From assembly GCA_024279425.1 (NCBI GenBank), contig JAJRRO010000093.1, forward strand, positions 186,001 to 250,000: 64,000 bases of DNA, given 5' to 3'. The notes below the pieces were generated by a model that saw nothing but the letters and a program-made list of their open reading frames with translations, searched no databases and had not been told where the DNA came from. The translations under genes and the position numbers were made by a program. This document shows positions 1-64,000 of the stretch, in pieces. The stretch is from Bacteroidota bacterium (lineage in GTDB: Bacteria; Bacteroidota; Bacteroidia; Flavobacteriales; Flavobacteriaceae). Positions within the stretch are counted from its first letter, which is position 1; every line of letters starts with the position of its first letter.

Positions 1-1
1 C

Positions 2-865
2 GTAGGAACCTTCCCTGCTCTTAACCAGCGAAGCAGTGAAGGGTTTGAAGAATGGTTGATCGAAATAAAAACAAGTCTTGAAGCTTTTGAAAATGAAACA
101 GGTAAAAAGGTGGCTCCTTATGGGGTCAACCTCATCGTGCACCCGACCAATCCCCGTTTAGAAGCCGACATTAAATTATGTGTGAAACATAAAGTCCCTT
201 TGATCATTACTTCCTTGGGAGCCGTTTCACAAGTAGTTGATGCCATTCATAGTTATGGTGGATTGGTATTTCATGACGTAATCAAAAAACGGCATGCAAA
301 AAAGGCTGCCGGCGCAGGTGTAGACGGACTCATTTTGGTAGCAGCCGGGGCGGGTGGCCATGCAGGAACCATAAACCCCATGACCTTGGTAGCCGAAATC
401 AAAAAGTTCTACGATAAAACTATCCTTCTATCCGGCTGCATAAGTACGGGCAGGGATATTGCTTCGGCATTGCAGATGGGAGCGGATCTGGCCTATATGG
501 GAACACGCTTCATCAACGTTGATGAAAGTAAGGCCACTGATGCCTATAAAAAGATGATCATTGAATCAGAAGCTAGCGATATTGTATACACGGCATCAAT
601 CTCTGGTGTACATGCCAATTTTCTAGGAGCGAGCCTCAAAGCGGCTGGCATCACTGAGGAAGATTTGAAAAAAGATACCAAAATAGACTTCGGAAAGGAA
701 ATGGATACCGAGGTCAAAGCTTGGAAGACCATATGGTCTGCCGGACAAGGAGTGACTACTATAGAAAACAGTATGCCTGTTTCAGAATTGGTGAATGCAC
801 TTAAATCTGAATTTAAATCAGCCATAGAGGAACAAATCAAACTTTTGGAAACCTATCCGAAGTAG
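2..865 (+). CDS. Nitronate monooxygenase family protein, 5' truncated by window edge
   Basis: FMN-dependent TIM-barrel oxygenase of the nitronate monooxygenase / 2-nitropropane dioxygenase family, which oxidises toxic alkyl nitronates to carbonyl compounds and nitrite. The reading frame is open to the left edge and already contains GTFPALNQR, normally found a few dozen residues after the start, so the N-terminus lies outside the window. A TTG at position 56 is not the real start. Visible family motifs are GVNLIVHP, the FMN phosphate-binding stretch AGAGGHAG with the conserved His, and GADLAYMGTRF. The physiological substrate in flavobacteria is not known from the sequence. It is followed at 37 bases by a bestrophin-like gene on the same strand. 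Confidence 0.88.
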   Translation, partial: VGTFPALNQRSSEGFEEWLIEIKTSLEAFENETGKKVAPYGVNLIVHPTNPRLEADIKLCVKHKVPLIITSLGAVSQVVDAIHSYGGLVFHDVIKKRHAKKAAGAGVDGLILVAAGAGGHAGTINPMTLVAEIKKFYDKTILLSGCISTGRDIASALQMGADLAYMGTRFINVDESKATDAYKKMIIESEASDIVYTASISGVHANFLGASLKAAGITEEDLKKDTKIDFGKEMDTEVKAWKTIWSAGQGVTTIENSMPVSELVNALKSEFKSAIEEQIKLLETYPK

Positions 866-902
866 TTGTGTATATTTAATGTCATTTAAATAATCCACCA
901 CT

Positions 903-1907
903 ATGTATATCAAAAGAAATATTAGCTGGAATATTATCTTTAGATACGCTTGGAAGAATGTGATTTTTTTCACCTTCTGGGCCGCTTTTATCTTTTCCCT
1001 ATACTATTTTCTCAATTGGAAATTTCTTGATATGCCATTTGAACCCCTTGGTGTCATTGGTATTGCGGTGTCTTTTTACATAGGTTTTAAAAACGCCCAG
1101 AGTTACGATCGCTTTTGGGAAGGCCGCAAAATTTGGGGAGGCATTGTCAACTATTCCAGAACATGGGCCAATAACGTCCTGAGTTTTGTGGAAAATGACA
1201 AAGATGCGCGGCGTATACTCATCTATCGGCATTTGGCATGGATTAACGCCTTACGTATTCAATTGCGGCAACCCAGTAGTTTTTCCATTATAGAAAATAG
1301 AGCGGTCGAGAAAATGTTTGACCGGCATGGAGAACGTAATCCTGTTTGCTCTGACTTGGACGCCTTTCTGGATCCTGAAGAGGATGCGGACTTAGAAAAT
1401 AGAAAGAATGTGGCCACCCATTTGATCAAGAACCAAGGGCAACACCTTAAAAAATTGTTGCAGGAAGAGAAGATTACCGAATTCGACAAACAGGTTTTTC
1501 ATAACAATCTTGAGGAACTCTATAATTTACAGGGCAAGTGCGAGCGAATCAAAAACACGCCCTTCCCGCGGCAATATGCCTATTTCAGCACTGTTTTCAC
1601 TTGGATATTTGTTTTACTCTTACCCTTTGGCCTTCTTTCGATTTTTGAGGCAGAAATCAATGAATTGCAATCGATATTGCATGAAGAATTGTTTCTGGGC
1701 CTTATGATTCCTTTTTCGGTACTGATATCCTGGATTTTCATTACCATGGAAAAAATAGGGAGTAATAGTGAAGACCCCTTTGAAGGTCGAATAAATGATG
1801 TGCCCATGACGGCCCTGTGCCGGACCATCGAGATTGACCTAAGGGATATGTTGGATGAAGATAATCTACCATCCAAAGTAGAACCCAAGGACAACATCTT
1901 ATACTAA
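903..1907 (+). CDS. Bestrophin family ion channel protein
   Basis: Predicted inner-membrane protein of the bestrophin/UPF0187 family; bacterial members form pentameric ion channels. Hydrophobic segments lie near residues 19-38, 47-62, 228-247 and 263-281. The N-terminal signature runs from N64 to W78, with RFWEGR and IWG, and the C-terminal family block DPFEGRINDVP followed by IEIDLRDML is also present. The length of 334 residues is normal for the family. Its stop codon shares a base with the start of the next gene, so the two are probably co-transcribed and translationally coupled. Ion selectivity cannot be read from the sequence. Confidence 0.88.
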   Translation: MYIKRNISWNIIFRYAWKNVIFFTFWAAFIFSLYYFLNWKFLDMPFEPLGVIGIAVSFYIGFKNAQSYDRFWEGRKIWGGIVNYSRTWANNVLSFVENDKDARRILIYRHLAWINALRIQLRQPSSFSIIENRAVEKMFDRHGERNPVCSDLDAFLDPEEDADLENRKNVATHLIKNQGQHLKKLLQEEKITEFDKQVFHNNLEELYNLQGKCERIKNTPFPRQYAYFSTVFTWIFVLLLPFGLLSIFEAEINELQSILHEELFLGLMIPFSVLISWIFITMEKIGSNSEDPFEGRINDVPMTALCRTIEIDLRDMLDEDNLPSKVEPKDNILY

Positions 1908-2866
1908 TGCCCATAGTTTCATCGGACTATAATCCCCCATTGCTATTTAGAAACTGCCATTTTTCAACCGTCTACTCGGGATTGGTCAGAAAGGTCAATG
2001 GCGTACATCAAAAACGTGAACGAATATATTTACCTGACGGCGATTTTCTTGACTTGGATTGGAGTTATGCACATAAACCAACCGATCAAGCTATTATATT
2101 GTTGCATGGCTTGGAAGGCAACGCCCAGCGTGCCTATATTACAGGAAGTGCGAAACATTTGAATAACTATAGATATGACGTTTGTGCGGTTAACTTTAGG
2201 AGTTGTAGCGGAGAAACCAATAGATTATATCGTTCATATCATTCTGGGGCTACAGAGGATTTAGACGCTGTTGTGTCACATATTCTTGCTGCAAAAAAGT
2301 ACAATCAAATCTTTCTGAAAGGGTTTAGTCTTGGAGGCAATCTGGCTTTGAAATATTTAGGGGAGGATAGGACTATTCCCCTAGAAATAAAAGGAGCTGT
2401 AGCCGTTTCCGTTCCTTGCGATCTGCATAGCTCCTTAAAGCAATTATTACAACCAAAAAACTATTTGTTCGCCAAACGCTTCAAGAATCATTTAAAAGCA
2501 AAGATGAGGGAAAAGCAACGTTTATTTCCTTCTAAAATAACGTATCAGGATATTCAGGATGTAAAGACCCTAAAGGATTTTGATGATATTTATACCAGTA
2601 GGGCCCATGGGTTTAAAGATGCCTTGGATTATTACAAAAAGTGCAGCTCTTTGCAGTTCCTCCCCCATATTAAAGTACCTAGTTTGATCATCAATGCCCT
2701 AAATGACTCTTTTTTGGGAACGGAATGTTACCCGTATAGAGAAGCTGGGGAAAATAAAACCTTATACTTGGAAACTCCTAAATATGGCGGTCATGTGGGT
2801 TTTTATGGTACTCAAAATATAACGTATACCGAAAAAAGAGTTATAAAGTTCCTGAATGAAGTGTAA
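1907..2866 (+). CDS. YheT-type alpha/beta hydrolase
   Basis: Serine hydrolase of the YheT/ABHD1-3 (former UPF0017) family, probably an esterase or lipase-like enzyme acting on a small ester or lipid. The catalytic triad can be placed: nucleophile S141 in GFSLGGN, acid D267 in NALNDSF, and H296 in GGHVGF. The oxyanion-hole motif HGLEGN is at residues 67-72, and the family N-terminus PLLFRNCHFST is intact. It has no signal peptide, so it is cytoplasmic. The ATG overlaps the bestrophin stop by one base. The substrate is not predictable from the sequence. Confidence 0.85.
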   Translation: MPIVSSDYNPPLLFRNCHFSTVYSGLVRKVNGVHQKRERIYLPDGDFLDLDWSYAHKPTDQAIILLHGLEGNAQRAYITGSAKHLNNYRYDVCAVNFRSCSGETNRLYRSYHSGATEDLDAVVSHILAAKKYNQIFLKGFSLGGNLALKYLGEDRTIPLEIKGAVAVSVPCDLHSSLKQLLQPKNYLFAKRFKNHLKAKMREKQRLFPSKITYQDIQDVKTLKDFDDIYTSRAHGFKDALDYYKKCSSLQFLPHIKVPSLIINALNDSFLGTECYPYREAGENKTLYLETPKYGGHVGFYGTQNITYTEKRVIKFLNEV

Positions 2867-2910
2867 CCGTTGTTCGTATTTCTTATCTTAGAGGCCTTAA
2901 AAACTTACAG

Positions 2911-3390
2911 ATGAAAAAAATACTTGCCATTCTGGCCATCGGAGGCCTTATGATTAGCTGCGGCGAAAAAAAAGAAGAGAAAAAGGGCGGTTTTGAAATG
3001 AACCGTGCCAAAAAAGAAGTTAAAAGTGAAGCAGCCGCAGAAGGCGTTCCTGTTGACTTGGACAACAAAGGAGTAGGCCCAATCACTTCAGTTGAATTTG
3101 GAGAAACCGTTGATGCTGATTTAGCAGCCAAAGGAGAAAAAACATTTAGTACCATTTGTATAGCCTGCCATATGGCCGAGCAACGCATGATTGGTCCTGC
3201 ATTGAAGGGAGTTTACGAAAGAAGAAGTCCGGAATGGGTCATGAATATGATTATGAATCCTGACCGAATGCTTAAGGAAGACCCTATCGCTCAGGCATTA
3301 CTGAAAGAATACAACAACGCCATAATGCTAAATCAAAATCTTTCTGAGGAAGATGCAAGAGCGGTTGCAGAGTACTTACGTACGATGTAA
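2911..3390 (+). CDS. Lipoprotein c-type cytochrome
   Basis: Small monohaem cytochrome c carried on a lipoprotein anchor. The signal peptide ends in the lipobox ISC with lipid-modified C17, followed by a Lys/Glu-rich linker to about residue 45. The haem site is CIACH at residues 83-87, and Met139 in AIMLNQ is the likely distal ligand. The C-terminal helix LSEEDARAVAEYLR is typical of class I cytochromes. It probably shuttles electrons at the periplasmic face of a membrane, but the partner oxidase or dehydrogenase is not in this window. A strong hairpin terminator follows 30 bases after the stop. Confidence 0.87.
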   Translation: MKKILAILAIGGLMISCGEKKEEKKGGFEMNRAKKEVKSEAAAEGVPVDLDNKGVGPITSVEFGETVDADLAAKGEKTFSTICIACHMAEQRMIGPALKGVYERRSPEWVMNMIMNPDRMLKEDPIAQALLKEYNNAIMLNQNLSEEDARAVAEYLRTM

Positions 3391-3420
3391 TAGACTTAAA
3401 AACAAAGTGTTTATAAAAAT

Positions 3421-3462
3421 GCTGTTATTCCGAGATTTAAATCGGGTAACAGCATTTTTTTT
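3421..3462 (+). terminator. Rho-independent terminator after the cytochrome c gene
   Basis: The arms GCTGTTA and TAACAGC, extended inward by CCGA/TCGG, enclose a short AT loop and are followed by a run of eight T. It lies 30 bases downstream of the cytochrome stop and probably ends the transcript of the bestrophin-YheT-cytochrome genes. Confidence 0.85.
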
Positions 3463-3581
3463 ACAACAAGTCTACGCAATTGCAAAAAGACTGTTTGGTA
3501 AAACGGTGTTGTGAATAATGAAATTGTATATTAAACCATTTGTTCTAGCCTGAACCAGAGGGGTCGTAGGTCAACAAATTT

Positions 3582-3818
3582 ATGGCTGACTATTTATTTC
3601 AATTAGTAAATAGAATGAAACAGCTTATACCTTCACTTAGGATTTTCATATTCGTTTGGCTATTTCTAGTGGTTACTTTCCTTGTTCCAGACGTATACGC
3701 TCAGGAGGAATCCAAGGTGCCGATTCGAAATATCAGCACTTTTGAAGGCGTAGAGCCGGAGTATAGGAAAGAGGCAACCTATGTTAAGACCATCAATATG
3801 CTATCTCTAAACAGATAA
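3582..3818 (+). CDS. Small exported hypothetical protein
   Basis: I do not recognise this 78-residue protein. It has one strongly hydrophobic stretch (residues 20-38, IFIFVWLFLVV) ending in VYAQEE, which looks like a type I signal peptide cleaved after AQ, leaving about 37 mature residues. An internal ATG at 3615 would give a more ordinary signal peptide starting MKQLIPS and may be the true start. The gene stands alone between the cytochrome terminator and an FG-GAP protein. The mature part is mostly polar, with no motif I can name. It could be a remnant of a larger exported protein. Confidence 0.4.
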   Translation: MADYLFQLVNRMKQLIPSLRIFIFVWLFLVVTFLVPDVYAQEESKVPIRNISTFEGVEPEYRKEATYVKTINMLSLNR

Positions 3819-3867
3819 AAGAGTAAATTAGAGCGGGTGTAATAAGTCGCAGCTAAGAAAAACAGTA

Positions 3868-4986
3868 ATGAAGTACTTAATAATTATTTTATTCCTTCTT
3901 CTACAGCAAACTGCTCTTTGCCAAGATATTGAATTTCAATCTACTTACAGTTCTTCCTTAGGGGATAGCAAAGAAAAATCGGCATCAATCGGTGTTGGAG
4001 ATGTAGATAATGATGGAGACTTGGACGTAGTTGTTGCCAATGGAAGACATTGGCCTCAGCCCAATCGAATATTCTTCAATACTGGAGATGGTCACTTTAC
4101 TGTTTCTAAATTACTTGATGATATTAGAGAGACTAGCTATGCCACAGAATTAGCTGATTTCGATGGCGATGGAGATTTGGATGTAGCGGTTGGCAATGAT
4201 ATGGCTCCTAATGCAATTTATTTAAATGACGGAGAAGGTAATTTTACAAAAACTGGCTATTTCGGTAATCAATATTCCCCAACTCGTAATTTAAAAATAA
4301 CAGATATTGATTCGGATGGTGATAATGATATTCTAATTACCAACAGAGGTCAGGAGAATGAAATATGCCTGAATAATGGAAAAGGACAATTTTCACAAAT
4401 AATAAAATTTGGTTCTAAAGATGATTCAACCATCGATGTTGAGGTTACCGACATAGATAAAGATGGTGATAAGGATTTAGTCTTGGCCAATAGGGATGAG
4501 CAACAAAATTTCATCTACTTAAACGACGGACATTTAAGATTCCCCGAAAGGGTTGCGTTCGGTACCGGTACTGATGAAACAAGAGCGGTTGGTGTAGCCG
4601 ACCTTGACAATGACGGTTACCTAGATATAATAACTGCAAATATTCAAGAACCTAATTTCATCTATTTCGGAGACAAGGGTATGGACTATTCTCGCTACTT
4701 CGTATATGATAACACTTCAAATAATTCCTATTCTTTAGATCTTGGTGATATAGATGGTAATGGAAGTATTGACATTCTAGTTGCTAATATGGGTGAACCG
4801 AATATGGTCTTTCTAAATTTGCGAAAAGGAGTTTCTTGGAAGGAAATAAGTCTTAGAAATGAAAGCCTTTCAACTTACGATATTATTCTTGCGGATTTAA
4901 ATAATGACGAAAGATTAGATATTATTGAGAGTAATTCAGATGGTATAAATTACTTCTACCTAAACAGATTAGCCGAAAAAAAATAG
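3868..4986 (+). CDS. FG-GAP/VCBS repeat exported protein
   Basis: Secreted or surface protein with a signal peptide (residues 1-18, ending ALCQ). It is built almost entirely of integrin-like beta-propeller repeats. Seven calcium-loop cores of the type D-x-D-x-D-G-x-x-D are visible, beginning DVDNDGDLD, DFDGDGDLD, DIDSDGDND, DIDKDGDKD, DLDNDGYLD, DIDGNGSID and DLNNDERLD, each followed by a short IxxAN or VGN strand. Seven repeats of roughly 48 residues would close a single seven-bladed propeller. There is no type IX sorting domain or enzyme domain. Such proteins usually bind ligands or calcium at the cell surface; the ligand is unknown. Confidence 0.85.
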   Translation: MKYLIIILFLLLQQTALCQDIEFQSTYSSSLGDSKEKSASIGVGDVDNDGDLDVVVANGRHWPQPNRIFFNTGDGHFTVSKLLDDIRETSYATELADFDGDGDLDVAVGNDMAPNAIYLNDGEGNFTKTGYFGNQYSPTRNLKITDIDSDGDNDILITNRGQENEICLNNGKGQFSQIIKFGSKDDSTIDVEVTDIDKDGDKDLVLANRDEQQNFIYLNDGHLRFPERVAFGTGTDETRAVGVADLDNDGYLDIITANIQEPNFIYFGDKGMDYSRYFVYDNTSNNSYSLDLGDIDGNGSIDILVANMGEPNMVFLNLRKGVSWKEISLRNESLSTYDIILADLNNDERLDIIESNSDGINYFYLNRLAEKK

Positions 4987-5030
4987 CAAACTGCATTGCA
5001 TGTAACAAAGAGTTTCGCTAAAAACAATAT

Positions 5031-6611
5031 TTATCGAACCTTATCCACAACGACCTTGTACGTTGGATCTTCCAATACATTAACATCAATAATATCATTG
5101 GCACTTTTAAGAAGGCGAATACAGTCCTTACTTAAATGCTTTAAATGTACCTTTTTGCCTACTTTTTGGTAGCGTTCGGTAAGTTTATTCAATGCCTCGA
5201 TACCCGACATATCGGCAACTCGACTTTCCTTAAAATCAATGATTACCTCTTCCGGGTCATTTTGGATATCGAACTTTTCAGCGAAAAGTGCGGTTGAACC
5301 AAAGAACAAAGGCCCATAAATCTCGTAGTGTTTTATTCCGTTTTCATCCACATACTTTCTTGCACGTATGCGTTTTGCATTCTCCCAGGAATAGGCCAAT
5401 GCGGAGATAATTACACCGAATAATACTGCGATTGCCAAATTGTGGGTGATGGCAGTAATCAAGGTTACCAAAACCATTACAATCACATCTGAGTTTGGCA
5501 TTTTCCTGAACGTCTTAAAACTGGCCCATTCAAAAGTACCAATGGCTACCATAAACATCAAACCTACCAAAGCTGCCATAGGCAAACGTTCAATTAAACT
5601 AGATCCAAACATGATAAAAAACAAAAGCGTTATAGCAGCGGTAATACCCGATAACCGTGCCCTTGCTCCTGAAGAGGTATTGATGAGACTCTGACCAATC
5701 ATGGCACAGCCACCCATACCTGATAAAAATCCTGAAAGGATATTCGCCGTACCCTGAGCCACACATTCTTTGTTACCACTGCCCCTGGTATCCGTGATTT
5801 CATCGATAATATTCAGGGTAAGCAAGCTTTCGATCAATCCTACTATTGCTACTATAACCGAGAATGGAAAAATGATTTTAAAAGTTTCTAGGGTAAAAGG
5901 TATTTGTGGAATGGATAAAGGCGGAAAACCACCTTTTATAGTTTGCCCCTCTTTCATGGTATCAGCCACAGTAAGTGTGTCTATACCAAAGCCAATAACA
6001 ATCGCCGACACGACTAAAATCGCCAACAATGAGGATGGAATGGCTTTTGTCAGTTTTGGAAAACCCCAGATAATCAACATTGTCAAAAGCGTCAATCCCA
6101 ACATGGTGTAGAACGAAGCACCGGTCAAAAGCTCATCTGTACCTTTTTGGTAAAAGTTAGGGAACTGCGCCATAAAAATGATAATAGCGAGTCCGTTTAC
6201 AAATCCGAACATTACGGGGTGAGGTACTAATCGAATAAACTTACCCAATCGTAAAAACCCAGCCGCCATTTGCAAAAGCCCTGCAATGATCACCGTGGCA
6301 AATACATAATGTAGAATGGTCTCGGGTTCAATTCCGGGAAAGGTATTTTTCAATTCAAGAATCAATCCGATAAAAATAACGGCCACTGCCCCCGTAGCTC
6401 CGGAAATCATTCCGGGCCGCCCTCCAAAAATGGAAGTTATCAAGGCCAATACAAAAGCGGCATATAGCCCTGTCAAGGGTGAAAAACCAGGAATCAAGGC
6501 AAAAGCTATCGCCTCGGGAACCAAGGCAAGGGCCACTGTAAGTCCAGATAAAATCTCTGTTTTATAATCTACTTTCTGTTTAAAATCGAATAAATTCAAA
6601 TACTTCTGCAT
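5031..6611 (-). CDS. SulP family anion transporter with STAS domain
   Basis: Inner-membrane anion permease of the SulP/SLC26 family, usually carrying sulfate, bicarbonate or other oxyanions. The 526-residue protein has the family start LSGLTVALALVPEAIAFA and many hydrophobic helices to about residue 410. The C-terminal cytoplasmic STAS domain has the core VIIDF and the conserved Ser in DMSGIEAL. Unlike the second SulP gene at 55.1 kb, it has no carbonic anhydrase neighbour and no enlarged loop, so the substrate may differ. It is transcribed alone, away from the phytanoyl dioxygenase gene, with a Bacteroidota -7 element just upstream. Confidence 0.9.
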   Translation of the reverse strand: MQKYLNLFDFKQKVDYKTEILSGLTVALALVPEAIAFALIPGFSPLTGLYAAFVLALITSIFGGRPGMISGATGAVAVIFIGLILELKNTFPGIEPETILHYVFATVIIAGLLQMAAGFLRLGKFIRLVPHPVMFGFVNGLAIIIFMAQFPNFYQKGTDELLTGASFYTMLGLTLLTMLIIWGFPKLTKAIPSSLLAILVVSAIVIGFGIDTLTVADTMKEGQTIKGGFPPLSIPQIPFTLETFKIIFPFSVIVAIVGLIESLLTLNIIDEITDTRGSGNKECVAQGTANILSGFLSGMGGCAMIGQSLINTSSGARARLSGITAAITLLFFIMFGSSLIERLPMAALVGLMFMVAIGTFEWASFKTFRKMPNSDVIVMVLVTLITAITHNLAIAVLFGVIISALAYSWENAKRIRARKYVDENGIKHYEIYGPLFFGSTALFAEKFDIQNDPEEVIIDFKESRVADMSGIEALNKLTERYQKVGKKVHLKHLSKDCIRLLKSANDIIDVNVLEDPTYKVVVDKVR

Positions 6612-6631
6612 GCCTCAGGATTTTAAGGGCG

Positions 6632-6639
6632 CAAAAATA
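6632..6639 (-). promoter_or_regulatory. Bacteroidota -7 promoter element for the SulP gene
   Basis: On the minus strand the sequence is TATTTTTG, matching TAnnTTTG, 20 bases before the ATG of the SulP gene. I see no clear TTTG at the -33 position, so the call rests on the -7 element and its location. Confidence 0.4.
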
Positions 6640-6692
6640 CCATTAAAAGTTGGTTTCACCTGAAAACCGCTAATTATTAGCAATTTAGCAAC

Positions 6693-7670
6693 CTACCACG
6701 GTTTTAATCCCAATAATTTCTCACCGAGCGGTGATAATTTGGCAGTTTCGTATTTATCCTGTTCCCAATTTCGAGGATCTCCGGGAAAAGCATAACCTTC
6801 TGGTGCAATTCTATTCTTCCACGAATTTATCCTCCATTCCTTTAATTCCTTATTATCCTCTTCCGCAGGCATCATCGAGATATACTGTGCAATACGCACT
6901 TTGTCCTCGGACTTATTGGGACGTATTCCATGTGGTTCCGTGCTGTTGAAAATGAGTAAATCGCCAGCTTCCAATTTTACTTTTACGATTTTATCCTGTA
7001 AATCGGAAACATCGGGTTGAAAACGGTCACGGTCGTCGGGTTGGGTTAATTTCCAAGTATCATAATTTCTATATAACCAAGGAATACATTGAAAGCCTCC
7101 CATATTTTCATCCGTTTGATCGGCTAGTGCCAATACGCCCTGCACATTTTGAGGTCTGGTCTCAGGGTCGTAGTCCCAGTGAACAAATCCCTTTTGTTCA
7201 AAACCCGGCCTATTGGGAAAGTTTAGGTTCGCCCGATCTATGGTCACCCATAGGTTTTCCGTACTCCAAACATCAACAAAAGCGTCATAAACCCTTGGCA
7301 TTTGGCGGTTGCTCCACAAATACTGGTGATTATAGACCTCAACCATTCCTGTACCCATCAATTCTTTCATTTTCATCTCTGCGCGGGCCGGGGCATACCA
7401 AGACTCAGGATTATTGGCATCTTTCTCTTCAAACTCCCAAAGAAAATCTGCTGTAGCCTGGGCTTGTTCCTGCGGAACAGCATTTTTAATAACAATATAT
7501 CCATTCTGTTTCCAAAATTCCCAATCGGCTTCACTCAAAACCCTTAAAGGCTTTCCATTAGAACGATCATTGAGTTTTATCTTGCTACTTGTCGCTGTAG
7601 ACGGGTTGCCCGGAATCTCCTCATGTGCCTTATTGGCCATTTCCATTTTATTCTTTTCCATGATCTTCAT
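6693..7670 (-). CDS. Phytanoyl-CoA dioxygenase (PhyH) family protein
   Basis: Fe(II)/2-oxoglutarate-dependent dioxygenase of the PhyH family. The metal triad can be placed: H164 and D166 in HWDYD, and H247 in EPHGIRPN, with R259 as the likely 2-oxoglutarate carboxylate ligand. The N-terminal 45 residues are polar and may be disordered. Its length of 325 residues fits. Family members hydroxylate many small molecules, so the substrate is not deducible. The gene is divergent from an AraC-type regulator whose start is 132 bases away, an arrangement that often means the regulator controls the enzyme; this is inference from layout. Confidence 0.85.
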   Translation of the reverse strand: MKIMEKNKMEMANKAHEEIPGNPSTATSSKIKLNDRSNGKPLRVLSEADWEFWKQNGYIVIKNAVPQEQAQATADFLWEFEEKDANNPESWYAPARAEMKMKELMGTGMVEVYNHQYLWSNRQMPRVYDAFVDVWSTENLWVTIDRANLNFPNRPGFEQKGFVHWDYDPETRPQNVQGVLALADQTDENMGGFQCIPWLYRNYDTWKLTQPDDRDRFQPDVSDLQDKIVKVKLEAGDLLIFNSTEPHGIRPNKSEDKVRIAQYISMMPAEEDNKELKEWRINSWKNRIAPEGYAFPGDPRNWEQDKYETAKLSPLGEKLLGLKPW

Positions 7671-7801
7671 TGTTAAATTTATAGGGTAAAACTAAATATA
7701 CTCTCCATTTTTATCAACCTTGATATTGACCAATATTTGAATTATTTTGATTTAAAATATAAATACCGCATGTTTTTCATACAATATTGTTAAATTTAAG
7801 A

Positions 7802-8650
7802 ATGAAAATCCAGTTAGAAACTATAAACCCTGAGGATAAAAGTCCGTTTCGGATTTTACACAACCCTAGGTTGAGTAATCTGTTCTATTGGCATTTTCAT
7901 CCTGAATTTGAGGTGGTCTATATTGAAGGTGCCAGTGCCACGCGACACGTAGGTGACCATGTTTCTACTTATAAGGAGAGTGATTTGGTGCTCATAGGTT
8001 CAAACATACCTCATTTAAATTTTGACTATGGCGTGCAGACCGAATATAAAAAGGAAGTACTACACATAAAGCCCTTTTTCAAAGACATGGTTATCGGGGA
8101 CATTCCAGAACTTTCAGGCATATTCGATCTCTTCGAAAAATCGAGTCGGGGCATTGCTTTTTTTGGGAAAACCAAAGAAATGGTAGGGACCAGATTGAAA
8201 AGACTGCATGCCCTTTCTTCCTTTGATATGTTCGTAGAAGTAATTCGGATATTGAAAATATTGTCAACTAGCGATGAATTGGAATTTCTACATGACCAAC
8301 CCTTCATAAATAAGTATAATAAAAAGGAACAGAAAAGATTAAAACACGTATATGCCTTTATTGATGAAAATTATCATAGAAAAATAAAAATAGATGAAAT
8401 TGCTTCGCTCAGCAATTTGGGAAAGGAAGCTTTTTGCAGATACTTTAAAAAAGCAACGGGTAGTACTTTTGTTGAATTTCTAAATCAATATAGAATCAGT
8501 CAAGCCAAACGTCTTCTATTGATTGGTAAAAACGTGGGAGAGACTTGCTATGAATGTGGTTTTGAAAGCCTTTCCTATTTCAATAGGACTTTTAAGAAGG
8601 TAGCCCAAGAGAATCCTTCAGATTTCAAAAAACGACATATCTGTATTTGA
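7802..8650 (+). CDS. AraC family transcriptional regulator
   Basis: One-component regulator with an N-terminal cupin-type sensor domain (HFHPEFEVVYI, residues 28-38) and a C-terminal pair of helix-turn-helix motifs. The C-terminal signature includes IDEIASLSNL, FCRYFKKATG and a second helix CGFESLSYFNRTFKK. I chose the ATG at 7802; an in-frame TTG 15 bases earlier is not convincing. It is divergent from the PhyH oxygenase gene and is its most likely regulator. The cupin pocket suggests a small-molecule effector, perhaps the oxygenase substrate, but nothing in the sequence names it. Confidence 0.88.
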   Translation: MKIQLETINPEDKSPFRILHNPRLSNLFYWHFHPEFEVVYIEGASATRHVGDHVSTYKESDLVLIGSNIPHLNFDYGVQTEYKKEVLHIKPFFKDMVIGDIPELSGIFDLFEKSSRGIAFFGKTKEMVGTRLKRLHALSSFDMFVEVIRILKILSTSDELEFLHDQPFINKYNKKEQKRLKHVYAFIDENYHRKIKIDEIASLSNLGKEAFCRYFKKATGSTFVEFLNQYRISQAKRLLLIGKNVGETCYECGFESLSYFNRTFKKVAQENPSDFKKRHICI

Positions 8651-8716
8651 AACATTCCTATTTACAATTTTGAAAAGGATTCCGTATGCTTCAATCGGGG
8701 TTAGTGCTACCTAACC

Positions 8717-8751
8717 AAAAAACCGCCCCAACTTTTAACGTCGGGGCGGTT
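8717..8751 (-). terminator. Terminator downstream of the two-domain lipoprotein gene
   Basis: The arms AACCGCCCC and GGGGCGGTT pair around a short loop. Read on the minus strand the hairpin is followed by a run of T from the AAAAAA at 8717-8722. It lies 74 bases beyond the stop of the minus-strand lipoprotein gene and may also shield the end of the AraC gene. Confidence 0.75.
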
Positions 8752-8778
8752 CCTAACTAAATAACCAACCAAAAATTC

Positions 8779-8800
8779 TTCATTTCGACTGCGCTCAATG
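8779..8800. repeat. Possible dispersed repeat, TTTCGACTGCGCTCAATG type
   Basis: The string CATTTCGACTGCGCTCAATG resembles a short intergenic repeat I associate with many flavobacterial genomes. Only one copy is present here, so the call rests on recall and not on repetition within the window. Confidence 0.3.
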
Positions 8801-8824
8801 CCACAGTGGTGAAATTTCAATATT

Positions 8825-9754
8825 TTAATTTTTCTTTCTACTTCGCTCTACCTTCATTATGGGATTCGAAGTCTTCTTTCTCTTCTTATCAACCGAGCCT
8901 TTACCCGATTTTAAGTATTGAATATACCCCCTTCCCTTAAACTCATAAACCGTTTCACTACTAGGGTGATATAGCTCAATAGTACTATCATTAATAACGT
9001 AAAGCTCAAAGTAATCATTGCCCATAAAATCATAGGCTAGTGTTAAAGTTTTAAGCGTTTCATCGTTTTCTACATCAAAAATGGCATAACCCCCCTCAAA
9101 ATCCCACTCCAATGTATTTACTGATGTTCCGGCCTCATCAATCGAGGACCTAAAAAAATCACCATCATTACCCGTTAGAAATTGTATAAAATTCTCATCG
9201 TCAAATTCATTTATGGCTCCCTCTTGACTTGTATATGTTTTTTCCCAGGCATCATACTCCTGCAAGAGGTAATGGATATTCTCGTAGAAGACCATATCAA
9301 AATCAAAGTCGTTCAATTGATATCCCTTAAGAAAGTAAGAGGTGTTGGATGAGTCATCATGCAACTCCAACGTATTGCCATTTACGGCGTAAACATCCAA
9401 AAGCCACAGTCCATCGACATCATGGTCAATTTCAACTGTCCCTTGCAATGCATCAAAGTACCCAACATTTATACCGTAACCATTTCCGGTCTTACCTATT
9501 CCCACAATGTTGTTGTTGGCATACACCTTGCCATTATCAAAGGAAATTGTGAAAGCGCGTTGTAGAAAAGGCACTTCCCCATTGCCACTTGTGGCATTTA
9601 TATCTATGTACCATAGGTCGTATGATTGTAAGACCTGTGCAGTATTGAAACTGGATTCCTCGATAAATTCATCATCCAAAATCACTTCGGTATAACAGGA
9701 GGTCATCAATGTCCCCGCCATTGTAAACCCTAGGAGTAGTTTTATTGCTTTCAT
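8825..9754 (-). CDS. Two-repeat lipoprotein of unknown function
   Basis: Lipoprotein with lipobox MTSC (C20). The mature part holds two related halves, about residues 44-150 and 165-280. Each starts with a YD-x-W motif (SYDLWYID and EYDAWEK) and ends with an ELY or ELH strand followed by YxFKGxGY or YFLKGY. The spacing of beta strands and NG turns suggests two lipocalin-like or beta-sandwich domains. The last 20 residues are strongly basic (KKRKK and RSRKK), which is odd for a surface lipoprotein and could bind nucleic acid or anionic polysaccharide. I do not recognise a function. It ends at a strong terminator. Confidence 0.75.
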   Translation of the reverse strand: MKAIKLLLGFTMAGTLMTSCYTEVILDDEFIEESSFNTAQVLQSYDLWYIDINATSGNGEVPFLQRAFTISFDNGKVYANNNIVGIGKTGNGYGINVGYFDALQGTVEIDHDVDGLWLLDVYAVNGNTLELHDDSSNTSYFLKGYQLNDFDFDMVFYENIHYLLQEYDAWEKTYTSQEGAINEFDDENFIQFLTGNDGDFFRSSIDEAGTSVNTLEWDFEGGYAIFDVENDETLKTLTLAYDFMGNDYFELYVINDSTIELYHPSSETVYEFKGRGYIQYLKSGKGSVDKKRKKTSNPIMKVERSRKKN

Positions 9755-9853
9755 AGTTCAGGTATTAAAGTTCTTTTTACACAAGACAAGCACCGTGCCA
9801 TTATTTCTATTTATCTGATTATCAATGATCAATGTGTTGTTCAATTTTTATTT

Positions 9854-9861
9854 ACATTTGA
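9854..9861 (+). promoter_or_regulatory. Bacteroidota -7 promoter element for gpsA
   Basis: TACATTTG matches TAnnTTTG and lies 18 bases before the gpsA ATG, giving a leader of about 12 bases. The -33 region is not clear. Confidence 0.5.
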
Positions 9862-9879
9862 GGCGACTAAATTTCTCGG

Positions 9880-10881
9880 ATGAACAAAGATTTGCGATTT
9901 GCTGTTTTGGGTGGAGGTAGTTGGGCAACCGCTATCGTTAAAATGCTGACGGAAAACCTAGAAAAAGTAACATGGTATATGCGCAATGGGGATGCTGTTG
10001 AACATATTAAGGAACAAAGACACAATCCCAATTATTTAAGCTCCGTAGAGTTTCATGTTGAGCAATTGAATGTAACAACAGATCTTGATTGTGCTGTTGA
10101 TAATAATGATGTTCTCATTTTTGCCATTCCATCTGCTTTTCTAGATACAGAGCTTAAAAAATTGTCTGTTTCTATTAAGGATAAGATAGTTTTCTCAGCC
10201 ATTAAGGGAATTGTTCCTGAAACGGGTCTAATAGTGGGAGAGCACTTTCATGAAAAATATAAAATCCCTTTTGAGAGTATTGGTGTTATTACCGGTCCTT
10301 GCCACGCCGAAGAAGTTGCTTTAGAACGTTTATCTTACTTGACTATCGCCTGTGCTGACAAAGAAAAAGCAGAACTGATCGCCAATAATCTAAAGAGCGA
10401 TTATATCAAAACCAAGATTTCCGATGATATTATAGGAACGGAATATGCGGCCATGTTAAAGAACATATACGCCATCGCAGCTGGCATTTACCATGGTTTG
10501 GGGTATGGCGATAATTTTCAAAGTGTATTGATGAGCAATAGCATTCGTGAGATGAAACGATATATTAAAAGGGTACATAAAATGAAGAGGAACATCAATA
10601 ATTCGGCTTACTTAGGTGATTTATTGGTAACTGGTTACTCTACTTTTAGTCGAAATCGCATGTTCGGTAATATGATCGGAAAGGGGTACAGGGTAAAAAG
10701 TGCCCAGATGGAAATGAGCATGGTTGCCGAAGGTTACTATGCCACCAAAAGTGCCTACGACCTCAAGGCTACCTTTAAAAGTAAGGTACAGACCCCAATT
10801 ATCGATGCCGTCTACGATGTGCTGTATTCTGGTAAAAATGCAAAAAGCACTTTTGCTGCCTTGACCCATAAAATAGATTAA
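9880..10881 (+). CDS. gpsA: Glycerol-3-phosphate dehydrogenase [NAD(P)+]
   Basis: Cytoplasmic reductase making sn-glycerol 3-phosphate from dihydroxyacetone phosphate, the entry to phospholipid synthesis. The nucleotide-binding loop GGGSWATA is at residues 11-18. Further motifs are KGIVPETG, GPCHAEEV, catalytic Lys194 in AMLKNIYA, and GDLLVTGYSTFSRNR. The length of 333 residues is normal. It converges with glpD on the other strand, and the two stop codons overlap within one TTAA. Having the synthetic and degradative G3P enzymes tail to tail suggests separate control of the two directions. Confidence 0.95.
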   Translation: MNKDLRFAVLGGGSWATAIVKMLTENLEKVTWYMRNGDAVEHIKEQRHNPNYLSSVEFHVEQLNVTTDLDCAVDNNDVLIFAIPSAFLDTELKKLSVSIKDKIVFSAIKGIVPETGLIVGEHFHEKYKIPFESIGVITGPCHAEEVALERLSYLTIACADKEKAELIANNLKSDYIKTKISDDIIGTEYAAMLKNIYAIAAGIYHGLGYGDNFQSVLMSNSIREMKRYIKRVHKMKRNINNSAYLGDLLVTGYSTFSRNRMFGNMIGKGYRVKSAQMEMSMVAEGYYATKSAYDLKATFKSKVQTPIIDAVYDVLYSGKNAKSTFAALTHKID

Positions 10882-12545
10882 TCCCTATTCATAGAAAAAT
10901 AGGAGTGCTGTTTGATTTGTGCTTGCAGCTCTTCTTTCCAATTAAGGATTTGGACATCATCTACCTTAAACACCTTCTTGAATTCTTCCAAAATGGGATC
11001 CATAAGGCTGCTAACACTATCGATATCAAAGTACAATCGCCCTGTTCTTCGAATAAAGAAATCCATCGGGTCTTGCACCATTTCATAATCAATGCCAAAT
11101 TGCAGTTCGGCCAATGCCATTCGAACCTCTTTGTCCCCTTCTTCGAGTTTCGAATAATTCTCTAAAATGGTTTCCGTTTGAATTCCATAATTGGTAACCA
11201 AAAACCAGGCATTGTACTGGGTAAACCCATCTTCTTTAATACGCTCGAAGATTTCTTTAATGTATCTTTTTACGTGCTTGGGCTTTTTAAAGTCACTTCC
11301 ACATAATGGAATTTCAGAAGTGGTGCTTTCTCCTATTTCAGTTTCAAAATCCTCTTCCATTTTTTTGGCAATACGGTTAACAACACGCTCCGCCATCTTG
11401 CGATACCCAGTCAACTTTCCTCCAGCAATACTTATAAGCCCAGAGTCGGAAGTAAAAATTTCATCTTTTCTTGAAAGTTCAGATGCCGATTTTCCTTCTT
11501 CATGGATCAATGGACGTAGCCCAGCCCAAGAGGAAATAATATCCTCCATCTCCAAATCAATTTTAGGAAACATATTATTTACGGCCGAAATAAGATATAT
11601 GGCATCGGCCAAATCAACAGTTACGTTGTCCTTGTCTTTATCAAAATTGGTATCCGTAGTTCCAACATAGGTGATTTTTCCTCGTGGAATGGCGAACATC
11701 ATCCGCCCATCCGGAATATCAAAATAAACAGATTGCTTAACAGGTAGTTTTTCATGGGGAAACACCAAGTGTACACCTTTGGTCAAATGAAGTCGCTTAC
11801 CTTTTTTGGAGTTGTTCACACTTCGAAGTTCATCTACCCAAGGTCCCGCAGCGTTGATAACGTACTTGGATTTTAAACTAAAATTCTTATTTGAGACAGT
11901 ATCCTTTACTTTGACCCCAACTACTTCTCCTTTTTTATAAATAAAATCAATTACTTCAGCATAATTCACCGCCTTAGCTCCGTATTGCAAGCTTGTTTTT
12001 ATGCTTTCTATGGTCAATCGGGCGTCATCGGTACGATACTCTGCATAATAGCCTGCGCCTTTCAAAATCTTTTTGGGCAGTAAGGGTTCTAATTTCAAAG
12101 CCTCTTTTTTCTCTAACATTTTACGCTTGTCATCACCTGTTACCTGCGCTAGAATATCATACACTTTAAGTCCTATCGAGGTCAACCATTTACCATACGA
12201 GCCATTTTCAATCAAGGGCAGTAACATTTTTTCTGGTAATACGAGGTGTGGGGCCAATTTATGTACTATGGCGCGTTCTGAACCAACTTCCTTGACCAGC
12301 CAAAAATCGAATTGCTTTAAATATCGAAGTCCGCCATGAATCAATTTTGTTGACTTACTACTTGTGCCGGAAGCAAAATCCCCCTTTTCGACCAATGCTA
12401 CTTTTAACCCTCGAGCAGCAGCATCCAAGGCAATTCCCCCTCCAGTAATGCCTCCTCCAATGACCACAAGATCATACGATTCCTTGGACATTTTTTGAAT
12501 GGTAGCTTCTCTATCAAGATTTGAAAATCTTATGCTTTCTCTCAT
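10878..12545 (-). CDS. glpD: FAD-dependent glycerol-3-phosphate dehydrogenase
   Basis: Membrane-associated flavoprotein oxidising glycerol 3-phosphate to dihydroxyacetone phosphate and passing electrons to menaquinone. The N-terminal FAD site is DLVVIGGGITGGGIALDAA (about residues 25-43), followed by the family signature STKLIHGGLRYL. The C-terminal GlpO-type cap domain is present; total length 555 residues. It lies downstream of glpK on the same strand, 181 bases apart, and together they form the glycerol catabolic pair. No glycerol facilitator (glpF) gene is nearby. It ends against gpsA. Confidence 0.95.
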   Translation of the reverse strand: MRESIRFSNLDREATIQKMSKESYDLVVIGGGITGGGIALDAAARGLKVALVEKGDFASGTSSKSTKLIHGGLRYLKQFDFWLVKEVGSERAIVHKLAPHLVLPEKMLLPLIENGSYGKWLTSIGLKVYDILAQVTGDDKRKMLEKKEALKLEPLLPKKILKGAGYYAEYRTDDARLTIESIKTSLQYGAKAVNYAEVIDFIYKKGEVVGVKVKDTVSNKNFSLKSKYVINAAGPWVDELRSVNNSKKGKRLHLTKGVHLVFPHEKLPVKQSVYFDIPDGRMMFAIPRGKITYVGTTDTNFDKDKDNVTVDLADAIYLISAVNNMFPKIDLEMEDIISSWAGLRPLIHEEGKSASELSRKDEIFTSDSGLISIAGGKLTGYRKMAERVVNRIAKKMEEDFETEIGESTTSEIPLCGSDFKKPKHVKRYIKEIFERIKEDGFTQYNAWFLVTNYGIQTETILENYSKLEEGDKEVRMALAELQFGIDYEMVQDPMDFFIRRTGRLYFDIDSVSSLMDPILEEFKKVFKVDDVQILNWKEELQAQIKQHSYFSMNRD

Positions 12546-12639
12546 CGTTTATTTCTTATTCTCTCCAAACTAGGAGCATGCAAAAATCATAGGTATTTCT
12601 TAGGGCATATACTATTTTACTTAAAACAGCACTCCTAAT

Positions 12640-12653
12640 CCCGAGCTATCGGG
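12640..12653. repeat. Short palindromic element between glpK and glpD
   Basis: CCCGAGCTATCGGG is an imperfect palindrome of a kind often seen in intergenic regions of Bacteroidota. The surrounding 181 bases between glpK and glpD hold no gene. A weak role in mRNA processing is possible, but this is speculation. Confidence 0.35.
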
Positions 12654-12726
12654 CCCCTCAAAGAGACAATTTAAGTTCAAAATCAGGGGTATAGTTTGGG
12701 AGTGTACACAGCACCCTAACCTTAAA

Positions 12727-14211
12727 CTACTCTTCCCAACCTTTGGTCCGATCCACGGCTTTTTGCCATTTCCCATACAATCGGTTTCTTTTATCAGAAT
12801 CAAATGTAGGCTTAAAAATACGGTCCATGGGTCTACTTTGATCGATGTCTCCCTGCGTCCATAACCCTACTTGGATTCCCGCCAAAAATGCCGCGCCCAT
12901 TGCCGTTGATTCAATCACCTTTGGACGATGGACTTCCGTACCCAAAATATCTGCCTGAAATTGCATGAGGTAATTATTAGCACAAGCGCCACCATCTACT
13001 TTAAGGCTCTGTAGTTTTACTCCAGAATCTTCCTCCATAGCATTAAGTATATCTTTTGTTTGGTACGCCAATGATTCTAAAGTTGCCTTGGCTAAATGGG
13101 CTTTCCCTGTATCCCGTGTCAATCCGAAAATGGCGCCGCGGGCATACATATCCCAATAAGGCGCACCCAAGCCGGCAAAGGCCGGAACAACATATACGGA
13201 GCTATCTCCCTCAACCGAATTGGCCAATGCTTCTGTTTCCTTGGCATCTTTGATAAGTTCAAGTCCGTCTCGAAGCCATTGAATAGCCGCTCCCGCAATG
13301 AAGATACTTCCTTCAAAGGCATAATTGACTTTTCCATCTAGACCGTAGGCAATCGTGGTCAGTAATCCATTATTAGAAAATTGTGCCTCTTCACCTGTGT
13401 TCATTAACATGAAACAACCTGTGCCATAGGTGTTTTTCGCGGTTCCTTTTTCGAAACAGCCTTGACCAAAAAGTGCAGCTTGCTGATCGCCTGCTATACC
13501 GGCAATGGGAATGCTTATTCCATTCAGATTATAACTTCCAAAATGATAGGCTGATGGTTTAACCTCTGGCAGCATACTTTTAGGAATTCCCAATTCTTGC
13601 AGTAATTTATCATCCCAAGACAACTTGGTAATATCAAAAATCATGGTTCGTGAGGCATTGGTGTAATCTGTACAATGGTTTTTGCCGTTTGTCATATTCC
13701 AAACCAACCACGTATCAACGGTTCCCATAAGTAAATCACCCTCTTCGGCTTTTTGTCTAGCTCCTTCAACGTTGTCCAAAATCCATTTCACCTTGGTTCC
13801 GGAAAAATAGGAGTCGATGACAAGACCTGTTGTCATTTTCACATGCTCAACCAGACCTTTCTTTTTTAGGTCTTCACAAATATCGGCAGTTCGCTTATCT
13901 TGCCAAACAATCGCATTATAAATAGGCTCTCCCGTATTCTTATCCCAAACCAAAGTGGTCTCACGTTGGTTGGTGATTCCTATAGCCTTGATATCCTGAA
14001 TATTAATGTTTGCCTTTTCAACAAGTTGGTGCATCACACTAAGCTGTGACTCTAAAATTTCCTTGGGATCATGTTCGACCCAACCTGATTTTGGAAAAAT
14101 CTGTTGAAATTCTTTTTGTACCATATTCACTATGGCACCATCTTGATCTACCAATAAGGCTCTTGAGCTTGTGGTTCCTTGATCAAGGGAAATGATATAC
14201 TGTTTTGACAT
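12727..14211 (-). CDS. glpK: Glycerol kinase
   Basis: Phosphorylates glycerol to sn-glycerol 3-phosphate, the first committed step of glycerol use. FGGY-family kinase of 494 residues with N-terminal phosphate loop [14 protein letters not shown], the substrate-side motif ITNQRETT, and the C-terminal nucleotide motif [14 protein letters not shown]. The signature [13 protein letters not shown] is intact. It is upstream of glpD in the same direction. The region before the ATG holds TACCTTTA, one base from the TAnnTTTG promoter consensus, so a promoter there is plausible but not certain. Confidence 0.95.
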
Positions 14212-14318
14212 ATTTAGAAAGATAAGGAACTAAAGGTAGCATTTACACCTTCTATTTCAAAACAATAGATTCTGGACACTAAAGACAATCCTTTCCTTAG
14301 TCCTTGGTCATTTCAGTT

Positions 14319-14351
14319 AGACCTGTCAGGTTCTTAAAACCTGACAGGTCT
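14319..14351. repeat. Perfect 14-bp palindromic intergenic repeat
   Basis: The arms AGACCTGTCAGGTT and AACCTGACAGGTCT pair perfectly around a five-base centre. No T-run follows on either side, so it is not a classical terminator. The motif ACCTGTCAGGTT resembles dispersed palindromes I associate with Bacteroidota genomes. It lies between the glpK start and the end of the ABM gene. Confidence 0.6.
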
Positions 14352-14362
14352 CTTCCTGATTT

Positions 14363-14677
14363 TTACTTTTTCCTAAACTCGTATTCTCGCTCAACCAAAC
14401 AAATTCGAACCTTGTACCACTGATACCAATCAGAAATTCCCTTTTGTTGGGCGAATAAATGATCAGTGTTGACTTTCCAATTAGTAATGTCCTGTAAGCT
14501 CTCCCAATAACTTATCGAGACTCCTAGACTATTGTCCCTTGCGCTTTCAAAATCCAAAAAGCCCGGTTGTTGTCTTGCCAATTCTTCTATCAGTTCGGCC
14601 ATTTTGGAATACCCTTTGTCCTGCTCAGTTCGAGTATTTGTGAATATGACGGCGTAATAAGGCTTGGTATTGTTCAT
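14363..14677 (-). CDS. Antibiotic biosynthesis monooxygenase (ABM) domain protein
   Basis: Small 104-residue dimeric alpha/beta-barrel protein of the ABM fold. Family members oxidise quinol-like small molecules, degrade haem or serve as stress proteins. The N-terminal strand YYAVIFTNTRT, the PGFLDFESARD strand and SYWESLQDITNWKVNTDH are typical of the subgroup with a conserved W and H. Nothing identifies the substrate. The gene is flanked on both sides by palindromic repeats (14319 and 14711), so it sits as a small island between glpK and the next conserved gene. Confidence 0.75.
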   Translation of the reverse strand: MNNTKPYYAVIFTNTRTEQDKGYSKMAELIEELARQQPGFLDFESARDNSLGVSISYWESLQDITNWKVNTDHLFAQQKGISDWYQWYKVRICLVEREYEFRKK

Positions 14678-14710
14678 GAATTCTGCTTAAAGTAAAGTTT
14701 AAATGCAGCA

Positions 14711-14737
14711 TGGATTCCTGCTTTCGCAGGAATGACA
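14711..14737. repeat. Dispersed palindrome of the TTCCTGC-TTTC-GCAGGAA type
   Basis: The arms ATTCCTGC and GCAGGAAT around TTTC form an eight-base stem, flanked by TGG and GACA. The same element is, from memory, repeated in intergenic regions of many bacterial genomes. Only one copy occurs in this window. It lies directly after the stop of the upstream minus-strand gene. Confidence 0.5.
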
Positions 14738-14739
14738 AA

Positions 14740-15096
14740 TTATACAATGTATTCCTTTTCCAAAAAATACCCAACTATGGCCTCTTTCATCAAGACCGAT
14801 TGTTCGCCCGCCTTTAATGCTGGTAATTGTTCTTTGGTCGTGTAATGGGGCCAACCCTCTTCATCAAAAAATTCGAACTCATAATAACCATAGGGCTCCA
14901 ACAACCTGCAAATGGCAATATGCATCAGGTTTAGCTTTTCATCCTTTTTATAGGTTTTATGGTATTGCCCCAATTCCTGAACACCCACCAGGTAGATTAT
15001 GGCGTCCAATTCCAGGGCATCCCCATCAGCAAACTGGGCCGATAGCTTTTCTACCAATACATCCCAATGCTCTTTTAATTGTAGGTCTCTAGACAT
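14740..15096 (-). CDS. Conserved hypothetical protein (flavobacterial)
   Basis: Acidic cytoplasmic protein of 118 residues that I associate with Flavobacteriaceae but cannot give a function. Recognisable stretches are ELDAIIYLVGVQELG, HIAICRLLEPYGYYEF and LKAGEQSVLMKEAIVGYF. It has no signal peptide or membrane segment. I place the start at 15096 (MSRDLQLKEHWD) and not at the longer frame opening at 15129, because a TACCTTTG promoter element lies inside that extension. It is divergent from cvpA, the two promoters being packed into about 60 bases, so the pair may be co-regulated. Confidence 0.75.
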   Translation of the reverse strand: MSRDLQLKEHWDVLVEKLSAQFADGDALELDAIIYLVGVQELGQYHKTYKKDEKLNLMHIAICRLLEPYGYYEFEFFDEEGWPHYTTKEQLPALKAGEQSVLMKEAIVGYFLEKEYIV

Positions 15097-15113
15097 CCTT
15101 TGATTTTCAAATT

Positions 15114-15121
15114 CAAAGGTA
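15114..15121 (-). promoter_or_regulatory. -7 promoter element for the 118-residue conserved protein
   Basis: The minus strand reads TACCTTTG, a match to TAnnTTTG, ending 17 bases before the ATG at 15096. It rules out the longer start at 15129, which would place coding sequence over the promoter. Confidence 0.55.
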
Positions 15122-15134
15122 CAAATCAAAGTTC

Positions 15135-15142
15135 TATATTTG
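15135..15142 (+). promoter_or_regulatory. -7 promoter element for cvpA
   Basis: TATATTTG matches TAnnTTTG and ends 16 bases before the cvpA ATG at 15159. Together with the opposing element at 15114-15121 it forms a compact divergent promoter region. Confidence 0.55.
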
Positions 15143-15158
15143 CTCCAAACGATTGGTT

Positions 15159-15659
15159 ATGGGTTTTTTGGATATTGTTTTGGGGCTATTACTTATCTAT
15201 GGGCTTTATAAAGGCCTTAAAAATGGACTTCTTGTTGAAATCGCATCTATTGTAGCCTTGGTCGCGGGAATTTACGGTGCAATCCATTTCTCTTATATCG
15301 CTGGAGACTATCTTTCCCAAAATATGGAATGGAATGAGCGGTATATCAATTTGACCGCCTTTATCATCACTTTTATAGTTCTTGTACTGGTGGTGCACGT
15401 GGCAGGGCAGTTCTTGACCAAAATTGCCAATTTTGCCATGCTGGGATTGCTTAACAAATTGGCAGGTGCGTTGTTTGGAATGTTAAAGGTTGCCGTAATC
15501 CTAGGAGCCTTGTTGGTATTCTTTGACCACGCCAATTCATCTGCAAATCTTGTAAAAAGTAAGACCTTGGAGGAATCCGTACTCTATGAACCTGTTAAAG
15601 AAATTGGGGCATTTGTGTTTGCTAAAATTCTTGAGGAAAAAGATGAAAATGATCAATGA
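15159..15659 (+). CDS. CvpA family membrane protein
   Basis: Inner-membrane protein of the colicin V production (CvpA) family, 166 residues with four predicted helices: about 1-18, 26-44, 61-82 and 101-122. In other bacteria CvpA proteins affect envelope integrity and bile or colicin phenotypes; the mechanism is unknown. The start is the ATG at 15159 (MGFLDIVLG), not the TTG two codons earlier, which fits the promoter spacing. The last seven codons (EEKDENDQ and stop) form the left half of a perfect 21-base inverted repeat that acts as a terminator, so coding and termination signals overlap. Confidence 0.85.
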   Translation: MGFLDIVLGLLLIYGLYKGLKNGLLVEIASIVALVAGIYGAIHFSYIAGDYLSQNMEWNERYINLTAFIITFIVLVLVVHVAGQFLTKIANFAMLGLLNKLAGALFGMLKVAVILGALLVFFDHANSSANLVKSKTLEESVLYEPVKEIGAFVFAKILEEKDENDQ

Positions 15660-15677
15660 TCATTTTCATCTTTTTCC
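15635..15677. terminator. Bidirectional terminator formed by a perfect 21-bp inverted repeat
   Basis: Bases 15635-15655 are exactly complementary to 15657-15677, with one unpaired central A. Each arm contains an AAAAAGATGAAAATGATCA-type sequence, giving T-rich 3' sides on both strands. The left arm encodes the C-terminus of CvpA, and the right edge touches the stop codon of the converging protease gene. Confidence 0.8.
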
Positions 15678-16777
15678 TATAAAATGTATTCTCCCATCAT
15701 TCCATTATTAACCTGAAATTCACCAATTGGATTACTGCTCTTATCATAAATCAACATTTTTCCATTTCCTTTTTTTATCGTCCCTTTGTCTTGATTTGAC
15801 CCATCAATAGACTTATTGAAAAGAACTTCCATTAATAAACCATTTTCATAAGTCCTCTCAGTCCAAACATTACCATTGTCATACTTTATTGCAACATTAC
15901 CCGTGTACTTCGGAATTAAACTTAATGCTTTTAAAATATAATAAGACGGCACAATTAAAGATAGCTTACCACCAGTATTATCAGACTTTACCCCATGGAC
16001 AAGTCCTATTACTTTAATTGTACCTCCAAAAGAAACAACACCCAAAGGTGGTGTTTCTTTTGAAATAACTGGCCCCCACTAAGTCCAGGGATTGAAGGAG
16101 AATCTAATATGAAAAAAGTAGATTTTTGATTATTATCCGCTCGTCTTTGAGTTATTAAAGAACTGGCGGGATGTGAACTTAGACTAATTGGCGAAAAATC
16201 ATCTGCCCCAAGACCTAGAGGAAAACCAAGACTATTCACTTCATCATTTTTTTTGTGGTGCAACTAACTCAGATTCTAGCATATCAACAGGAATGGCAAA
16301 CAAATCCATTTTGTCATTTAATTCAATATTTGGTTGTATTCCTACAATAGCAACATCTGATTCATTTAGAATAACCCAATCACTAAGAGCAACTTCTTTA
16401 AAATCAAATTCAAGGTAGTTGTCAGTTTTAGCCTTAACTCTTACTTTACAATTTTGATATGTCGCCCTTGCAACGTGTTCTGCTGTAACTAAGTAGACTA
16501 ACCCATTTTCTCTAACAAAGAAACCACTTCCCAAGGAGATGTTTTCAATTGGGCTTAATATTCCTTTAGTTAAACTTCCCCCCCCCCATAATTCATAATT
16601 AACATCATCAATTTTTTCAACCCTTATTTTCCTAGATTCCAAATAAGCACAGCTTTCTGCCATTTGGTCAACGTATGATTCGTTTTGAGAATATGTGGAG
16701 ATATAAGAGAAAATGGATAAAAAGACTGTTTTTATCAATATTTTTAGGTGAAAGACATTTCTTGTATGGATTTGCAT
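15677..16777 (-). pseudogene. Trypsin-like serine protease, reading frame broken twice
   Basis: Exported serine protease of the trypsin/HtrA-like fold, now in three frame segments. The first (16777 down to about 16250) has a signal-like N-terminus ending TYSQ, catalytic His101 in LVTAEHVAR and Asp141 in ESDVAIVG. The second carries the Ser in IPGLSGG (Ser234 after repair). The third runs PPLGVVSFGGT to the stop. Adding one A to the A8 run near 16253 and one G to the G5 run near 16070 restores a single frame and turns SGGQ into the canonical SGGP. The first segment also has a G10 run at 16578-16587. The C-terminal ~70 residues (NGNVWTERTYENG) look like a separate beta-rich module. It converges with cvpA. 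Confidence 0.75.
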
Positions 16778-17001
16778 CAAAAATCGATTTTATAGATAAT
16801 AAAAATACAGGTTTTAGTTGTGATAATCTTCTTGGGAAACCGGTATTTACATTATAAGAAGTCTTATTAGAAACGCCTTTTAAAGAATTATATTAGTTCC
16901 CCTTTACTTCCAAATTAAAGGTAATTACTATTCTAATAAAGTTATGACATCTAAACTATCAATGCTTCAAATTGAAGAATTTCATTATATTAATATTTAC
17001 C

Positions 17002-18069
17002 TCACCTTAAAATAAATCCGTTTTTTATTGGGTCTTTAGGGTCCATACAAAAAGTGTGCACCCCCGTAATATGGGCTATACCTTCCACTTGGGGAATCAC
17101 GGCTTTAAAAGAGCCATAATCCACTTCAGAAATCACTGACCCTTTGAACACAGAGCCCGTGATGCTTTCTATGGTCATGGTTTCCCCAAAATCAATTTCT
17201 TTTCTTGCCTTGTGAATCGCCATTCTTCCTGAAACTCCGGAACCTGTTGGGCAGCGGTCTACCTCGCCTTCGGCAAAAATGCAAACATTACGACTGTCCG
17301 CCCCTGAATCTTGCTTTTGGCTATCTATAAAAATAGTTCCGTAAAGAAAACTTAGATCATCCTCAAAAGGGTGTGAGATTTCTTTATCTATTGCCATGAC
17401 CGCATGCTTAATATCCATGCCTTTTGCTATCAATGCCCGATACGATTCTGAACTTAGGTCAAAATCAAAGTTGTTCTTGGTGATATCGACATAAGCGTAA
17501 AATGCCCCTCCATAGGCAAGGTCATATGTCACCTCTCCTAAACCATCCACTTGAACAATACGGTCAAGACCAATTACAAAACTGGGGACGCACTGAAAAC
17601 GAACTCCCGCGATTTTACCATTTTTTACATTTGCAAAGGAGGTTATTCTACCACAGGGGGCATCAATTTTAAGGATATTATCACCTTCCTTTACCTTAAT
17701 CCAATTCATTTCGACCGCCAAGGTGGAAATTGCTATAATCGCATGACCGCACATTGTTGAATACCCTTCATTATGTAAAAAGAGGATTCCAAAATCACCT
17801 TCATCATCATTGGGTGGCACTAAAATACACCCATACATGTCAGCATGACCCCGAGGTTCAAACAACAACGCCGTGCGCAAATGGTCAAAATTCTCTCTGC
17901 AATAACGTCTATATTCCAAAACCGAATTCCCCTTAAGTTCAGGAAATCCATTAACAATTACCCGTAGGGGCTCACCTCCAGTGTGCATATCAATGGTCTT
18001 GATCTGTAACCAGTCGTTATTTGGTTCAAAATGGGTCTTATCCAATATATTTCGAAATGTTCTAGTCAC
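17002..18069 (-). CDS. trans-3-hydroxy-L-proline dehydratase (proline racemase family)
   Basis: Member of the proline racemase superfamily. In racemases and 4-hydroxyproline epimerases both catalytic positions are Cys. Here the first is Cys107 in STMCGHAI and the second is Thr275 in DRCPTGSG, the Cys/Thr pattern that defines trans-3-hydroxy-L-proline dehydratases such as human L3HYPDH. The product would be delta1-pyrroline-2-carboxylate. The next gene, overlapping by eight bases and transcribed ahead of it, encodes the matching reductase, which supports the assignment. The length of 355 residues is normal. Likely substrate sources are collagen or marine peptides. Confidence 0.85.
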   Translation of the reverse strand: MTRTFRNILDKTHFEPNNDWLQIKTIDMHTGGEPLRVIVNGFPELKGNSVLEYRRYCRENFDHLRTALLFEPRGHADMYGCILVPPNDDEGDFGILFLHNEGYSTMCGHAIIAISTLAVEMNWIKVKEGDNILKIDAPCGRITSFANVKNGKIAGVRFQCVPSFVIGLDRIVQVDGLGEVTYDLAYGGAFYAYVDITKNNFDFDLSSESYRALIAKGMDIKHAVMAIDKEISHPFEDDLSFLYGTIFIDSQKQDSGADSRNVCIFAEGEVDRCPTGSGVSGRMAIHKARKEIDFGETMTIESITGSVFKGSVISEVDYGSFKAVIPQVEGIAHITGVHTFCMDPKDPIKNGFILR

Positions 18070-19021
18070 CTGTATATTTGCTATAGTAATAGGTTGCGGC
18101 CACTAAATCCTCCAATGCATGCCCCACTGATTTGAATACTGTGATTTGACGGTCGTTGGTTCTACCGGTATGACCCCCAGAGCAGAGCCCGAATAAATCA
18201 CTCTTTATATCATCCTTCGTGATTATCCCATTTTGTAATGGAATTACAATATCCCCACTTTCTTTAAGACTTCCTTGCATGGTATCAACAAAAACCAATG
18301 CTCTTGAAATGGTCTTATCATCTGCTTCCCGCATGTCTTTTTTATAAGCACCAACTAGGTCTATGTGCTGCCCATTTTTAAGCGACTTCCCTAAAATCAG
18401 AGGCGTTTTGGATAAGGTGGCACAAGAAATTATATCTACCTCTCCGATTTTTTCTTCAATTGTCCCAATCGCTTTTATTTCAAAATCCTCTCCTTTAAGT
18501 GCATTGCAAATGTCTTGGGCCTTTTCCAAATTTCTACCCCATACGTAAACGGTTTTAATAGGTCGTACGCTTGCATGCGCCTTAATCAAATTACTTGCAA
18601 GAGCTCCCGTGCCGACCATTAACAGGGAAGAGGCGTTTTTTCGGGACAGAAATGAAGATGCAAGAGCAGACGCAGCGGCCGTACGTTTCGCCGTTAGACT
18701 TTTTGCCTGAATAATTGCCTTGACTTTACCTTTTAGGGCATCCATTAAAATATAAACACCTTGAATGGACGGTAGTCCGAACTGACCATTTTCAGGACTC
18801 ACGGTTACGATTTTCACTCCCGCTTCCTTACCGGTATTCCAAGCAGGCATCAATAGCAATGTAGAATCCAATCCTACTTGTGGATTGGGAAAATCGTGGT
18901 GATGTCGCATAGGTACTATAATATTCCTTGAAGCAAAACCATCCTTTAATTTTGAAATCAGTTCTGGAAAACTAGTGTTTTCATTGATAAACATATCGTC
19001 TATTTGAACTAAATCGTGCAT
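18062..19021 (-). CDS. Delta1-pyrroline-2-carboxylate reductase (ornithine cyclodeaminase/mu-crystallin family)
   Basis: NAD(P)H-dependent reductase of the OCD/mu-crystallin family, 319 residues. Visible features are the substrate-side RHHHDFPN near residue 38, PAWNTGKEAGVKIVTV, and the Rossmann loop VGTGALASNLIKAHA. True ornithine cyclodeaminases share the fold, but the overlap with a Cys/Thr hydroxyproline dehydratase gene argues for reduction of pyrroline-2-carboxylate to L-proline. The two genes form an operon starting at 19021 and would convert trans-3-hydroxy-L-proline to proline in two steps. No dedicated transporter or regulator is adjacent. Confidence 0.82.
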   Translation of the reverse strand: MHDLVQIDDMFINENTSFPELISKLKDGFASRNIIVPMRHHHDFPNPQVGLDSTLLLMPAWNTGKEAGVKIVTVSPENGQFGLPSIQGVYILMDALKGKVKAIIQAKSLTAKRTAAASALASSFLSRKNASSLLMVGTGALASNLIKAHASVRPIKTVYVWGRNLEKAQDICNALKGEDFEIKAIGTIEEKIGEVDIISCATLSKTPLILGKSLKNGQHIDLVGAYKKDMREADDKTISRALVFVDTMQGSLKESGDIVIPLQNGIITKDDIKSDLFGLCSGGHTGRTNDRQITVFKSVGHALEDLVAATYYYSKYTGD

Positions 19022-19242
19022 GCACCAAAAATATGCAAATAATAAAGAGTGACAAGCTGATCACTTTTTTGAATCCAATTATCAAAACATGAAAAATTGG
19101 CAACTCAAAACAATGTAAATATTCGGGAAGCGGGTTCAACAACACGCTATCAATTTTGCATTATAGAGGATTAAATGGCTGTTCAACGAATTAAAGGCAC
19201 AATGCATCGAAAGATTTTCTTCTTTTGTATTAGAACGATGAA

Positions 19243-19692
19243 ATGAGGGGCGAATTGAAAAAACTAAAGGACACACCGTTTTACCATAGGGCAATCCAAG
19301 AAATCAACTACAGTTTTGGGAATTTTTATTTGTTTGACACTTTTGTGGTTGGTGAGATAAATGAAGACATTCTCTTTACTTGGAAAGACCACGGTCAAAT
19401 CCTTATGGCAGAACTGTCAAACCTGTATGACAATAATGGCGAGGATATTATTTATATTTCCAATAGGGTACATGACTATTCCCTTATCCCAATGAATTGG
19501 ACAAAATTCCATCAAAACAACTATAAATTAAAGGCCTATGGCATTATTAGCTACACTAAAACTGGCTTCTACAATGCCATGCTTGAACGGATGTTCGTGA
19601 ACACAAAAGTGAGATGGTTCAATTCGTTGGAAAGTGCCATTGCATGGGTTGATGAATTCTCTGATTCAAATGTTTTGGTTCCTCGGAATTAG
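19243..19692 (+). CDS. Conserved hypothetical protein, SpoIIAA/STAS-like size
   Basis: A 149-residue cytoplasmic protein without signal peptide or membrane helix. It begins MRGELKKLKD, and the stretch LYDNNGEDIIYISNRVHDYSL followed by an aromatic-rich middle and a C-terminal helix SLESAIAWVDEF resembles the small STAS/SpoIIAA-like proteins found singly in flavobacteria. I cannot assign a function or partner. It is isolated: 220 bases separate it from the hydroxyproline operon behind and 279 from the CAP lipoprotein ahead. The start follows an out-of-frame ATG-AAA-TGA, so the ATG at 19243 is the first usable one. Confidence 0.65.
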   Translation: MRGELKKLKDTPFYHRAIQEINYSFGNFYLFDTFVVGEINEDILFTWKDHGQILMAELSNLYDNNGEDIIYISNRVHDYSLIPMNWTKFHQNNYKLKAYGIISYTKTGFYNAMLERMFVNTKVRWFNSLESAIAWVDEFSDSNVLVPRN

Positions 19693-19940
19693 GCCTGCTT
19701 TGCACCTTGCCATAGTTAGAACTAAGCGCCTACTTTTTTAATCTTAGCATCGATAATAGTATGCGAAGTATATTGTTTACGTAAGATGCCGTAAAATTGC
19801 CAAAAGTTACAATTCGTCGAAAAAAAGAATGATTTAGAAGTTAAAACACTACATTTCAACATTATTACGCCAGTTGAATATCCCCTGTTCAATTGCAGAA
19901 CATGAGAGACCCCCACACTTCTCTTCCTACTTAAATTTAA

Positions 19941-19948
19941 TAAGTTTG
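19941..19948 (+). promoter_or_regulatory. -7 promoter element for the first CAP lipoprotein
   Basis: TAAGTTTG matches TAnnTTTG and ends 23 bases before the ATG at 19972. No clear -33 element is visible. Confidence 0.45.
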
Positions 19949-19971
19949 CCTACTTACAATTAGAACATTGT

Positions 19972-20451
19972 ATGAAGATGAGATTGCAAAATACTTTTCT
20001 CGCTTTATTTGTATGTGTTTTGGCTTCTTGTTCCAAGGAATCCGTAGAGAATACAAATATTGTCGAAGCCAAGAATGCCATTGAAGTGGAGAATGAGCTT
20101 TTGGACGTTGTGAACAATCACAGGGTCTCTTTAGGCTATAATACTTTGGAATTTAGTTCTGTCGCCTATGACTATGCGAATAAGCACAATGACTATATGA
20201 TTTCCAAAGGAAGTCTAAGTCATGACGGTTTCAGTTCGCGTGCTTCAAACATTGCCTCTGAGGTTGATGCCGAATATGTGGCGGAAAATGTGGCCAAGGA
20301 TTATGACTCGGCTATTGAGGCCTTTGAAAGTTGGCTAGCTAGCTCAAATCACAAAAAGACCATGGAAGGTGACTTTACGCATACGGCGGTAAGTGTAAAA
20401 AAGAATATTTCGGGGGCTTACTACTTTACCCAACTGTTCTTTAGAAAATAG
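19972..20451 (+). CDS. CAP (SCP/PR1) domain lipoprotein, copy 1
   Basis: Lipoprotein with lipobox LASC at about residue 20 and a single CAP/SCP-like domain. The domain starts ELLDVVNNHRVSLGYN; the conserved His of the CAP cavity is in YANKHNDYM, the Glu and second motif are in VAENVAKDY, and the last His is in SNHKKTMEG. CAP proteins bind sterols, lipids or metals, and some are proteases or DNases; the activity here is unknown. A paralogue of the same size and domain plan follows at 20740, so the pair arose by tandem duplication. Each has its own promoter-like element. Confidence 0.82.
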   Translation: MKMRLQNTFLALFVCVLASCSKESVENTNIVEAKNAIEVENELLDVVNNHRVSLGYNTLEFSSVAYDYANKHNDYMISKGSLSHDGFSSRASNIASEVDAEYVAENVAKDYDSAIEAFESWLASSNHKKTMEGDFTHTAVSVKKNISGAYYFTQLFFRK

Positions 20452-20698
20452 GCTTTATTCTATTCTCAATTTGATTTTATCGAGACAATTAACCTTATGT
20501 CGAAGGCGGGTCCTCTCTTTTGACGATGAAATAAAATATAACATCGGTAAACAATCAAAATTCATACATAAGGTCATTTTTCATCGACAAAAATCATAGT
20601 GCTTTTCAACGGTTACGTCCTATATACCAATATGTTACGACTCAACGATTAAATAGAAGGGTACGTGGATAAATTGAGGTTGTGTTTGGTTTCAAAAC

Positions 20699-20706
20699 TA
20701 CATTTG
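20699..20706 (+). promoter_or_regulatory. -7 promoter element for the second CAP lipoprotein
   Basis: TACATTTG matches TAnnTTTG. A TTG at 20674-20676 lies 22 bases upstream at about the -33 position. The predicted leader before the ATG at 20740 is about 27 bases. The rest of the 288-base gap after copy 1 shows no gene or repeat. Confidence 0.5.
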
Positions 20707-20739
20707 AGCTATTAGAAAAATAAAAACACCCCCAATACT

Positions 20740-21213
20740 ATGACTCTAAGATACCTTATATTATGCTTAAGCTTGATAGCATTTTCATGTTCCAAGGAAG
20801 AGCTTTTGGAGAAAGATTCTGGATTAAATAAAAGTTTAACAGCAACAGAGCAGGAAAACAAATTATTCGACTTGGTAAACGAGCATCGTATAAGTCTAAA
20901 TCTGAATCCCCTGACATTTGACAACTTATCGTATTCATTTGCAAGTGAACATTCAGAATACATGATTTCCCAGGGCGTAACAAGTCATGTTAAATTTAAT
21001 GAGCGTGCAGCGGAAATATCAGCCGGAACAGGAGCGGAATTTGTTGCTGAAAATGTTGCAAATGATTATTTTACAATAGAAGATGCAATGAAAGCTTGGT
21101 TGGAAAGTTCTGGACATAAAGAAAATATTGAAGGTGACTATACCCATTCCGCTATCAGCATCAAGAAAGATTCAAACGAAAATCTTTATTTCACGCAAAT
21201 CTTCTACAGATAG
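20740..21213 (+). CDS. CAP (SCP/PR1) domain lipoprotein, copy 2
   Basis: Second copy of the CAP-domain lipoprotein, 157 residues, with lipobox AFSC at about residue 17. The same landmarks appear in the same order: LFDLVNEHRISLNLN, FASEHSEYMIS, VAENVANDY and SGHKENIEGDYTHSA. The two copies have clearly diverged in the linker after the lipid anchor, so the duplication is not recent. Both keep the His and Glu residues of the CAP cavity, which suggests both are functional. Substrates are unknown. Confidence 0.82.
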   Translation: MTLRYLILCLSLIAFSCSKEELLEKDSGLNKSLTATEQENKLFDLVNEHRISLNLNPLTFDNLSYSFASEHSEYMISQGVTSHVKFNERAAEISAGTGAEFVAENVANDYFTIEDAMKAWLESSGHKENIEGDYTHSAISIKKDSNENLYFTQIFYR

Positions 21214-21332
21214 GGAATTGGTTCAATGATATTAATTTTTGAAAATGGCGGGTAATAAACTATTCGCCATTTTTTATGCTTCAATATTATGAACGTACCA
21301 TTGCTTTTTTTAACTTTCAAAAAAACAAGCAC

Positions 21333-21874
21333 ATGTCCATAAGCGCTCCCTTTAATCTTAATCAGTGGGTCGAGGAAAATCGTGATTTATTGAAACCTCC
21401 TGTCGGCAACAAGAATTTATACAAAGAATCTGGGGATTATATCGTTATGATAGTGGCGGGCCCAAATGCCAGAAAGGACTATCATTATAATGAGACTGAA
21501 GAGCTTTTCTATCAATTGGAAGGTAATATCGAAGTTCACATTCAGGAAGGTCACAAAAAAAAACCATGAAATTAGGCCCTGGGGATATGTATTTGCATCC
21601 AGCAAAAGTACCTCATTCCCCAGTTCGGCATCAAGGTTCAATAGGCCTTGTCATTGAGCGAAAAAGGGCAAACTTGAAGGTTGATGATGGACTACTTTGG
21701 TTCTGTGATAATTGTAATCATAGCCTCTATGAAGTTTATTTTACATTAAACGATATCGAAAAAGACTTTTTAGGGCATTTCAAACATTTTTATGGGTCCA
21801 AGGAACTAAGGACCTGTGACAATTGTGGTACTGAAATGCCAGTTGACGAACGTTTTACCTCTGATGACCAATAG
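21333..21874 (+). pseudogene. nbaC: 3-hydroxyanthranilate 3,4-dioxygenase, frame broken at an A run
   Basis: Cupin dioxygenase opening the ring of 3-hydroxyanthranilate in the kynurenine route to quinolinate/NAD or to tryptophan breakdown. The frame from 21333 stops after 77 codons, at the A9 run 21555-21563, and continues in the next frame to 21874. Adding one A restores about 180 residues. After repair the catalytic iron ligands are His51, Glu57 and His95, and the C-terminal rubredoxin-like site is Cys125, Cys128, Cys162 and Cys165, the exact residue numbers of the Cupriavidus metallidurans enzyme. No other kynurenine gene is adjacent. The downstream gene starts directly after the stop. Confidence 0.88.
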
Positions 21875-22234
21875 ATGGATATAGCGATAAACATCTTAGT
21901 GGCCCTGGTCGCCCTCTTGCATCTTTATTTTCTTTGGTTCGAAATGTTCGCATGGACAACCAAAGGGAGAAAAGTTTTTAAGAAATTTCCTCCTGAATTG
22001 TTTGAACCAACTAAGCCGATGGCCGCCAATCAAGGCCTTTATAATGGTTTCTTAGCTGCTGGACTCCTCTGGACCTTTTTTATAGACAACACCCATTGGA
22101 AAACAAATATTGCATTGTTTTTCCTTGGCTGTATTGCCATTGCAGGCATTTATGGTGCCTTGACCGCAGAAAGGAAAATTTTCTTCATACAAGCACTACC
22201 CGCCCTATTGGCAATACTCCTTATTTTACTATGA
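21875..22234 (+). CDS. DUF1304 family membrane protein
   Basis: Small integral membrane protein of the DUF1304 family, 119 residues with four hydrophobic helices (about 4-24, 55-70, 78-96 and 103-119). The family hallmark is the first helix LHLYFLWFEMFAWTT followed by FEPTKPMAANQGLYNGFLA. The function of the family is not established. It starts at the base after the dioxygenase stop, and its own TGA overlaps the ATG of the sulfatase (ATGA), so the three genes are probably on one message. Confidence 0.85.
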   Translation: MDIAINILVALVALLHLYFLWFEMFAWTTKGRKVFKKFPPELFEPTKPMAANQGLYNGFLAAGLLWTFFIDNTHWKTNIALFFLGCIAIAGIYGALTAERKIFFIQALPALLAILLILL

Positions 22235-23723
22235 AAGCTATGTTGTTTTTGTCTTTTTGTGTTGTGGCCATATTGGCAACGACTGGTTGTGAAACTAAAA
22301 AAAAGATGCCCAATGTCCTATTCATAGCGGTAGATGATCTGCGCCCAGAACTGGGTTCCTATGGCAATAAAATAGCGCATACCCCTTATATGGACAACTT
22401 GGCATCGGAAGGTCTGCTTTTTAAGAACCATTTTGTGCAAGTCCCTACATGCGGAGCCTCCCGATATGGTCTTTTGACAGGAATGCGACCAAAAACACCG
22501 AAACATCTGTCAAATAGAGCCATAGAGCACGAAATATCTGGCAAAGCCGAAGATTCGATACCAGAGACCTTTATACATCATTTGCGAAGAAACGGCTATT
22601 ATACTGTTGGAATTGGGAAAATTAGTCATTCCGCAGACGGATTGGTATATGGATACACCGAAGAACCTTCTGATAAAAGAGAACTTCCCTATAGCTGGGA
22701 TGAACTGGTTTTCGATAGCGGAAAATGGGGTACGGGGTGGAACTCTTTTTTTGGATATTCTAATGGAGAGAACCGTCAGAGTCTAAAAAAAATGGTGAAA
22801 CCCTATGAAGCAGGCAATGTTAGCGATGACGGATATGTTGATGGATTGACTGCAAATCTGACCATCTCCAAACTTCGAGAACTAAAAAAAAGGAACGGGC
22901 CTTTTTTCTTGGTGTAGGTTTTTTTAAACCCCATTTACCATTCAATGCTCCAAAAAAATATTGGGATTTATATGATAGAAATGAAATACCACTATCCCTC
23001 AATCCAACTATTCCTGAAAATATCAACTTAAAAAGCCTGCATGGCAGTGGGGAATTTAATCAATACAAGCTTACCGATGAATCAGCCGATCTTTCGCATG
23101 CCGTATCTGATGCGTATGCCAAAAAATTAAGACACTCATATCTGGCCGCTGTCAGCTACATAGATGCCCAGATAGGTAAGGTTTTAGATGAGCTTCATTC
23201 ACTTGGACTAGAAGAAAACACCATTGTTGTGGTATGGGGGGATCATGGGTGGCACCTAGGTGACCAACGTGTTTGGGGCAAGCATACCATATTCGAAAAG
23301 GCCCTGAAAAGTGTTCTTATTGTTAAAGCTCCAAAACTGGGTTTGACCCATAAAGTTATTAATTCAGTTGTAGAAACTGTGGATATTTATCCCAGTCTAA
23401 TGCAGCTTTGTAATGTAGATCTACCCTATAAAACAGATGGTGAAAGCTTTATAGATCAAATAAGAAATCCAAATACACAAAATAACAATGTGGCCTATAG
23501 CTACTTTAGAAATGGAATATCATTAAGAACCGACGACTATCGCTTGACCAAATATTTTAGAAAAGAAGAACCTTCCATAGAATTATATGACCATGCAAGT
23601 GACCCTGACGAAACAAGGAACATTGCCCAATCAAGGCCAGATATTGTACAAGAACTAATGCCCTTGTTAGACGAAGGAAATACAGGGCTCTTTGCCACTC
23701 AAGGTAATCAGGGCTCCAAATAA
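22231..23723 (+). pseudogene. Lipoprotein sulfatase, frame broken at a T run
   Basis: Sulfatase of the alkaline phosphatase superfamily, closest by motif to iduronate-2-sulfatase-like enzymes that remove sulfate from polysaccharides. The N-terminus has a lipobox TTGC (C16), so it is probably membrane-anchored. The metal site NVLFIAVDDLRPELG and the formylglycine motif CGASR (C-x-A-x-R) inside VPTCGASRYGLLTG are intact. After GPFFL the frame hits a stop at 22915-22917, and the family continuation VGFFKPHLPFNAP is in another frame. Adding one T to the T6 run near 22899-22904 restores about 498 residues including WGDHGWHLGDQ and KHTIFEKAL. Its start overlaps the DUF1304 stop. Confidence 0.85.
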
Positions 23724-23810
23724 TCTTATTCAAAACCCACTTTCGTCGAAACATTTTTTATTTGTAGATTTGTCAAAATAATAACAATACGATTCAAAAA
23801 AGTTATAAAA

Positions 23811-25362
23811 TGACAAATATCGCTGCTGAATTCGGCATCAATGATGCGCTCAAAAATTGGGAATACAAGAAATCAATGATGGTACGTCTACAGGGGCCAA
23901 TAACTTTGGCTCAGGGGATATCATTGTATCATATTCACCCGTTGATGGTGCGTTAATTGGTAAGGTGAAATGCACAACAAAAGTGGATTATGAAAAAGTG
24001 ATGGCTACGGCAACAAGTGCATTTAAAACGTGGCGCGAAAAACCAGCGCCACAGCGGGGAGAAATTGTCCGCCAATTTGGCGAAAAGCTCCGTGAACTTA
24101 AAGAACCTCTTGGAAAATTGGTGTCCTATGAAATGGGAAAAAGCTATCAAGAAGGGTTGGGCGAAGTACAGGAAATGATTGATATTTGCGATTTTGCCGT
24201 TGGACTTTCAAGACAACTACACGGATTGACCATGCATTCAGAACGTCCTGGACACCGTATGTACGAGCAGTATCATCCCCTTGGTATTGTTGGGATAATC
24301 TCTGCATTTAATTTTCCTGTGGCTGTTTGGGCATGGAATACGGCATTGGCTTGGATCTGCGGTGATGTATGTGTTTGGAAACCATCGGAAAAAACACCCC
24401 TATGTGGTGTTGCTTGTCAAAATATTGCCGCTGAGGTATTCAAGGCAAACAATTTACCAGAGGGTATTTCCTGTTTGATCAATGGTGATTATAACGTTGG
24501 TGAAATGATGACCCAAGACACACGTATCCCTTTGATTTCTGCAACTGGCTCCATAAGAATGGGTAAAATAGTCGCCCAGACCGTTGCGGCTCGCCTAGGA
24601 AAATCATTACTTGAATTAGGGGGCAATAATGCCATCATCGTGACTCCCGATGCAGATATTAAAATGACCGTAATAGGGGCAGTTTTTGGTGCTGTGGGAA
24701 CAGCAGGACAACGTTGTACTTCGACCAGAAGATTGATTATTCACGAATCGATATATGATAGTGTGAAAGATGCAGTGGTCAGTGCTTATAACCAATTGCG
24801 AATCGGAAATCCTTTAGATGAAAATAACCATGTCGGACCATTAATTGATACAGATGCTGTAAAAATGTATAAAGAAGCCTTAAAAAAAGTGATTGATGAA
24901 GGCGGAAAATTAATAGTTGGAGGTGGAATCCTAGAGGGTGAAGGTTATGAGGGTGGCTGTTACGTTAAACCTGCCATAGCGGAAGCCCAAAACAATTTTG
25001 AAATTGTGCAACATGAGACTTTTGCACCAGTACTCTACCTTTTAAAGTACTCCGGAAATGTTGAAAATGCCATTGCCCTCCAAAATGGGGTTGTCCAAGG
25101 ATTATCTTCCGCGATTATGACCAATAATCTGCGAGAGGCGGAGAACTTCCTGTCCTATGCAGGTAGTGATTGCGGCATTGCCAATGTAAACATAGGGACT
25201 TCTGGGGCTGAAATAGGCGGTGCTTTTGGTGGGGAAAAAGAAACAGGAGGTGGACGCGAATCTGGATCGGACGCATGGAAAGTCTATATGCGTAGGCAGA
25301 CCAACACCATTAACTATACGACCGAATTACCTTTGGCCCAAGGTATTAAGTTTGACCTTTAA
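23811..25362 (+). CDS. ALDH7-type aldehyde dehydrogenase, N-terminal frame break
   Basis: NAD-dependent aldehyde dehydrogenase of the ALDH7 (antiquitin, alpha-aminoadipic semialdehyde dehydrogenase) group, likely in lysine or pipecolate breakdown. The catalytic Cys is in GTAGQRCTSTRR, and the cofactor motif is SLLELGGNNAI. The family N-terminus EINDGTSTG is present. The long frame opens only at a TTG (23857), but upstream, in another frame, ATG 23811 encodes MTNIAAEFGINDALK. Adding one A to the A5 run at 23851-23855 joins them as ALKKLGIQEIND. The main body is undamaged, so a shortened protein could also be made from the TTG. Confidence 0.85.
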
Positions 25363-25592
25363 AAAAAGCGCTGCTATCCTTCATTTGCCTGTTCCCCCAA
25401 ACGGCAAGTGTCAAATAACAGCGCTTTTTATATACCTTATAAGATAAATTATAAACGGTTCCTTCTACTTTAGCAATAGTGATGCTATCAGAAGGAGGTT
25501 CATAACCATCCTCCTCATTTTTTCTACAAGAGGAAAATACAAGTAGAGCCACAAGTGCTAAAAAAACCGAAAGTTTTGGTTGCAGTTTTCAT
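25346..25592 (-). pseudogene. Short lipoprotein, frame broken within the signal peptide
   Basis: An ATG at 25592 opens MKTATKTFGFF, which then changes frame at the T7 run (25560-25566 on the plus strand). Adding one T gives a perfect lipoprotein signal, FFLALVALLVFSSC, followed by RKNEEDGYEPP. Without repair no signal peptide exists. The remaining frame runs on for about 55 codons and through the shared terminator, so the true C-terminus is uncertain and another lesion near 25455 is possible. I recognise no domain in the mature part. It converges with the ALDH7 gene. Confidence 0.45.
25363..25429. terminator. Bidirectional terminator between ALDH7 and the lipoprotein
   Basis: The outer arms AAAAAGCGCTG and CAGCGCTTTTT are perfect complements. 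The centre can form a second stem with ATTTG/CAAAT and TGCC/GGCA. A and T runs on the two ends make it usable in both directions. It starts immediately after the ALDH7 stop. Confidence 0.8.
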
Positions 25593-25775
25593 AGCTGCTT
25601 TATTTTAAAGGATATCATTTTTATAAAACTATATATAATTTATTATGAATGTCATGCTTATGTGTAAACTACTTAAAACCAAGTTTAGTTGACAGGAATA
25701 AAGTGTATTTCGTAAATTTCCATAACAACGGCTGCCTTAAAATCTGACAGTTTTTGGTTTATAGAATTATGATAA

Positions 25776-26252
25776 CTAAAAATCGAAATGATTTTCCACT
25801 TCGTTATAATTGGAGAAATCTACCCCATTAACATCAGTTCCTGCAACTAGGACAAATCTAATATTAAGGTTTTGAGCGAAGGTAGCTGTTAATTCAACGC
25901 TACCAACAAAAATCCTATTGATATCCAAAATTACACTTCCCCCTGAGGCTATGGGAAGTGGTTCCCAAGATGTGCTTGACAATGTCTGCGCATATGCATA
26001 CACCAAACCATTATCAAAGATATCTTGTGTAAGCTCTGGAATATCAAAATCATTATTCCCGACTACAATAGCCGCGTTTTGCAATAGAATAGAAGATACA
26101 TTGGCATTTCCATCCTGACCATCCAACCCGTCAGCTCCTGCTGTTCCCTGAAGTCCTTGTGACCCCGCAGCTCCATCTTCAGGAGAACAGGCTGTCATTA
26201 TCAAGCATCCCATCAAAAAAACAACTTTTAAAAAACTTAATTTAATTTTCAT
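25776..26252 (-). CDS. Collagen-like repeat lipoprotein, copy A
   Basis: Lipoprotein with lipobox MTAC (C22). A short collagen-like Gly-x-y tract follows (DGAAGSQGLQGTAG and on to about residue 50), then a C-terminal beta-rich domain of about 105 residues ending YNEVENHFDF. Such lipoproteins put a short triple-helix stalk and a globular head on the cell surface, and trimerisation is expected. The function of the head is unknown. Copy B upstream has the same plan and the same leader sequence over about 245 bases, showing tandem duplication. Confidence 0.78.
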   Translation of the reverse strand: MKIKLSFLKVVFLMGCLIMTACSPEDGAAGSQGLQGTAGADGLDGQDGNANVSSILLQNAAIVVGNNDFDIPELTQDIFDNGLVYAYAQTLSSTSWEPLPIASGGSVILDINRIFVGSVELTATFAQNLNIRFVLVAGTDVNGVDFSNYNEVENHFDF

Positions 26253-26499
26253 AATTTATATATTGAATGTTCCATGCATTGTCGCATTTCTCAATATTAA
26301 AAGAAAACTGCTCGGATTGCCTTAACCATTTCTTCAAAGTCTAGGACTATTTATGCATTTAATGAATCTTTTGGTCAGTCATATCTAAAAGACAATAATG
26401 TAATGAAACACAAGAAACCCGCTGACCGATTGGCTCCTTCATCTCAAATGAAACTGGCTCAAACGGTCAGCGGGTTTACTAAACTAACTCAAACTATTT
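26253..26499. repeat. Direct repeat, unit 1 (leader of collagen-like copy A)
   Basis: This stretch is nearly the same as 27094-27351. A run of 52 bases (26379-26430 and 27221-27272) is identical, and the rest differs by scattered changes. Each unit contains the 5' leader of a collagen-like gene plus the terminator hairpin of the unit before it, so the duplicated block was gene plus flanks. Confidence 0.85.
26415..26477 (-). terminator. Terminator hairpin after collagen-like copy B
   Basis: The arms AAACCCGCTGACCG and CGGTCAGCGGGTTT are perfectly complementary with a loop of about 35 bases. Read on the minus strand it follows the stop of copy B by 23 bases and is followed by a T-rich stretch. 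The same hairpin recurs at 27257-27322. Confidence 0.75.
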
Positions 26500-27093
26500 C
26501 TAGTAGTCTAATCCAAAATGGTCCATAACTTCTTCATAGGACATCTTTTCATAATCCAAACCAACGTTTTTAGCTGAAACAGATTCAGGAACTACTACAT
26601 ACCTAAATGAATTGGCTGTGTTTAAGGACGTGTATCTGTTGTTATTGTTTATAAACCTGATCGTAATATTTCCTGCTGATAAAATAACCGTCCATGTATC
26701 TATCTCGGCAGGGGAGTCATAGGTCAAGACAATTGGCATTAAAGCCGCCACATCCGTGGGCCATATGGTGGGATTATATCCATTTAGCTTACCATAGGCC
26801 AGAACAACTCCACTATCTATAATCTCTTGGGTAATTTCTGATGCAGCTTGATCATGCTCCAACAAATTTATACCGCCAAATCCTGTTGAAAGTGTATAGC
26901 TGGAAGGTGTAAACCAATCACTGGAAATTACATTGGCATTACCATCTTGGCCATCATCACCATCATCACCTGCAGTTCCTTGTAGACCTTGTAGGCCAGT
27001 AGTGCCATCTGCGCCGTCCTCTGCAGAACAAGATGTTAATACAAGTGATACTATCAATAACCCAACCTTGAAAAAACTTAACTTCTTCCCCAT
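26500..27093 (-). CDS. Collagen-like repeat lipoprotein, copy B
   Basis: Lipoprotein with lipobox LTSC (C22), a collagen-like Gly-x-y tract (DGADGTTGLQGLQG and on through DGDDGQDGNANV), then a beta-rich head of about 145 residues ending in YEEVMDHFGLDY. The head is longer than in copy A, but the two share NANV after the stalk and a similar ending (EEVMDHFGL against NEVENHFDF). The upstream region is the second unit of the direct repeat. The head has no recognised domain. Confidence 0.78.
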   Translation of the reverse strand: MGKKLSFFKVGLLIVSLVLTSCSAEDGADGTTGLQGLQGTAGDDGDDGQDGNANVISSDWFTPSSYTLSTGFGGINLLEHDQAASEITQEIIDSGVVLAYGKLNGYNPTIWPTDVAALMPIVLTYDSPAEIDTWTVILSAGNITIRFINNNNRYTSLNTANSFRYVVVPESVSAKNVGLDYEKMSYEEVMDHFGLDY

Positions 27094-27351
27094 AATTTAT
27101 TTATTTGAATGTTCCATGCATTGTTGCATTTCTCAATATTAAAAGGAAACTGCTTGGATTGAATTAACTATTTCCTCAAAACCTAGGACTATTTATGCAT
27201 TTAATGAATCTTTTGGTCAATCATATCTAAAAGACAATAATGTAATGAAACACAAGAAACCCGCTGACCGATCAGTTCCTTCGTCCCATAGTATGAAACT
27301 GGATCAAACCGTCAGCGGGTTTACTTAACCAACTAAACTAACTCAAACTAT
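27094..27351. repeat. Direct repeat, unit 2 (leader of collagen-like copy B)
   Basis: Second unit of the direct repeat described at 26253. It begins at the start codon of copy B and includes a terminator hairpin whose own gene, expected just to the right, is missing or reduced to a short broken frame. Confidence 0.85.
27257..27322 (-). terminator. Duplicate terminator hairpin upstream of copy B
   Basis: The arms AAACCCGCTGAC and GTCAGCGGGTTT pair around a long loop. It is a copy of the hairpin at 26415-26477. By analogy it should end a gene lying to its right on the minus strand. Confidence 0.7.
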
Positions 27352-27385
27352 TACAATTAAAGTAGTAAATGACCAAACCTACCGT

Positions 27386-27502
27386 TTATCTATGTCTTTG
27401 TTGTCCTCTAGGTTTCTCAACCTTCCAACTTCCTTCAAGCAATGCCTATGCCCCAAGTATGACCATCATACAACACAAGGTCAGGAACTTTTTCATTTTC
27501 AT
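27386..27502 (-). pseudogene. Possible small secreted peptide gene with in-frame TAG
   Basis: From an ATG at 27502 the frame reads MKMKKFLTLCCMMVILGA, a plausible signal peptide, then TAG, then ALLEGSWKVEKPRG and a stop at 27386. It sits exactly where the duplicated terminator at 27257 expects a gene. It may be a decayed third unit or a small gene with a mutated codon. The evidence is position and the signal-like start only. Confidence 0.3.
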
Positions 27503-27663
27503 ATACTTGTATTTTGATGCGTTAGACCCTCTGTTACCTAAAATTAAGGGTTAAAGATGCACTTCTCAAGTGTTTCTGTACCATTGGCCCCAAGAAATGT
27601 ATGATTGTTGCTTTTTATGCCTTTTTTGGTATTTTATGTAAAAAAATCCTTCCAAGTCTCCCA

Positions 27664-27711
27664 CAAAAAAACCCTATCTCAATACCGGAACTTTGTCGGG
27701 AGAGATAGGGT
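27664..27711 (-). terminator. Strong minus-strand terminator with no gene in front
   Basis: The arms ACCCTATCTC and GAGATAGGGT form a ten-base stem with an inner CCG/CGG pair, and on the minus strand it is followed by seven T. No minus-strand reading frame lies between it and the divergent OmpA gene at 27924. Confidence 0.75.
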
Positions 27712-27923
27712 AGTGTTTATATTTTATAAACGAATCTCACAAACATTTACTGATCCGCAACTGACTTTTACATAAATGGTATAAAAAACTGTATAATCGG
27801 TAATTGGCAAAATATGCTTCCAAAGAACTTACTTCATTGATTTAGAGTATTTAATCCCTTTTATTTAACATATTTTAAGAATTTTTCAATACATTGTAAT
27901 ATAAACACCCAGCGTTTATTTTA
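27712..27923. other. Intergenic region before the OmpA gene
   Basis: This AT-rich stretch has no reading frame of useful length on either strand. It must hold the OmpA promoter on the plus strand. On the minus strand it leads into the terminator at 27664-27711, so a short non-coding transcript is possible. I see no clear TAnnTTTG on either strand. Confidence 0.4.
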
Positions 27924-28811
27924 ATGGTAAAAAACACGACCAACCTTATCGGGATACTCATAACTATTTTGGTCGGTTCCTACTTTTATAGCAACTTTTG
28001 CTGTGAATGCAGTAAGGTCAAAAAAGAAGTAAGTGCTCCAACCCTAAAGGTAACATCCCACCCCTTTGTTTTTAGTGATGGGGACTTTGCCTATAGTTTG
28101 AATGATAACTTTAACTTTAATGTTTCCTCTTCCACAATTTTAATACCCGTTTCGAAGGAACTACAAGATGGTATCATTGAATTAAAGGCCTACTTGGCCA
28201 ACAATCCCGAGAGAACAATCAATATTACCGGATACTATAAAGGTGATGAAGACAACCTATCGGCCTTTCCAAATCTGGGCATGGCACGAGCCAATGCCGT
28301 AAAGAACTATTTTGTCTCCCAAGGAATACCCTCAAAGGAGATCAATAGTATAGGCAGAAGAGTGGACGAACTAGTTCTTAAGGGAAGTATTTATCAAGGG
28401 CCTTTAAGCTATAGTTTCGAAAAAAGGATGGTCTATGCCGATGAATCCCTCAAGACGCTGTCCCAAAAAATAAAGGATGATATGATGGTGCTTCATTTTA
28501 ATACGGCCGAGACTTCCATAACTTTAACGAATGAACAAAGACAACAATTTGCCGCTATTTCTAGATATTTGGATAAAGTCGAAAAGGCCACGATATTAGT
28601 GGTAGGCCATACCGATGATACTGGTCTGAAGGCCAGAAATTTGAAAATTGGACAAAACCGAGCCGATTTTGCCAAATCTTACCTTGTGGAAAACGGTATT
28701 TCCGAGAGTAGAATCAAGGTAATTTCGAAAGGATTGGAGGAACCCATTGCTGGCAATGCAACGGAAGAGGGAAAAGCAAAAAATCGAAGGACTACTATCA
28801 CTATAAATTAA
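27924..28811 (+). CDS. OmpA family protein with two OmpA-like domains
   Basis: Exported 295-residue protein with an N-terminal hydrophobic anchor (residues 8-24). Two OmpA-like peptidoglycan-binding domains follow. The first (about 50-155) is divergent but keeps NPERTINITGYY and ARANAVKNYFVSQGI. The second (about 190-295) is canonical, with TILVVGHTDDTG, NLKIGQNRADFAKSYL and AKNRRTTI. Double OmpA domains suggest tight peptidoglycan attachment. It lies 12 bases before the helix-hairpin-helix protein gene, and the two are very likely co-transcribed, ending at the terminator at 29408. Confidence 0.85.
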   Translation: MVKNTTNLIGILITILVGSYFYSNFCCECSKVKKEVSAPTLKVTSHPFVFSDGDFAYSLNDNFNFNVSSSTILIPVSKELQDGIIELKAYLANNPERTINITGYYKGDEDNLSAFPNLGMARANAVKNYFVSQGIPSKEINSIGRRVDELVLKGSIYQGPLSYSFEKRMVYADESLKTLSQKIKDDMMVLHFNTAETSITLTNEQRQQFAAISRYLDKVEKATILVVGHTDDTGLKARNLKIGQNRADFAKSYLVENGISESRIKVISKGLEEPIAGNATEEGKAKNRRTTITIN

Positions 28812-28823
28812 ATACTATTAAAA

Positions 28824-29390
28824 ATGGATTTTGTACAGATGAATATTTGGTGTTGGATGATTCCGATTTTGGTAGGTGTTATTTGCGCCTATTTGGGATA
28901 TCTAATAGGCAAAAAGAATAAAAAGGTTAGTATCGATGAGGCGGAATGGATACTTATACAGGAGAAAAACCGAATATTAAAAACCGATTTGGAAGCTTGT
29001 AATGATAAATTATCAGCAGCCTCGACCTTAGCCGCTGAAATTGCCACAACCGCAGCAGCTTCATTGACAGCTACAACAAATACAGAAAGGCATTTTGATT
29101 CTGCTGCTGCAAAAGCTGCCATGGAAAAACCTGTAAAACAGGACGATTTAAAGATTGTTGAGGGTATTGGCCCAAAAATAGCAGGAATGTTCCATGATTC
29201 GGGAATCAGCACTTGGAAAGCACTTTCCGAAGTGGCGGTGGCCAAATGCCACCAGGTATTGGATAAAGCTGGATACCGCTATAAAATGCACGATCCAGCG
29301 TCTTGGCCCATGCAAGCCAAAATGGCGTATGAAGGAAAGTGGGAAGAGCTTGCCAAATGGCAACACGAACATAAACACGGGAAACTATAA
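28824..29390 (+). CDS. Membrane-anchored helix-hairpin-helix protein
   Basis: 188-residue protein with an N-terminal membrane helix (residues 8-28, WCWMIPILVGVICAYLGYLIG), an alanine-rich linker likely to form a coiled coil (about 45-85), and a C-terminal helix-hairpin-helix domain starting DDLKIVEGIGPKIAGMF. That domain resembles the DUF4332-like fold found in bacteroidotal envelope proteins; HhH domains usually bind DNA, but here the protein is anchored and paired with an OmpA protein. The combination is seen in flavobacteria and may link the envelope to nucleic acid or serve a purely protein role; this is inference. Confidence 0.75.
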   Translation: MDFVQMNIWCWMIPILVGVICAYLGYLIGKKNKKVSIDEAEWILIQEKNRILKTDLEACNDKLSAASTLAAEIATTAAASLTATTNTERHFDSAAAKAAMEKPVKQDDLKIVEGIGPKIAGMFHDSGISTWKALSEVAVAKCHQVLDKAGYRYKMHDPASWPMQAKMAYEGKWEELAKWQHEHKHGKL

Positions 29391-29407
29391 ACCCCATATA
29401 TGGTATT

Positions 29408-29440
29408 AAAAAAGCCGATTCAAATTGAATCGGCTTTTTG
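29408..29440. terminator. Bidirectional terminator between the HhH gene and the desaturase
   Basis: The arms AGCCGATTCA and TGAATCGGCT pair around a two-base centre, with A and T runs outside. It separates the converging HhH protein and acyl-ACP desaturase genes and serves both. Confidence 0.85.
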
Positions 29441-29443
29441 TTT

Positions 29444-30439
29444 TTATAATGTTCCGTTTGCCTCTACCCACTTAAAATGATATTGGTCTTGTGGAAAAGA
29501 CATACGCTCCGAAATTCGTTGCAACCTATCCGGTAGCTTCATTAAATAATCGCGTGCTTTTTCAGCTTCATCGGAAAGACTTCTAACCGCCTCTAGTTCC
29601 CAAAAAGCATTCAGTTTCCTAAGAATGTTTATATAATCCTGTGCGGTGTACACCCCTAAACGTTGAGCGCAGTTCGAAAAATTTTCAAAAGCGGTGCCAA
29701 TAGACCCCCCCGATTCACGTAAAAAATGAGCAGGCATCACAATCTTCTTTTTCATCATATCGGCAAAGGCCAACATCATACCAGAAGGATCTTCTCCAAA
29801 AATATTCTTCACGAACTCCCTATAGGCTAAATGATGCCTCATTTCATCTCCGGCAATAATAGTACACATCTTACCCAAAAGCACATTGCCTTTCTTTTTG
29901 GCCATTTGCCCAACCCTCTTATGCGAGATGTTAGTTGCCAATTCCTGAAAAGATGTATATACAAAGTTTTTATATGGGTCCCTATCCGTTCCTATATCAA
30001 ATCCATCGGCAATTAAATATTGGGTTGTAATTTCTACTTCACGCATATTAACCCGGCCCGATAGGTACAAATATTTATTAAGTACATCACCATGGCGATT
30101 TTCTTCGGCCGTCCAAGCCCTTACCCATTTAGACCATCCATTTTTCTTACCATCGTGCTGGTTTACACCTTCAACATCCATTAACCAAGATTCATAGGTT
30201 GGTAAGGCCTCTTCTGTAATCATATCGGCAACCATGGTTACCCAAAAGTCATATCCAAGTTCTTTGGATTCTTCCCGTAATTGTTCAATAGCATCCAAAA
30301 AATTATCACTCTCCGAATCTGGGAGAAAATCAGAAGGCTGCCAAATATCATCTATAGGGATCAAAAAAGAATCCATAAACTCATCCACTTTCGGCTCTAT
30401 GGCCTGCATCACTTCCAACCGTATATTCTTGGTAATCAT
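29444..30439 (-). CDS. Acyl-ACP desaturase
   Basis: Soluble di-iron desaturase that puts a double bond into acyl chains on acyl carrier protein. The two iron-binding motifs are EENRHG and DEMRHH, in the order and spacing of plant-type stearoyl-ACP delta9-desaturases. The length of 331 residues fits. It lies 63 bases downstream of a phosphatase in the same direction and may belong to the SPFH operon, giving that unit a lipid-modifying enzyme. The double-bond position and preferred chain length cannot be read from the sequence. Confidence 0.9.
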   Translation of the reverse strand: MITKNIRLEVMQAIEPKVDEFMDSFLIPIDDIWQPSDFLPDSESDNFLDAIEQLREESKELGYDFWVTMVADMITEEALPTYESWLMDVEGVNQHDGKKNGWSKWVRAWTAEENRHGDVLNKYLYLSGRVNMREVEITTQYLIADGFDIGTDRDPYKNFVYTSFQELATNISHKRVGQMAKKKGNVLLGKMCTIIAGDEMRHHLAYREFVKNIFGEDPSGMMLAFADMMKKKIVMPAHFLRESGGSIGTAFENFSNCAQRLGVYTAQDYINILRKLNAFWELEAVRSLSDEAEKARDYLMKLPDRLQRISERMSFPQDQYHFKWVEANGTL

Positions 30440-30502
30440 AATTCAATTTTCAACAAAGAACGTTATTATATACTTGAATTTAAGGGAATGCTACGCCAAA
30501 TT

Positions 30503-31228
30503 TTAATTTCTGCCGTTTTCTTTTGGGTAAAAAGTATATACAGGGTCGCTTTGCCAGATTTGTTTTGTGTCTATGTCTATAATTGATAAAGGGCCCTTGA
30601 AAGCGGCTCCTGTATCAATATTCCAAACATTGGCTGCATTCTGTGGGGTTGTCCTGCCCAATTGTGTAACAGGGGTATGACCTATGTAAATTTCTTTGTA
30701 ATGCGATAATCGCTGAGGGTATAATTGATCTTCTTTATTCAATTTAGGATTTAATGAAAGTGCCAATTCCCATAAAGTCCTGTCCCAATAAAAGGTCTTG
30801 GAAAAATACTCGTGATTTATACCTTTCAGGTTAGTGAACCCCGCATGAAGAAATAAACGATCACTCGAATCCAAATGATAGTTCAGTAGACTATCAAAGA
30901 ATCGAATATGCTCCGCTATGATAGCTTCATCTGCCTCGTTATACGAACTGACGGTTGCCGAACCCCCATGGTGTAACCACATTGGGTTATTCTCCCCTTT
31001 GACCAGCCAGTCTGAACAAAGTTCGTCATGATTCCCCCGTAGGTAATAACAGTTATGGGTCTTCTCTAAATCTATCAGAAAGTTAACGGTTTCCACCGCC
31101 TGGCTCCACCCGTCAACATAATCTCCAAGAAAAACAAGCTTATCATTTACAGTGACTTGTGCCCGTTGCAAAACCTGTTCAAGTGCTTTTAACCCTGAAT
31201 GAATATCCCCAATTACCAGTGTTCTCAT
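30503..31228 (-). CDS. PPP-type metallophosphatase
   Basis: Metallophosphoesterase of the serine/threonine phosphatase type, 241 residues. The metal-binding motifs occur in order: GDIHSG near the N-terminus, GDYVDGW, GNHDE, and later LHAGF and IGHTP. Relatives include bacterial PrpA/B-like protein phosphatases and diadenosine tetraphosphatases, so the substrate may be a phosphoprotein or a nucleotide. Its start overlaps the stop of the zinc-ribbon gene by four bases, and this coupling suggests it acts with the SPFH/zinc-ribbon pair. Confidence 0.85.
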   Translation of the reverse strand: MRTLVIGDIHSGLKALEQVLQRAQVTVNDKLVFLGDYVDGWSQAVETVNFLIDLEKTHNCYYLRGNHDELCSDWLVKGENNPMWLHHGGSATVSSYNEADEAIIAEHIRFFDSLLNYHLDSSDRLFLHAGFTNLKGINHEYFSKTFYWDRTLWELALSLNPKLNKEDQLYPQRLSHYKEIYIGHTPVTQLGRTTPQNAANVWNIDTGAAFKGPLSIIDIDTKQIWQSDPVYTFYPKENGRN

Positions 31229-32307
31229 TGTACAAAAATCGCAATAAGAGCAAAAACCGCAATGATAAAAAGCACCAAAAATAAAATTTTCCAGAAAGAA
31301 TAAGGCCTTGTTCCGCTTACTGCCCCTGTTTGCCCGTTAATATAAAAGTGATATTCCTTGCCTTTGTACTTATATGAGCTAATATAAACCGGGAGTAAAA
31401 TGTGCTTAAAAGTCTCGTCAGACAGTTTAATATCTGCATGACCAATTCGCTGGGTATCTCCACCTATATCTCTCCGAATCCAGCTATAGGCAATTCGCTT
31501 CGCTTCCTGAAATGATTGGTGATGGCCATCTTTAAGTGAAATAGTATACTTCTCTGTAACAAAACCAGCAAGATATTTTGAATTGAATACAGCCAGCTCC
31601 TTCAGGTTCCAAAAAGTTATTTTTTTTGGAATATCTCTTCGTTTTTTCTCCGATGCATTGATCAATATATCGTCTACAAAGCCACTTACCGTTCCAGAGG
31701 CAGGAGACCATCTAGTCTTTTGCACTTGTCTTGGCCGCATACCATTTTTGGTCTTAACCATTTGTGTCTCATAATAATAATCTCCCCTTTGCCCTTGATA
31801 GGACGCATAAAGATTTGAATCGAACGTCCAATAAGGAACATATAGCCCATGAAGTCCTTCTGGGTCTAATGCAGCTCTCTTCAATTTATTCGGAGCAAAC
31901 CATTTATCATTGACCCAGTTCTTAAAAATGGCCCTTGCTTTTTTAGCGTCCAATTGAAAGGGAACCAGGGCACCGGGAAGAATCCAACCTTCTTTTTCAA
32001 TATCTTCTCGAATAAGTGGCTCTCCACAATACACGCAATCGAGCGACTTATAGTTTTCCTTGACATGTTGGTTGGCCCCACAATTTTTACAATTGAGTAA
32101 ATCAATGGTTTCTGTATAGGCATTTTCACCAACAACTTTTAAATAGTGCTGAAGTTCCAATTCTTCAAAACTTCTTTTGGTTTGTTCTATAAATTCCTCA
32201 TAACCGCAGTACGCACAATTCAATTGATGCGAACCGGGTTTGAATTTTAATTCTGCACCACAATTGGCACAGGATTTATTGAGTTCGGAATTTAAGGTTT
32301 CTTCCAT
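31225..32307 (-). CDS. Double zinc-ribbon membrane protein, YdjG-like
   Basis: The 360-residue protein starts with two zinc ribbons: CANCG/CAYCG (about residues 11-35) and CKNCG/CVYCG (about 72-98). A long cytoplasmic region has LYVPYWTFD, and there is one C-terminal membrane helix (about 340-358, ILFLVLFIIAVFALIAIF). Genes of this kind accompany SPFH-domain virion-core proteins, as in the Bacillus subtilis ydjGHI group. I prefer the ATG at 32307 (MEETLNSEL) over an in-frame ATG 24 bases upstream. The gene lies 59 bases after the SPFH gene and overlaps the phosphatase gene. Confidence 0.75.
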   Translation of the reverse strand: MEETLNSELNKSCANCGAELKFKPGSHQLNCAYCGYEEFIEQTKRSFEELELQHYLKVVGENAYTETIDLLNCKNCGANQHVKENYKSLDCVYCGEPLIREDIEKEGWILPGALVPFQLDAKKARAIFKNWVNDKWFAPNKLKRAALDPEGLHGLYVPYWTFDSNLYASYQGQRGDYYYETQMVKTKNGMRPRQVQKTRWSPASGTVSGFVDDILINASEKKRRDIPKKITFWNLKELAVFNSKYLAGFVTEKYTISLKDGHHQSFQEAKRIAYSWIRRDIGGDTQRIGHADIKLSDETFKHILLPVYISSYKYKGKEYHFYINGQTGAVSGTRPYSFWKILFLVLFIIAVFALIAIFVQ

Positions 32308-32366
32308 AGACAAATATTGCCCTTCCCACAATCGTATGGGAATTCATTACAAAAATAGTATGTGAT

Positions 32367-33503
32367 TTACTCCGTTGGTAAAGGTGGTGGTGTATTTCCC
32401 CCTAAAAAGGCCTTAAGTTCTTCAACATCCTTTAAAGCTGCCCAATTGGCCATGCCTTGTCTCCATACCAATGAGTCCTTGTTTATGGTCCGGCTTGCGA
32501 ATAGCTCTTTGAGTTTATCAATGGTCACAGGGCCTGCCGATTGTCCGTTAACTGCATAGTGATATAGTACTTGGGTCGGCATTGGCGGCGGAACTGCCAC
32601 TTTCTGTTGGGGCTGAACGGCAAAAGGTTGGGGGGGCGATTGGCCCATCATGTTGCCCATCTGCTGGGCCAAGACAAATCCCATTCCCATTCCCATTCCT
32701 GCACCTGCTGTACCGCCTTCATTCTTGGCAGCAGCTTCCATGGCTTTGGCAGCTTTGAATTGCGAAAGCTTGGTCATATCAAGCTTATCCAATCTACTGT
32801 ACTCAAAGATTTCCTTTTTGAGCTCCTCAGGCATCGAGACATTTTCAATATAAAATTTTTCCAACTCTATACCCACCCGACCAAATTCCGGTTGCATAAC
32901 CTCTCGGCAGGTCTCAGAAAGCTCACTGGTGTTCGCTGCATATAACTCTATGGGCAGGTTAGCCTCGCCAACAGTGTCCGTGAAACGAGTTACTATTAGA
33001 CTTTTTAAATGTTCGTTGATCTCGTAATTGGTAAAATTTGCATCAGTACCCACAACATCGACCACAAATTTTCCAGAGTCGCTTATTTTAAAACTATAGG
33101 TTCCAAAAGCCCTTATCTCTACCAAACCAAAACGTTCATCACTTAATATAAAGGGGTTTTTGGTCCCCCATTTTTCGTCGGTAAATAGTCGGGTATTCAC
33201 ATAATATACCTCAGCTTTGAACGGACTGTTAAAACCATACTTCCATCCTTTTAATGTTGTCAGGATGGGAAGGTTTTTAGTATTTAAGGTATACGTTCCC
33301 GGGGTAAAAACATCGGCCAACTGACCTTCATTTACAAAAACGGCCGTCTGTCCTTCACGAACGATTAATTTTGCCCCATTTTTTATTTCGTTTTGATATC
33401 GCTCAAATCTATGGACGATGGTATCGTTGGTATTGTCTAGCCATTCAATGATATCAATAAATTCATGACTGAGCTTGTTTTTTATTTCTTCAAATAAGTT
33501 CAT
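32367..33503 (-). CDS. SPFH domain (virion core, YdjI-like) protein with GYF_2 domain
   Basis: 378-residue protein. The N-terminal SPFH/virion-core domain (about 15-240) includes LIVREGQTAVFVNEGQLADVF and the band-7 end IENVSMPEELKKE. A low-complexity Gly/Met stretch (GMGMGMGFVLAQ) follows, then a Pro-rich linker, and a C-terminal GYF_2 domain with HYAVNGQSAGPV. SPFH proteins assemble into rings that organise membrane microdomains; the YdjI subgroup recruits PspA-type stress proteins in Bacillus. The start is the ATG at 33503 (MNLFEEIK), the longer open frame being non-coding. It is the first gene of a likely four-gene run. Confidence 0.82.
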   Translation of the reverse strand: MNLFEEIKNKLSHEFIDIIEWLDNTNDTIVHRFERYQNEIKNGAKLIVREGQTAVFVNEGQLADVFTPGTYTLNTKNLPILTTLKGWKYGFNSPFKAEVYYVNTRLFTDEKWGTKNPFILSDERFGLVEIRAFGTYSFKISDSGKFVVDVVGTDANFTNYEINEHLKSLIVTRFTDTVGEANLPIELYAANTSELSETCREVMQPEFGRVGIELEKFYIENVSMPEELKKEIFEYSRLDKLDMTKLSQFKAAKAMEAAAKNEGGTAGAGMGMGMGFVLAQQMGNMMGQSPPQPFAVQPQQKVAVPPPMPTQVLYHYAVNGQSAGPVTIDKLKELFASRTINKDSLVWRQGMANWAALKDVEELKAFLGGNTPPPLPTE

Positions 33504-33799
33504 TTTGTTAGTGTTTTTAATTTGTAAAAAGGTAAGGAATTCTTTAAATGTTCCAAAGGGCAAAATTTAATTTCTTGTTGATTCATCGAGGCTATTAGAA
33601 ACCTGCCCAATGAAATCAATAAAAAAATAAGGTTGACTTTATTTGTTAACTTTTTATTGTTGATAAATTTTTAATATACTGATTATCAGTACTAAAAGCT
33701 AATTTTTCGGTTAACAATATGACTTTTGTCATAAAATAGTTATCCAAATAATGATTAATTTCACTTCTTCAAAGTAAACTTTCTAAGCAAAAAGCACTC

Positions 33800-36343
33800 A
33801 TGTCAGTAAAAACCATTCCCGCCCAAAGAAAAGTCTATTCCCAAGAAGAAGCCTATAAATCTAGCTTAGCCTATTTCGAAGGTGACGATCTCGCTGCCCA
33901 AGTATGGATCAACAAGTATGCACTAAAAGATTCAAAGGGGAACATCTATGAACTCAATCCTAATGACATGCATCGCAGAATTGCCAAGGAAATAGCTCGG
34001 GTGGAACAAAAGTATCCCAACCCCCTTTCCGAGGGTGAGGTTTTTAATTTAATCCAAAAATTCAAATACATCGTACCGCAAGGAAGCCCAATGGCAGGTA
34101 TTGGGAATCCTTTTCAAATCGCATCCCTCTCCAATTGTTTCGTAATCGGAAACGAAGGAGTATCTGACTCTTATGGCGGTATCATGAAGATCGATCAAGA
34201 ACAGGTACAATTAATGAAACGTCGTGGAGGGGTTGGTCATGACCTTTCGCATATTAGGCCCAAAGGATCTGGGGTAAAGAACTCGGCCTTGACTTCTACT
34301 GGGCTTGTCCCCTTTATGGAGCGTTATTCAAATTCTACACGCGAGGTGGCACAAGATGGTCGCAGGGGCGCATTGATGTTATCCGTATCTATTAATCATC
34401 CCGATGCCGAGGATTTTATCGACGCTAAAATGGAACAAGGGAAAGTCACAGGGGCAAATGTTTCGGTAAGAATCGATGATGCTTTTATGTCGGCTGTTGA
34501 GAACAATACTCTCTATACCCAAAAGTTTCCTATCCATAGCAAGAACCCCAAAAACTCCATAGATATTGATGCCAAAAAATTATGGAGTAAAATTGTGCAT
34601 AATGCCTGGCAGTCTGCAGAACCCGGAATCTTGTTTTGGGATACGATTATAAAAGAGTCTGTCCCGGATTGTTATGCTGATCTCGGTTACCAAACGGTAT
34701 CTACCAATCCATGTGGTGAAATCCCATTATGCCCTTATGATTCTTGTCGCCTTTTAGCCATTAACCTATTCTCTTATGTAGAGGGTCCATTTAAGGAAGA
34801 AGCCTCCTTTAACTTCCCCCTCTTTAAGAAGCATATCATGGCCGCCCAACGCATCATGGATGATATTATCGACTTGGAACTCGAAAAAGTCGATGCTATT
34901 TTGGCCAAAATCAATGCAGACCCAGAATTGGTTGAAACCAAGGCTGTTGAAAAAAGGTTATGGGAAAAAATCAAGGAAAAAGCCGTAAAAGGTCGTCGTA
35001 CAGGAATTGGAATAACCGCTGAGGGAGATATGTTGGCTGCCTTGGGACTACGTTACGGGAGCATCGAGGCCAACGAATTTTCCATCAAAGTGCATAAAAC
35101 AATTGCATTGGAAGCCTATAGAGCATCTGTACATACAGCCAAAGAAAGAGGGGCTTTTGAGATTTTCGATTCCAAAAGGGAAAAAGAAAACCCTTTTATT
35201 CTTCGATTAAAAAAGGCCGATGAAAAATTGTATTATGAAATGTTGGAATATGGCAGAAGAAATATCGCCTTATTGACCATCGCGCCAACTGGCACCACAA
35301 GCCTAATGACCCAGACCACATCGGGCATCGAACCGGTTTTTCTCCCTGTATATAAGCGAAGAAGAAAGGTGAACCCCAACGATCGAAATGCAAACGTGGC
35401 CTTTATTGATGAAGTAGGTGATTCATGGGAAGAATATGTAGTGTTCCATCACAGATTTAAACAATGGATGAAGGTCAAAGGTTTTGACATCAATAAAAAA
35501 TACAGTCAGGAAGAACTTGACAAAATCGTAGCACAATCACCCTATTATAAAGCCACTTCCAATGACGTGGATTGGTTAAGTAAAGTTCAATTGCAGGGTG
35601 CTGTACAAAAATGGGTTGATCACTCTATAAGTGTTACCATCAACCTACCCAATGATGTGCAGGAAGAAATGGTTGGCAAACTCTATTTGGAAGCATGGAA
35701 AGCAGGATGTAAGGGGGTTACGGTCTATCGTGACGGCTCCAGATCAGGGGTGCTGATATCAAACGAGCCTGAAGTAGAAGAAACTTTGACCCATTTCCCA
35801 ACAAAGAGACCCCAAGTCCTGGAAGCCGATGTGGTTCGCTTTCAAAACAACAAGGAAAAATGGATTGCCTTTATAGGTCTGATAGACGACAACCCGTATG
35901 AGATCTTTACAGGATTCGCAGATGATGAAGATGGGATTCTTATTCCCCGATGGGTCAACAAGGGCTTGATTATTAAAAATAGAGATGAGGATGGCACCTC
36001 TCGCTATGATTTTCAATATAAGAACACAAGGGGCTATAAAACTACCATTGAGGGACTATCGCACAAATTCAATCCGGAGTATTGGAATTATGCCAAGTTA
36101 ATCTCTGGCACCTTACGCCATGGCATGCCTATTGAAAAAGTGGTGGATCTGATCAATAGCCTACAATTAGAAGGGGAATCAATCAATACCTGGAAAAATG
36201 GAGTTGCCCGGGCCCTCAAGCGCTTTGTCGCCGACGGCACTGAAGCTAAAGGACAAAAATGTGATAATTGTAAATCGACAAATTTAATATACCAAGAAGG
36301 ATGCTTGACGTGTACCGATTGTGGTTCCTCCAAATGCGGATAA
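33800..36343 (+). CDS. nrdJ: Adenosylcobalamin-dependent ribonucleotide reductase (class II)
   Basis: Class II ribonucleotide reductase, 847 residues, making deoxyribonucleotides with a cobalamin radical, so it works with or without oxygen. Key residues are Cys113 in SNCFVIGN (redox pair), Cys304 and Glu306 in TNPCGEIPL, and the substrate loop TIAPTGTTSLM. The C-terminal tail carries a zinc-ribbon CDNCK...CLTCTDCG that recycles the active-site disulfide. The 296 bases upstream are very AT-rich. I see no cobalamin riboswitch or NrdR box there. No metal-dependent class I enzyme is in the window. Confidence 0.93.
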   Translation: MSVKTIPAQRKVYSQEEAYKSSLAYFEGDDLAAQVWINKYALKDSKGNIYELNPNDMHRRIAKEIARVEQKYPNPLSEGEVFNLIQKFKYIVPQGSPMAGIGNPFQIASLSNCFVIGNEGVSDSYGGIMKIDQEQVQLMKRRGGVGHDLSHIRPKGSGVKNSALTSTGLVPFMERYSNSTREVAQDGRRGALMLSVSINHPDAEDFIDAKMEQGKVTGANVSVRIDDAFMSAVENNTLYTQKFPIHSKNPKNSIDIDAKKLWSKIVHNAWQSAEPGILFWDTIIKESVPDCYADLGYQTVSTNPCGEIPLCPYDSCRLLAINLFSYVEGPFKEEASFNFPLFKKHIMAAQRIMDDIIDLELEKVDAILAKINADPELVETKAVEKRLWEKIKEKAVKGRRTGIGITAEGDMLAALGLRYGSIEANEFSIKVHKTIALEAYRASVHTAKERGAFEIFDSKREKENPFILRLKKADEKLYYEMLEYGRRNIALLTIAPTGTTSLMTQTTSGIEPVFLPVYKRRRKVNPNDRNANVAFIDEVGDSWEEYVVFHHRFKQWMKVKGFDINKKYSQEELDKIVAQSPYYKATSNDVDWLSKVQLQGAVQKWVDHSISVTINLPNDVQEEMVGKLYLEAWKAGCKGVTVYRDGSRSGVLISNEPEVEETLTHFPTKRPQVLEADVVRFQNNKEKWIAFIGLIDDNPYEIFTGFADDEDGILIPRWVNKGLIIKNRDEDGTSRYDFQYKNTRGYKTTIEGLSHKFNPEYWNYAKLISGTLRHGMPIEKVVDLINSLQLEGESINTWKNGVARALKRFVADGTEAKGQKCDNCKSTNLIYQEGCLTCTDCGSSKCG

Positions 36344-36446
36344 AATCCGGATACTAGACATTGGCTTTTTTGTAATTCACAACAAATCTTTGGGGTAAGC
36401 TAACTTTTGTTTTTACATTAGATGAATCAATGTAGCATTTGAAGTC

Positions 36447-37394
36447 ATGAAGAAGATATTTTGTATTGGGGAATTGCTAATCGATTTCGTTGCTGAAAAA
36501 CAGGGCAATGACCTTTCCAGAGCTGATGTATTCACTAAAAAAGCTGGCGGGGCACCTGCAAATGTCGCCTGTGCCATTGCTAAACTTGGTGGTTTGAGCA
36601 AATTTATAGGCTGTGTCGGCAATGATCAATTCGGTTCTTTTTTATTAAATGTGCTAGAAGACAACCATGTGGATATTAGTTTAACGCAGCGTTCAAAAAC
36701 CTTTACCACGATTGCCTTTGTTTCCATTGCTGAAGATGGCGAACGCGATTTTGTATTTAGTAGGGGTGCTGACAAGGAACTAAAGTATGATTCTACCATT
36801 AAAAACAATTTTAAGGAAAACATTATTCATTTTGGTGCGGCTACAGCACTACTTGGGGGAGATATGGAAGCGGCCTATAGTAGGTACTTCTTTGATGCCC
36901 TTACCCAAAATGCCTTTATAAGTTTTGATTCCAATTTTAGAGGAGATCTTTGGAAAGATGAAGAACAAATCTTTATAAAAAAATGTATGCCCTTTGTGCA
37001 AAAGTCCCATTTGTGTAAATTTAGTTTAGAGGAGGCACAATTGTTGTCAGGTAAGTCAAATTTGGAAGAATGTTGTGCAGTTTTACATGAAATTGGCACA
37101 CAGGTAATTGCCATTACATTAGGCGGTGACGGCACCTTATTAAGTACCGAAAACTCTAAACAAACCATCCCAAGCATACAAGTAAACCCCGTGGACACCA
37201 CAGGAGCTGGTGATGCCTTTATTGGTTGTTTGCTATATCAAATAGCGGCTTTGCATGACCCTATGGAAGTTCTTGAAAATACGGCCTTATTGAATGGAAT
37301 GGTCAAAAAAGCAAATATGGCTGGGGCTATTACCACAACTAATTTTGGGGCAATACCCTCATTGCCTGCTCATCATGATATTTTTGGCCAATAA
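36447..37394 (+). CDS. PfkB family carbohydrate kinase, probable fructokinase
   Basis: Sugar kinase of the PfkB/ribokinase family, 315 residues, phosphorylating probably fructose. Motifs are CIGELLIDFV at the N-terminus, GGAPANVACAIAKLGG (first PfkB signature) and DTTGAGDAFIGC (second signature with catalytic Asp, about residue 260). The C-terminal ANMAGAITTTNFGAIPSLP is the usual fructokinase tail. A degraded copy of this tail lies 2.6 kb downstream at 39961, after the GMC genes, indicating a past duplication. The next genes encode a GMC oxidoreductase pair that also acts on sugars or polyols. Confidence 0.87.
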   Translation: MKKIFCIGELLIDFVAEKQGNDLSRADVFTKKAGGAPANVACAIAKLGGLSKFIGCVGNDQFGSFLLNVLEDNHVDISLTQRSKTFTTIAFVSIAEDGERDFVFSRGADKELKYDSTIKNNFKENIIHFGAATALLGGDMEAAYSRYFFDALTQNAFISFDSNFRGDLWKDEEQIFIKKCMPFVQKSHLCKFSLEEAQLLSGKSNLEECCAVLHEIGTQVIAITLGGDGTLLSTENSKQTIPSIQVNPVDTTGAGDAFIGCLLYQIAALHDPMEVLENTALLNGMVKKANMAGAITTTNFGAIPSLPAHHDIFGQ

Positions 37395-37444
37395 GGCCTA
37401 AAGAGATTATCATTTCATAATACAATTTTTCATTGGCCTTTTTT
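37385..37444 (+). terminator. Possible long-loop terminator after the PfkB kinase
   Basis: GGCCAAT at the end of the coding region pairs with ATTGGCC at 37432-37438, followed by six T. The loop is about 38 bases, so the structure is weak, but position and T-run fit a terminator. Confidence 0.35.
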
Positions 37445-37569
37445 ATCCGGAATATTTACCTTTTACTGTTCTCATTGTAATCAACTATGCGACGGGTTGG
37501 CGGAATTCTGTCCATCTTTGTCCTGTCTCTTATTAATGTTTATCTTCGGGTTTTAACAATGCAATTCAA

Positions 37570-39276
37570 ATGGCCAATTTTAATATAGACGCAAAAAAAG
37601 AAATGACCTACGACGCCATTGTCATAGGGTCAGGTATTAGTGGTGGATGGGCAGCTAAGGAACTCTGTGAAAAAGGACTCAAAACGTTGGTCCTTGAAAG
37701 GGGAAGAATAGTAGAACATGTTAAGGATTACCCTACCATGAACATTGACCCATGGGACATGGAGCTAAGAGGAGGCCTTACTCCTGAAGAAAAAAAAACC
37801 TATAAGTCAAGCATTCGATCAGGATGGGTTGGTACTGAAACTAAGCATTTCTTCGCCGATGATGCTGCAAATCCATATACGGAGGTGAAACCCTTTATGT
37901 GGATACGTGGGCATCAAATGGGAGGCAGGTCTTTATTATGGGGAAAGCAAACCTATCGATGGAGTGATCTTGATTTTGAAGCGAATGCCAAAGATGGTCA
38001 TGGTGTTGATTGGCCAATTCGTTATAAAGACATTGCACCCTGGTATGAGTATGTTGAAAAATTTGCGGGTATAAGTGGTGAAGCCCTAGGACTACCTCAA
38101 TTACCGGATAGCCATTTTCTTCCTCCCATGGAACTCAATTGTGTGGAGAAGCACATCAAAAGCAAGATTGAGAAAGACTTTCCAGGTAGAAATATGATTA
38201 TTGGCAGGGCAGCACATCTAACTGAACCTCTCAACGGAAGAGGAAAATGCCAATATAGAAATAGATGTAGCCGAGGATGCCCTTATGGAGCATATTTTAG
38301 TAGTAATGCTGTAACATTGCCTGCGGCCAATGCAACTGGAAACCTGACCATTAGACCGTATTCTATTGTACAGTCCATTATTTATGATGATGCAAAAGGA
38401 AAAGCCACGGGCGTTCGTATAATCGATGCGGAGACCAATGAGGCTATCGATTATTCAGCAAAAATTATCTTTTGCAATGCATCTACGCTGAGTTCTACTC
38501 AAATACTGATGAACTCTACTTCAAACCGATTCGAGAATGGCCTTGGAAATGATAGTGAAGAGCTAGGGCACAACTTAATGGACCATACCTACAGAGTGGG
38601 TGCCATGGGGAAAGTGGACGGTTTTGATGACAAATATTATAAGGGCAGGAGACCCAACGGTATCTACATTCCTAGATATGTGAATATTGACGAAAAGACT
38701 AAAACTGATAAATTTTTACGAGGTTTTGGCTTTCAAGGAGGAGGCGGTCGAGCAGGAATTCAAGTGGCGGCGAACATAGAATCATTTGGTGCAAATTACA
38801 AAGACAATATTTTAAAACCTGGCCCTTGGGAATTTTTCATTACTGGATTTGCCGAGTGTTTGCCGTATCATGATAACAAAGTGACCCTGAATAAGAATGT
38901 GTTGGACAAATGGGGGCAACCTACCTTATCTATAGACGGTGAATTTAAGGATAATGAAAAAGCAATAAATAAGCAAATACAGGAAGATGCCATAGTAATG
39001 CTAGAAAAGTCAGGTTTAAAAGATGTGGTAGGCTTTGATAATGAACACGGCTTCGGATATGGCGTTCATGAAATGGGTACCGCACGAATGGGTCGCGATC
39101 CAAAAACCTCTGTATTGAACGAATTTAACCAAGTACATGGAGCTAAAAACGTATTTGTTACCGATGGTGCCTGTATGACATCATCATCTTGTGTGAACCC
39201 TTCACTTACCTATATGGCCATTACGGCAAGAGCGGCAAATCACGCAGTATCTGAATTGAAAAAATATAATATTTAA
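37570..39276 (+). CDS. GMC family oxidoreductase (sugar/polyol dehydrogenase large subunit)
   Basis: FAD-dependent dehydrogenase of the GMC family, 568 residues. The N-terminal FAD loop is AIVIGSGISGGWAAKEL. A Cys-rich segment CQYRNRCSRGCPYGA lies in the middle, and the C-terminal GMC signature is HEMGTARMG ... VTDGACMTSSSCVNPS. Close relatives are gluconate, sorbose and glucoside 3-dehydrogenases whose small subunit is a gluconate 2-dehydrogenase subunit 3-like protein, the product of the next gene only three bases away. No signal peptide is visible, so export by hitchhiking on the Tat-type small subunit is likely. Confidence 0.88.
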   Translation: MANFNIDAKKEMTYDAIVIGSGISGGWAAKELCEKGLKTLVLERGRIVEHVKDYPTMNIDPWDMELRGGLTPEEKKTYKSSIRSGWVGTETKHFFADDAANPYTEVKPFMWIRGHQMGGRSLLWGKQTYRWSDLDFEANAKDGHGVDWPIRYKDIAPWYEYVEKFAGISGEALGLPQLPDSHFLPPMELNCVEKHIKSKIEKDFPGRNMIIGRAAHLTEPLNGRGKCQYRNRCSRGCPYGAYFSSNAVTLPAANATGNLTIRPYSIVQSIIYDDAKGKATGVRIIDAETNEAIDYSAKIIFCNASTLSSTQILMNSTSNRFENGLGNDSEELGHNLMDHTYRVGAMGKVDGFDDKYYKGRRPNGIYIPRYVNIDEKTKTDKFLRGFGFQGGGGRAGIQVAANIESFGANYKDNILKPGPWEFFITGFAECLPYHDNKVTLNKNVLDKWGQPTLSIDGEFKDNEKAINKQIQEDAIVMLEKSGLKDVVGFDNEHGFGYGVHEMGTARMGRDPKTSVLNEFNQVHGAKNVFVTDGACMTSSSCVNPSLTYMAITARAANHAVSELKKYNI

Positions 39277-39279
39277 GGT

Positions 39280-39873
39280 ATGAATAGGCGAAAAGCGATA
39301 CAAAAGACAGGTTTATTGGCAGGAACTGCAGTATTAATGCCTTCCCTACTTTCGTTATTACAATCATGTAAGACCGAATCTCGATTAGATTGGCAACCAC
39401 TATTTTTAACGGATGATGAAGCCAAAACTATTTCTACCCTGATAGATATGATATTACCGCGAACTGATACGCCCGGGGCTTTAGATGTAAAAGTGGATTT
39501 ATTCATTGACAAGGTATTTGCCAAAACTTATGATGAAAGTGGGCAGCAAAAAGTAAGAACCGATATCGCAGAATTCAATGCCGACTGTAAAAAGAATTTT
39601 GGGGAGTTATTTATAGGTTTAAATGAGCAGGATAGATTAGAAGTCCTAAAAACTGCCGAAGCCAGTTCAGGAAAGTTCAATGGTGGCATTTGGGGAACAG
39701 CCGCTGGCAAACAAGAACCGGTAGGTTTTTACAGGTCGCTCAAATCCATGGCTATTTGGGCGTATTTTTCTTCAGAAGAAATTGGTGAAAACGTACTCAA
39801 TTATGACCCCATACCCATGGGCTATCAAGGTTGTATTCCCGTTTCAGATGTGGGCAATCGTTGGAGTTTATGA
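39280..39873 (+). CDS. Gluconate 2-dehydrogenase subunit 3 family protein
   Basis: Small partner subunit (197 residues) of the preceding GMC oxidoreductase. It has a twin-arginine type N-terminus, MNRRKAIQKTGLLAGTA, and a Cys at residue 30 (LLSLLQSC) that fits a lipoprotein, so the complex may be Tat-exported and lipid-anchored. The core DEAKTISTLIDMILPRTDTPGALDV and the end YDPIPMGYQGCIPV are typical. It probably carries the folded GMC subunit across the membrane. The spacing of three bases from the GMC gene shows coupling. Confidence 0.87.
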   Translation: MNRRKAIQKTGLLAGTAVLMPSLLSLLQSCKTESRLDWQPLFLTDDEAKTISTLIDMILPRTDTPGALDVKVDLFIDKVFAKTYDESGQQKVRTDIAEFNADCKKNFGELFIGLNEQDRLEVLKTAEASSGKFNGGIWGTAAGKQEPVGFYRSLKSMAIWAYFSSEEIGENVLNYDPIPMGYQGCIPVSDVGNRWSL

Positions 39874-39960
39874 CTTTTATTTAAAGGGTTAAACGCTAAA
39901 ACGTTCCCTTTATATCCAGAAATGAGGAACAAAGGAACCTCTGTGAATTTTAAAAAATAA

Positions 39961-40047
39961 GACCCTATTCGGCAGAATGGTCAAAAGAGCCAATATTTTG
40001 GGGCAGTACCTTCGTTGCCGATCTATGAACAGGTTTTTGAACCTTAG
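39961..40047 (+). pseudogene. Vestigial 3' end of a second PfkB kinase gene
   Basis: The translation reads TLFGRMVKRAN, then after a deletion and frame change FGAVPSLPIYEQVFEP and stop. It lines up with the tail of the intact kinase at 36447, which has LLNGMVKKAN and FGAIPSLP. About nine codons between the two parts are missing. The rest of the 281-base gap between the GMC pair and the sigma factor gene holds nothing I recognise. Confidence 0.6.
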
Positions 40048-40154
40048 TTTACCCAAAGTCATTTGGTTTGGATATGTTACTGCCAAAAAATATCCTTCCA
40101 ATTGTCATATTATTAAAGTTCTTGTAACTAAAAGAATAGAGACAAGACCTAAGA

Positions 40155-40661
40155 ATGACCAAAGAACTTGAAACCACTTTTCTTAATGCATTGGAACAAA
40201 ACCAGCAAAAGCTGCTTCGTATATGTTCTGTTTATGCCAAAGATGCCGAGGATACCAAAGACCTTTTTCAGGAAGTATTGATCCATGTTTGGAACGCAAT
40301 GCCCACTTTTAATGCCAACGCCTCTTTGGCAACATGGATGTACCGGATTACACTTAATGTTTGTCTTCGCCTTCGCTCTAAGGAACTCAAGAAACAAAAG
40401 AAAATACTGCGAATGGACAGTATAACTATTAGCAATCTAAAATCCGAATCGGAAAGTAATGAGTCATACCTCCCTTTGGAAAAACTTAGGACCTGTATCA
40501 AAAAATTGAACGAGGCCGACAAGGCGGTCATTACCCTGTACCTAGAAGAACTCCCATACAAAGAGATTTCGAACATAACAGGTTTGACCGAAAACAATAT
40601 CGCAGTCAAAATCAAACGAATTAAAAAGAAGTTGTTGAACTGTATAAATGAAAAGTCATGA
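40155..40661 (+). CDS. ECF-type RNA polymerase sigma factor
   Basis: Group 4 sigma factor, 168 residues. Region 2 contains DLFQEVLIHVWNAMPTFN followed by ASLATWMYRITLNVC, and region 4 has LEELPYKEISNITG and NNIAVKIKRIKKKL (the -35 recognition helix). It overlaps the next gene by four bases (ATGA), and that gene encodes a membrane protein, the usual position of an anti-sigma factor. Target promoters are unknown; the hydrolase two genes on may be one. Confidence 0.88.
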   Translation: MTKELETTFLNALEQNQQKLLRICSVYAKDAEDTKDLFQEVLIHVWNAMPTFNANASLATWMYRITLNVCLRLRSKELKKQKKILRMDSITISNLKSESESNESYLPLEKLRTCIKKLNEADKAVITLYLEELPYKEISNITGLTENNIAVKIKRIKKKLLNCINEKS

Positions 40662-41254
40662 TTGAAGATGAATTGATAACTATCTGGCAGTCTTCCCTCA
40701 AAGTGGAACAAATAAAATTTGAAAAGTCAAGATTGATGCTTGATGTACAATCAAGTCTGGACCGCTTCCATAAATTATTGAAGTACGGCGTCTTAATGGA
40801 ACAAATGGCTGTAATTTTAGTAATACCGGTATTTATATTTTATGTTTATTTTGTCCCATTTGCAGTATCAAAAAGCGCATCTATTTTCATTGCCATTTGG
40901 GGGATTTATTATATGCTAAAACTTAGAGCTCTAAAAAAGCTGAAGCCTAGTAGTACAAGCGGAACCTTTCTTAATTATTTACTTCAGAACAGAGATTATC
41001 TAAACCATCTTAAAAAAATGCTCGATACGGCCATCTATTGGTATATTTTACCTTGTATTTTTGGAGTATTACTTTTTCTCTTGGGTTATATTTTGGGTGG
41101 CGTCCTAAATGATATTTCGCAAATCTCAATTATATTATGCGTAGTATTCATAACCGGAATTGCCACACATTTTTATATTAAATGGATAATAAGGTCTCAA
41201 TATATGCCAAGATTAAAAAAAATCGAAGAACTTCTAAAAGTGCTGGAGGAATAA
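40658..41254 (+). CDS. Membrane protein, putative anti-sigma partner
   Basis: 198-residue protein with a cytoplasmic N-terminus of about 45 residues and four hydrophobic helices (about 47-67, 70-86, 125-148 and 154-172). It has no zinc-binding HxxxCxxC motif and no recognised anti-sigma domain. Its role as the regulator of the sigma factor is inferred from translational coupling (overlapping ATGA) and its membrane location. The C-terminal helix YMPRLKKIEELLKVLEE is amphipathic and may lie in the cytoplasm. Confidence 0.65.
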   Translation: MIEDELITIWQSSLKVEQIKFEKSRLMLDVQSSLDRFHKLLKYGVLMEQMAVILVIPVFIFYVYFVPFAVSKSASIFIAIWGIYYMLKLRALKKLKPSSTSGTFLNYLLQNRDYLNHLKKMLDTAIYWYILPCIFGVLLFLLGYILGGVLNDISQISIILCVVFITGIATHFYIKWIIRSQYMPRLKKIEELLKVLEE

Positions 41255-41272
41255 CATTTAACCCAAAGGAAA

Positions 41273-42658
41273 ATGAAAAATACAATCACATTATTAGTAG
41301 TATTTCTAGCGATTATTACAACTTCAGCTCAAGACATTAGTGGACAATGGTATGGGGTTTTAAAAGAAATTCAATTGAGATTGGTCCTAAATATCTCAAA
41401 AACAGATATAGGATATAGTTCAACAATGGACAGCCCCGACCAAGGTGCGAAAGGTATTCCAGTAACCACAACATCATTTGAAAATTCTACATTGCAAATA
41501 ACCGTAGCCCATTTGGGGATTACCTTTAGTGGTGAGTTGGCTGACAATAGTATTAAAGGAACCTTTATACAAAATGGGTTCAAAATGCCTTTGGAGCTTT
41601 CAAAGGAAAAGATTGAAAAGCTAGCAATAAATAGACCACAAGAACCCAAAAAGCCATACCTCTATCACACTGAGGAGGTTACTTTTGAAAATGAACAAGC
41701 AAGTATAACGTTGGCAGGCACACTGACTTTACCAAAGAAGAAAGGGAAAACTATCTATCCGGCGGTAATTTTAATTACGGGTAGTGGCCCCCAGGACAGA
41801 AATGAAGAATTAGTAGGGCATAAACCATTCTTGGTCATTGCAGACCATCTTACAAAAAAAGGAATCGCCGTATTGCGTTACGATGACAGAGGGTTTGGGC
41901 AATCGACTGGTGATTTTGAAACCGCAACATCGGCTGACTTCGCTTTTGATGTAGAAAGTGCTATTAATTATCTAAAAACCAGAAAGGAAATCGATTCAGC
42001 CAAAATAGGTTTAATCGGACATAGTGAAGGAGGGATAATAGCACCAATGGTCGCTTCAAAATCCAAGGATGTCAACTTTATCATATTATTGGCCGGAACT
42101 GGAATCCCAGGTGATCAGTTGTTGCTGCTACAGGGAGGGCTAATCGAAAAAGCAATGGGAAGGTCACAATCTGAAATTGAGAAATCTATGGCGATACGGA
42201 AAAAAGTGATGGATATTACCGTAAAGTCAGATGATATTACAACCCTACGAAACGATTTAAATGCCTATTTAAAAAACGAATCCAGTGCTTTAGTTCCTGA
42301 AGGAGCCAATGCAGAACAGTTCATTTCAGCACAGGTGAACTTTATGGCCACTCCTTGGATGGTATATTGTTTAAGACACGACCCGGCGAAAGTACTGGAA
42401 AAAGTAACTTGTCCAATATTGGCCGTAAACGGAGAAAAAGATTTGCAAGTCCCGCCAGAAGAGAATCTAACTGCCATTGGCCATGCGTTAAAAAGAGGTG
42501 GCAACAACAATGTAACGCTGATGGAATTTCCCAGTTTGAATCATTTGTTTCAAGAATGCGAAACAGGGTCACCAAGTGAATATGGCATCATTGAACAAAC
42601 TTTTTCCCCAATGGTTCTAACTGAGATTTCGAGTTGGATTTTAAAACAGATTGAATAA
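41273..42658 (+). CDS. Secreted alpha/beta hydrolase
   Basis: Exported serine hydrolase of 461 residues, with a signal peptide (residues 1-19, ending TSAQ). The N-terminal part (about 20-125) is a small beta-rich domain starting DISGQWYGVL. The alpha/beta domain follows, with GSGPQDRNEE, the nucleophile Ser251 in GHSEGG, the acid in NGEKDLQVP and the His in SLNHLFQ. Relatives are exported esterases and acyl-peptide hydrolase-like enzymes; the substrate is not known. It lies 18 bases after the putative anti-sigma gene, so it may be in the same operon and under the ECF factor. Confidence 0.85.
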   Translation: MKNTITLLVVFLAIITTSAQDISGQWYGVLKEIQLRLVLNISKTDIGYSSTMDSPDQGAKGIPVTTTSFENSTLQITVAHLGITFSGELADNSIKGTFIQNGFKMPLELSKEKIEKLAINRPQEPKKPYLYHTEEVTFENEQASITLAGTLTLPKKKGKTIYPAVILITGSGPQDRNEELVGHKPFLVIADHLTKKGIAVLRYDDRGFGQSTGDFETATSADFAFDVESAINYLKTRKEIDSAKIGLIGHSEGGIIAPMVASKSKDVNFIILLAGTGIPGDQLLLLQGGLIEKAMGRSQSEIEKSMAIRKKVMDITVKSDDITTLRNDLNAYLKNESSALVPEGANAEQFISAQVNFMATPWMVYCLRHDPAKVLEKVTCPILAVNGEKDLQVPPEENLTAIGHALKRGGNNNVTLMEFPSLNHLFQECETGSPSEYGIIEQTFSPMVLTEISSWILKQIE

Positions 42659-42676
42659 ATAATTGCAATCTAGGAT

Positions 42677-43813
42677 TTAACTATACTTCACCTTTCGCAA
42701 TATGCGTAGCGATTCTTTTAGTGAGTGATATACTTCTTGATCGTTCTTTTTCAATAGTGATCGTGCCTTTTCCATTTGATCCTTGGCCTCTTCAAATCCG
42801 TTTAAAGAACAAATTAAATATGTAGCGGGCAAATGGGATAAGTCTTCCTTTTCAACCGGCCCTAAGCTGATTTTTTTTTCTATTTTTTGAAGCAATGCAT
42901 TGTTCGTATTAAAAATATGGTGCAAAGTCTTTTTATCATATTTGGGAGCTTCAAAAATCAAATCGCTCTGAATCTGGTAAGTGCCATTATCCTCAAAAGT
43001 AATCGTCATTTTTTCCAAGGGGTAGTACTTTAATTTATTGCCCAATCCCAACCGTACATATTCTGTTGTTGTAAAAGAACCCTCATCATAAATAATGGCA
43101 ACCTCATCCAAGGCGGAATAAAAAAGTTTTACCTGTTCGTTGATCAGTTCAATATCAACACGGGAAAAATAGGTTTCTCCTTTGACCTTTTTGGTGTTTC
43201 CCGCCCAACAAACGACAAATTGTTCCTTAAAAACCTTGTAGTTGTTTTCTAGGTCCTTATGTCGATTATTTATAAAATCTATTACTCCGTCCAAAGTAAG
43301 TTCAATATTATTCCTAGCATGCTGTTCGATGGTAGCAACGGCTTTGGAATTTACATCCTTCAATTCAATGTCAAAGGCTTTGGGCAAACTGATACTGCCT
43401 TCTCTAAAGAAAACAGAACCGCCATAATATTTCCAAATATTCTTGCGAAGGGCACATACTTTTGCGTTGGATTTTATTGTTATCAAACCCACTACTTTTC
43501 CCTCAGCCAAATGCGGAAAGGGGATATTCTCATAGGCAATCAAAGGTGGATTGTCGAGATAAGCATTGACTAAATTTTGGATTTTGCTATCATCAAAAAA
43601 ATCAACTCCCACAATCTTATTATCCTCATCTTCAACTCCGACTACAATAAACGAATGATTCTTGGGGTTACTATTGGCTAGGGCGCATACATGTTTTAAA
43701 AACTTCCCTTTGCCTTCTTTATGGCCAATATTGATGAACCTTTTTTTATCGTAAAAACTGTTTTCATCGTTATGGGCGAGAAGGTTTTTTACCAAAAGAC
43801 GTTTATTGATCAT
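42677..43813 (-). CDS. AlbA_2 (Schlafen-like) domain protein
   Basis: 378-residue protein whose N-terminal half holds an AlbA_2/Schlafen-type domain (FINIGHKEGKGKFLKHVCALANS and FIVVGVEDEDNKIVGVDFF). Such domains bind nucleic acids or nucleotides and occur in regulators and defence proteins. The C-terminal half (about 170-378) is unrecognised and may have sensory or oligomerisation roles. The stop of the SDR gene overlaps its start by four bases, so the two are coupled. I see no nuclease motif and no defence genes nearby, so a regulatory role seems more likely. Confidence 0.7.
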   Translation of the reverse strand: MINKRLLVKNLLAHNDENSFYDKKRFINIGHKEGKGKFLKHVCALANSNPKNHSFIVVGVEDEDNKIVGVDFFDDSKIQNLVNAYLDNPPLIAYENIPFPHLAEGKVVGLITIKSNAKVCALRKNIWKYYGGSVFFREGSISLPKAFDIELKDVNSKAVATIEQHARNNIELTLDGVIDFINNRHKDLENNYKVFKEQFVVCWAGNTKKVKGETYFSRVDIELINEQVKLFYSALDEVAIIYDEGSFTTTEYVRLGLGNKLKYYPLEKMTITFEDNGTYQIQSDLIFEAPKYDKKTLHHIFNTNNALLQKIEKKISLGPVEKEDLSHLPATYLICSLNGFEEAKDQMEKARSLLKKNDQEVYHSLKESLRILRKVKYS

Positions 43814-44565
43814 AATTCCTTCTTCAGAATCGTGGCACTGGCTTGCGCTGTGGGCATGACCACCAAATCTGCGATGTTCACATGGTAAGGGCGGGTAACC
43901 ACGAAAAAAATAATGTCGGCAATATCTTCAGGTTTCAAAGGTTGAAACCCTTTATAAACAACATCGGCTTTGCCATCATCCCCCTTAAAACGCACCTTGC
44001 TAAATTCAGTTTCGACAGCTCCGGGATTTACGGCCCCAACGCGAATACCATATTGATTTAGGTCTATTCGCATGCCTTGGTTTATCGCATCAACGGCATA
44101 CTTACTGGCACAATATACATTCCCTTTGGGATACACTTCCTTACCAGCTATAGAGCCTATGTTTATTACATGCCCTGCTTTTTTATCAATCATACCTAGG
44201 AGTACAGCTTTAGACACATAGAGAAGGCCTTTAACATTAATATCGATCATGGCATCCCAATCATCCAGACTCCCATCTTCAATGGAATCAAGTCCATGGG
44301 CATTGCCAGCATTGTTTATGAGGATATCAATATTTGAAAAACTCGAGGGCAATGACCCAATTTTTTCAAGTACTTCTTCTCTGTTCCTAACATCAAAATT
44401 GAGGGTATGTATTTGGGAGTAGACTCCCAGTTCTTTCTTCAATGCATCCAATCGACCTTGTCGTCTTCCGCAAAGAATCAAATTAATCCCATTTTCTACG
44501 AAAATCTGTGCGGTTGCTCGGCCAATACCGCTGGTGGCCCCTGTTATCAATGCTGTTTTACTCAT
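43810..44565 (-). CDS. SDR family NAD(P)-dependent oxidoreductase
   Basis: Classical short-chain dehydrogenase of 251 residues, with the cofactor loop TGATSGIGRATA, NNAG, the catalytic Ser in NIGSIAG, and Tyr and Lys in YCASK. It resembles YdfG-type enzymes that reduce 3-hydroxy acid derivatives (serine/allothreonine dehydrogenases). The sequence RRQGR after the cofactor strand would suit NADP(H). The gene is followed in the same direction, with a four-base overlap, by the AlbA-domain protein. Confidence 0.88.
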   Translation of the reverse strand: MSKTALITGATSGIGRATAQIFVENGINLILCGRRQGRLDALKKELGVYSQIHTLNFDVRNREEVLEKIGSLPSSFSNIDILINNAGNAHGLDSIEDGSLDDWDAMIDINVKGLLYVSKAVLLGMIDKKAGHVINIGSIAGKEVYPKGNVYCASKYAVDAINQGMRIDLNQYGIRVGAVNPGAVETEFSKVRFKGDDGKADVVYKGFQPLKPEDIADIIFFVVTRPYHVNIADLVVMPTAQASATILKKEL

Positions 44566-44690
44566 ATTCTTATCAATGTTTAAGGTACTGGATGTCTATG
44601 CCCAGCTTTGAGCAATTATTCTCTTTTTTGACGCTGTTTTTGCCAGCTGCCCAAAGTAATGGTTTTGGCAATAATTTTTGAAAAAACTGT

Positions 44691-44698
44691 TATGTTTG
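44691..44698 (+). promoter_or_regulatory. Possible promoter of the moxR-bat operon
   Basis: TATGTTTG matches TAnnTTTG, with TTTG at 44664-44667 about 23 bases upstream. It would give a leader of about 160 bases before moxR. The rest of the 297-base gap shows no gene. Confidence 0.35.
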
Positions 44699-44862
44699 CC
44701 GTAGGCGTGTGAAATTAAAAAGAAATCACTTAAAAACTTCATAAAAATAGGGGCTTTCGTCATTTTTTAACCAATCGTTAACAGCTATACAATGAATAAA
44801 TTTTCAATTTGCACACCTGTTTCATTTAAAACAAACCTTTACCAGAAAACGTATTAAAATAT

Positions 44863-45864
44863 ATGGAAGAAAATACTACAGTTGATATTAGTGCGGTGAA
44901 TGAGAAAATAGCCCAGGAAAGTGCTTTTATAGACCTCCTAATGTTAGAAATAAATAAAGTGATCGTAGGCCAGAAACATATGGTCGAACGATTGTTGATC
45001 GGCCTTTTGGGACAGGGCCATATTTTATTGGAGGGTGTTCCCGGACTGGCAAAGACCTTGGCCATTAACACATTGGCAAAGGCCGTTAAAGGAAGTTTTA
45101 GTAGAGTACAGTTCACACCGGATCTTTTACCAGCAGATATTGTCGGAACGCTCATCTTTAATATGAAGGAAAACGATTTTTCGATAAAAAAAGGACCCAT
45201 TTTTGCAAATTTTGTCTTGGCAGATGAAATTAATAGGGCACCGGCCAAAGTGCAGTCCGCTCTTTTAGAGGCCATGCAGGAAAAGCAGGTAACCATTGGG
45301 GATGAAACTTTTATATTAGATAAACCATTCTTGGTCATGGCAACCCAAAACCCAATTGAGCAAGAAGGAACTTATCCCTTACCGGAGGCGCAGGTTGACC
45401 GTTTTATGTTGAAAACCGTTATCGATTATCCTAAAATGAACGAGGAACAATTGATTATGCGCCAGAATCTTTTAGGGGCATATGAAGATGTAAATCAGGT
45501 GGTCTCTACACAACAAATCCTAAGTGCTCAAAAAGCAGTTAGGGAAGTTTACATGGATGAGAAAATCGAAAAATACATTTTGGATATTGTCTTCGCAACA
45601 CGTTATCCAGAAAAATATAACCTAGAAAATTTAAAACCCCTGATCAGCTTTGGAGCCTCGCCACGTGGTAGTATCAATCTAGGAATTGCTGCCAAATGTT
45701 ATGCTTTTATAAAACGAAGGGGGTATGTGGTTCCTGAGGATGTAAGAGCCATAGTACATGATGTGCTAAGACACAGAATTGGCATTACCTATGAGGCAGA
45801 AGCGGAGAACATTACTTCCGAAGAAATCATCAACAAAATCGTTAATGAGATTGAAGTGCCTTAA
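44863..45864 (+). CDS. MoxR family AAA+ ATPase
   Basis: AAA+ ATPase of the MoxR family, 333 residues, thought to act as a chaperone on von Willebrand (VWA) domain proteins. The Walker A motif is GVPGLAKT, Walker B is LADEINRAP, and the sensor region ATQNPIEQEGTYPLPEAQ is typical. It is the first gene of an eight-gene same-strand run (moxR, DUF58, membrane protein, batA-E) known in Bacteroidota as the aerotolerance operon. Transcription probably starts from a promoter in the 297-base gap upstream. Confidence 0.92.
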   Translation: MEENTTVDISAVNEKIAQESAFIDLLMLEINKVIVGQKHMVERLLIGLLGQGHILLEGVPGLAKTLAINTLAKAVKGSFSRVQFTPDLLPADIVGTLIFNMKENDFSIKKGPIFANFVLADEINRAPAKVQSALLEAMQEKQVTIGDETFILDKPFLVMATQNPIEQEGTYPLPEAQVDRFMLKTVIDYPKMNEEQLIMRQNLLGAYEDVNQVVSTQQILSAQKAVREVYMDEKIEKYILDIVFATRYPEKYNLENLKPLISFGASPRGSINLGIAAKCYAFIKRRGYVVPEDVRAIVHDVLRHRIGITYEAEAENITSEEIINKIVNEIEVP

Positions 45865-45939
45865 AATGGCAGTAACTTCTTCGACCACCTAAATGACCTA
45901 CATCTTTTTTTGAATGCCCAGTATGGTTTAGTAAACAAA

Positions 45940-46806
45940 ATGGATACCAAGGAATTATTAAAAAAAGTTCGTAAGATCGAGATAAAGACGCGTCGTCTTT
46001 CCGATCATATTTTTGGGGGTGAATACCATTCTACCTTCAAAGGTCGTGGTATGACATTTAGCGAAGTGCGGCAGTACCAATTTGGTGATGACGTGCGTAG
46101 TATTGATTGGAACGTTACCGCAAGGTATAATGAGCCCTACGTAAAGGTCTTTGAAGAGGAAAGAGAACTAACCATGATGCTGCTGGTAGATGTGAGTGGT
46201 TCCGAACATTTTGGCACTACCAATCAATTCAAGAAAGGCATCATTACTGAAATTTCTGCAACCCTTGCTTTCTCGGCCTTGCAGAATAATGACAAAGTGG
46301 GACTTGTACTGTTTTCCGACGAAGTTGAACTTTTTATTCCACCCAAAAAAGGAAAGACCCATGTGCTAAGGATTATAAGGGAGTTGCTTGAGTTTAAACC
46401 TAAAAGCAACAAAACCAATATTGCCGAGGCTTTGAAATATCTTACCAATGTAATGAAGAAAAAGGCCATAGTCTTCGTGCTTTCCGATTTCATTGCCGAG
46501 GATTACGAACGAACCCTAAAAATAACCGGTAACAAACACGATGTTACGGGAATAAGGGTTTATGATGAGCGTGAGGAAACCATTCCAAATTTGGGAATGG
46601 TGCAAATGCAAGATGCAGAAACAGGAATGATTCAATTGATCAATACCCAATCAAAAAAGGTGCGCATGGCCTATGGCAAACATCATCAGGATAGGGTCAA
46701 TTACTTTAAGGAGACCTTTACCAAATCTGGTTGTGGGATTCTTAGCTGTAGGGTTGATGAAAGTTACGTTAAAAAACTATTGGGCTATTTTAAAAGAAGA
46801 GGGTGA
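45940..46806 (+). CDS. DUF58 domain protein of the Bat operon
   Basis: 288-residue cytoplasmic protein with a DUF58 module and a VWA-like fold. It includes STFKGRGMTFSEVRQYQFGDDVRSIDWN and the metal-site-like LLVDVSGS. DUF58 proteins accompany MoxR ATPases and VWA proteins and probably act as their substrates or adaptors. I chose the ATG at 45940 (MDTKELLKKV) instead of an upstream TTG-type start. Its TGA overlaps the GTG start of the next gene by two bases. Confidence 0.9.
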   Translation: MDTKELLKKVRKIEIKTRRLSDHIFGGEYHSTFKGRGMTFSEVRQYQFGDDVRSIDWNVTARYNEPYVKVFEEERELTMMLLVDVSGSEHFGTTNQFKKGIITEISATLAFSALQNNDKVGLVLFSDEVELFIPPKKGKTHVLRIIRELLEFKPKSNKTNIAEALKYLTNVMKKKAIVFVLSDFIAEDYERTLKITGNKHDVTGIRVYDEREETIPNLGMVQMQDAETGMIQLINTQSKKVRMAYGKHHQDRVNYFKETFTKSGCGILSCRVDESYVKKLLGYFKRRG

Positions 46807-48467
46807 TAATTAAGAACGAAAAGTTACAGGTGAAAAATCATGCGCTGCTTTTTAAGCGAGGTGTTTTTCTATTCCTTCTTTTGGGACATGCCCTTCATGG
46901 TTTAGCACAAAATAAGCCCATTGTTACATCTGAGGTTGATACTACCTTTATAAAAATCGGTGATCAAATCAATTTCAAAATGATCGTTGAAATAGATTCA
47001 ACCGATGTCGTTATTTTTCCGGAAGGGCAGACCTTTTCCCCTCTTGAAACTGTTGAGGCATTTGCTACCGACACTACCCGCAAAAAAGATAGGGTCACAT
47101 TGCAAAAGATATACGCCCTAACCCAGTTCGATTCTGGATCCTATAAATTACCCTCTCAGCGCATAGAGATAAATGGAAAGGGCTATTTTACAGATTCGTT
47201 TCAAGTTAATGTCGCTACAGTCCCCGTGGATACTTTGGCCCAAAAGATGTTTGATATTAAACCCTTGATCCAAGTTGAAAAAAGCAATGCCGGGCTTTGG
47301 AAGATCCTATTGATTATTTTGGCCATTTTGGGCCTAATCGCTGGACTGGTTTATTGGTTTGTATTTAGAAAAAAACCGTTGACCGAAGAAGAAAAAGAGG
47401 CACTTTTACCCCCATACGACCGAGCACTCTTGGAATTAAAAAAATTGGATAATTCAAAATATCTGATTAAGGATGAGTACAAGCAATATTATTCAGAATT
47501 AACCGATATTGTGCGCTCCTATTTGGAGGAGGATGTACACGTTTCCGCATTGGAAAGCACGACTGATGAATTGATCAATAAGTTGGAAATGTTGAAGGAT
47601 GCTGGGGAATTAAAACTGGAAGATGATACCATCAAACAGTTTAAAAACATTCTGCAGACTGCTGATCTCGTAAAATTTGCAAAATCGAAGCCTCCAACCT
47701 CGGTAGCCCAACAGGATAGAAAAGCTGTTGAACAAATAGTAGTCAAGACCCATGATGCCATTCCTGAACCAACTTTGGAAGAATTGATGGCGCAAGAAGA
47801 ATATCAGGAAGAATTAACCCATAAAAGACAACGTAAAAAATGGGTAATCGCCGGGGGAGCAGCTATTGGACTTGTGTTGATTTCAGCTGTGGCCTTTATT
47901 AGCTATTATGGCACCACTAAAGTATGGGATACGGTAACCGGACATCCAACGAAAAAATTATTGGATAGTGAATGGGTCGCAAGCTCATATGGGTATCCAC
48001 CAATAAATATTGAAACTCCTGAGGTATTGGTACGCCAGGAAATTAAAATCCCAGCGGAGGCCAAAGCCAATATAAAGGAATTGCAGGCTTTTATGTTTCG
48101 TGATGCCAAGGCCCTTTTAACAATGGCCACGACCTCAACAACTTTCACGCAGCCTGCAGAACCTGAATTCGAAAAGACCATTGATCAACTCTTGAAAAAA
48201 TTTGAGGCAAAAGGAGCCAAAAACATTATTACAAAGCAAGAGGAATTTACGACTATTACCGGTACAAAGGGCTTAAAGACCTATGGCAGTGGAAAATTCA
48301 AGGTTCCAGAGTCGGAAGAGTTGATTAAGGGACAATACATTATTCTAAGCTTTGGTGGCAAAGGTTTCCAACAGCAGATATTATTGACTTGGCAAGATGG
48401 GGATACCTATGCCCAAGAGATCATAGACAGAATTTTGGCCACAGTTGAAGTTAAAACAGAAGTATAA
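46803..48467 (+). CDS. Membrane protein of the Bat operon, GTG start
   Basis: 554-residue exported protein starting with GTG at 46803. The signal peptide ends near GLAQ (residue 35). A beta-rich extracytoplasmic domain follows, then a membrane helix (about 160-186), a cytoplasmic linker with YLEEDVHVSALESTTDEL, a second helix (about 346-368, WVIAGGAAIGLVLISAV) and a C-terminal domain of about 185 residues. It occupies the position between DUF58 and BatA usually filled by a protein with a BatD-like N-terminal domain. No enzymatic motif is visible. It touches batA without a gap. Confidence 0.8.
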   Translation: MIIKNEKLQVKNHALLFKRGVFLFLLLGHALHGLAQNKPIVTSEVDTTFIKIGDQINFKMIVEIDSTDVVIFPEGQTFSPLETVEAFATDTTRKKDRVTLQKIYALTQFDSGSYKLPSQRIEINGKGYFTDSFQVNVATVPVDTLAQKMFDIKPLIQVEKSNAGLWKILLIILAILGLIAGLVYWFVFRKKPLTEEEKEALLPPYDRALLELKKLDNSKYLIKDEYKQYYSELTDIVRSYLEEDVHVSALESTTDELINKLEMLKDAGELKLEDDTIKQFKNILQTADLVKFAKSKPPTSVAQQDRKAVEQIVVKTHDAIPEPTLEELMAQEEYQEELTHKRQRKKWVIAGGAAIGLVLISAVAFISYYGTTKVWDTVTGHPTKKLLDSEWVASSYGYPPINIETPEVLVRQEIKIPAEAKANIKELQAFMFRDAKALLTMATTSTTFTQPAEPEFEKTIDQLLKKFEAKGAKNIITKQEEFTTITGTKGLKTYGSGKFKVPESEELIKGQYIILSFGGKGFQQQILLTWQDGDTYAQEIIDRILATVEVKTEV

Positions 48468-49466
48468 ATGTTAGAAAATATATCATTTGCCAATCCCGGT
48501 TTTTTTTGGTTGCTATTATTGCTTCCATTGGCAATCCTATGGTATTTTTTCAAACGCAATGAGCAATCGGCTTCCCTAAAAATTTCGAGCATCACAGGCT
48601 TTTCCAAAACCAGTTTCCTTCCAAAACTAAGACCCCTGTTATTTATTTTTCGCCTATTGGCTTTGGCATCGATAATCGTGGCCATGGCACGACCCCAGAC
48701 CGAAAATATTTCGACGAGAACCAAAACAACAAAGGGTGTGGATATTGTAATGGCCATTGATGTTTCTTCCAGTATGCTTGCTAGGGATTTGAAGCCTAAC
48801 CGCCTTTCAGCCCTTAAAGAGGTAGCTGCCGATTTTATTCGAAAAAGACCTAATGATAGAATAGGGTTAGTGGCCTACGCTGGGGAAGCCTATACAAAGA
48901 CACCCATTACCAGTGATAAGTCCATCGTCCTGAATTCGCTCAGGGAAATCACTTATGGCCAATTGAACGATGGTACAGCTATAGGTATGGGCCTTGCTAC
49001 ATCAGTAAACAGGCTAAAAGAAAGTAAAGCGATAAGTAAAATCATTATCCTTTTAACAGACGGGGTCAATAATTCAGGTTTTATCGAACCGCAAACCGCT
49101 GCCGATTTGGCCATTGAGTATGGCATTAAATCATATACCATTGGCCTCGGCACCAACGGAAATGCACTTTCACCCATTGACTATAATGCTGATGGTTCTT
49201 TTAGATATGGTATGCGCCAAGTAGAGATTGATGAAAAGTTGCTCCAGGAAATTGCGGATGCAACAGGGGGTAAATATTTCAGGGCAACTGATAACGAAAA
49301 ATTAGAGGCCATTTACGATGAGATAAATAAGCTTGAAAAAACCGAAATAGAGGAATTTAAATATTATAAGTACGAAGAAAAATTTCGTCCTTGGGTATTG
49401 TTGGCCGGTGTTTTGCTTTTAATGGAATGGTTGTTCCGCAACACTTTGTTCAGGAGTTTTATATAA
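48468..49466 (+). CDS. batA: BatA, VWA domain membrane protein
   Basis: 332-residue protein with two N-terminal helices (about 8-25 and 52-70), a periplasmic von Willebrand A domain and a C-terminal helix. The MIDAS metal site DVSSSM is followed by KEVAADFIRKRPNDRIGLVAYAG, and the later Asp is in LLTDGVNNSG. BatA and BatB proteins of Bacteroides are named for their link to oxygen tolerance, although later work disputed a general role. It immediately follows the upstream membrane protein and is followed four bases later by batB. Confidence 0.88.
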   Translation: MLENISFANPGFFWLLLLLPLAILWYFFKRNEQSASLKISSITGFSKTSFLPKLRPLLFIFRLLALASIIVAMARPQTENISTRTKTTKGVDIVMAIDVSSSMLARDLKPNRLSALKEVAADFIRKRPNDRIGLVAYAGEAYTKTPITSDKSIVLNSLREITYGQLNDGTAIGMGLATSVNRLKESKAISKIIILLTDGVNNSGFIEPQTAADLAIEYGIKSYTIGLGTNGNALSPIDYNADGSFRYGMRQVEIDEKLLQEIADATGGKYFRATDNEKLEAIYDEINKLEKTEIEEFKYYKYEEKFRPWVLLAGVLLLMEWLFRNTLFRSFI

Positions 49467-49469
49467 GTT

Positions 49470-50522
49470 ATGATTCAATTAGACGAAAAAATATATTTCT
49501 ACCTACTACTCATCATTCCTGTGATAGTAGTGCTATTTGTGCTGCTCCAAATTTGGAAAAAAAGAACTCAGAAAAAATTTGCCGATTTGTCATTATTAAA
49601 AAGATTGACCCCGAATAGGTCCAGTTTCAAATCGACCTTAAAATTATTGTTCTTTCTTTTGGGCCTAGCATTCCTAACCTTGGGTCTGGTCAATCCAAAG
49701 ATCGGGACAAAGCTCGAAACGGTAAAACGCGAGGGCGTTGATATTGTTTTTGCCGTTGATGTTTCGAAAAGTATGCTGGCAGAGGACATTGCTCCTAATC
49801 GATTAGAGAAGGCAAAGCGATTGGTCTCGGAAATAATCAATCAATTGGCTAGTGATCGTATTGGAATCATTGCCTATGCAGGGCAGGCCTTCCCCCAATT
49901 GCCGATTACTACTGACTATGGTGCAGCCAAGATGTTTTTGCAGAACATGAACACTAATATGCTCACCTCACAAGGTACAGCGATTAATGAGGCAATCGAG
50001 TTGGCAACCACATATTACGATGATGAGGATCAAACCAACAGGGTATTGTTCATCGTTTCAGATGGGGAAGATCATTCAGGGGACGCGACCCTTAATGCCG
50101 TGGAAGAAGCCATCGAAGCAGGAATCCAAATTTTCACAATAGGAGTAGGAAAAAGCAAAGGTGCGCCAATTCCCCTTAAAAGAAATGGGATAGTCGAAAG
50201 GCTTAAAAAAGATAGGCAAGGTGAAGTCGTAATTACCAAACTCAATGAAACTGTGCTTCAAGACATCGCCAATGAAGGCGATGGAGAATATATCGATGGT
50301 TCAAATACCAGTGATGCCGTCGAACAAATAAAGGAAATTTTAATCCGAATGGACAAGACCGAATTCGAGGCCAAACAATTCGCCGAATATAAGGATCAAT
50401 TTCAATGGTTTTTGGGAGCGGGGCTTTTATTTCTATTTTTAGACGTTTTTGTTTTGGATAAAAAAACGAAGTGGCTTAAAAAATTGAACCTTTTCAATGA
50501 AAAGAACAGAGAAACAGTATAG
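49470..50522 (+). CDS. batB: BatB, VWA domain membrane protein
   Basis: Paralogue of BatA, 350 residues, with the same topology: N-terminal helices (about 7-27 and 53-71), VWA domain with DVSKSM and SDGEDHSG, and a C-terminal helix near 310-330. In place of S-S-S it reads DVSKSMLAEDIAPNRLEKAK. BatA and BatB probably form a heteromeric complex at the membrane with MoxR as their chaperone. Its stop lies one base before the start of batC. Confidence 0.88.
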   Translation: MIQLDEKIYFYLLLIIPVIVVLFVLLQIWKKRTQKKFADLSLLKRLTPNRSSFKSTLKLLFFLLGLAFLTLGLVNPKIGTKLETVKREGVDIVFAVDVSKSMLAEDIAPNRLEKAKRLVSEIINQLASDRIGIIAYAGQAFPQLPITTDYGAAKMFLQNMNTNMLTSQGTAINEAIELATTYYDDEDQTNRVLFIVSDGEDHSGDATLNAVEEAIEAGIQIFTIGVGKSKGAPIPLKRNGIVERLKKDRQGEVVITKLNETVLQDIANEGDGEYIDGSNTSDAVEQIKEILIRMDKTEFEAKQFAEYKDQFQWFLGAGLLFLFLDVFVLDKKTKWLKKLNLFNEKNRETV

Positions 50523-50523
50523 G

Positions 50524-51363
50524 ATGAAAAAGTATCTACTTTTGGTTTTTTTAGTAGGGTTTACCTCTTATGCACAAAAAGAGGAAGATAAACAAAGGGA
50601 AATTGCTTTAAATGAATCCACCAATCTAACCTGGGAAGGAAATAAAGCACTTTCTGAAAATGATTTTATCGGGGCAGAGGTAGATTACAGAAAGGCCATT
50701 GCAAAAAGTGAAGCCAATGGTTCAGCACCTTATAATTTAGGCAATGCCTATTACGACCGGGAGACGTATAGTGAAGCGTTTGGCCGTTTTAAACAAGCTG
50801 GGGAGTTGTCCAGTGAAAAACCCAACAAGCATAAAGCGTACCATAATATGGGTAATGTATTTATGAAGCAAAAACAGTATGAAAAAGCGGTTGAGGCTTA
50901 TAAAGAAGCCTTGAGGAATAACCCTAAAGATGAGGAGACCCGATACAATCTTGCCCTCGCGAAGGAACTCTTGAAAAAAGAACAGGACGAACAGGATAAG
51001 AACGACGAAAACAAAGATAACAAGGACGAAAAAGACAAAAAAGACCAAGATCAAAAGAAGGAGGACGATAAGAAAGACCAAAACGAAGGTGATCAGAAGG
51101 ATAAGGGAGATGAAGGGGATAAAGGCGAGGAAAAGAAAGAAGAGAATAATGAAGGTGAAGGTGATAAGAAAGAGGAGCAGAAAAAGCAACCTGAACAGGG
51201 AGATAAACCTCAGGAACAAAAGCAACCAAGGCCCAATCAATTATCTAAACAGCAAATTCAAAATTTGCTAGAAGCTATGCAAAACGAAGAGAAGAAAGTG
51301 CAAGAGAAAATGGATGCCAAAAAGGTTAAAGGAGTCAAGGTAAAAAATGAAAAGGATTGGTAA
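50524..51363 (+). CDS. batC: BatC, TPR protein with charged low-complexity tail
   Basis: 279-residue exported protein with a signal peptide (residues 1-19, ending SYAQ) and at least two TPR motifs (NLGNAYYDRETYSEAFGRF and YHNMGNVFMKQKQYEKAVEAY, about 60-140). A long Lys/Glu/Asp/Gln-rich tail (about 150-245) is almost certainly disordered, and a short conserved end SKQQIQNLLEAMQNEEKKV follows. The start is the ATG at 50524; an earlier ATG lies inside batB. The tail explains the artificial open frames on the opposite strand here. Confidence 0.87.
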   Translation: MKKYLLLVFLVGFTSYAQKEEDKQREIALNESTNLTWEGNKALSENDFIGAEVDYRKAIAKSEANGSAPYNLGNAYYDRETYSEAFGRFKQAGELSSEKPNKHKAYHNMGNVFMKQKQYEKAVEAYKEALRNNPKDEETRYNLALAKELLKKEQDEQDKNDENKDNKDEKDKKDQDQKKEDDKKDQNEGDQKDKGDEGDKGEEKKEENNEGEGDKKEEQKKQPEQGDKPQEQKQPRPNQLSKQQIQNLLEAMQNEEKKVQEKMDAKKVKGVKVKNEKDW

Positions 51364-51367
51364 TACC

Positions 51368-53143
51368 ATGAATATTAGATATTTCATATCGTTTATTGCG
51401 ATGTTCTTCATGATCTTTGTCATGAACGCACAAGACAATGCAGTTACCTTTGAAATGAAACTTAGTAAGGAAAAACTGGGAATCAATGAAAGGTTGCGTG
51501 TTGAGTTCGTGATGAATAAGGATGGCGATGATTTTACCCCACCAGATTTTACTGGTTTTCGCGTGCTTATGGGGCCATCGCAAGCAATCAGTTCTTCATG
51601 GATCAATGGGGTACGTTCGTATTCAAAAACCTATTCTTATACTCTTGTCCCTACAGCACGAGGTAAATTTACAATAAAACAGGCTTCAATTGTTATAGAT
51701 GGTAAAACCTATAAATCGTTGGCCAAAAAGGTTGAGGTGACCGCCGCAGTCGATAAACCGAGTGACCAAATGACCGTTGATGATTTCGCTGATAACAACC
51801 TACATTTGGTCGCAGAGGTCTCCAAAGTAAATCCATATCTGAATGAAGAGATTAGTGTGGTGTATAAGTTGTATATAAGCCCGTCAATCAGGGTTTCGAA
51901 CTACCGTCCATTAGACAATCCCAAATACAATAATTTTTGGAGTCAGAATATTCCAATACAAAGGCAAAATATTGAAAATGGCACATACAAGGGTAAGACT
52001 TATCGCTTTGTTGTCCTGAAACGGGTAGTTCTTTATCCCCAAAAATCAGGGAAGTTAGAGATTGAACCCCTTTCCCTGGATGTTACCGTAGAAGTACCGA
52101 CCAACAAACGCGATTTTTTTGGCGGACGTATCTATACCCCGACCAATAAAACAGTTTCTGCAGGAAGACGAACCATTAATGTAAAGAATCTACCTTCTGT
52201 GGGGAAACCTTCCAATTTTAGCGGTGCTGTTGGCCAATTTGATTTTATGGTCTCTACCACCAAAACAAGTTTAAATGCTTCAGAATCATTACAGGCCATT
52301 ATCAAAGTAAATGGCAAGGGCAATCTTAAGTTATTTCAATTGCCAGAACCAGAGTTACCAGGGTCATTGGAAGTCTATGATCCAGAATTCAACGAAAATA
52401 TCCGTACCACACTTTCAGGAATGCAGGGTATGGTTAGCAATAGTTATACCATCGTCCCAACGTTTAAGGGCAAATACCCTATGCCGAGTATTTCTTTCAC
52501 CTATTTCAATCCAAAAACCGAAAAGTATAATACCATCAATTCAGAGGAGATTTTAATCAATGTCATAGAAGGGCCGTCCAATGCTTTGGCAAGTGCCTCT
52601 AGCTCATCCAATAACACAAAACAAACAGTTGTTTCTACAGGAAATCAATTTGGTTTTATCAAATTAAAGCCTAATCTAAGAACTATAGGTTCCAACTATT
52701 TCTTCGGCTCAAAATACTTTTATGCATGGTGGTTTTCTCCTTTACTTCTGATTCCGCTAGCAATTTTATTCAGAAAAAAACGAGACGCGATAGCTAGTGA
52801 TATTGATGGCAATAAAATAAAAAGAGCCAATAAATTGGCTAGGAAATACCTATCTGAAGCTAAAAAGACCTTGGGAAAAAAAGATGCTTTCTACGTTTCA
52901 CTTGAGAAGGCATTGCATAATTACTTGAAGGCAAAATTAAAGATTGAGACTTCTGAGTTCAGCAAAGACAAGATTTCCTCTTTATTAACAAAAAAAGAAG
53001 TAGATGAAGGTGCCAAAGAAGGATTTGTCGGCTTATTGAAGAATTGTGAAATGGCACGTTACAGTCCATTTTCGGATGTACAGATGCAGCAAGATTATGA
53101 TAAAGCAAGTGAGGTAATCTCTTATCTTGACAAACAACTTTAG
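51368..53143 (+). CDS. batD: BatD family protein
   Basis: Exported membrane protein of the BatD (oxygen tolerance) family, 591 residues from the ATG at 51368, which gives a clean signal peptide ending VMNAQ. Another ATG at 51347 overlaps the end of batC and is possible. The large N-terminal part is beta-rich (GINERLRVEFV, YSYTLVPTARGKF), one membrane helix lies near residue 455-470 (AWWFSPLLLIPLAILF), and the C-terminal part is helical. It follows batC and precedes batE by three bases. Confidence 0.88.
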   Translation: MNIRYFISFIAMFFMIFVMNAQDNAVTFEMKLSKEKLGINERLRVEFVMNKDGDDFTPPDFTGFRVLMGPSQAISSSWINGVRSYSKTYSYTLVPTARGKFTIKQASIVIDGKTYKSLAKKVEVTAAVDKPSDQMTVDDFADNNLHLVAEVSKVNPYLNEEISVVYKLYISPSIRVSNYRPLDNPKYNNFWSQNIPIQRQNIENGTYKGKTYRFVVLKRVVLYPQKSGKLEIEPLSLDVTVEVPTNKRDFFGGRIYTPTNKTVSAGRRTINVKNLPSVGKPSNFSGAVGQFDFMVSTTKTSLNASESLQAIIKVNGKGNLKLFQLPEPELPGSLEVYDPEFNENIRTTLSGMQGMVSNSYTIVPTFKGKYPMPSISFTYFNPKTEKYNTINSEEILINVIEGPSNALASASSSSNNTKQTVVSTGNQFGFIKLKPNLRTIGSNYFFGSKYFYAWWFSPLLLIPLAILFRKKRDAIASDIDGNKIKRANKLARKYLSEAKKTLGKKDAFYVSLEKALHNYLKAKLKIETSEFSKDKISSLLTKKEVDEGAKEGFVGLLKNCEMARYSPFSDVQMQQDYDKASEVISYLDKQL

Positions 53144-53146
53144 AGA

Positions 53147-53905
53147 ATGAAACAGCTACTTCCCCTTATTCTACTATTGGTCTCGTTTTTTGGAAATGCC
53201 CAGAACGAAGCTCTTTTTAGTCAGGCCACCGATTCCTATAATAATGGAGACTACCAAAAGGCAATCGATTATTATTCGGGGATTCTGGAAAATGGCAAGC
53301 ATTCCTCTGAGCTTTATTTTAACCTTGGGAATGCCCATTACAAATTGAACCAAATAGCTCCCAGTATTTATAACTACGAAAAAGCCCTATTGTTATCTCC
53401 CAATGATGCCGAAATAAAGAACAACCTTTCCTATGCCCAGAACATGACCCTTGATGCCATAGAAACCCTACCGGAAACTGGATTAGCAAAAATATACAAA
53501 AGCATGACCGAGATAATGTCATTCGATCAATGGGGTTACACTGCTGTTGTATTTATGATTCTTTTTGCCCTACTATATATAGCCTTTTATTATTTTAGGT
53601 ATGCTAGCCAAAAACGTATAGCCTTTATTGGTAGTATTGCAGCCCTTTTTATTTCTATGGGTTCAGCAGCTTTCGCATTTGTGCAATACAATGAATTTAA
53701 AGCGGACCAGCCAGCAATTGTTTTTTCAAGTGAAGTTCAAATAAAGGCAGAACCTAACCAAAGAAGTGAGCAGATATTCATTCTTCATGAAGGGACTAAG
53801 GTAAATGTCCTTGAAGAATTGAATGAATGGAAAAAAATCAAGATTGTAGACGGAAAAACAGGTTGGGTCACATCTGAAAGCATACGCTTGTTGAAGGATT
53901 TTTAA
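53147..53905 (+). CDS. batE: BatE, TPR and SH3 domain protein
   Basis: 252-residue protein with a signal peptide (to about residue 18, NAQ), two or three TPR motifs (NGDYQKAIDYYSGIL, LYFNLGNAHYKLNQ, SPNDAEIKNNLSYAQ), two membrane helices (about 128-148 and 155-177) and a C-terminal bacterial SH3 domain (IKAEPNQRSEQIFILHEGTKVNVL to GWVTSESIRLL). SH3 domains of this type bind cell-wall peptides. It is the last gene of the operon; the next promoter element follows at 53939. Confidence 0.88.
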   Translation: MKQLLPLILLLVSFFGNAQNEALFSQATDSYNNGDYQKAIDYYSGILENGKHSSELYFNLGNAHYKLNQIAPSIYNYEKALLLSPNDAEIKNNLSYAQNMTLDAIETLPETGLAKIYKSMTEIMSFDQWGYTAVVFMILFALLYIAFYYFRYASQKRIAFIGSIAALFISMGSAAFAFVQYNEFKADQPAIVFSSEVQIKAEPNQRSEQIFILHEGTKVNVLEELNEWKKIKIVDGKTGWVTSESIRLLKDF

Positions 53906-53938
53906 ATGTTCTTTAACATTGAATAACAGCAATACTTC

Positions 53939-53946
53939 TATATTTG
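53939..53946 (+). promoter_or_regulatory. -7 promoter element of the bicarbonate unit
   Basis: TATATTTG matches TAnnTTTG, with TTG at 53919-53921 at about -33 (17 bases between). It lies 28 bases before the ATG of the small exported protein and separates it from the Bat operon. Confidence 0.55.
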
Positions 53947-53974
53947 CCGAATATTATTTAAAATAAGGCCTTCG

Positions 53975-54256
53975 ATGCGCATTCTGCTCTTATTTTTTTG
54001 GGTTTCTGTTATCATGGCACCAAGTATCATCACGTTACTGGATGTAAACAATACCCTTATTATAGCAAATAGCAATGAAGAAGAGCAAGAGGAGGGTGAA
54101 AAAGACCAAGTTCAAGAAAATATATTCAACACCAATTCCACTGACTTCTCACTGGTAGCACTGGAAGAAAGTCCATTTATTAGCGGTTATTATCTTATTG
54201 GTAAAACTGGCCACACTATTGAGATATTACTTCCCCCGCCTGAATACTTATCCTAA
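53975..54256 (+). CDS. Small exported protein before carbonic anhydrase
   Basis: 93-residue protein with an N-terminal hydrophobic segment (residues 1-20, LLLFFWVSVIMAPSIITLL) that may be a signal peptide or anchor, a Glu-rich linker (EEEQEEGEKDQVQEN), and a C-terminal conserved-looking end FISGYYLIGKTGHTIEILLPPPEYLS. I do not recognise a family. Its own promoter and place directly before the carbonic anhydrase and SulP genes suggest a role in the same inorganic carbon process, but that is inference from position. Confidence 0.6.
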   Translation: MRILLLFFWVSVIMAPSIITLLDVNNTLIIANSNEEEQEEGEKDQVQENIFNTNSTDFSLVALEESPFISGYYLIGKTGHTIEILLPPPEYLS

Positions 54257-54355
54257 GTATCGATTTTTACCATTTTAATATTAAGTTATCTATTGGAGAT
54301 TAAGGATTTCACTTAATTTTTGATGGATAAAAACAGTACATTTAAAATAAAAATT

Positions 54356-54982
54356 ATGAACCTAGATAAGATATTTAAAAACAACCAAGATTGGATTCAG
54401 GGTAAGTTAGCTATAGATTCCGACTTCTTTCATAAACTTGGCAGAGGACAAAGTCCTGAGCTTCTCTATATTGGATGCTCAGACAGTAGAGTAACCGCAG
54501 AAGAAATAATGGGAATGGGACCCGGTGAAGTATTTGTTCATCGTAATATTGCCAATATGGTTATTGGTACCGACCTGAATGTTATGTCTGTTGTGAACTA
54601 TGCCGTAGAGCATTTAGAGGTAAATCATATTGTTGTCTGTGGTCATTATGCCTGTGGTGGAGTAAATGCGGCAATGAAATCGGCCGATTTGGGTATTTTA
54701 AATCCCTGGTTACGTAATATCCGTGATGTGTATAGACTTCATAAAGAAGAATTGAACGCACTCAAAGACGAAGAGAAAAAATACGACCGTCTTGTAGAAT
54801 TAAATGTCCAAGAACAATGCATAAACCTCATTAAAACGGCCACAGTCCAGAAAGCATATAAAAAACGTGGGTTAAAAGTCCATGGTTGGGTGATGGATGT
54901 TCACAGTGGTCGCTTAATAGACCTTAAGATTGATTTTGAGGGCATTCTTAAAAACATAATGGAAATCTACCACTTAGAGTAA
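54356..54982 (+). CDS. Beta-class carbonic anhydrase
   Basis: Zinc enzyme interconverting CO2 and bicarbonate, 208 residues. Zinc ligands and the catalytic pair are visible: Cys and Asp-Arg in YIGCSDSR, and His and Cys in VVCGHYACGG. Start choice: the ATG at 54356 (MNLDKIFKNN) fits the family better than the ATG at 54323. It has no signal peptide, so it is cytoplasmic. It lies 144 bases before the second SulP gene, a pairing that suggests cytoplasmic handling of imported bicarbonate. Confidence 0.92.
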   Translation: MNLDKIFKNNQDWIQGKLAIDSDFFHKLGRGQSPELLYIGCSDSRVTAEEIMGMGPGEVFVHRNIANMVIGTDLNVMSVVNYAVEHLEVNHIVVCGHYACGGVNAAMKSADLGILNPWLRNIRDVYRLHKEELNALKDEEKKYDRLVELNVQEQCINLIKTATVQKAYKKRGLKVHGWVMDVHSGRLIDLKIDFEGILKNIMEIYHLE

Positions 54983-55126
54983 TTAACAAGATATCTGAAC
55001 CTACTCTTTTGGAACTCTTTCTTTGGTGCCAAAATTCCAAAAATCATATAGTAGAAGGTAACGGGAACCCATAATTAAAATGTCTGGTTTCCATATCTTC
55101 TATGTAATTATTAAAAAATTAAATAA

Positions 55127-56992
55127 ATGAAAAAATTCTTTTCAAATTTTAAAGGTGATCTTCTAGGAGGAATCACTGCAGGGATTGTTGCGCTTCCCTT
55201 AGCGCTCGCATTTGGTGTTAGCTCAGGTTTAGGCCCCAGTGCCGGACTCTACGGAGCAATTTTCATAAGCTTTTTTGCCGCTCTGTTCGGGGGGACCAAC
55301 ACCCAAATTTCCGGGCCAACGGCACCCATGACAGCAGTAAGTATGGTCGTCATTGCCAGTATTATCGCCATCTATGATGGGAGTGTTGAAAAGGCCTTGC
55401 CTGCAATTCTTACTATATTTCTATTGGCCGGCCTTATGCAAATTGCATTGGGCTTTCTGGGAATAGGAAAATATATAAAATATATCCCTTACCCCGTGGT
55501 ATCAGGTTTCATGACTGCCATTGGGGTCATCATCCTAATCACACAGGTTTTGCCAGCCCTTGGGTATTATCCCAAGGAAGATGAATCCTGGGTAGAGCCC
55601 TCTATCCCGCAAGCAGAGGAATTAATCTTGGAAAACATTCTAAGGGAAGAAGCTGGCGAGGGTATATTGGTGTTGGAAGATTTTAAGGAGACCATATCAA
55701 GGGCACAAGAAGTAACGGATGTGACTATAGCCGAAGAAGCAAAAATCTTAGCAGCCAAAGAAGCCTCTGGGGTTCTGGGCGCTATAAAGGTTTTGCCCAG
55801 AGCCTTAAAGAATATCAATTGGCTGGAACTTGCTTTGGCACTTGCCACAATTCTTATTATTTATGGTTTTAAGCGAATTACAACGGTTGTTCCAAGCACA
55901 TTGGTGGCCTTACTCGTAGTTTCTGGAATGGCTTATGGTTTCGGATGGGAGTATCGGACCATAGAAAAAATACCGGAAGGCTTTCCAATGCCAAATTTAG
56001 AGATTTTTACCGCATTTGAGCTCGGTGCTATTTCGCCCTATATTTTCACGGCTTTAACATTGGCTCTTTTGGGGGCAATAGATTCATTACTGACTTCGGT
56101 GGTTGCAGATAATATGACCAAAACCAAACATAACCCCAATAAGGAGTTAATTGGTCAAGGAATAGGCAATAGTGTAGCCAGCATTTTTGGTGGGCTGCCT
56201 GGAGCTGGCGCGACTATTAGAACAGTTGTGAACATCAATTCAGGGGGTAAGACAAAATTGTCGGGCATGATTGCCGGGGTATTGTTGTTAACCATATTAA
56301 TGGCTATGGGGCCTGTAGCTTCACAAATACCAGCTGCTGTTTTAGCTGGAATTTTGATTACCGTAGGTATTGCCGTAATGGATTATAAAGGGCTAAAGGC
56401 CATTCCCAATTTACCAAGGGATGTCAAAATAGGACCTCTAAAACTCAGTTCTGAGGTCTTGGTGATGCTAGTTGTCCTTGTATTATCAACGTTCTGGAAC
56501 CTTGTATATTCCGTGGGAATAGGATTGATAATCGCATCAGTGATGTTTATGAAGAAAATGGGAGATCTGACAGCGGAACGCTCCAACGTAAAATCACTTC
56601 TAAAGGAAAAAGCTTGGGCAGATGAAACTACTTTTCCAAAACGACTCAAGGAAAAGGTTTTTATCAAACATATAAAGGGCCCCTTATTTTTTGGTACAAC
56701 AAGTAATTTTCAAGCATTGGCCCGTCAAATTCCGGATACCGCTTCTACCGTTATTATTAGAATGGACAGAATGCAATACATTGACCAAAGTGGATTATAT
56801 GCATTGGAGGATGTCTTGGTGGATCTTAGAAAAGAAAACATCGATGTGCTTTTAGTAGACGTACTTCCACAACCAAGATATATGATGGAACGTATTGATA
56901 TTATTCCTGATTTGGTATCTAAAGAGTATATCTTCGAAAATTTTGATCAGTGTACAGAATGGCTCAAAGAGAATATTAATGGTAAAGAATGA
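55127..56992 (+). CDS. SulP family transporter, probable bicarbonate permease, with enlarged loop
   Basis: SulP/SLC26 permease of 621 residues, the second in the window. It starts GGITAGIVALPLALAFGV, as in BicA-type bicarbonate carriers, and ends in a STAS domain with VIIRMDRMQYIDQSGLYAL. Between helices, about residues 150-228, is a Glu-rich helical insertion (ILREEAGEGILVLEDF, EEAKILAAKEASG) absent from the SulP at 5.0 kb. The adjacent carbonic anhydrase supports bicarbonate as substrate, though sulfate cannot be excluded. A terminator follows at 57020. Confidence 0.88.
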   Translation: MKKFFSNFKGDLLGGITAGIVALPLALAFGVSSGLGPSAGLYGAIFISFFAALFGGTNTQISGPTAPMTAVSMVVIASIIAIYDGSVEKALPAILTIFLLAGLMQIALGFLGIGKYIKYIPYPVVSGFMTAIGVIILITQVLPALGYYPKEDESWVEPSIPQAEELILENILREEAGEGILVLEDFKETISRAQEVTDVTIAEEAKILAAKEASGVLGAIKVLPRALKNINWLELALALATILIIYGFKRITTVVPSTLVALLVVSGMAYGFGWEYRTIEKIPEGFPMPNLEIFTAFELGAISPYIFTALTLALLGAIDSLLTSVVADNMTKTKHNPNKELIGQGIGNSVASIFGGLPGAGATIRTVVNINSGGKTKLSGMIAGVLLLTILMAMGPVASQIPAAVLAGILITVGIAVMDYKGLKAIPNLPRDVKIGPLKLSSEVLVMLVVLVLSTFWNLVYSVGIGLIIASVMFMKKMGDLTAERSNVKSLLKEKAWADETTFPKRLKEKVFIKHIKGPLFFGTTSNFQALARQIPDTASTVIIRMDRMQYIDQSGLYALEDVLVDLRKENIDVLLVDVLPQPRYMMERIDIIPDLVSKEYIFENFDQCTEWLKENINGKE

Positions 56993-57019
56993 TTCATAGG
57001 TCCTTCGAATTACTTTTTA

Positions 57020-57050
57020 AACCGTGTTTTTGATTAAAACACGGTTTTTT
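57020..57050 (+). terminator. Terminator after the SulP bicarbonate gene
   Basis: The arms AACCGTGTTTT and AAAACACGGTT pair around TGATT, followed by a T run. It lies 28 bases after the SulP stop. Confidence 0.85.
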
Positions 57051-57088
57051 ATTTGTTCGTATTTTATCCGATACTTGGTATAATGTTT

Positions 57089-57096
57089 TAAATTTG
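57089..57096 (+). promoter_or_regulatory. -7 promoter element for pheS
   Basis: TAAATTTG matches TAnnTTTG and ends 18 bases before the pheS ATG. No clear -33 element is visible at the expected distance. Confidence 0.5.
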
Positions 57097-57114
57097 TCCT
57101 CTTAGTTTAGGGTC

Positions 57115-58134
57115 ATGATTGATAAAATAAAGGAACATATAGCTGAGGTTGAAAATTTCACAACCGAATCCAAAGAAGCCATTGAGGCTTTCCGTATAAA
57201 GTACTTAGGCAAGAAAGGACTTATGGGAAAATTTGCTTCAGAACTGAGAAACGTTCCAAACGACCAAAAAAGAGATTTCGGTCAGGCCATTAATCGTCTT
57301 AAGGTATCCGCAACCGAAAAAGTGAATCTTTTGAAGGAAGCCCTCGAAAGCAAGATCGAGGAAAAAGGTATTTATGGCGATTTAACCCGCCCTGGAGAAT
57401 CCATGGCGCTAGGTGCAAGGCACCCTATTTCAATTGTAAAAAATCAAATTATCGATATCTTTTCAAGAATTGGGTTCAATGTTTCTGAAGGCCCCGAAAT
57501 TGAGGATGATTGGCATAATTTTACGGCATTGAACTTGCCTGAATATCATCCGGCAAGAGATATGCAGGACACCTTCTTCATTCAGACCGATCCAGACCTA
57601 TTATTGCGTACCCATACGTCGTCAGTGCAAGTGCGTTATATGGAAAATAATAAGCCCCCTATTCGAACTATTTCACCAGGAAGGGTCTATAGAAATGAGG
57701 CTATTTCAGCTCGCTCCCACTGTTTTTTTCATCAGGTGGAAGGGCTTTATATTGATAAGGATGTTTCCTTTGCAGACTTAAAACAGACCTTGCAGTTTTT
57801 TACAACAGAACTTTTTGGCAAATCTAAAATAAGGTTACGGCCTTCCTATTTTCCGTTTACAGAACCAAGTGCAGAGGTAGATGTTTACTGGGGACTTGAA
57901 ACTGAGACTGATTATAAAATGACCAAAGGTACCGGTTGGTTGGAAATTATGGGATGTGGTATGGTTGATCCTAATGTGTTAGAAAATTGTGGTATTGATT
58001 CCAAGGAATATTCAGGATTTGCCTTTGGTATGGGAATAGACCGTATTGCCTTGTTGCTTCATCAGATTTCCGATATTCGTTTGTTGAGTGAAAATGACGT
58101 TCGCTTTTTAGAGCAATTCAAATCTACATTATAG
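57115..58134 (+). CDS. pheS: Phenylalanine--tRNA ligase alpha subunit
   Basis: Catalytic alpha subunit of phenylalanyl-tRNA synthetase, 339 residues. An N-terminal coiled coil (about 1-95, IKEHIAEVENFTTESKEAIEAF) is followed by the class II core with TRPGESMALGARHP, SEGPEIEDDWHNF, the motif 2 loop RVYRNEAISARSHCFFHQVEG and motif 3 GFAFGMGIDRIALL. The beta subunit gene (pheT) is not next to it, an arrangement common in Bacteroidota. The gene has its own promoter element after the terminator. Confidence 0.96.
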   Translation: MIDKIKEHIAEVENFTTESKEAIEAFRIKYLGKKGLMGKFASELRNVPNDQKRDFGQAINRLKVSATEKVNLLKEALESKIEEKGIYGDLTRPGESMALGARHPISIVKNQIIDIFSRIGFNVSEGPEIEDDWHNFTALNLPEYHPARDMQDTFFIQTDPDLLLRTHTSSVQVRYMENNKPPIRTISPGRVYRNEAISARSHCFFHQVEGLYIDKDVSFADLKQTLQFFTTELFGKSKIRLRPSYFPFTEPSAEVDVYWGLETETDYKMTKGTGWLEIMGCGMVDPNVLENCGIDSKEYSGFAFGMGIDRIALLLHQISDIRLLSENDVRFLEQFKSTL

Positions 58135-58197
58135 GGTTTTAGCACCTCTTTTCCCTAAAGTTACTTTGACATTGGAGTGAGATTGCCAATTATGAAA

Positions 58198-58755
58198 TTA
58201 CGTTAGAACCTGTTTTACTTTTTCATAATCCAGCACTTTGATTTTTCCTTTGGTCGGAATCATATTTTGCCAAACCCAATTGTAATGATCAATTACTTGC
58301 TTGGCCATTAAATTGGGCCTATCGCCAGTAGTATGTGCATCTGCCACAACTGTAATATCAAAGTTTTTTGTGAGTGCCGACTGTATTGTGGATTCCACGC
58401 AAAAATCAGTCGCACAACCAGAAACAAATAATCCCTCTATATGTAACTCTTTCAATTTAGATGACAGCAAAGAGCCATGGAAAGCGTCATTGGCGTATTT
58501 AGTGATGATAATATCCTTCTGCTCTACTTCCAGTTCATCCAACAATTCCCATTCTATGGCATTTGGTATGAATTCATCAAGTGCAGTACCGTCGTGCTGA
58601 ACAAATAGAACCGGACAATCGGAGGCTCTAAAGATTCTAGCAAGAGCATTGATTCTTTCCACTACCCCTTTTGTGTCATATCTAGAGGTTCTAGGGGCGA
58701 AAGACCCTTTTTGCATATCGATTATTAAAAGAGCTCCCTTGTCTTTCATCTTCAT
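58198..58755 (-). CDS. Isochorismatase family cysteine hydrolase
   Basis: 185-residue amidohydrolase of the isochorismatase-like fold, related to nicotinamidases. The triad is Asp in LLIIDMQKG, Lys in ITKYANDAFHG and Cys in SGCATDFCVESTIQSA. The likely substrate is a small amide, but nicotinamidase metal ligands are not obvious. It starts MKMKDKG, so the ATG at 58755 or 58749 may be used. It lies 69 bases after the CYTH gene in the same direction. Confidence 0.87.
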   Translation of the reverse strand: MKMKDKGALLIIDMQKGSFAPRTSRYDTKGVVERINALARIFRASDCPVLFVQHDGTALDEFIPNAIEWELLDELEVEQKDIIITKYANDAFHGSLLSSKLKELHIEGLFVSGCATDFCVESTIQSALTKNFDITVVADAHTTGDRPNLMAKQVIDHYNWVWQNMIPTKGKIKVLDYEKVKQVLT

Positions 58756-58824
58756 TTTATTGCCTCAAAGGAAAGCCTTTGGCCGCCCACCATGGGTGGG
58801 CTTCAATTACCAACCGAACTGATT

Positions 58825-59292
58825 TTACCATGTTTTATAAGGTTTTTCACTCAATAGTGAATTATAATACTTTACCTGTCCGGTAACCTCCTCGCCTAGC
58901 CAGTCCGGGCGTTCAAATTTATCATTTTCGCTTTGTAATTCAACTTCTGCCACAACTAGGCCTTCATTTGCCCCTTGAAATTCATCCACTTCAAAAATAA
59001 AATCTCCCAATTGAATTTCAAACCTGGTCTTTTCAATCACACCTTCCTCACATAATCGAAGTAATTCATCTGCTTCCTGGACATCAATTTCTTTTTCCCA
59101 TTCAAATCGAGATGTTCCCACTTCATTGGAAATACCCTTTACGGTCAAAAAACCACAATTTCCTTTGATCCGGACTCTAACAGTTCTCTCTGGGTGTCTG
59201 TTCAAAAAACCTTGAACAATTCTTTCACTTGAAGTCGCTTCCTTTTTATAAGCACCGGATTTCACCAAGAATTTACGTTCTATTTCAATCAT
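58825..59292 (-). CDS. CYTH domain protein (putative inorganic triphosphatase)
   Basis: 155-residue protein with the CYTH signature EIERKFLV at the N-terminus and alternating acidic and basic strands (TVRVRIKGNCGFLTVKG, RFEWEKEID, FIFEVDEFQG) that line the triphosphate tunnel. Bacterial members hydrolyse tripolyphosphate. It is six bases downstream of the NAD(P)-binding protein gene and may be co-transcribed. Confidence 0.9.
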   Translation of the reverse strand: MIEIERKFLVKSGAYKKEATSSERIVQGFLNRHPERTVRVRIKGNCGFLTVKGISNEVGTSRFEWEKEIDVQEADELLRLCEEGVIEKTRFEIQLGDFIFEVDEFQGANEGLVVAEVELQSENDKFERPDWLGEEVTGQVKYYNSLLSEKPYKTW

Positions 59293-59298
59293 ACCACA

Positions 59299-59970
59299 TC
59301 AATCTTGTTTTGCTATCTGTTTTATTTCATCGGAGGGTATCCGTAGTTCATTATGTTTATTGTTTGCCAACCAGAGCATAGCCTTTGTAATACTTTCCGG
59401 GCTAATGGACCTATATTTTCTTAGTGGCCCAATTAAGGAAAAGTTGATGATTTTCATATACTGCTTAGCCCACCATTCCCCACTACGTTTTTCTTTTCTT
59501 GTGCCCCCTATCAATGAGGGCTGTAAAATATGGATCTTGGGGATTTGCAATCTCAAAACGGCCTCTTCCATTTGACCCTTTACCCGATTGTAAAAAATTA
59601 TACTTTTAGAATTGGCCCCGAGTGCTGATATAATCACCAGTATATCAATACCGTTCTCCTTGCATAATTCAGCTGCCATTTTTGGTATCCCATAATCTAT
59701 CATCCCATACATTTCCCTATCAGGGGTTTTCGCTTTGGTGGTTCCAATACAACAAAAAACCTCATCAGCCATGAAATCATTTTTGAAAGCTTTTAGATGG
59801 ATTAAGTCCCCTAGAAATTCTTCGATTTTGAGGTGCTTAATTCCGGCACTAGTACGGGAAAACAATTTTATTTTTCCATAACGACTATCCTTAAGCAAGA
59901 GCCGCAGTAAGAGGCTTCCGGTAAGTCCAGTAGCTCCTAAAATGATAGCGGATTTTAATCGGGTATCCAT
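59299..59970 (-). CDS. NAD(P)-binding Rossmann protein (HTATIP2/epimerase-like)
   Basis: 223-residue atypical short-chain dehydrogenase with the cofactor loop IILGATGLTGSLLLRLL and the family motif VFCCIGTTKAKTPDREMY, as in HTATIP2-like and NAD(P)H-binding oxidoreductases. IHILQPSLIGGTRKEKRSGEWW is the conserved later segment. The substrate is unknown. It is divergent from dinB, the two starts being only 28 bases apart, so their promoters must overlap. Confidence 0.85.
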   Translation of the reverse strand: MDTRLKSAIILGATGLTGSLLLRLLLKDSRYGKIKLFSRTSAGIKHLKIEEFLGDLIHLKAFKNDFMADEVFCCIGTTKAKTPDREMYGMIDYGIPKMAAELCKENGIDILVIISALGANSKSIIFYNRVKGQMEEAVLRLQIPKIHILQPSLIGGTRKEKRSGEWWAKQYMKIINFSLIGPLRKYRSISPESITKAMLWLANNKHNELRIPSDEIKQIAKQD

Positions 59971-59998
59971 AAAACTAAGATATGACTTAAATTTGTTT

Positions 59999-61099
59999 AT
60001 GTCTGAAGATTTTCCATTACGAAAAATAATCCATGTTGATATGGATGCTTTCTATGCCTCTGTGGAAGAGCTTGATAATCCTGAACTTAAAGGGAAGCCG
60101 CTAGCCGTTGGTGGTAGCGAAAAAAGAGGTGTTGTTTCGGCAGCCAATTATGAGGCCCGTAAGTTTGGGGTATATAGTGCAATGAGCAGCTATTTAGCCA
60201 AGAAGAATTGTCCCCAACTAACCTTTGTCAAGCCCCGCTTTCATCGTTACAAGGAGATATCGCATAAAATACGGAGCATATTCTTCGAGTATACCGACCT
60301 AGTAGAACCTTTGTCCTTGGATGAGGCCTATTTGGATGTAACCATAAATAAAAAAGGTAATCCATCGGCAACATTAATTGCCCAAGAAATCAGGCAGCGG
60401 ATTTCTGATGAAATTAATCTTAAAGCCTCAGCGGGAATTTCTATAAACAAGTTCATCGCAAAGGTTGCCAGTGATTTTAACAAACCCAATGGCCAAAAAA
60501 CGATAAATCCAGAAGAGGTACTACAGTTTTTGGAAGACCTTGAAATTCGGAAATTTTTTGGTGTAGGTAAGGTAACTGCCGAAAAAATGTATGCGTTGGG
60601 AATATTTACGGGCAAAGAACTAAAGGAAAAATCGCTTGATTTTTTAGAAGGGAATTTTGGCAAAAGTGGCTCTCATTATTACAATGTGGTGAGAGGCATC
60701 CACCATAGCCCCGTAAAGCCCCATCATACCCCAAAATCGGTAGGTGCGGAACGGACTTTCAGTGAAAACCTTAGTAGTGAAATCTTTATGCTTGAACGTT
60801 TGGAACATATTGCCAACGAACTCGAAAGGCGTTTAAAAAAATCGAATATTGCGGGGAAGACCATTACGCTAAAAATCAAATACAGTGATTTCACCTTGCA
60901 GACCCGAAGTAAGACCTTACCTTACTTTATTGCTGATAGCGCTCTTATCTTGGCTTCGGCCAAAGAACTCCTATATCAGCAAAGAATGGAAAACTCTGTA
61001 CGATTATTGGGTATTTCGTTTTCCAATTTGAATACTGAAAAAAAGAAAACCGAACCAAAGGAAGACTCGGTTTCCATTCAGTTAAAGTTTGATTTTTAA
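59999..61099 (+). CDS. dinB: DNA polymerase IV
   Basis: Y-family translesion polymerase, 366 residues. The catalytic metals are held by Asp residues in VDMDAFYASVEEL and by the Asp/Glu pair in SLDEAYLDVT. The HhH motif GVGKVTAEKMYALGI and the little-finger domain (about 235-345) are present. The short C-terminal tail EDSVSIQLKFDF may contain a clamp-binding motif (QLKFDF). The start at 59999 (MSEDFPLRK) is preceded at 59988 by TAAATTTG, which is too close to serve as a normal promoter and may be chance. Confidence 0.95.
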   Translation: MSEDFPLRKIIHVDMDAFYASVEELDNPELKGKPLAVGGSEKRGVVSAANYEARKFGVYSAMSSYLAKKNCPQLTFVKPRFHRYKEISHKIRSIFFEYTDLVEPLSLDEAYLDVTINKKGNPSATLIAQEIRQRISDEINLKASAGISINKFIAKVASDFNKPNGQKTINPEEVLQFLEDLEIRKFFGVGKVTAEKMYALGIFTGKELKEKSLDFLEGNFGKSGSHYYNVVRGIHHSPVKPHHTPKSVGAERTFSENLSSEIFMLERLEHIANELERRLKKSNIAGKTITLKIKYSDFTLQTRSKTLPYFIADSALILASAKELLYQQRMENSVRLLGISFSNLNTEKKKTEPKEDSVSIQLKFDF

Positions 61100-61143
61100 G
61101 TAAACAAGAACTCTTCAATAGTAGCACATTTTTATATCGGGGT

Positions 61144-61602
61144 TTATCTGAAGCCCTTCATAGACAGTAATGTGGCTATCCAAATGATGAGTGAAGATAA
61201 GAATATACCCACTGTATTTGCTATAAAAGCTTTTTGCCTTTCAATTTTGAACAAATATGTTGCTATACTACCTGCATAAACACCTGTTCCGGGCAAAGGA
61301 ATCATCACAAAGAAAATAAGGCCTAAGAATCCGAATTTCTGAATTTTGCTCCCTGAACCAACTTTTGCCTTTCGAGCTATGTAAATAGCCGATTTTTTAT
61401 AAAAATGCCACTTTATAAAATAGCGATTAACGTTTTCCAAAAAGAACATCATCAAAGGAAAGACTAGAACATTAGCTAAAAAACATGCTACAAATACCAA
61501 ATAAATGTTCAGACCGTTAAGCATTCCATACGGAATTCCTGCCTTGGCCTCACCAAAAGGAGACAAACTCCAAAGAATGGCTATGATAAAATCTATAATC
61601 AC
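61144..61602 (-). CDS. Small multi-drug export family membrane protein
   Basis: 152-residue inner-membrane protein with four or five hydrophobic helices (about 2-20, 31-54, 88-107 and 126-148), of the putative small multi-drug export family (Sm_multidrug_ex). The family hallmarks are SPFGEAKAGIPYG near the N-terminus and FFVMIPLPGTGVYAGSIAT. The transport role is inferred from weak family evidence. It stands alone between dinB, which converges from the left, and the pyk terminator region. Confidence 0.82.
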   Translation of the reverse strand: MIIDFIIAILWSLSPFGEAKAGIPYGMLNGLNIYLVFVACFLANVLVFPLMMFFLENVNRYFIKWHFYKKSAIYIARKAKVGSGSKIQKFGFLGLIFFVMIPLPGTGVYAGSIATYLFKIERQKAFIANTVGIFLSSLIIWIATLLSMKGFR

Positions 61603-61871
61603 AATACCCTAATTTAAGCGTTGCGAAACTACAACTCAAAACAAATTAACCGTTATTTTAAATCATAAAAATTCGTCAAATATTTAAATAACCCCCTCTT
61701 ATGAAGAAGGCGATAAATTGTGGCTTAAGATCGTGGGGGTTTAAAATGCTGGTCTAGGGAAAATGTGTTTAGTTTATAATTTTTTGTTCATTAGGTTACC
61801 TTTACTATTCTGGATTTATCATATAGAAAATGAGGTATTGCAGGGTGCAGGCCAAATACCAATATAACCAT
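61603..61871. other. Gap between the export gene and the pyk terminator
   Basis: No reading frame of useful length is seen on either strand. AACCCCC near 61692 can pair with GGGGGTT near 61736 across about 38 bases, leaving open a small structured RNA. The rest is AT-rich. The gap must contain the promoter of the small multi-drug export gene on the minus strand. Confidence 0.4.
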
Positions 61872-61912
61872 AAATAGGGTCACCACTATACGTAGTGGTG
61901 ACCCTATTTTTT
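61872..61912. terminator. Terminator next to pyk, perfect 17-bp stem
   Basis: Bases 61872-61888 are perfectly complementary to 61893-61909, with a TACG tetraloop. It lies 13 bases after the pyk stop. The best T run (six) is on the plus strand; the minus-strand side reads TATTTAT, so it can work in both directions. Confidence 0.85.
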
Positions 61913-61924
61913 AATTAATGCCCA

Positions 61925-63367
61925 TTAAAAAGTACAGGTTTCAATCTCTGTAACCCTCAGGGTATTAACCATCCCCTTATCCTTTATTGGCATTGCCGCA
62001 AGGCTAATTAGCATATCGCCAACATCCAAATATCCTTTTTTACATGCAATGCTATTCACATCTTCAATAGTCTCATCGGTTGAAACGTACTTATCGTAAT
62101 AAAAAGCCTTGACTCCCCAAAGTAAATTCAACTGGGTCAAGATTCTTTGGTTTGATGTAAATACCAAGATATGGGCACTAGGTCTCCAAGCGGAAATTTG
62201 AAAAGCCGTATATCCACTATTGGTCAAGGTTGATATTGCTTTGGCCTTGATTTCATTGGCCATAGTAGCTGCATGATAACAAACCGATTTTGTTATATAC
62301 CGGTTCGTCCTAATATGTGGAGGTGTTTGTGGCACGGTTATTAAATCGGAATTCTCTACGCTTTCCAAAATACTTGACATTTTTTCAATGACCTCGACCG
62401 GATAGTTGCCAACAGATGTTTCACCCGAAAGCATAACGGCATCAGCCCCGTCCATTACAGAATTCGCAACGTCGTTGACCTCCGCTCTAGTAGGTGTAAG
62501 ACTTGTGATCATTGTTTCCATCATCTGGGTTGCGATAATTACCGGTATCCTGGCTTTTTTTGCCCTAAGCACCAATTTCTTCTGAATTAATGGGACTTCT
62601 TGGGCTGGAACCTCGACACCCAAATCGCCTCGTGCCACCATTAAACCATCACAATATGATACAATTTTGTCTATATTCTCTACTGCCTCTGGTTTCTCTA
62701 TCTTGGCGATTATCGGAATCTTATGCTCCGAATGTTCCTTGATTATATTTTGAAGATCAATAAGGTCTTGACTAAACCTTACAAAGGACAATGCAATCCA
62801 ATCAACCTGGAGGGAAATTGCAAAAATGGCGTCTTTGACATCTTTCTCAGTAAGTGCAGGTAAAGAAATGTTGGTATTAGGTAAATTGACCCCTTTTTTC
62901 GACTTTAAAGGTCCCCCTTGAACAACCTGTGCCCTTACCTCATTTTTCTTATTGGTAGAAAGCACTTCAAACATCAATTTACCATCGTCCAAAAGAATAC
63001 GTTCCCCTGGATTTACATCTTTGGGGAAATTTGTATAGTTCATATATACTCTTTCCGAATTCCCTTCAAATGGTTCGCCGGTTACAAAAGTAATTTCGTC
63101 CCCCGGTGCAACCACAACCTCACCTGCCATAACCCCAACTCGGAGTTTGGGGCCTTGGAGGTCCCCTAGAATCGCGATATTGGTTTCCATTTCTTCGTTG
63201 ATTTCGCGAATCATTTTTACGCTTGCTTTAACATCTTCGTAGTCAGCATGTGAGAAATTAATCCTAAAGACATCAACCCCGGCCTTGATCATATTCACAA
63301 TTACCTCCTTTTTGCTTGTAGCAGGTCCTAAGGTTGCAACTATTTTCGTCTTCTTTATATTTGGCAT
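61925..63367 (-). CDS. pyk: Pyruvate kinase
   Basis: Final glycolytic enzyme, converting phosphoenolpyruvate and ADP to pyruvate and ATP, 480 residues. Landmarks are KIVATLGPATSKK at the N-terminus, the catalytic metal motif IAKIEKPEAVENID, MVARGDLGVEVP, and ATQMMETMI followed by PTRAEVNDVANSVMDG. The C-terminal regulatory domain is complete. It lies three bases after the IPExxxVDY gene, a coupling seen in many Bacteroidota, where rnc precedes both. Confidence 0.96.
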   Translation of the reverse strand: MPNIKKTKIVATLGPATSKKEVIVNMIKAGVDVFRINFSHADYEDVKASVKMIREINEEMETNIAILGDLQGPKLRVGVMAGEVVVAPGDEITFVTGEPFEGNSERVYMNYTNFPKDVNPGERILLDDGKLMFEVLSTNKKNEVRAQVVQGGPLKSKKGVNLPNTNISLPALTEKDVKDAIFAISLQVDWIALSFVRFSQDLIDLQNIIKEHSEHKIPIIAKIEKPEAVENIDKIVSYCDGLMVARGDLGVEVPAQEVPLIQKKLVLRAKKARIPVIIATQMMETMITSLTPTRAEVNDVANSVMDGADAVMLSGETSVGNYPVEVIEKMSSILESVENSDLITVPQTPPHIRTNRYITKSVCYHAATMANEIKAKAISTLTNSGYTAFQISAWRPSAHILVFTSNQRILTQLNLLWGVKAFYYDKYVSTDETIEDVNSIACKKGYLDVGDMLISLAAMPIKDKGMVNTLRVTEIETCTF

Positions 63368-63370
63368 TCC

Positions 63371-63835
63371 CTAAAAAATTAAGTTGTTTTTTGATTTTAG
63401 TTTATCGGCATCCACAGTATACGCAGTAATCATTTTAGGTATACTAAGCAACATCTTTATAAGTGCTGCATCATTTAAGTCATCATCATGTTCAATCTTT
63501 ATGAAGTAATCAACATCTTTATGTTCTGGCACTAAATGATGTCTTGCGAAAGAAGGTTCATCTTGAAAAAGATCTCTCCCCGCCAAACTTTCTTTCTTTG
63601 TACTTGTATTTGTTATCAGGGTCCAATATCGGTCATTCATATCATCTTGCCATTCGAAAAAAGGGAACGACATATGTTCAGAAATTTCCAAATCTTTCAA
63701 TGCCCTTTTGAATAAGGATTTTATACCCAAATTCACAGCATACACCAATGCATGATCTTCTAGATTACTGTGCAATGCAATTAGGGTAAAGGAATCTTCA
63801 TAAAAATCCTCTGTTATTTTATGTACTGCTACCAT
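63371..63835 (-). CDS. IPExxxVDY family protein
   Basis: 154-residue protein of the bacteroidotal IPExxxVDY family; the naming motif appears as VPEHKDVDY in LVPEHKDVDYFIKIE. The function is unknown. The conserved position between rnc and pyk suggests a link to central metabolism or RNA. I place the start at 63835 (MVAVHKITEDF), because the longer frame from 63853 would run over the promoter TATATTTG at 63851-63858. It is the first gene of a two-gene unit with pyk. Confidence 0.85.
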   Translation of the reverse strand: MVAVHKITEDFYEDSFTLIALHSNLEDHALVYAVNLGIKSLFKRALKDLEISEHMSFPFFEWQDDMNDRYWTLITNTSTKKESLAGRDLFQDEPSFARHHLVPEHKDVDYFIKIEHDDDLNDAALIKMLLSIPKMITAYTVDADKLKSKNNLIF

Positions 63836-63850
63836 ATGCGTACAAAAGGG

Positions 63851-63858
63851 CAAATATA
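63851..63858 (-). promoter_or_regulatory. -7 promoter element for the IPExxxVDY-pyk unit
   Basis: The minus strand reads TATATTTG, a match to TAnnTTTG, ending 16 bases before the ATG at 63835. It fixes the start of the IPExxxVDY gene. Confidence 0.55.
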
Positions 63859-63946
63859 TGATTAATAAAGAATACAGCCTAAGCAGGCTTTAGGTAAAGA
63901 CTTTTTTTTCTAAACTATAACGTTTTAGTTAAATTAATATCTGGAA

Positions 63947-64000
63947 TCAAATTTTTTTCATCTTATCCTGAAGTGCAAAATAAGCTCTTTTAGATGCTCT
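63947..64000 (-). CDS. rnc: Ribonuclease III, C-terminal end only
   Basis: The last 17 codons before a TGA at 63947 read ASKRAYFALQDKMKKI, which fits the final helix of the double-stranded RNA-binding domain of RNase III (typical AEEKAAQRAYF-like ends). Placement upstream of the IPExxxVDY and pyk genes matches the order in other flavobacteria. The rest of the gene lies outside the window. Confidence 0.6.
   Translation of the reverse strand, partial: RASKRAYFALQDKMKKI

Follow-up and report, generated by a model that had tools for sequence, protein, structure and literature searches.

The window, by which we mean the whole stretch of 64,000 nucleotides of DNA from a marine flavobacterium analysed here, holds on its minus strand a run of four open reading frames, named S, Z, P, and D, and our ORF check confirmed the sequence-only reading that they lie in one run, with SPFH/GYF_2, zinc-ribbon, Metallophos, and FA_desaturase_2 assignments. 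S (32367..33503, 378 aa from its ATG) encodes an SPFH protein (Band_7_1, PF13421) with a C-terminal GYF_2 domain, and Z (31225..32307) a YdjG-like protein of 360 aa, as counted from the ATG that we chose, with two N-terminal zinc ribbons, a conserved middle domain, and one C-terminal transmembrane helix. P (30503..31228) encodes a PPP-like metallophosphatase, a neighbour and a possible third member of the unit, and D (29444..30439) a soluble acyl-ACP desaturase, a neighbour that looks like a partner of P rather than of S-Z. The gene content first described thus stands, but the interval given with it ended at 30503 and left the desaturase outside. The genes are closely packed, with a gap of 59 nt between S and Z, an overlap of 4 nt between Z and P, and a gap of 63 nt between P and D, and the scan found no terminator-like site at any of these three junctions. 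In the region as a whole it found 6 such sites vs. 4.1 expected, the two on the minus strand lying inside S and inside D. A stem-loop 3' of D (29409..29439), called by the scan on the plus strand only, is a candidate terminator, with a minus-strand T run seen by eye at the end of its stem. The promoter scan of the region performed no better than chance (14 found vs. 13.2 expected from shuffles), and what we take to be the flavobacterial promoter motif did not occur in strict form, either in the gaps or 5' of S. At the present locus, P is probably co-transcribed with S-Z.

The S protein matched Band_7_1 at 1e-101 and GYF_2 at 5e-20 in the Pfam search, and its score against PF13421 was 339-341 bits for a cut-off of 24. 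Its SPFH domain lies at 32787..33416 on the minus strand (341 bits in its own genome), and its GYF_2 domain at 32415..32564 is the sole PF14237 match found in the genome. It has no transmembrane segment, its peak 19-residue hydropathy being 0.72. Two polyproline motifs of the same strand bracket the GYF_2 domain, namely PPPMP in the linker before it (32577..32591) and PPPLP in the C-terminal tail (32376..32390), with the linker motif recurring in 111 of 112 S rows and a PPPxP tail in 112/112 S rows of at least 340 aa. PPPxP is found in 114/116 S proteins and is absent from the 114 Z, 68 P, and 38 D proteins counted; furthermore, such motifs flank the GYF domain on both sides in all eight diverse GYF_2-bearing S proteins listed, and in none of four S proteins whose tail is of another kind (SHOCT, HTH, or zinc ribbon). 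This pattern suggests, from sequence, that S is a self-clasping SPFH scaffold functioning without PspA. In the one non-SPFH GYF protein taken as a control (n = 1), PP was present and PPPxP absent. Proline-rich linkers around GYF_2 may be general, one non-SPFH control having been compared. In the PDB, nothing matched the S profile at E < 0.01 except gliding protein X in its GYF region (7z3c, 5e-8), and the S structure model made from a 15-row alignment was poor (pLDDT 40.1).

In Z, the four cysteines of the first zinc ribbon (C13, C16, C31, and C34; 32203..32271, minus strand) and the four of the second (C73, C76, C91, and C94; 32026..32091, minus strand) are invariant across 15 homologues, both ribbons giving only sub-threshold matches in Pfam. 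The C-terminal helix (31231..31296, minus strand; residues 338-359) has a hydropathy of 3.5 and a local pLDDT of 87-89 within a model that is poor overall (pLDDT 58.8, 15-row alignment), and the Z profile found no PDB match below E 0.09.

P was assigned to Metallophos with 63.9 bits (3e-17), and it carries GDxH, GNHD, and GHTP, the motifs that we take to define the metallophosphatase core, together with GDYxDGW, each showing a conservation of 97% or more over 40 rows. The arginine of GDxVDRG, which we likewise assume to be the usual PPP motif, is missing in P, which has GDYVDGW instead. The nearest solved chains are 4j6o (9e-7) and 1g5b (6e-6), and P stays far under the cut-offs of PrpE, ApaH, and related equivalog models. 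D matched FA_desaturase_2 at 2e-140 and the plant stearoyl-ACP desaturase 1afr at E 4e-98, as an acyl-ACP desaturase should, and its EENRHG and DExRH motifs are conserved across 21 rows.

The likeness to Bacillus YdjGHI proposed in the sequence-only reading held up. As in the pspA-ydjGHI operon of B. subtilis, a PF13421 SPFH protein stands beside a double-zinc-ribbon transmembrane protein, and Z matched over its full length a homologue from Enterococcus flanked by SPFH and TPM genes. The Bacillus likeness was drawn through a B. subtilis genome positive for PF13421, in which the identity of the match with YdjI is presumed, and through the Enterococcus homologue of Z. In Enterococcus gallinarum (L189), hhalign gave 99.9% probability, E 1e-34, and 28% identity for Z, and 96.4% and E 1e-9 for S; in contrast to our locus, a TPM gene follows Z there, the C-terminus of S is a double zinc ribbon (DZR match below threshold), and P and D are not annotated in the stretch examined. 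Given that S adjoins Z in 35/35 Z-bearing family genomes and in 5/5 plasmid loci, that of Enterococcus including TPM, the S-Z dyad is, on sequence and gene-order grounds, homologous to Bacillus YdjI-YdjG. According to the portions of PMC8581546 cited here, YdjI has, like S, no membrane anchor, its membrane localisation needs YdjG and YdjH, and its loss rigidifies the membrane, with YdjH being the membrane partner observed touching YdjI; since YdjH has no match in the present genome, direct binding of S to Z is only a proposal. The present locus differs further in its gene order, S-Z and then P and D, and in having GYF_2 where the Bacillus SPFH protein ends in a zinc ribbon (PMC11237479, in part).

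Other tails occupy the same place elsewhere. On the Vibrio, Paracoccus, Tsukamurella, and Comamonas plasmids, an SPFH gene lies immediately upstream of a zinc-ribbon gene, and the first three have an S with the same GYF_2 tail, unlike Comamonas, whose S has an HTH_17 tail. The SHOCT-tailed PF13421 proteins treated in PMC3581485, as far as that source is quoted here, belong to the same SPFH family, and in our own cases (L094 and L096) SHOCT replaces GYF_2 and the polyproline motifs are absent; a role of SHOCT as an oligomerisation domain was not supported by the experiment in the relevant portion of that paper. The flotillins FloA and FloT are SPFH proteins said in part of PMC8581546 to affect membrane fluidity and to bind the membrane by themselves, unlike S, whose best family match is PF13421 and which lacks a membrane segment. 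In the open-licence PMC literature, where silence proves little, SPFH with zinc ribbon and phosphatase, and SPFH with GYF, led to other systems only (as in the accessible text of PMC7159879), and nothing was found on GltJ with GYF or on SPFH with flavobacteria and zinc ribbon; GYF with Myxococcus led to motility topics without the phrase 'GYF domain', and terms of the PF13421/COG4260 type gave virus topics among the matches listed.

The conserved core of the locus is the S-Z dyad. In a survey of 120 Flavobacteriaceae genomes, S adjoins Z in all 35 that bear Z, and among the named loci with Z called, S lies upstream of Z in 77/77, with a small extra ORF between them in three. This named set comprises the 80 best of at least 565 loci, less three without a callable Z ORF, and the sample is therefore biased to near relatives. 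In Bacteroidota outside the family, the pair is present in 6/9 Z-bearing genomes (in L090 and L095, the adjacency was taken from coordinates, given that longest-ORF picking had missed Z), the other three being of one genus in which S was not called beside Z. On plasmids, the pair was found in 5/5 of the Z-bearing loci opened (Vibrio, Enterococcus, Tsukamurella, Comamonas, and Paracoccus), which span Pseudomonadota, Actinomycetota, and Bacillota. Among S-bearing plasmid records, 12/23 had no Z match at E 1e-3, and in the Bacteroides and Butyrivibrio plasmids that were opened, other genes come after S.

No PspA had been visible near the locus, and this was borne out for the entire genome, listed as 100% complete, which gave 0 matches to PF04012 (PspA_IM30) and likewise 0 to PF04536 (TPM/YdjH), with B. 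subtilis as a positive control for both. PspA above the cut-off is absent from 29/35 dyad genomes of the family, the present one included; in the six that have it, it lies on other contigs (four genomes) or is separated from the dyad by 116 kb or more (two), and two more (G001 and G011) have a sub-threshold match. Given that the dyad is kept without PspA or TPM in the present genome, and without PspA in most dyad genomes of the family, the S-Z pair probably serves a purpose of its own.

We lean, by a little, towards a two-protein membrane scaffold made of S and Z, homologues of YdjI and YdjG functioning without PspA or YdjH, with P and D being chiefly neighbours in the same block. In this scaffold, Z would be anchored in the inner membrane via its C-terminal helix, with both ribbons probably on the cytoplasmic side, and would recruit the soluble S to the membrane, beneath which S may oligomerise; the GYF_2 domain of each S would probably grip PPPxP in either the linker or the tail of an adjacent S and so clasp the assembly, at a position where relatives have a SHOCT, HTH, or zinc-ribbon tail instead. 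The assembly may then organise or fluidise the membrane during envelope stress. Work on the two proteins in Bacillus, SPFH and zinc-ribbon, has treated them as what connects PspA to the membrane; here the pair is kept without a PspA or TPM match, and the swappable S tail with its GYF-polyproline pattern offers a cheap route to testing scaffold assembly.

The strongest alternative is that S-Z-P is a true three-gene unit in Flavobacteriaceae, in which the scaffold recruits or controls P, whose substrate for dephosphorylation under membrane stress would be a small phosphoester or a protein of the scaffold or envelope, with D as a bystander. Several counts point this way: P is present in 33/35 dyad genomes vs. 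42/85 others, a count that ignores phylogeny; Z and P are adjacent (<400 nt) and codirectional in 25/35 family genomes, where -1 to 69 nt separate them; and P lies directly upstream of S in 4 rows. Within a conserved flavobacterial block of genes, whose labels (SDR, ALDH, HAAO, FruK, MoxR, and others) come from our by-eye reading of sequence clusters, P is the downstream neighbour of Z in 49/71 rows, while the steadiest upstream neighbour of S reaches at most 17/71 (110 rows in all, after removal of 4 duplicates). The Z-P adjacency thus outlasts the S side, so that a local S-Z-P link may exist. Against this, the proximity of P to the dyad depends on the block, with P near the dyad in 67/75 loci inside it, 1/3 intermediate, and 0/36 outside it (114 loci, some genomes counted twice; fetched stretches mostly of 15-18 kb, some shorter at contig ends); some of the block markers came from stretches centred on P, and therefore, the 67/75 is partly built in, which does not apply to the 0/36. 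The same block holds P without the dyad in 11/20 dyad-free P stretches, hand-picked from 75 genomes, and often D as well. Outside the family, P went unmatched at E 1e-25 in 7/9 Z-bearing genomes, neither D nor P was called beside the dyads there, and neither is annotated within 5 kb of the five plasmid dyads. P and D probably lie downstream of the dyad chiefly because the dyad sits in this block, and they look mostly like its old neighbours rather than proven partners; we hold the three-gene unit to be a tentative and somewhat unlikely reading. A conserved genomic block can, as here, mimic a functional operon. As a separate observation, the steadier place of P next to Z and its greater frequency in dyad genomes hint at a part for P beyond that of a bystander.

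Less likely again is the fuller version of the preferred scaffold, doubtful as a whole, in which GYF_2 would act on the bracketing PPPxP motifs of neighbouring subunits to form a self-clasping assembly, membrane-anchored by the zinc-ribbon protein and free of PspA and TPM, with the flavobacterial form being wired to the atypical PPP-like phosphatase as a switch of the clasp or of a client.

The sequence-only reading had pictured a four-gene variant that senses membrane state and alters it through lipid desaturation, and this we now reject as very improbable on the order, block, and co-occurrence counts. The single run of genes with gaps free of terminator-like sites would suit it, as would the influence of YdjI on membrane fluidity in Bacillus (PMC8581546, in the portion cited), but the S-Z-P-D order is kept in only 12/35 dyad-bearing family genomes and in 25/77 of the named loci (best 80 of at least 565), mostly in relatives of Maribacter, Zobellia, Cellulophaga, and Eudoraea. 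D is independent of the dyad, occurring in 17/35 dyad genomes vs. 47/85 dyad-free ones (Fisher p 0.55), contrary to the tie first supposed, and 11 genomes of the family survey have P-D pairs without any dyad; the phosphatase and desaturase thus found no support as added parts of a YdjGHI variant.

Just as improbable is the dyad as a branch of the Psp response that recruits a PspA encoded elsewhere. The YdjI-PspA interaction in Bacillus (PMC8581546, in part), the band-7 genes beside pspA in Bacteroidota among other phyla (PMC9239133, in part), and the minority of dyad genomes with full or sub-threshold PspA matches speak for it, but a PspA elsewhere in the present genome was rejected by the PF04012 search, so that such a branch would here need a PspA-like protein unrecognised by that model, and most dyad genomes of the family fare no better. 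Finally, the dyad as an anti-phage or conflict system, the least credible reading of all, was rejected, given that in PADLOC, residues 7-107 of Z, which hold its zinc ribbons, matched PDC-S64 only weakly (23.5 bits, 6e-6) and S, P, and D had no match at E 0.01, and, in spite of a TIR-domain gene near the dyad on one Vibrio plasmid, the dyad stays in one block of apparently housekeeping genes across much of the family.

The run of four genes described in the sequence-only reading (SPFH, zinc-ribbon, phosphatase and desaturase) stands, with all four on the minus strand. The first, S (33503..32367), combines an SPFH domain (Pfam PF13421) with a GYF_2 domain near the C-terminus, and is followed by Z (32307..31225), a zinc-ribbon protein with a single hydrophobic helix at its end, by P (31228..30503), a PPP-like metallophosphatase, and by D (30439..29444), a plant-type soluble acyl-ACP desaturase. 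The S-Z gap is 59 nt, the P-D gap is 63 nt, and Z shares 4 nt with P; a terminator scan of the region found no minus-strand terminator-like site in either gap, and a stem-loop lies after D (29409-29439). The zinc ribbons of Z gave only sub-threshold Pfam matches; their cysteines (C13, C16, C31, C34, C73, C76, C91 and C94) never vary across 15 homologues. The closest named relative of Z comes from a Maribacter MAG (89%), which probably places the organism among the flavobacteria close to Maribacter. Divergent to S lies a class II, adenosylcobalamin-dependent ribonucleotide reductase gene (33800-36343, plus strand; TIGR02504, 562 bits, over the cut-off), and some Maribacter loci have similar-sized genes (845-875 aa) at this position. 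Two plus-strand genes converge on D (27924-29390), one of the OmpA family and one of 188 aa that weakly matches a helix-hairpin-helix; the cluster of the 188-aa gene, present in 17 of the first 40 loci clustered, is a marker of the block, or conserved flavobacterial neighbourhood of the S-Z pair. At 25776-27093 (minus strand), two adjoining small lipoprotein-like genes carry collagen-like Gly-X-Y repeats and are, by eye, apparent paralogues.

The S-Z pair, or dyad, is of a known kind, found in several phyla. Z occurs in 35 of 120 genomes of the family, and S is directly upstream in all 35 (broken across contigs in G106); S itself is matched in 36 of the 120, the match in the extra genome, G019, and a second S copy in G050 being remote (30-32%) and without an adjoining Z. 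Across the phylum, Z was found in 14 of 395 genomes, nine of them outside the family; S adjoins Z in six of these nine (by coordinates in L090 and L095), and no S was called beside Z in the other three, all of one genus. The latter (L091, L092 and L093), from a distant Bacteroidota genus, offer a chance to probe the role of Z alone. Among plasmids, 23 records match S by tblastn and 12 match Z. In all five of the Z records opened (Vibrio, Enterococcus, Tsukamurella, Comamonas and Paracoccus), an SPFH gene immediately precedes Z. Of the 23 records with S, 12 are without a Z match, and in the two of these opened, from Bacteroides and Butyrivibrio, different genes follow S. In G021 (L107:9350-15036), the dyad precedes a 1461-aa ORF that by eye resembles Cas9 and then ORFs that, also by eye, may be Cas1 and Cas2, and in a Vibrio coralliilyticus plasmid (L188:1-861), a TIR-domain gene lies on the opposite strand three genes upstream of the SPFH gene of the dyad.

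The proposed likeness to Bacillus YdjGHI holds as homology and fails as membership. Both dyad proteins are homologues of those of the PspA-YdjGHI system, Z aligning over its whole length with the Enterococcus protein, through which its likeness to YdjG was gauged; in Enterococcus a TPM gene follows Z, giving the YdjI-YdjG-YdjH set of Bacillus. YdjG is described as having two zinc ribbons, a YpeB-related domain and a TM segment (PMC11237479). The absence of a visible PspA extends to the whole genome of the window, where neither PspA_IM30 nor TPM is matched, the B. subtilis controls being positive, and therefore the dyad here falls outside the PspA-YdjGHI system; it is a variant with a GYF_2 tail, in a genome that matches neither PspA nor TPM. 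PspA exceeds the cut-off in 12 of the 120 family genomes, and six of these 12 belong to the 35 dyad genomes. In four of the six it is encoded on a different contig from the dyad, and in the other two it lies 116 kb or more away; two further, sub-threshold matches occur in the dyad genomes G001 and G011. Band-7 genes adjoining pspA are described in Bacteroidota (PMC9239133), but the arrangement described there is not the state of this locus. In B. subtilis, YdjI is reported to lack a membrane anchor and to depend on YdjG and YdjH to localise to the membrane, which becomes more rigid when YdjI is lost (PMC8581546). Since the membrane partner seen touching YdjI is YdjH (PMC8581546), Z would here have to bind S itself or via something else.

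The phosphatase, as part of the system, fares better than the desaturase. P carries the motif GDYxDGW, without the arginine of the canonical PPP motif GDxVDRG, in a form at least 97% conserved over 40 rows; its family, an atypical PPP-like subfamily, is matched in 75 of the 120 family genomes and has two recurrent neighbourhoods. P is present in 33/35 dyad genomes versus 42/85 others, and adjoins Z in 25 of the 35 and in 34 of 77 named loci (from the best 80 of at least 565, biased to near relatives). Its occurrence in the same block even without the dyad suggests why it is so often beside it: in the 20 dyad-free P-centred stretches fetched, a part of all P loci, P is within the block in 11, in the second neighbourhood in seven and in neither in two. 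Where the dyad lies elsewhere, P remains in the block in G021 and G086 and is in the second neighbourhood in G115. Over 114 Z loci, P was in the fetched stretch in 67/75 block loci, 1/3 intermediate loci and 0/36 loci outside the block, the last count standing against P as a component; outside the family, P has no match at E 1e-25 in seven of the nine genomes with Z, gives split hits in one and a near-threshold hit in the other. On a tree of 110 Z sequences, the Z-P arrangement requires eight changes, at least four of them forced by well-supported branches. In P's favour, it is the downstream neighbour of Z in 49 of 71 block rows, and the gene upstream of S varies (17/71 at most; P is directly upstream of S in 4 rows), and this steadier Z-P adjacency therefore leaves room for a local functional link of P to the dyad, a link that is weak to moderate. 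The four-gene order is not conserved in relatives (12/35 dyad genomes; Z-P-D in 25 of the same 77 named loci), and the desaturase story, of a membrane state sensed or changed through lipid desaturation, is not supported, with D in 17/35 genomes with the dyad versus 47/85 without it and P-D adjacent without the dyad in 11 genomes, so that a local functional link of D is unlikely.

S has a swappable tail. In a scan of ten of its relatives, six have GYF_2 (Vibrio, Tsukamurella, Paracoccus, Bacteroides finegoldii, L088 and L089), Comamonas has HTH_17, L094 and L096 have SHOCT, and Enterococcus has a sub-threshold double zinc ribbon; the SPFH protein of the YdjG operon is likewise described with a zinc ribbon at its end (PMC11237479). 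PPP motifs flank the GYF domain on both sides in 8/8 GYF-type S proteins listed, including that of the window, and occur in 0/4 with other tails, L095 having been assigned by eye. In S rows of at least 340 aa, the PPPxP tail motif is found in 112/112 and the linker motif in 111/112. GYF domains bind proline-rich peptides and, with PPP motifs flanking GYF_2 in S and PPPxP absent from the rows of Z (0/114), P (0/68) and D (0/38), the simplest reading is that the GYF reader and its putative PPP ligand lie within the same protein and would clasp neighbouring S subunits. The one readable non-SPFH GYF_2 control, of two found, has PP and lacks PPPxP, and of the 16 GYF_2 matches in 60 family genomes, 14 fall on a dyad S gene.
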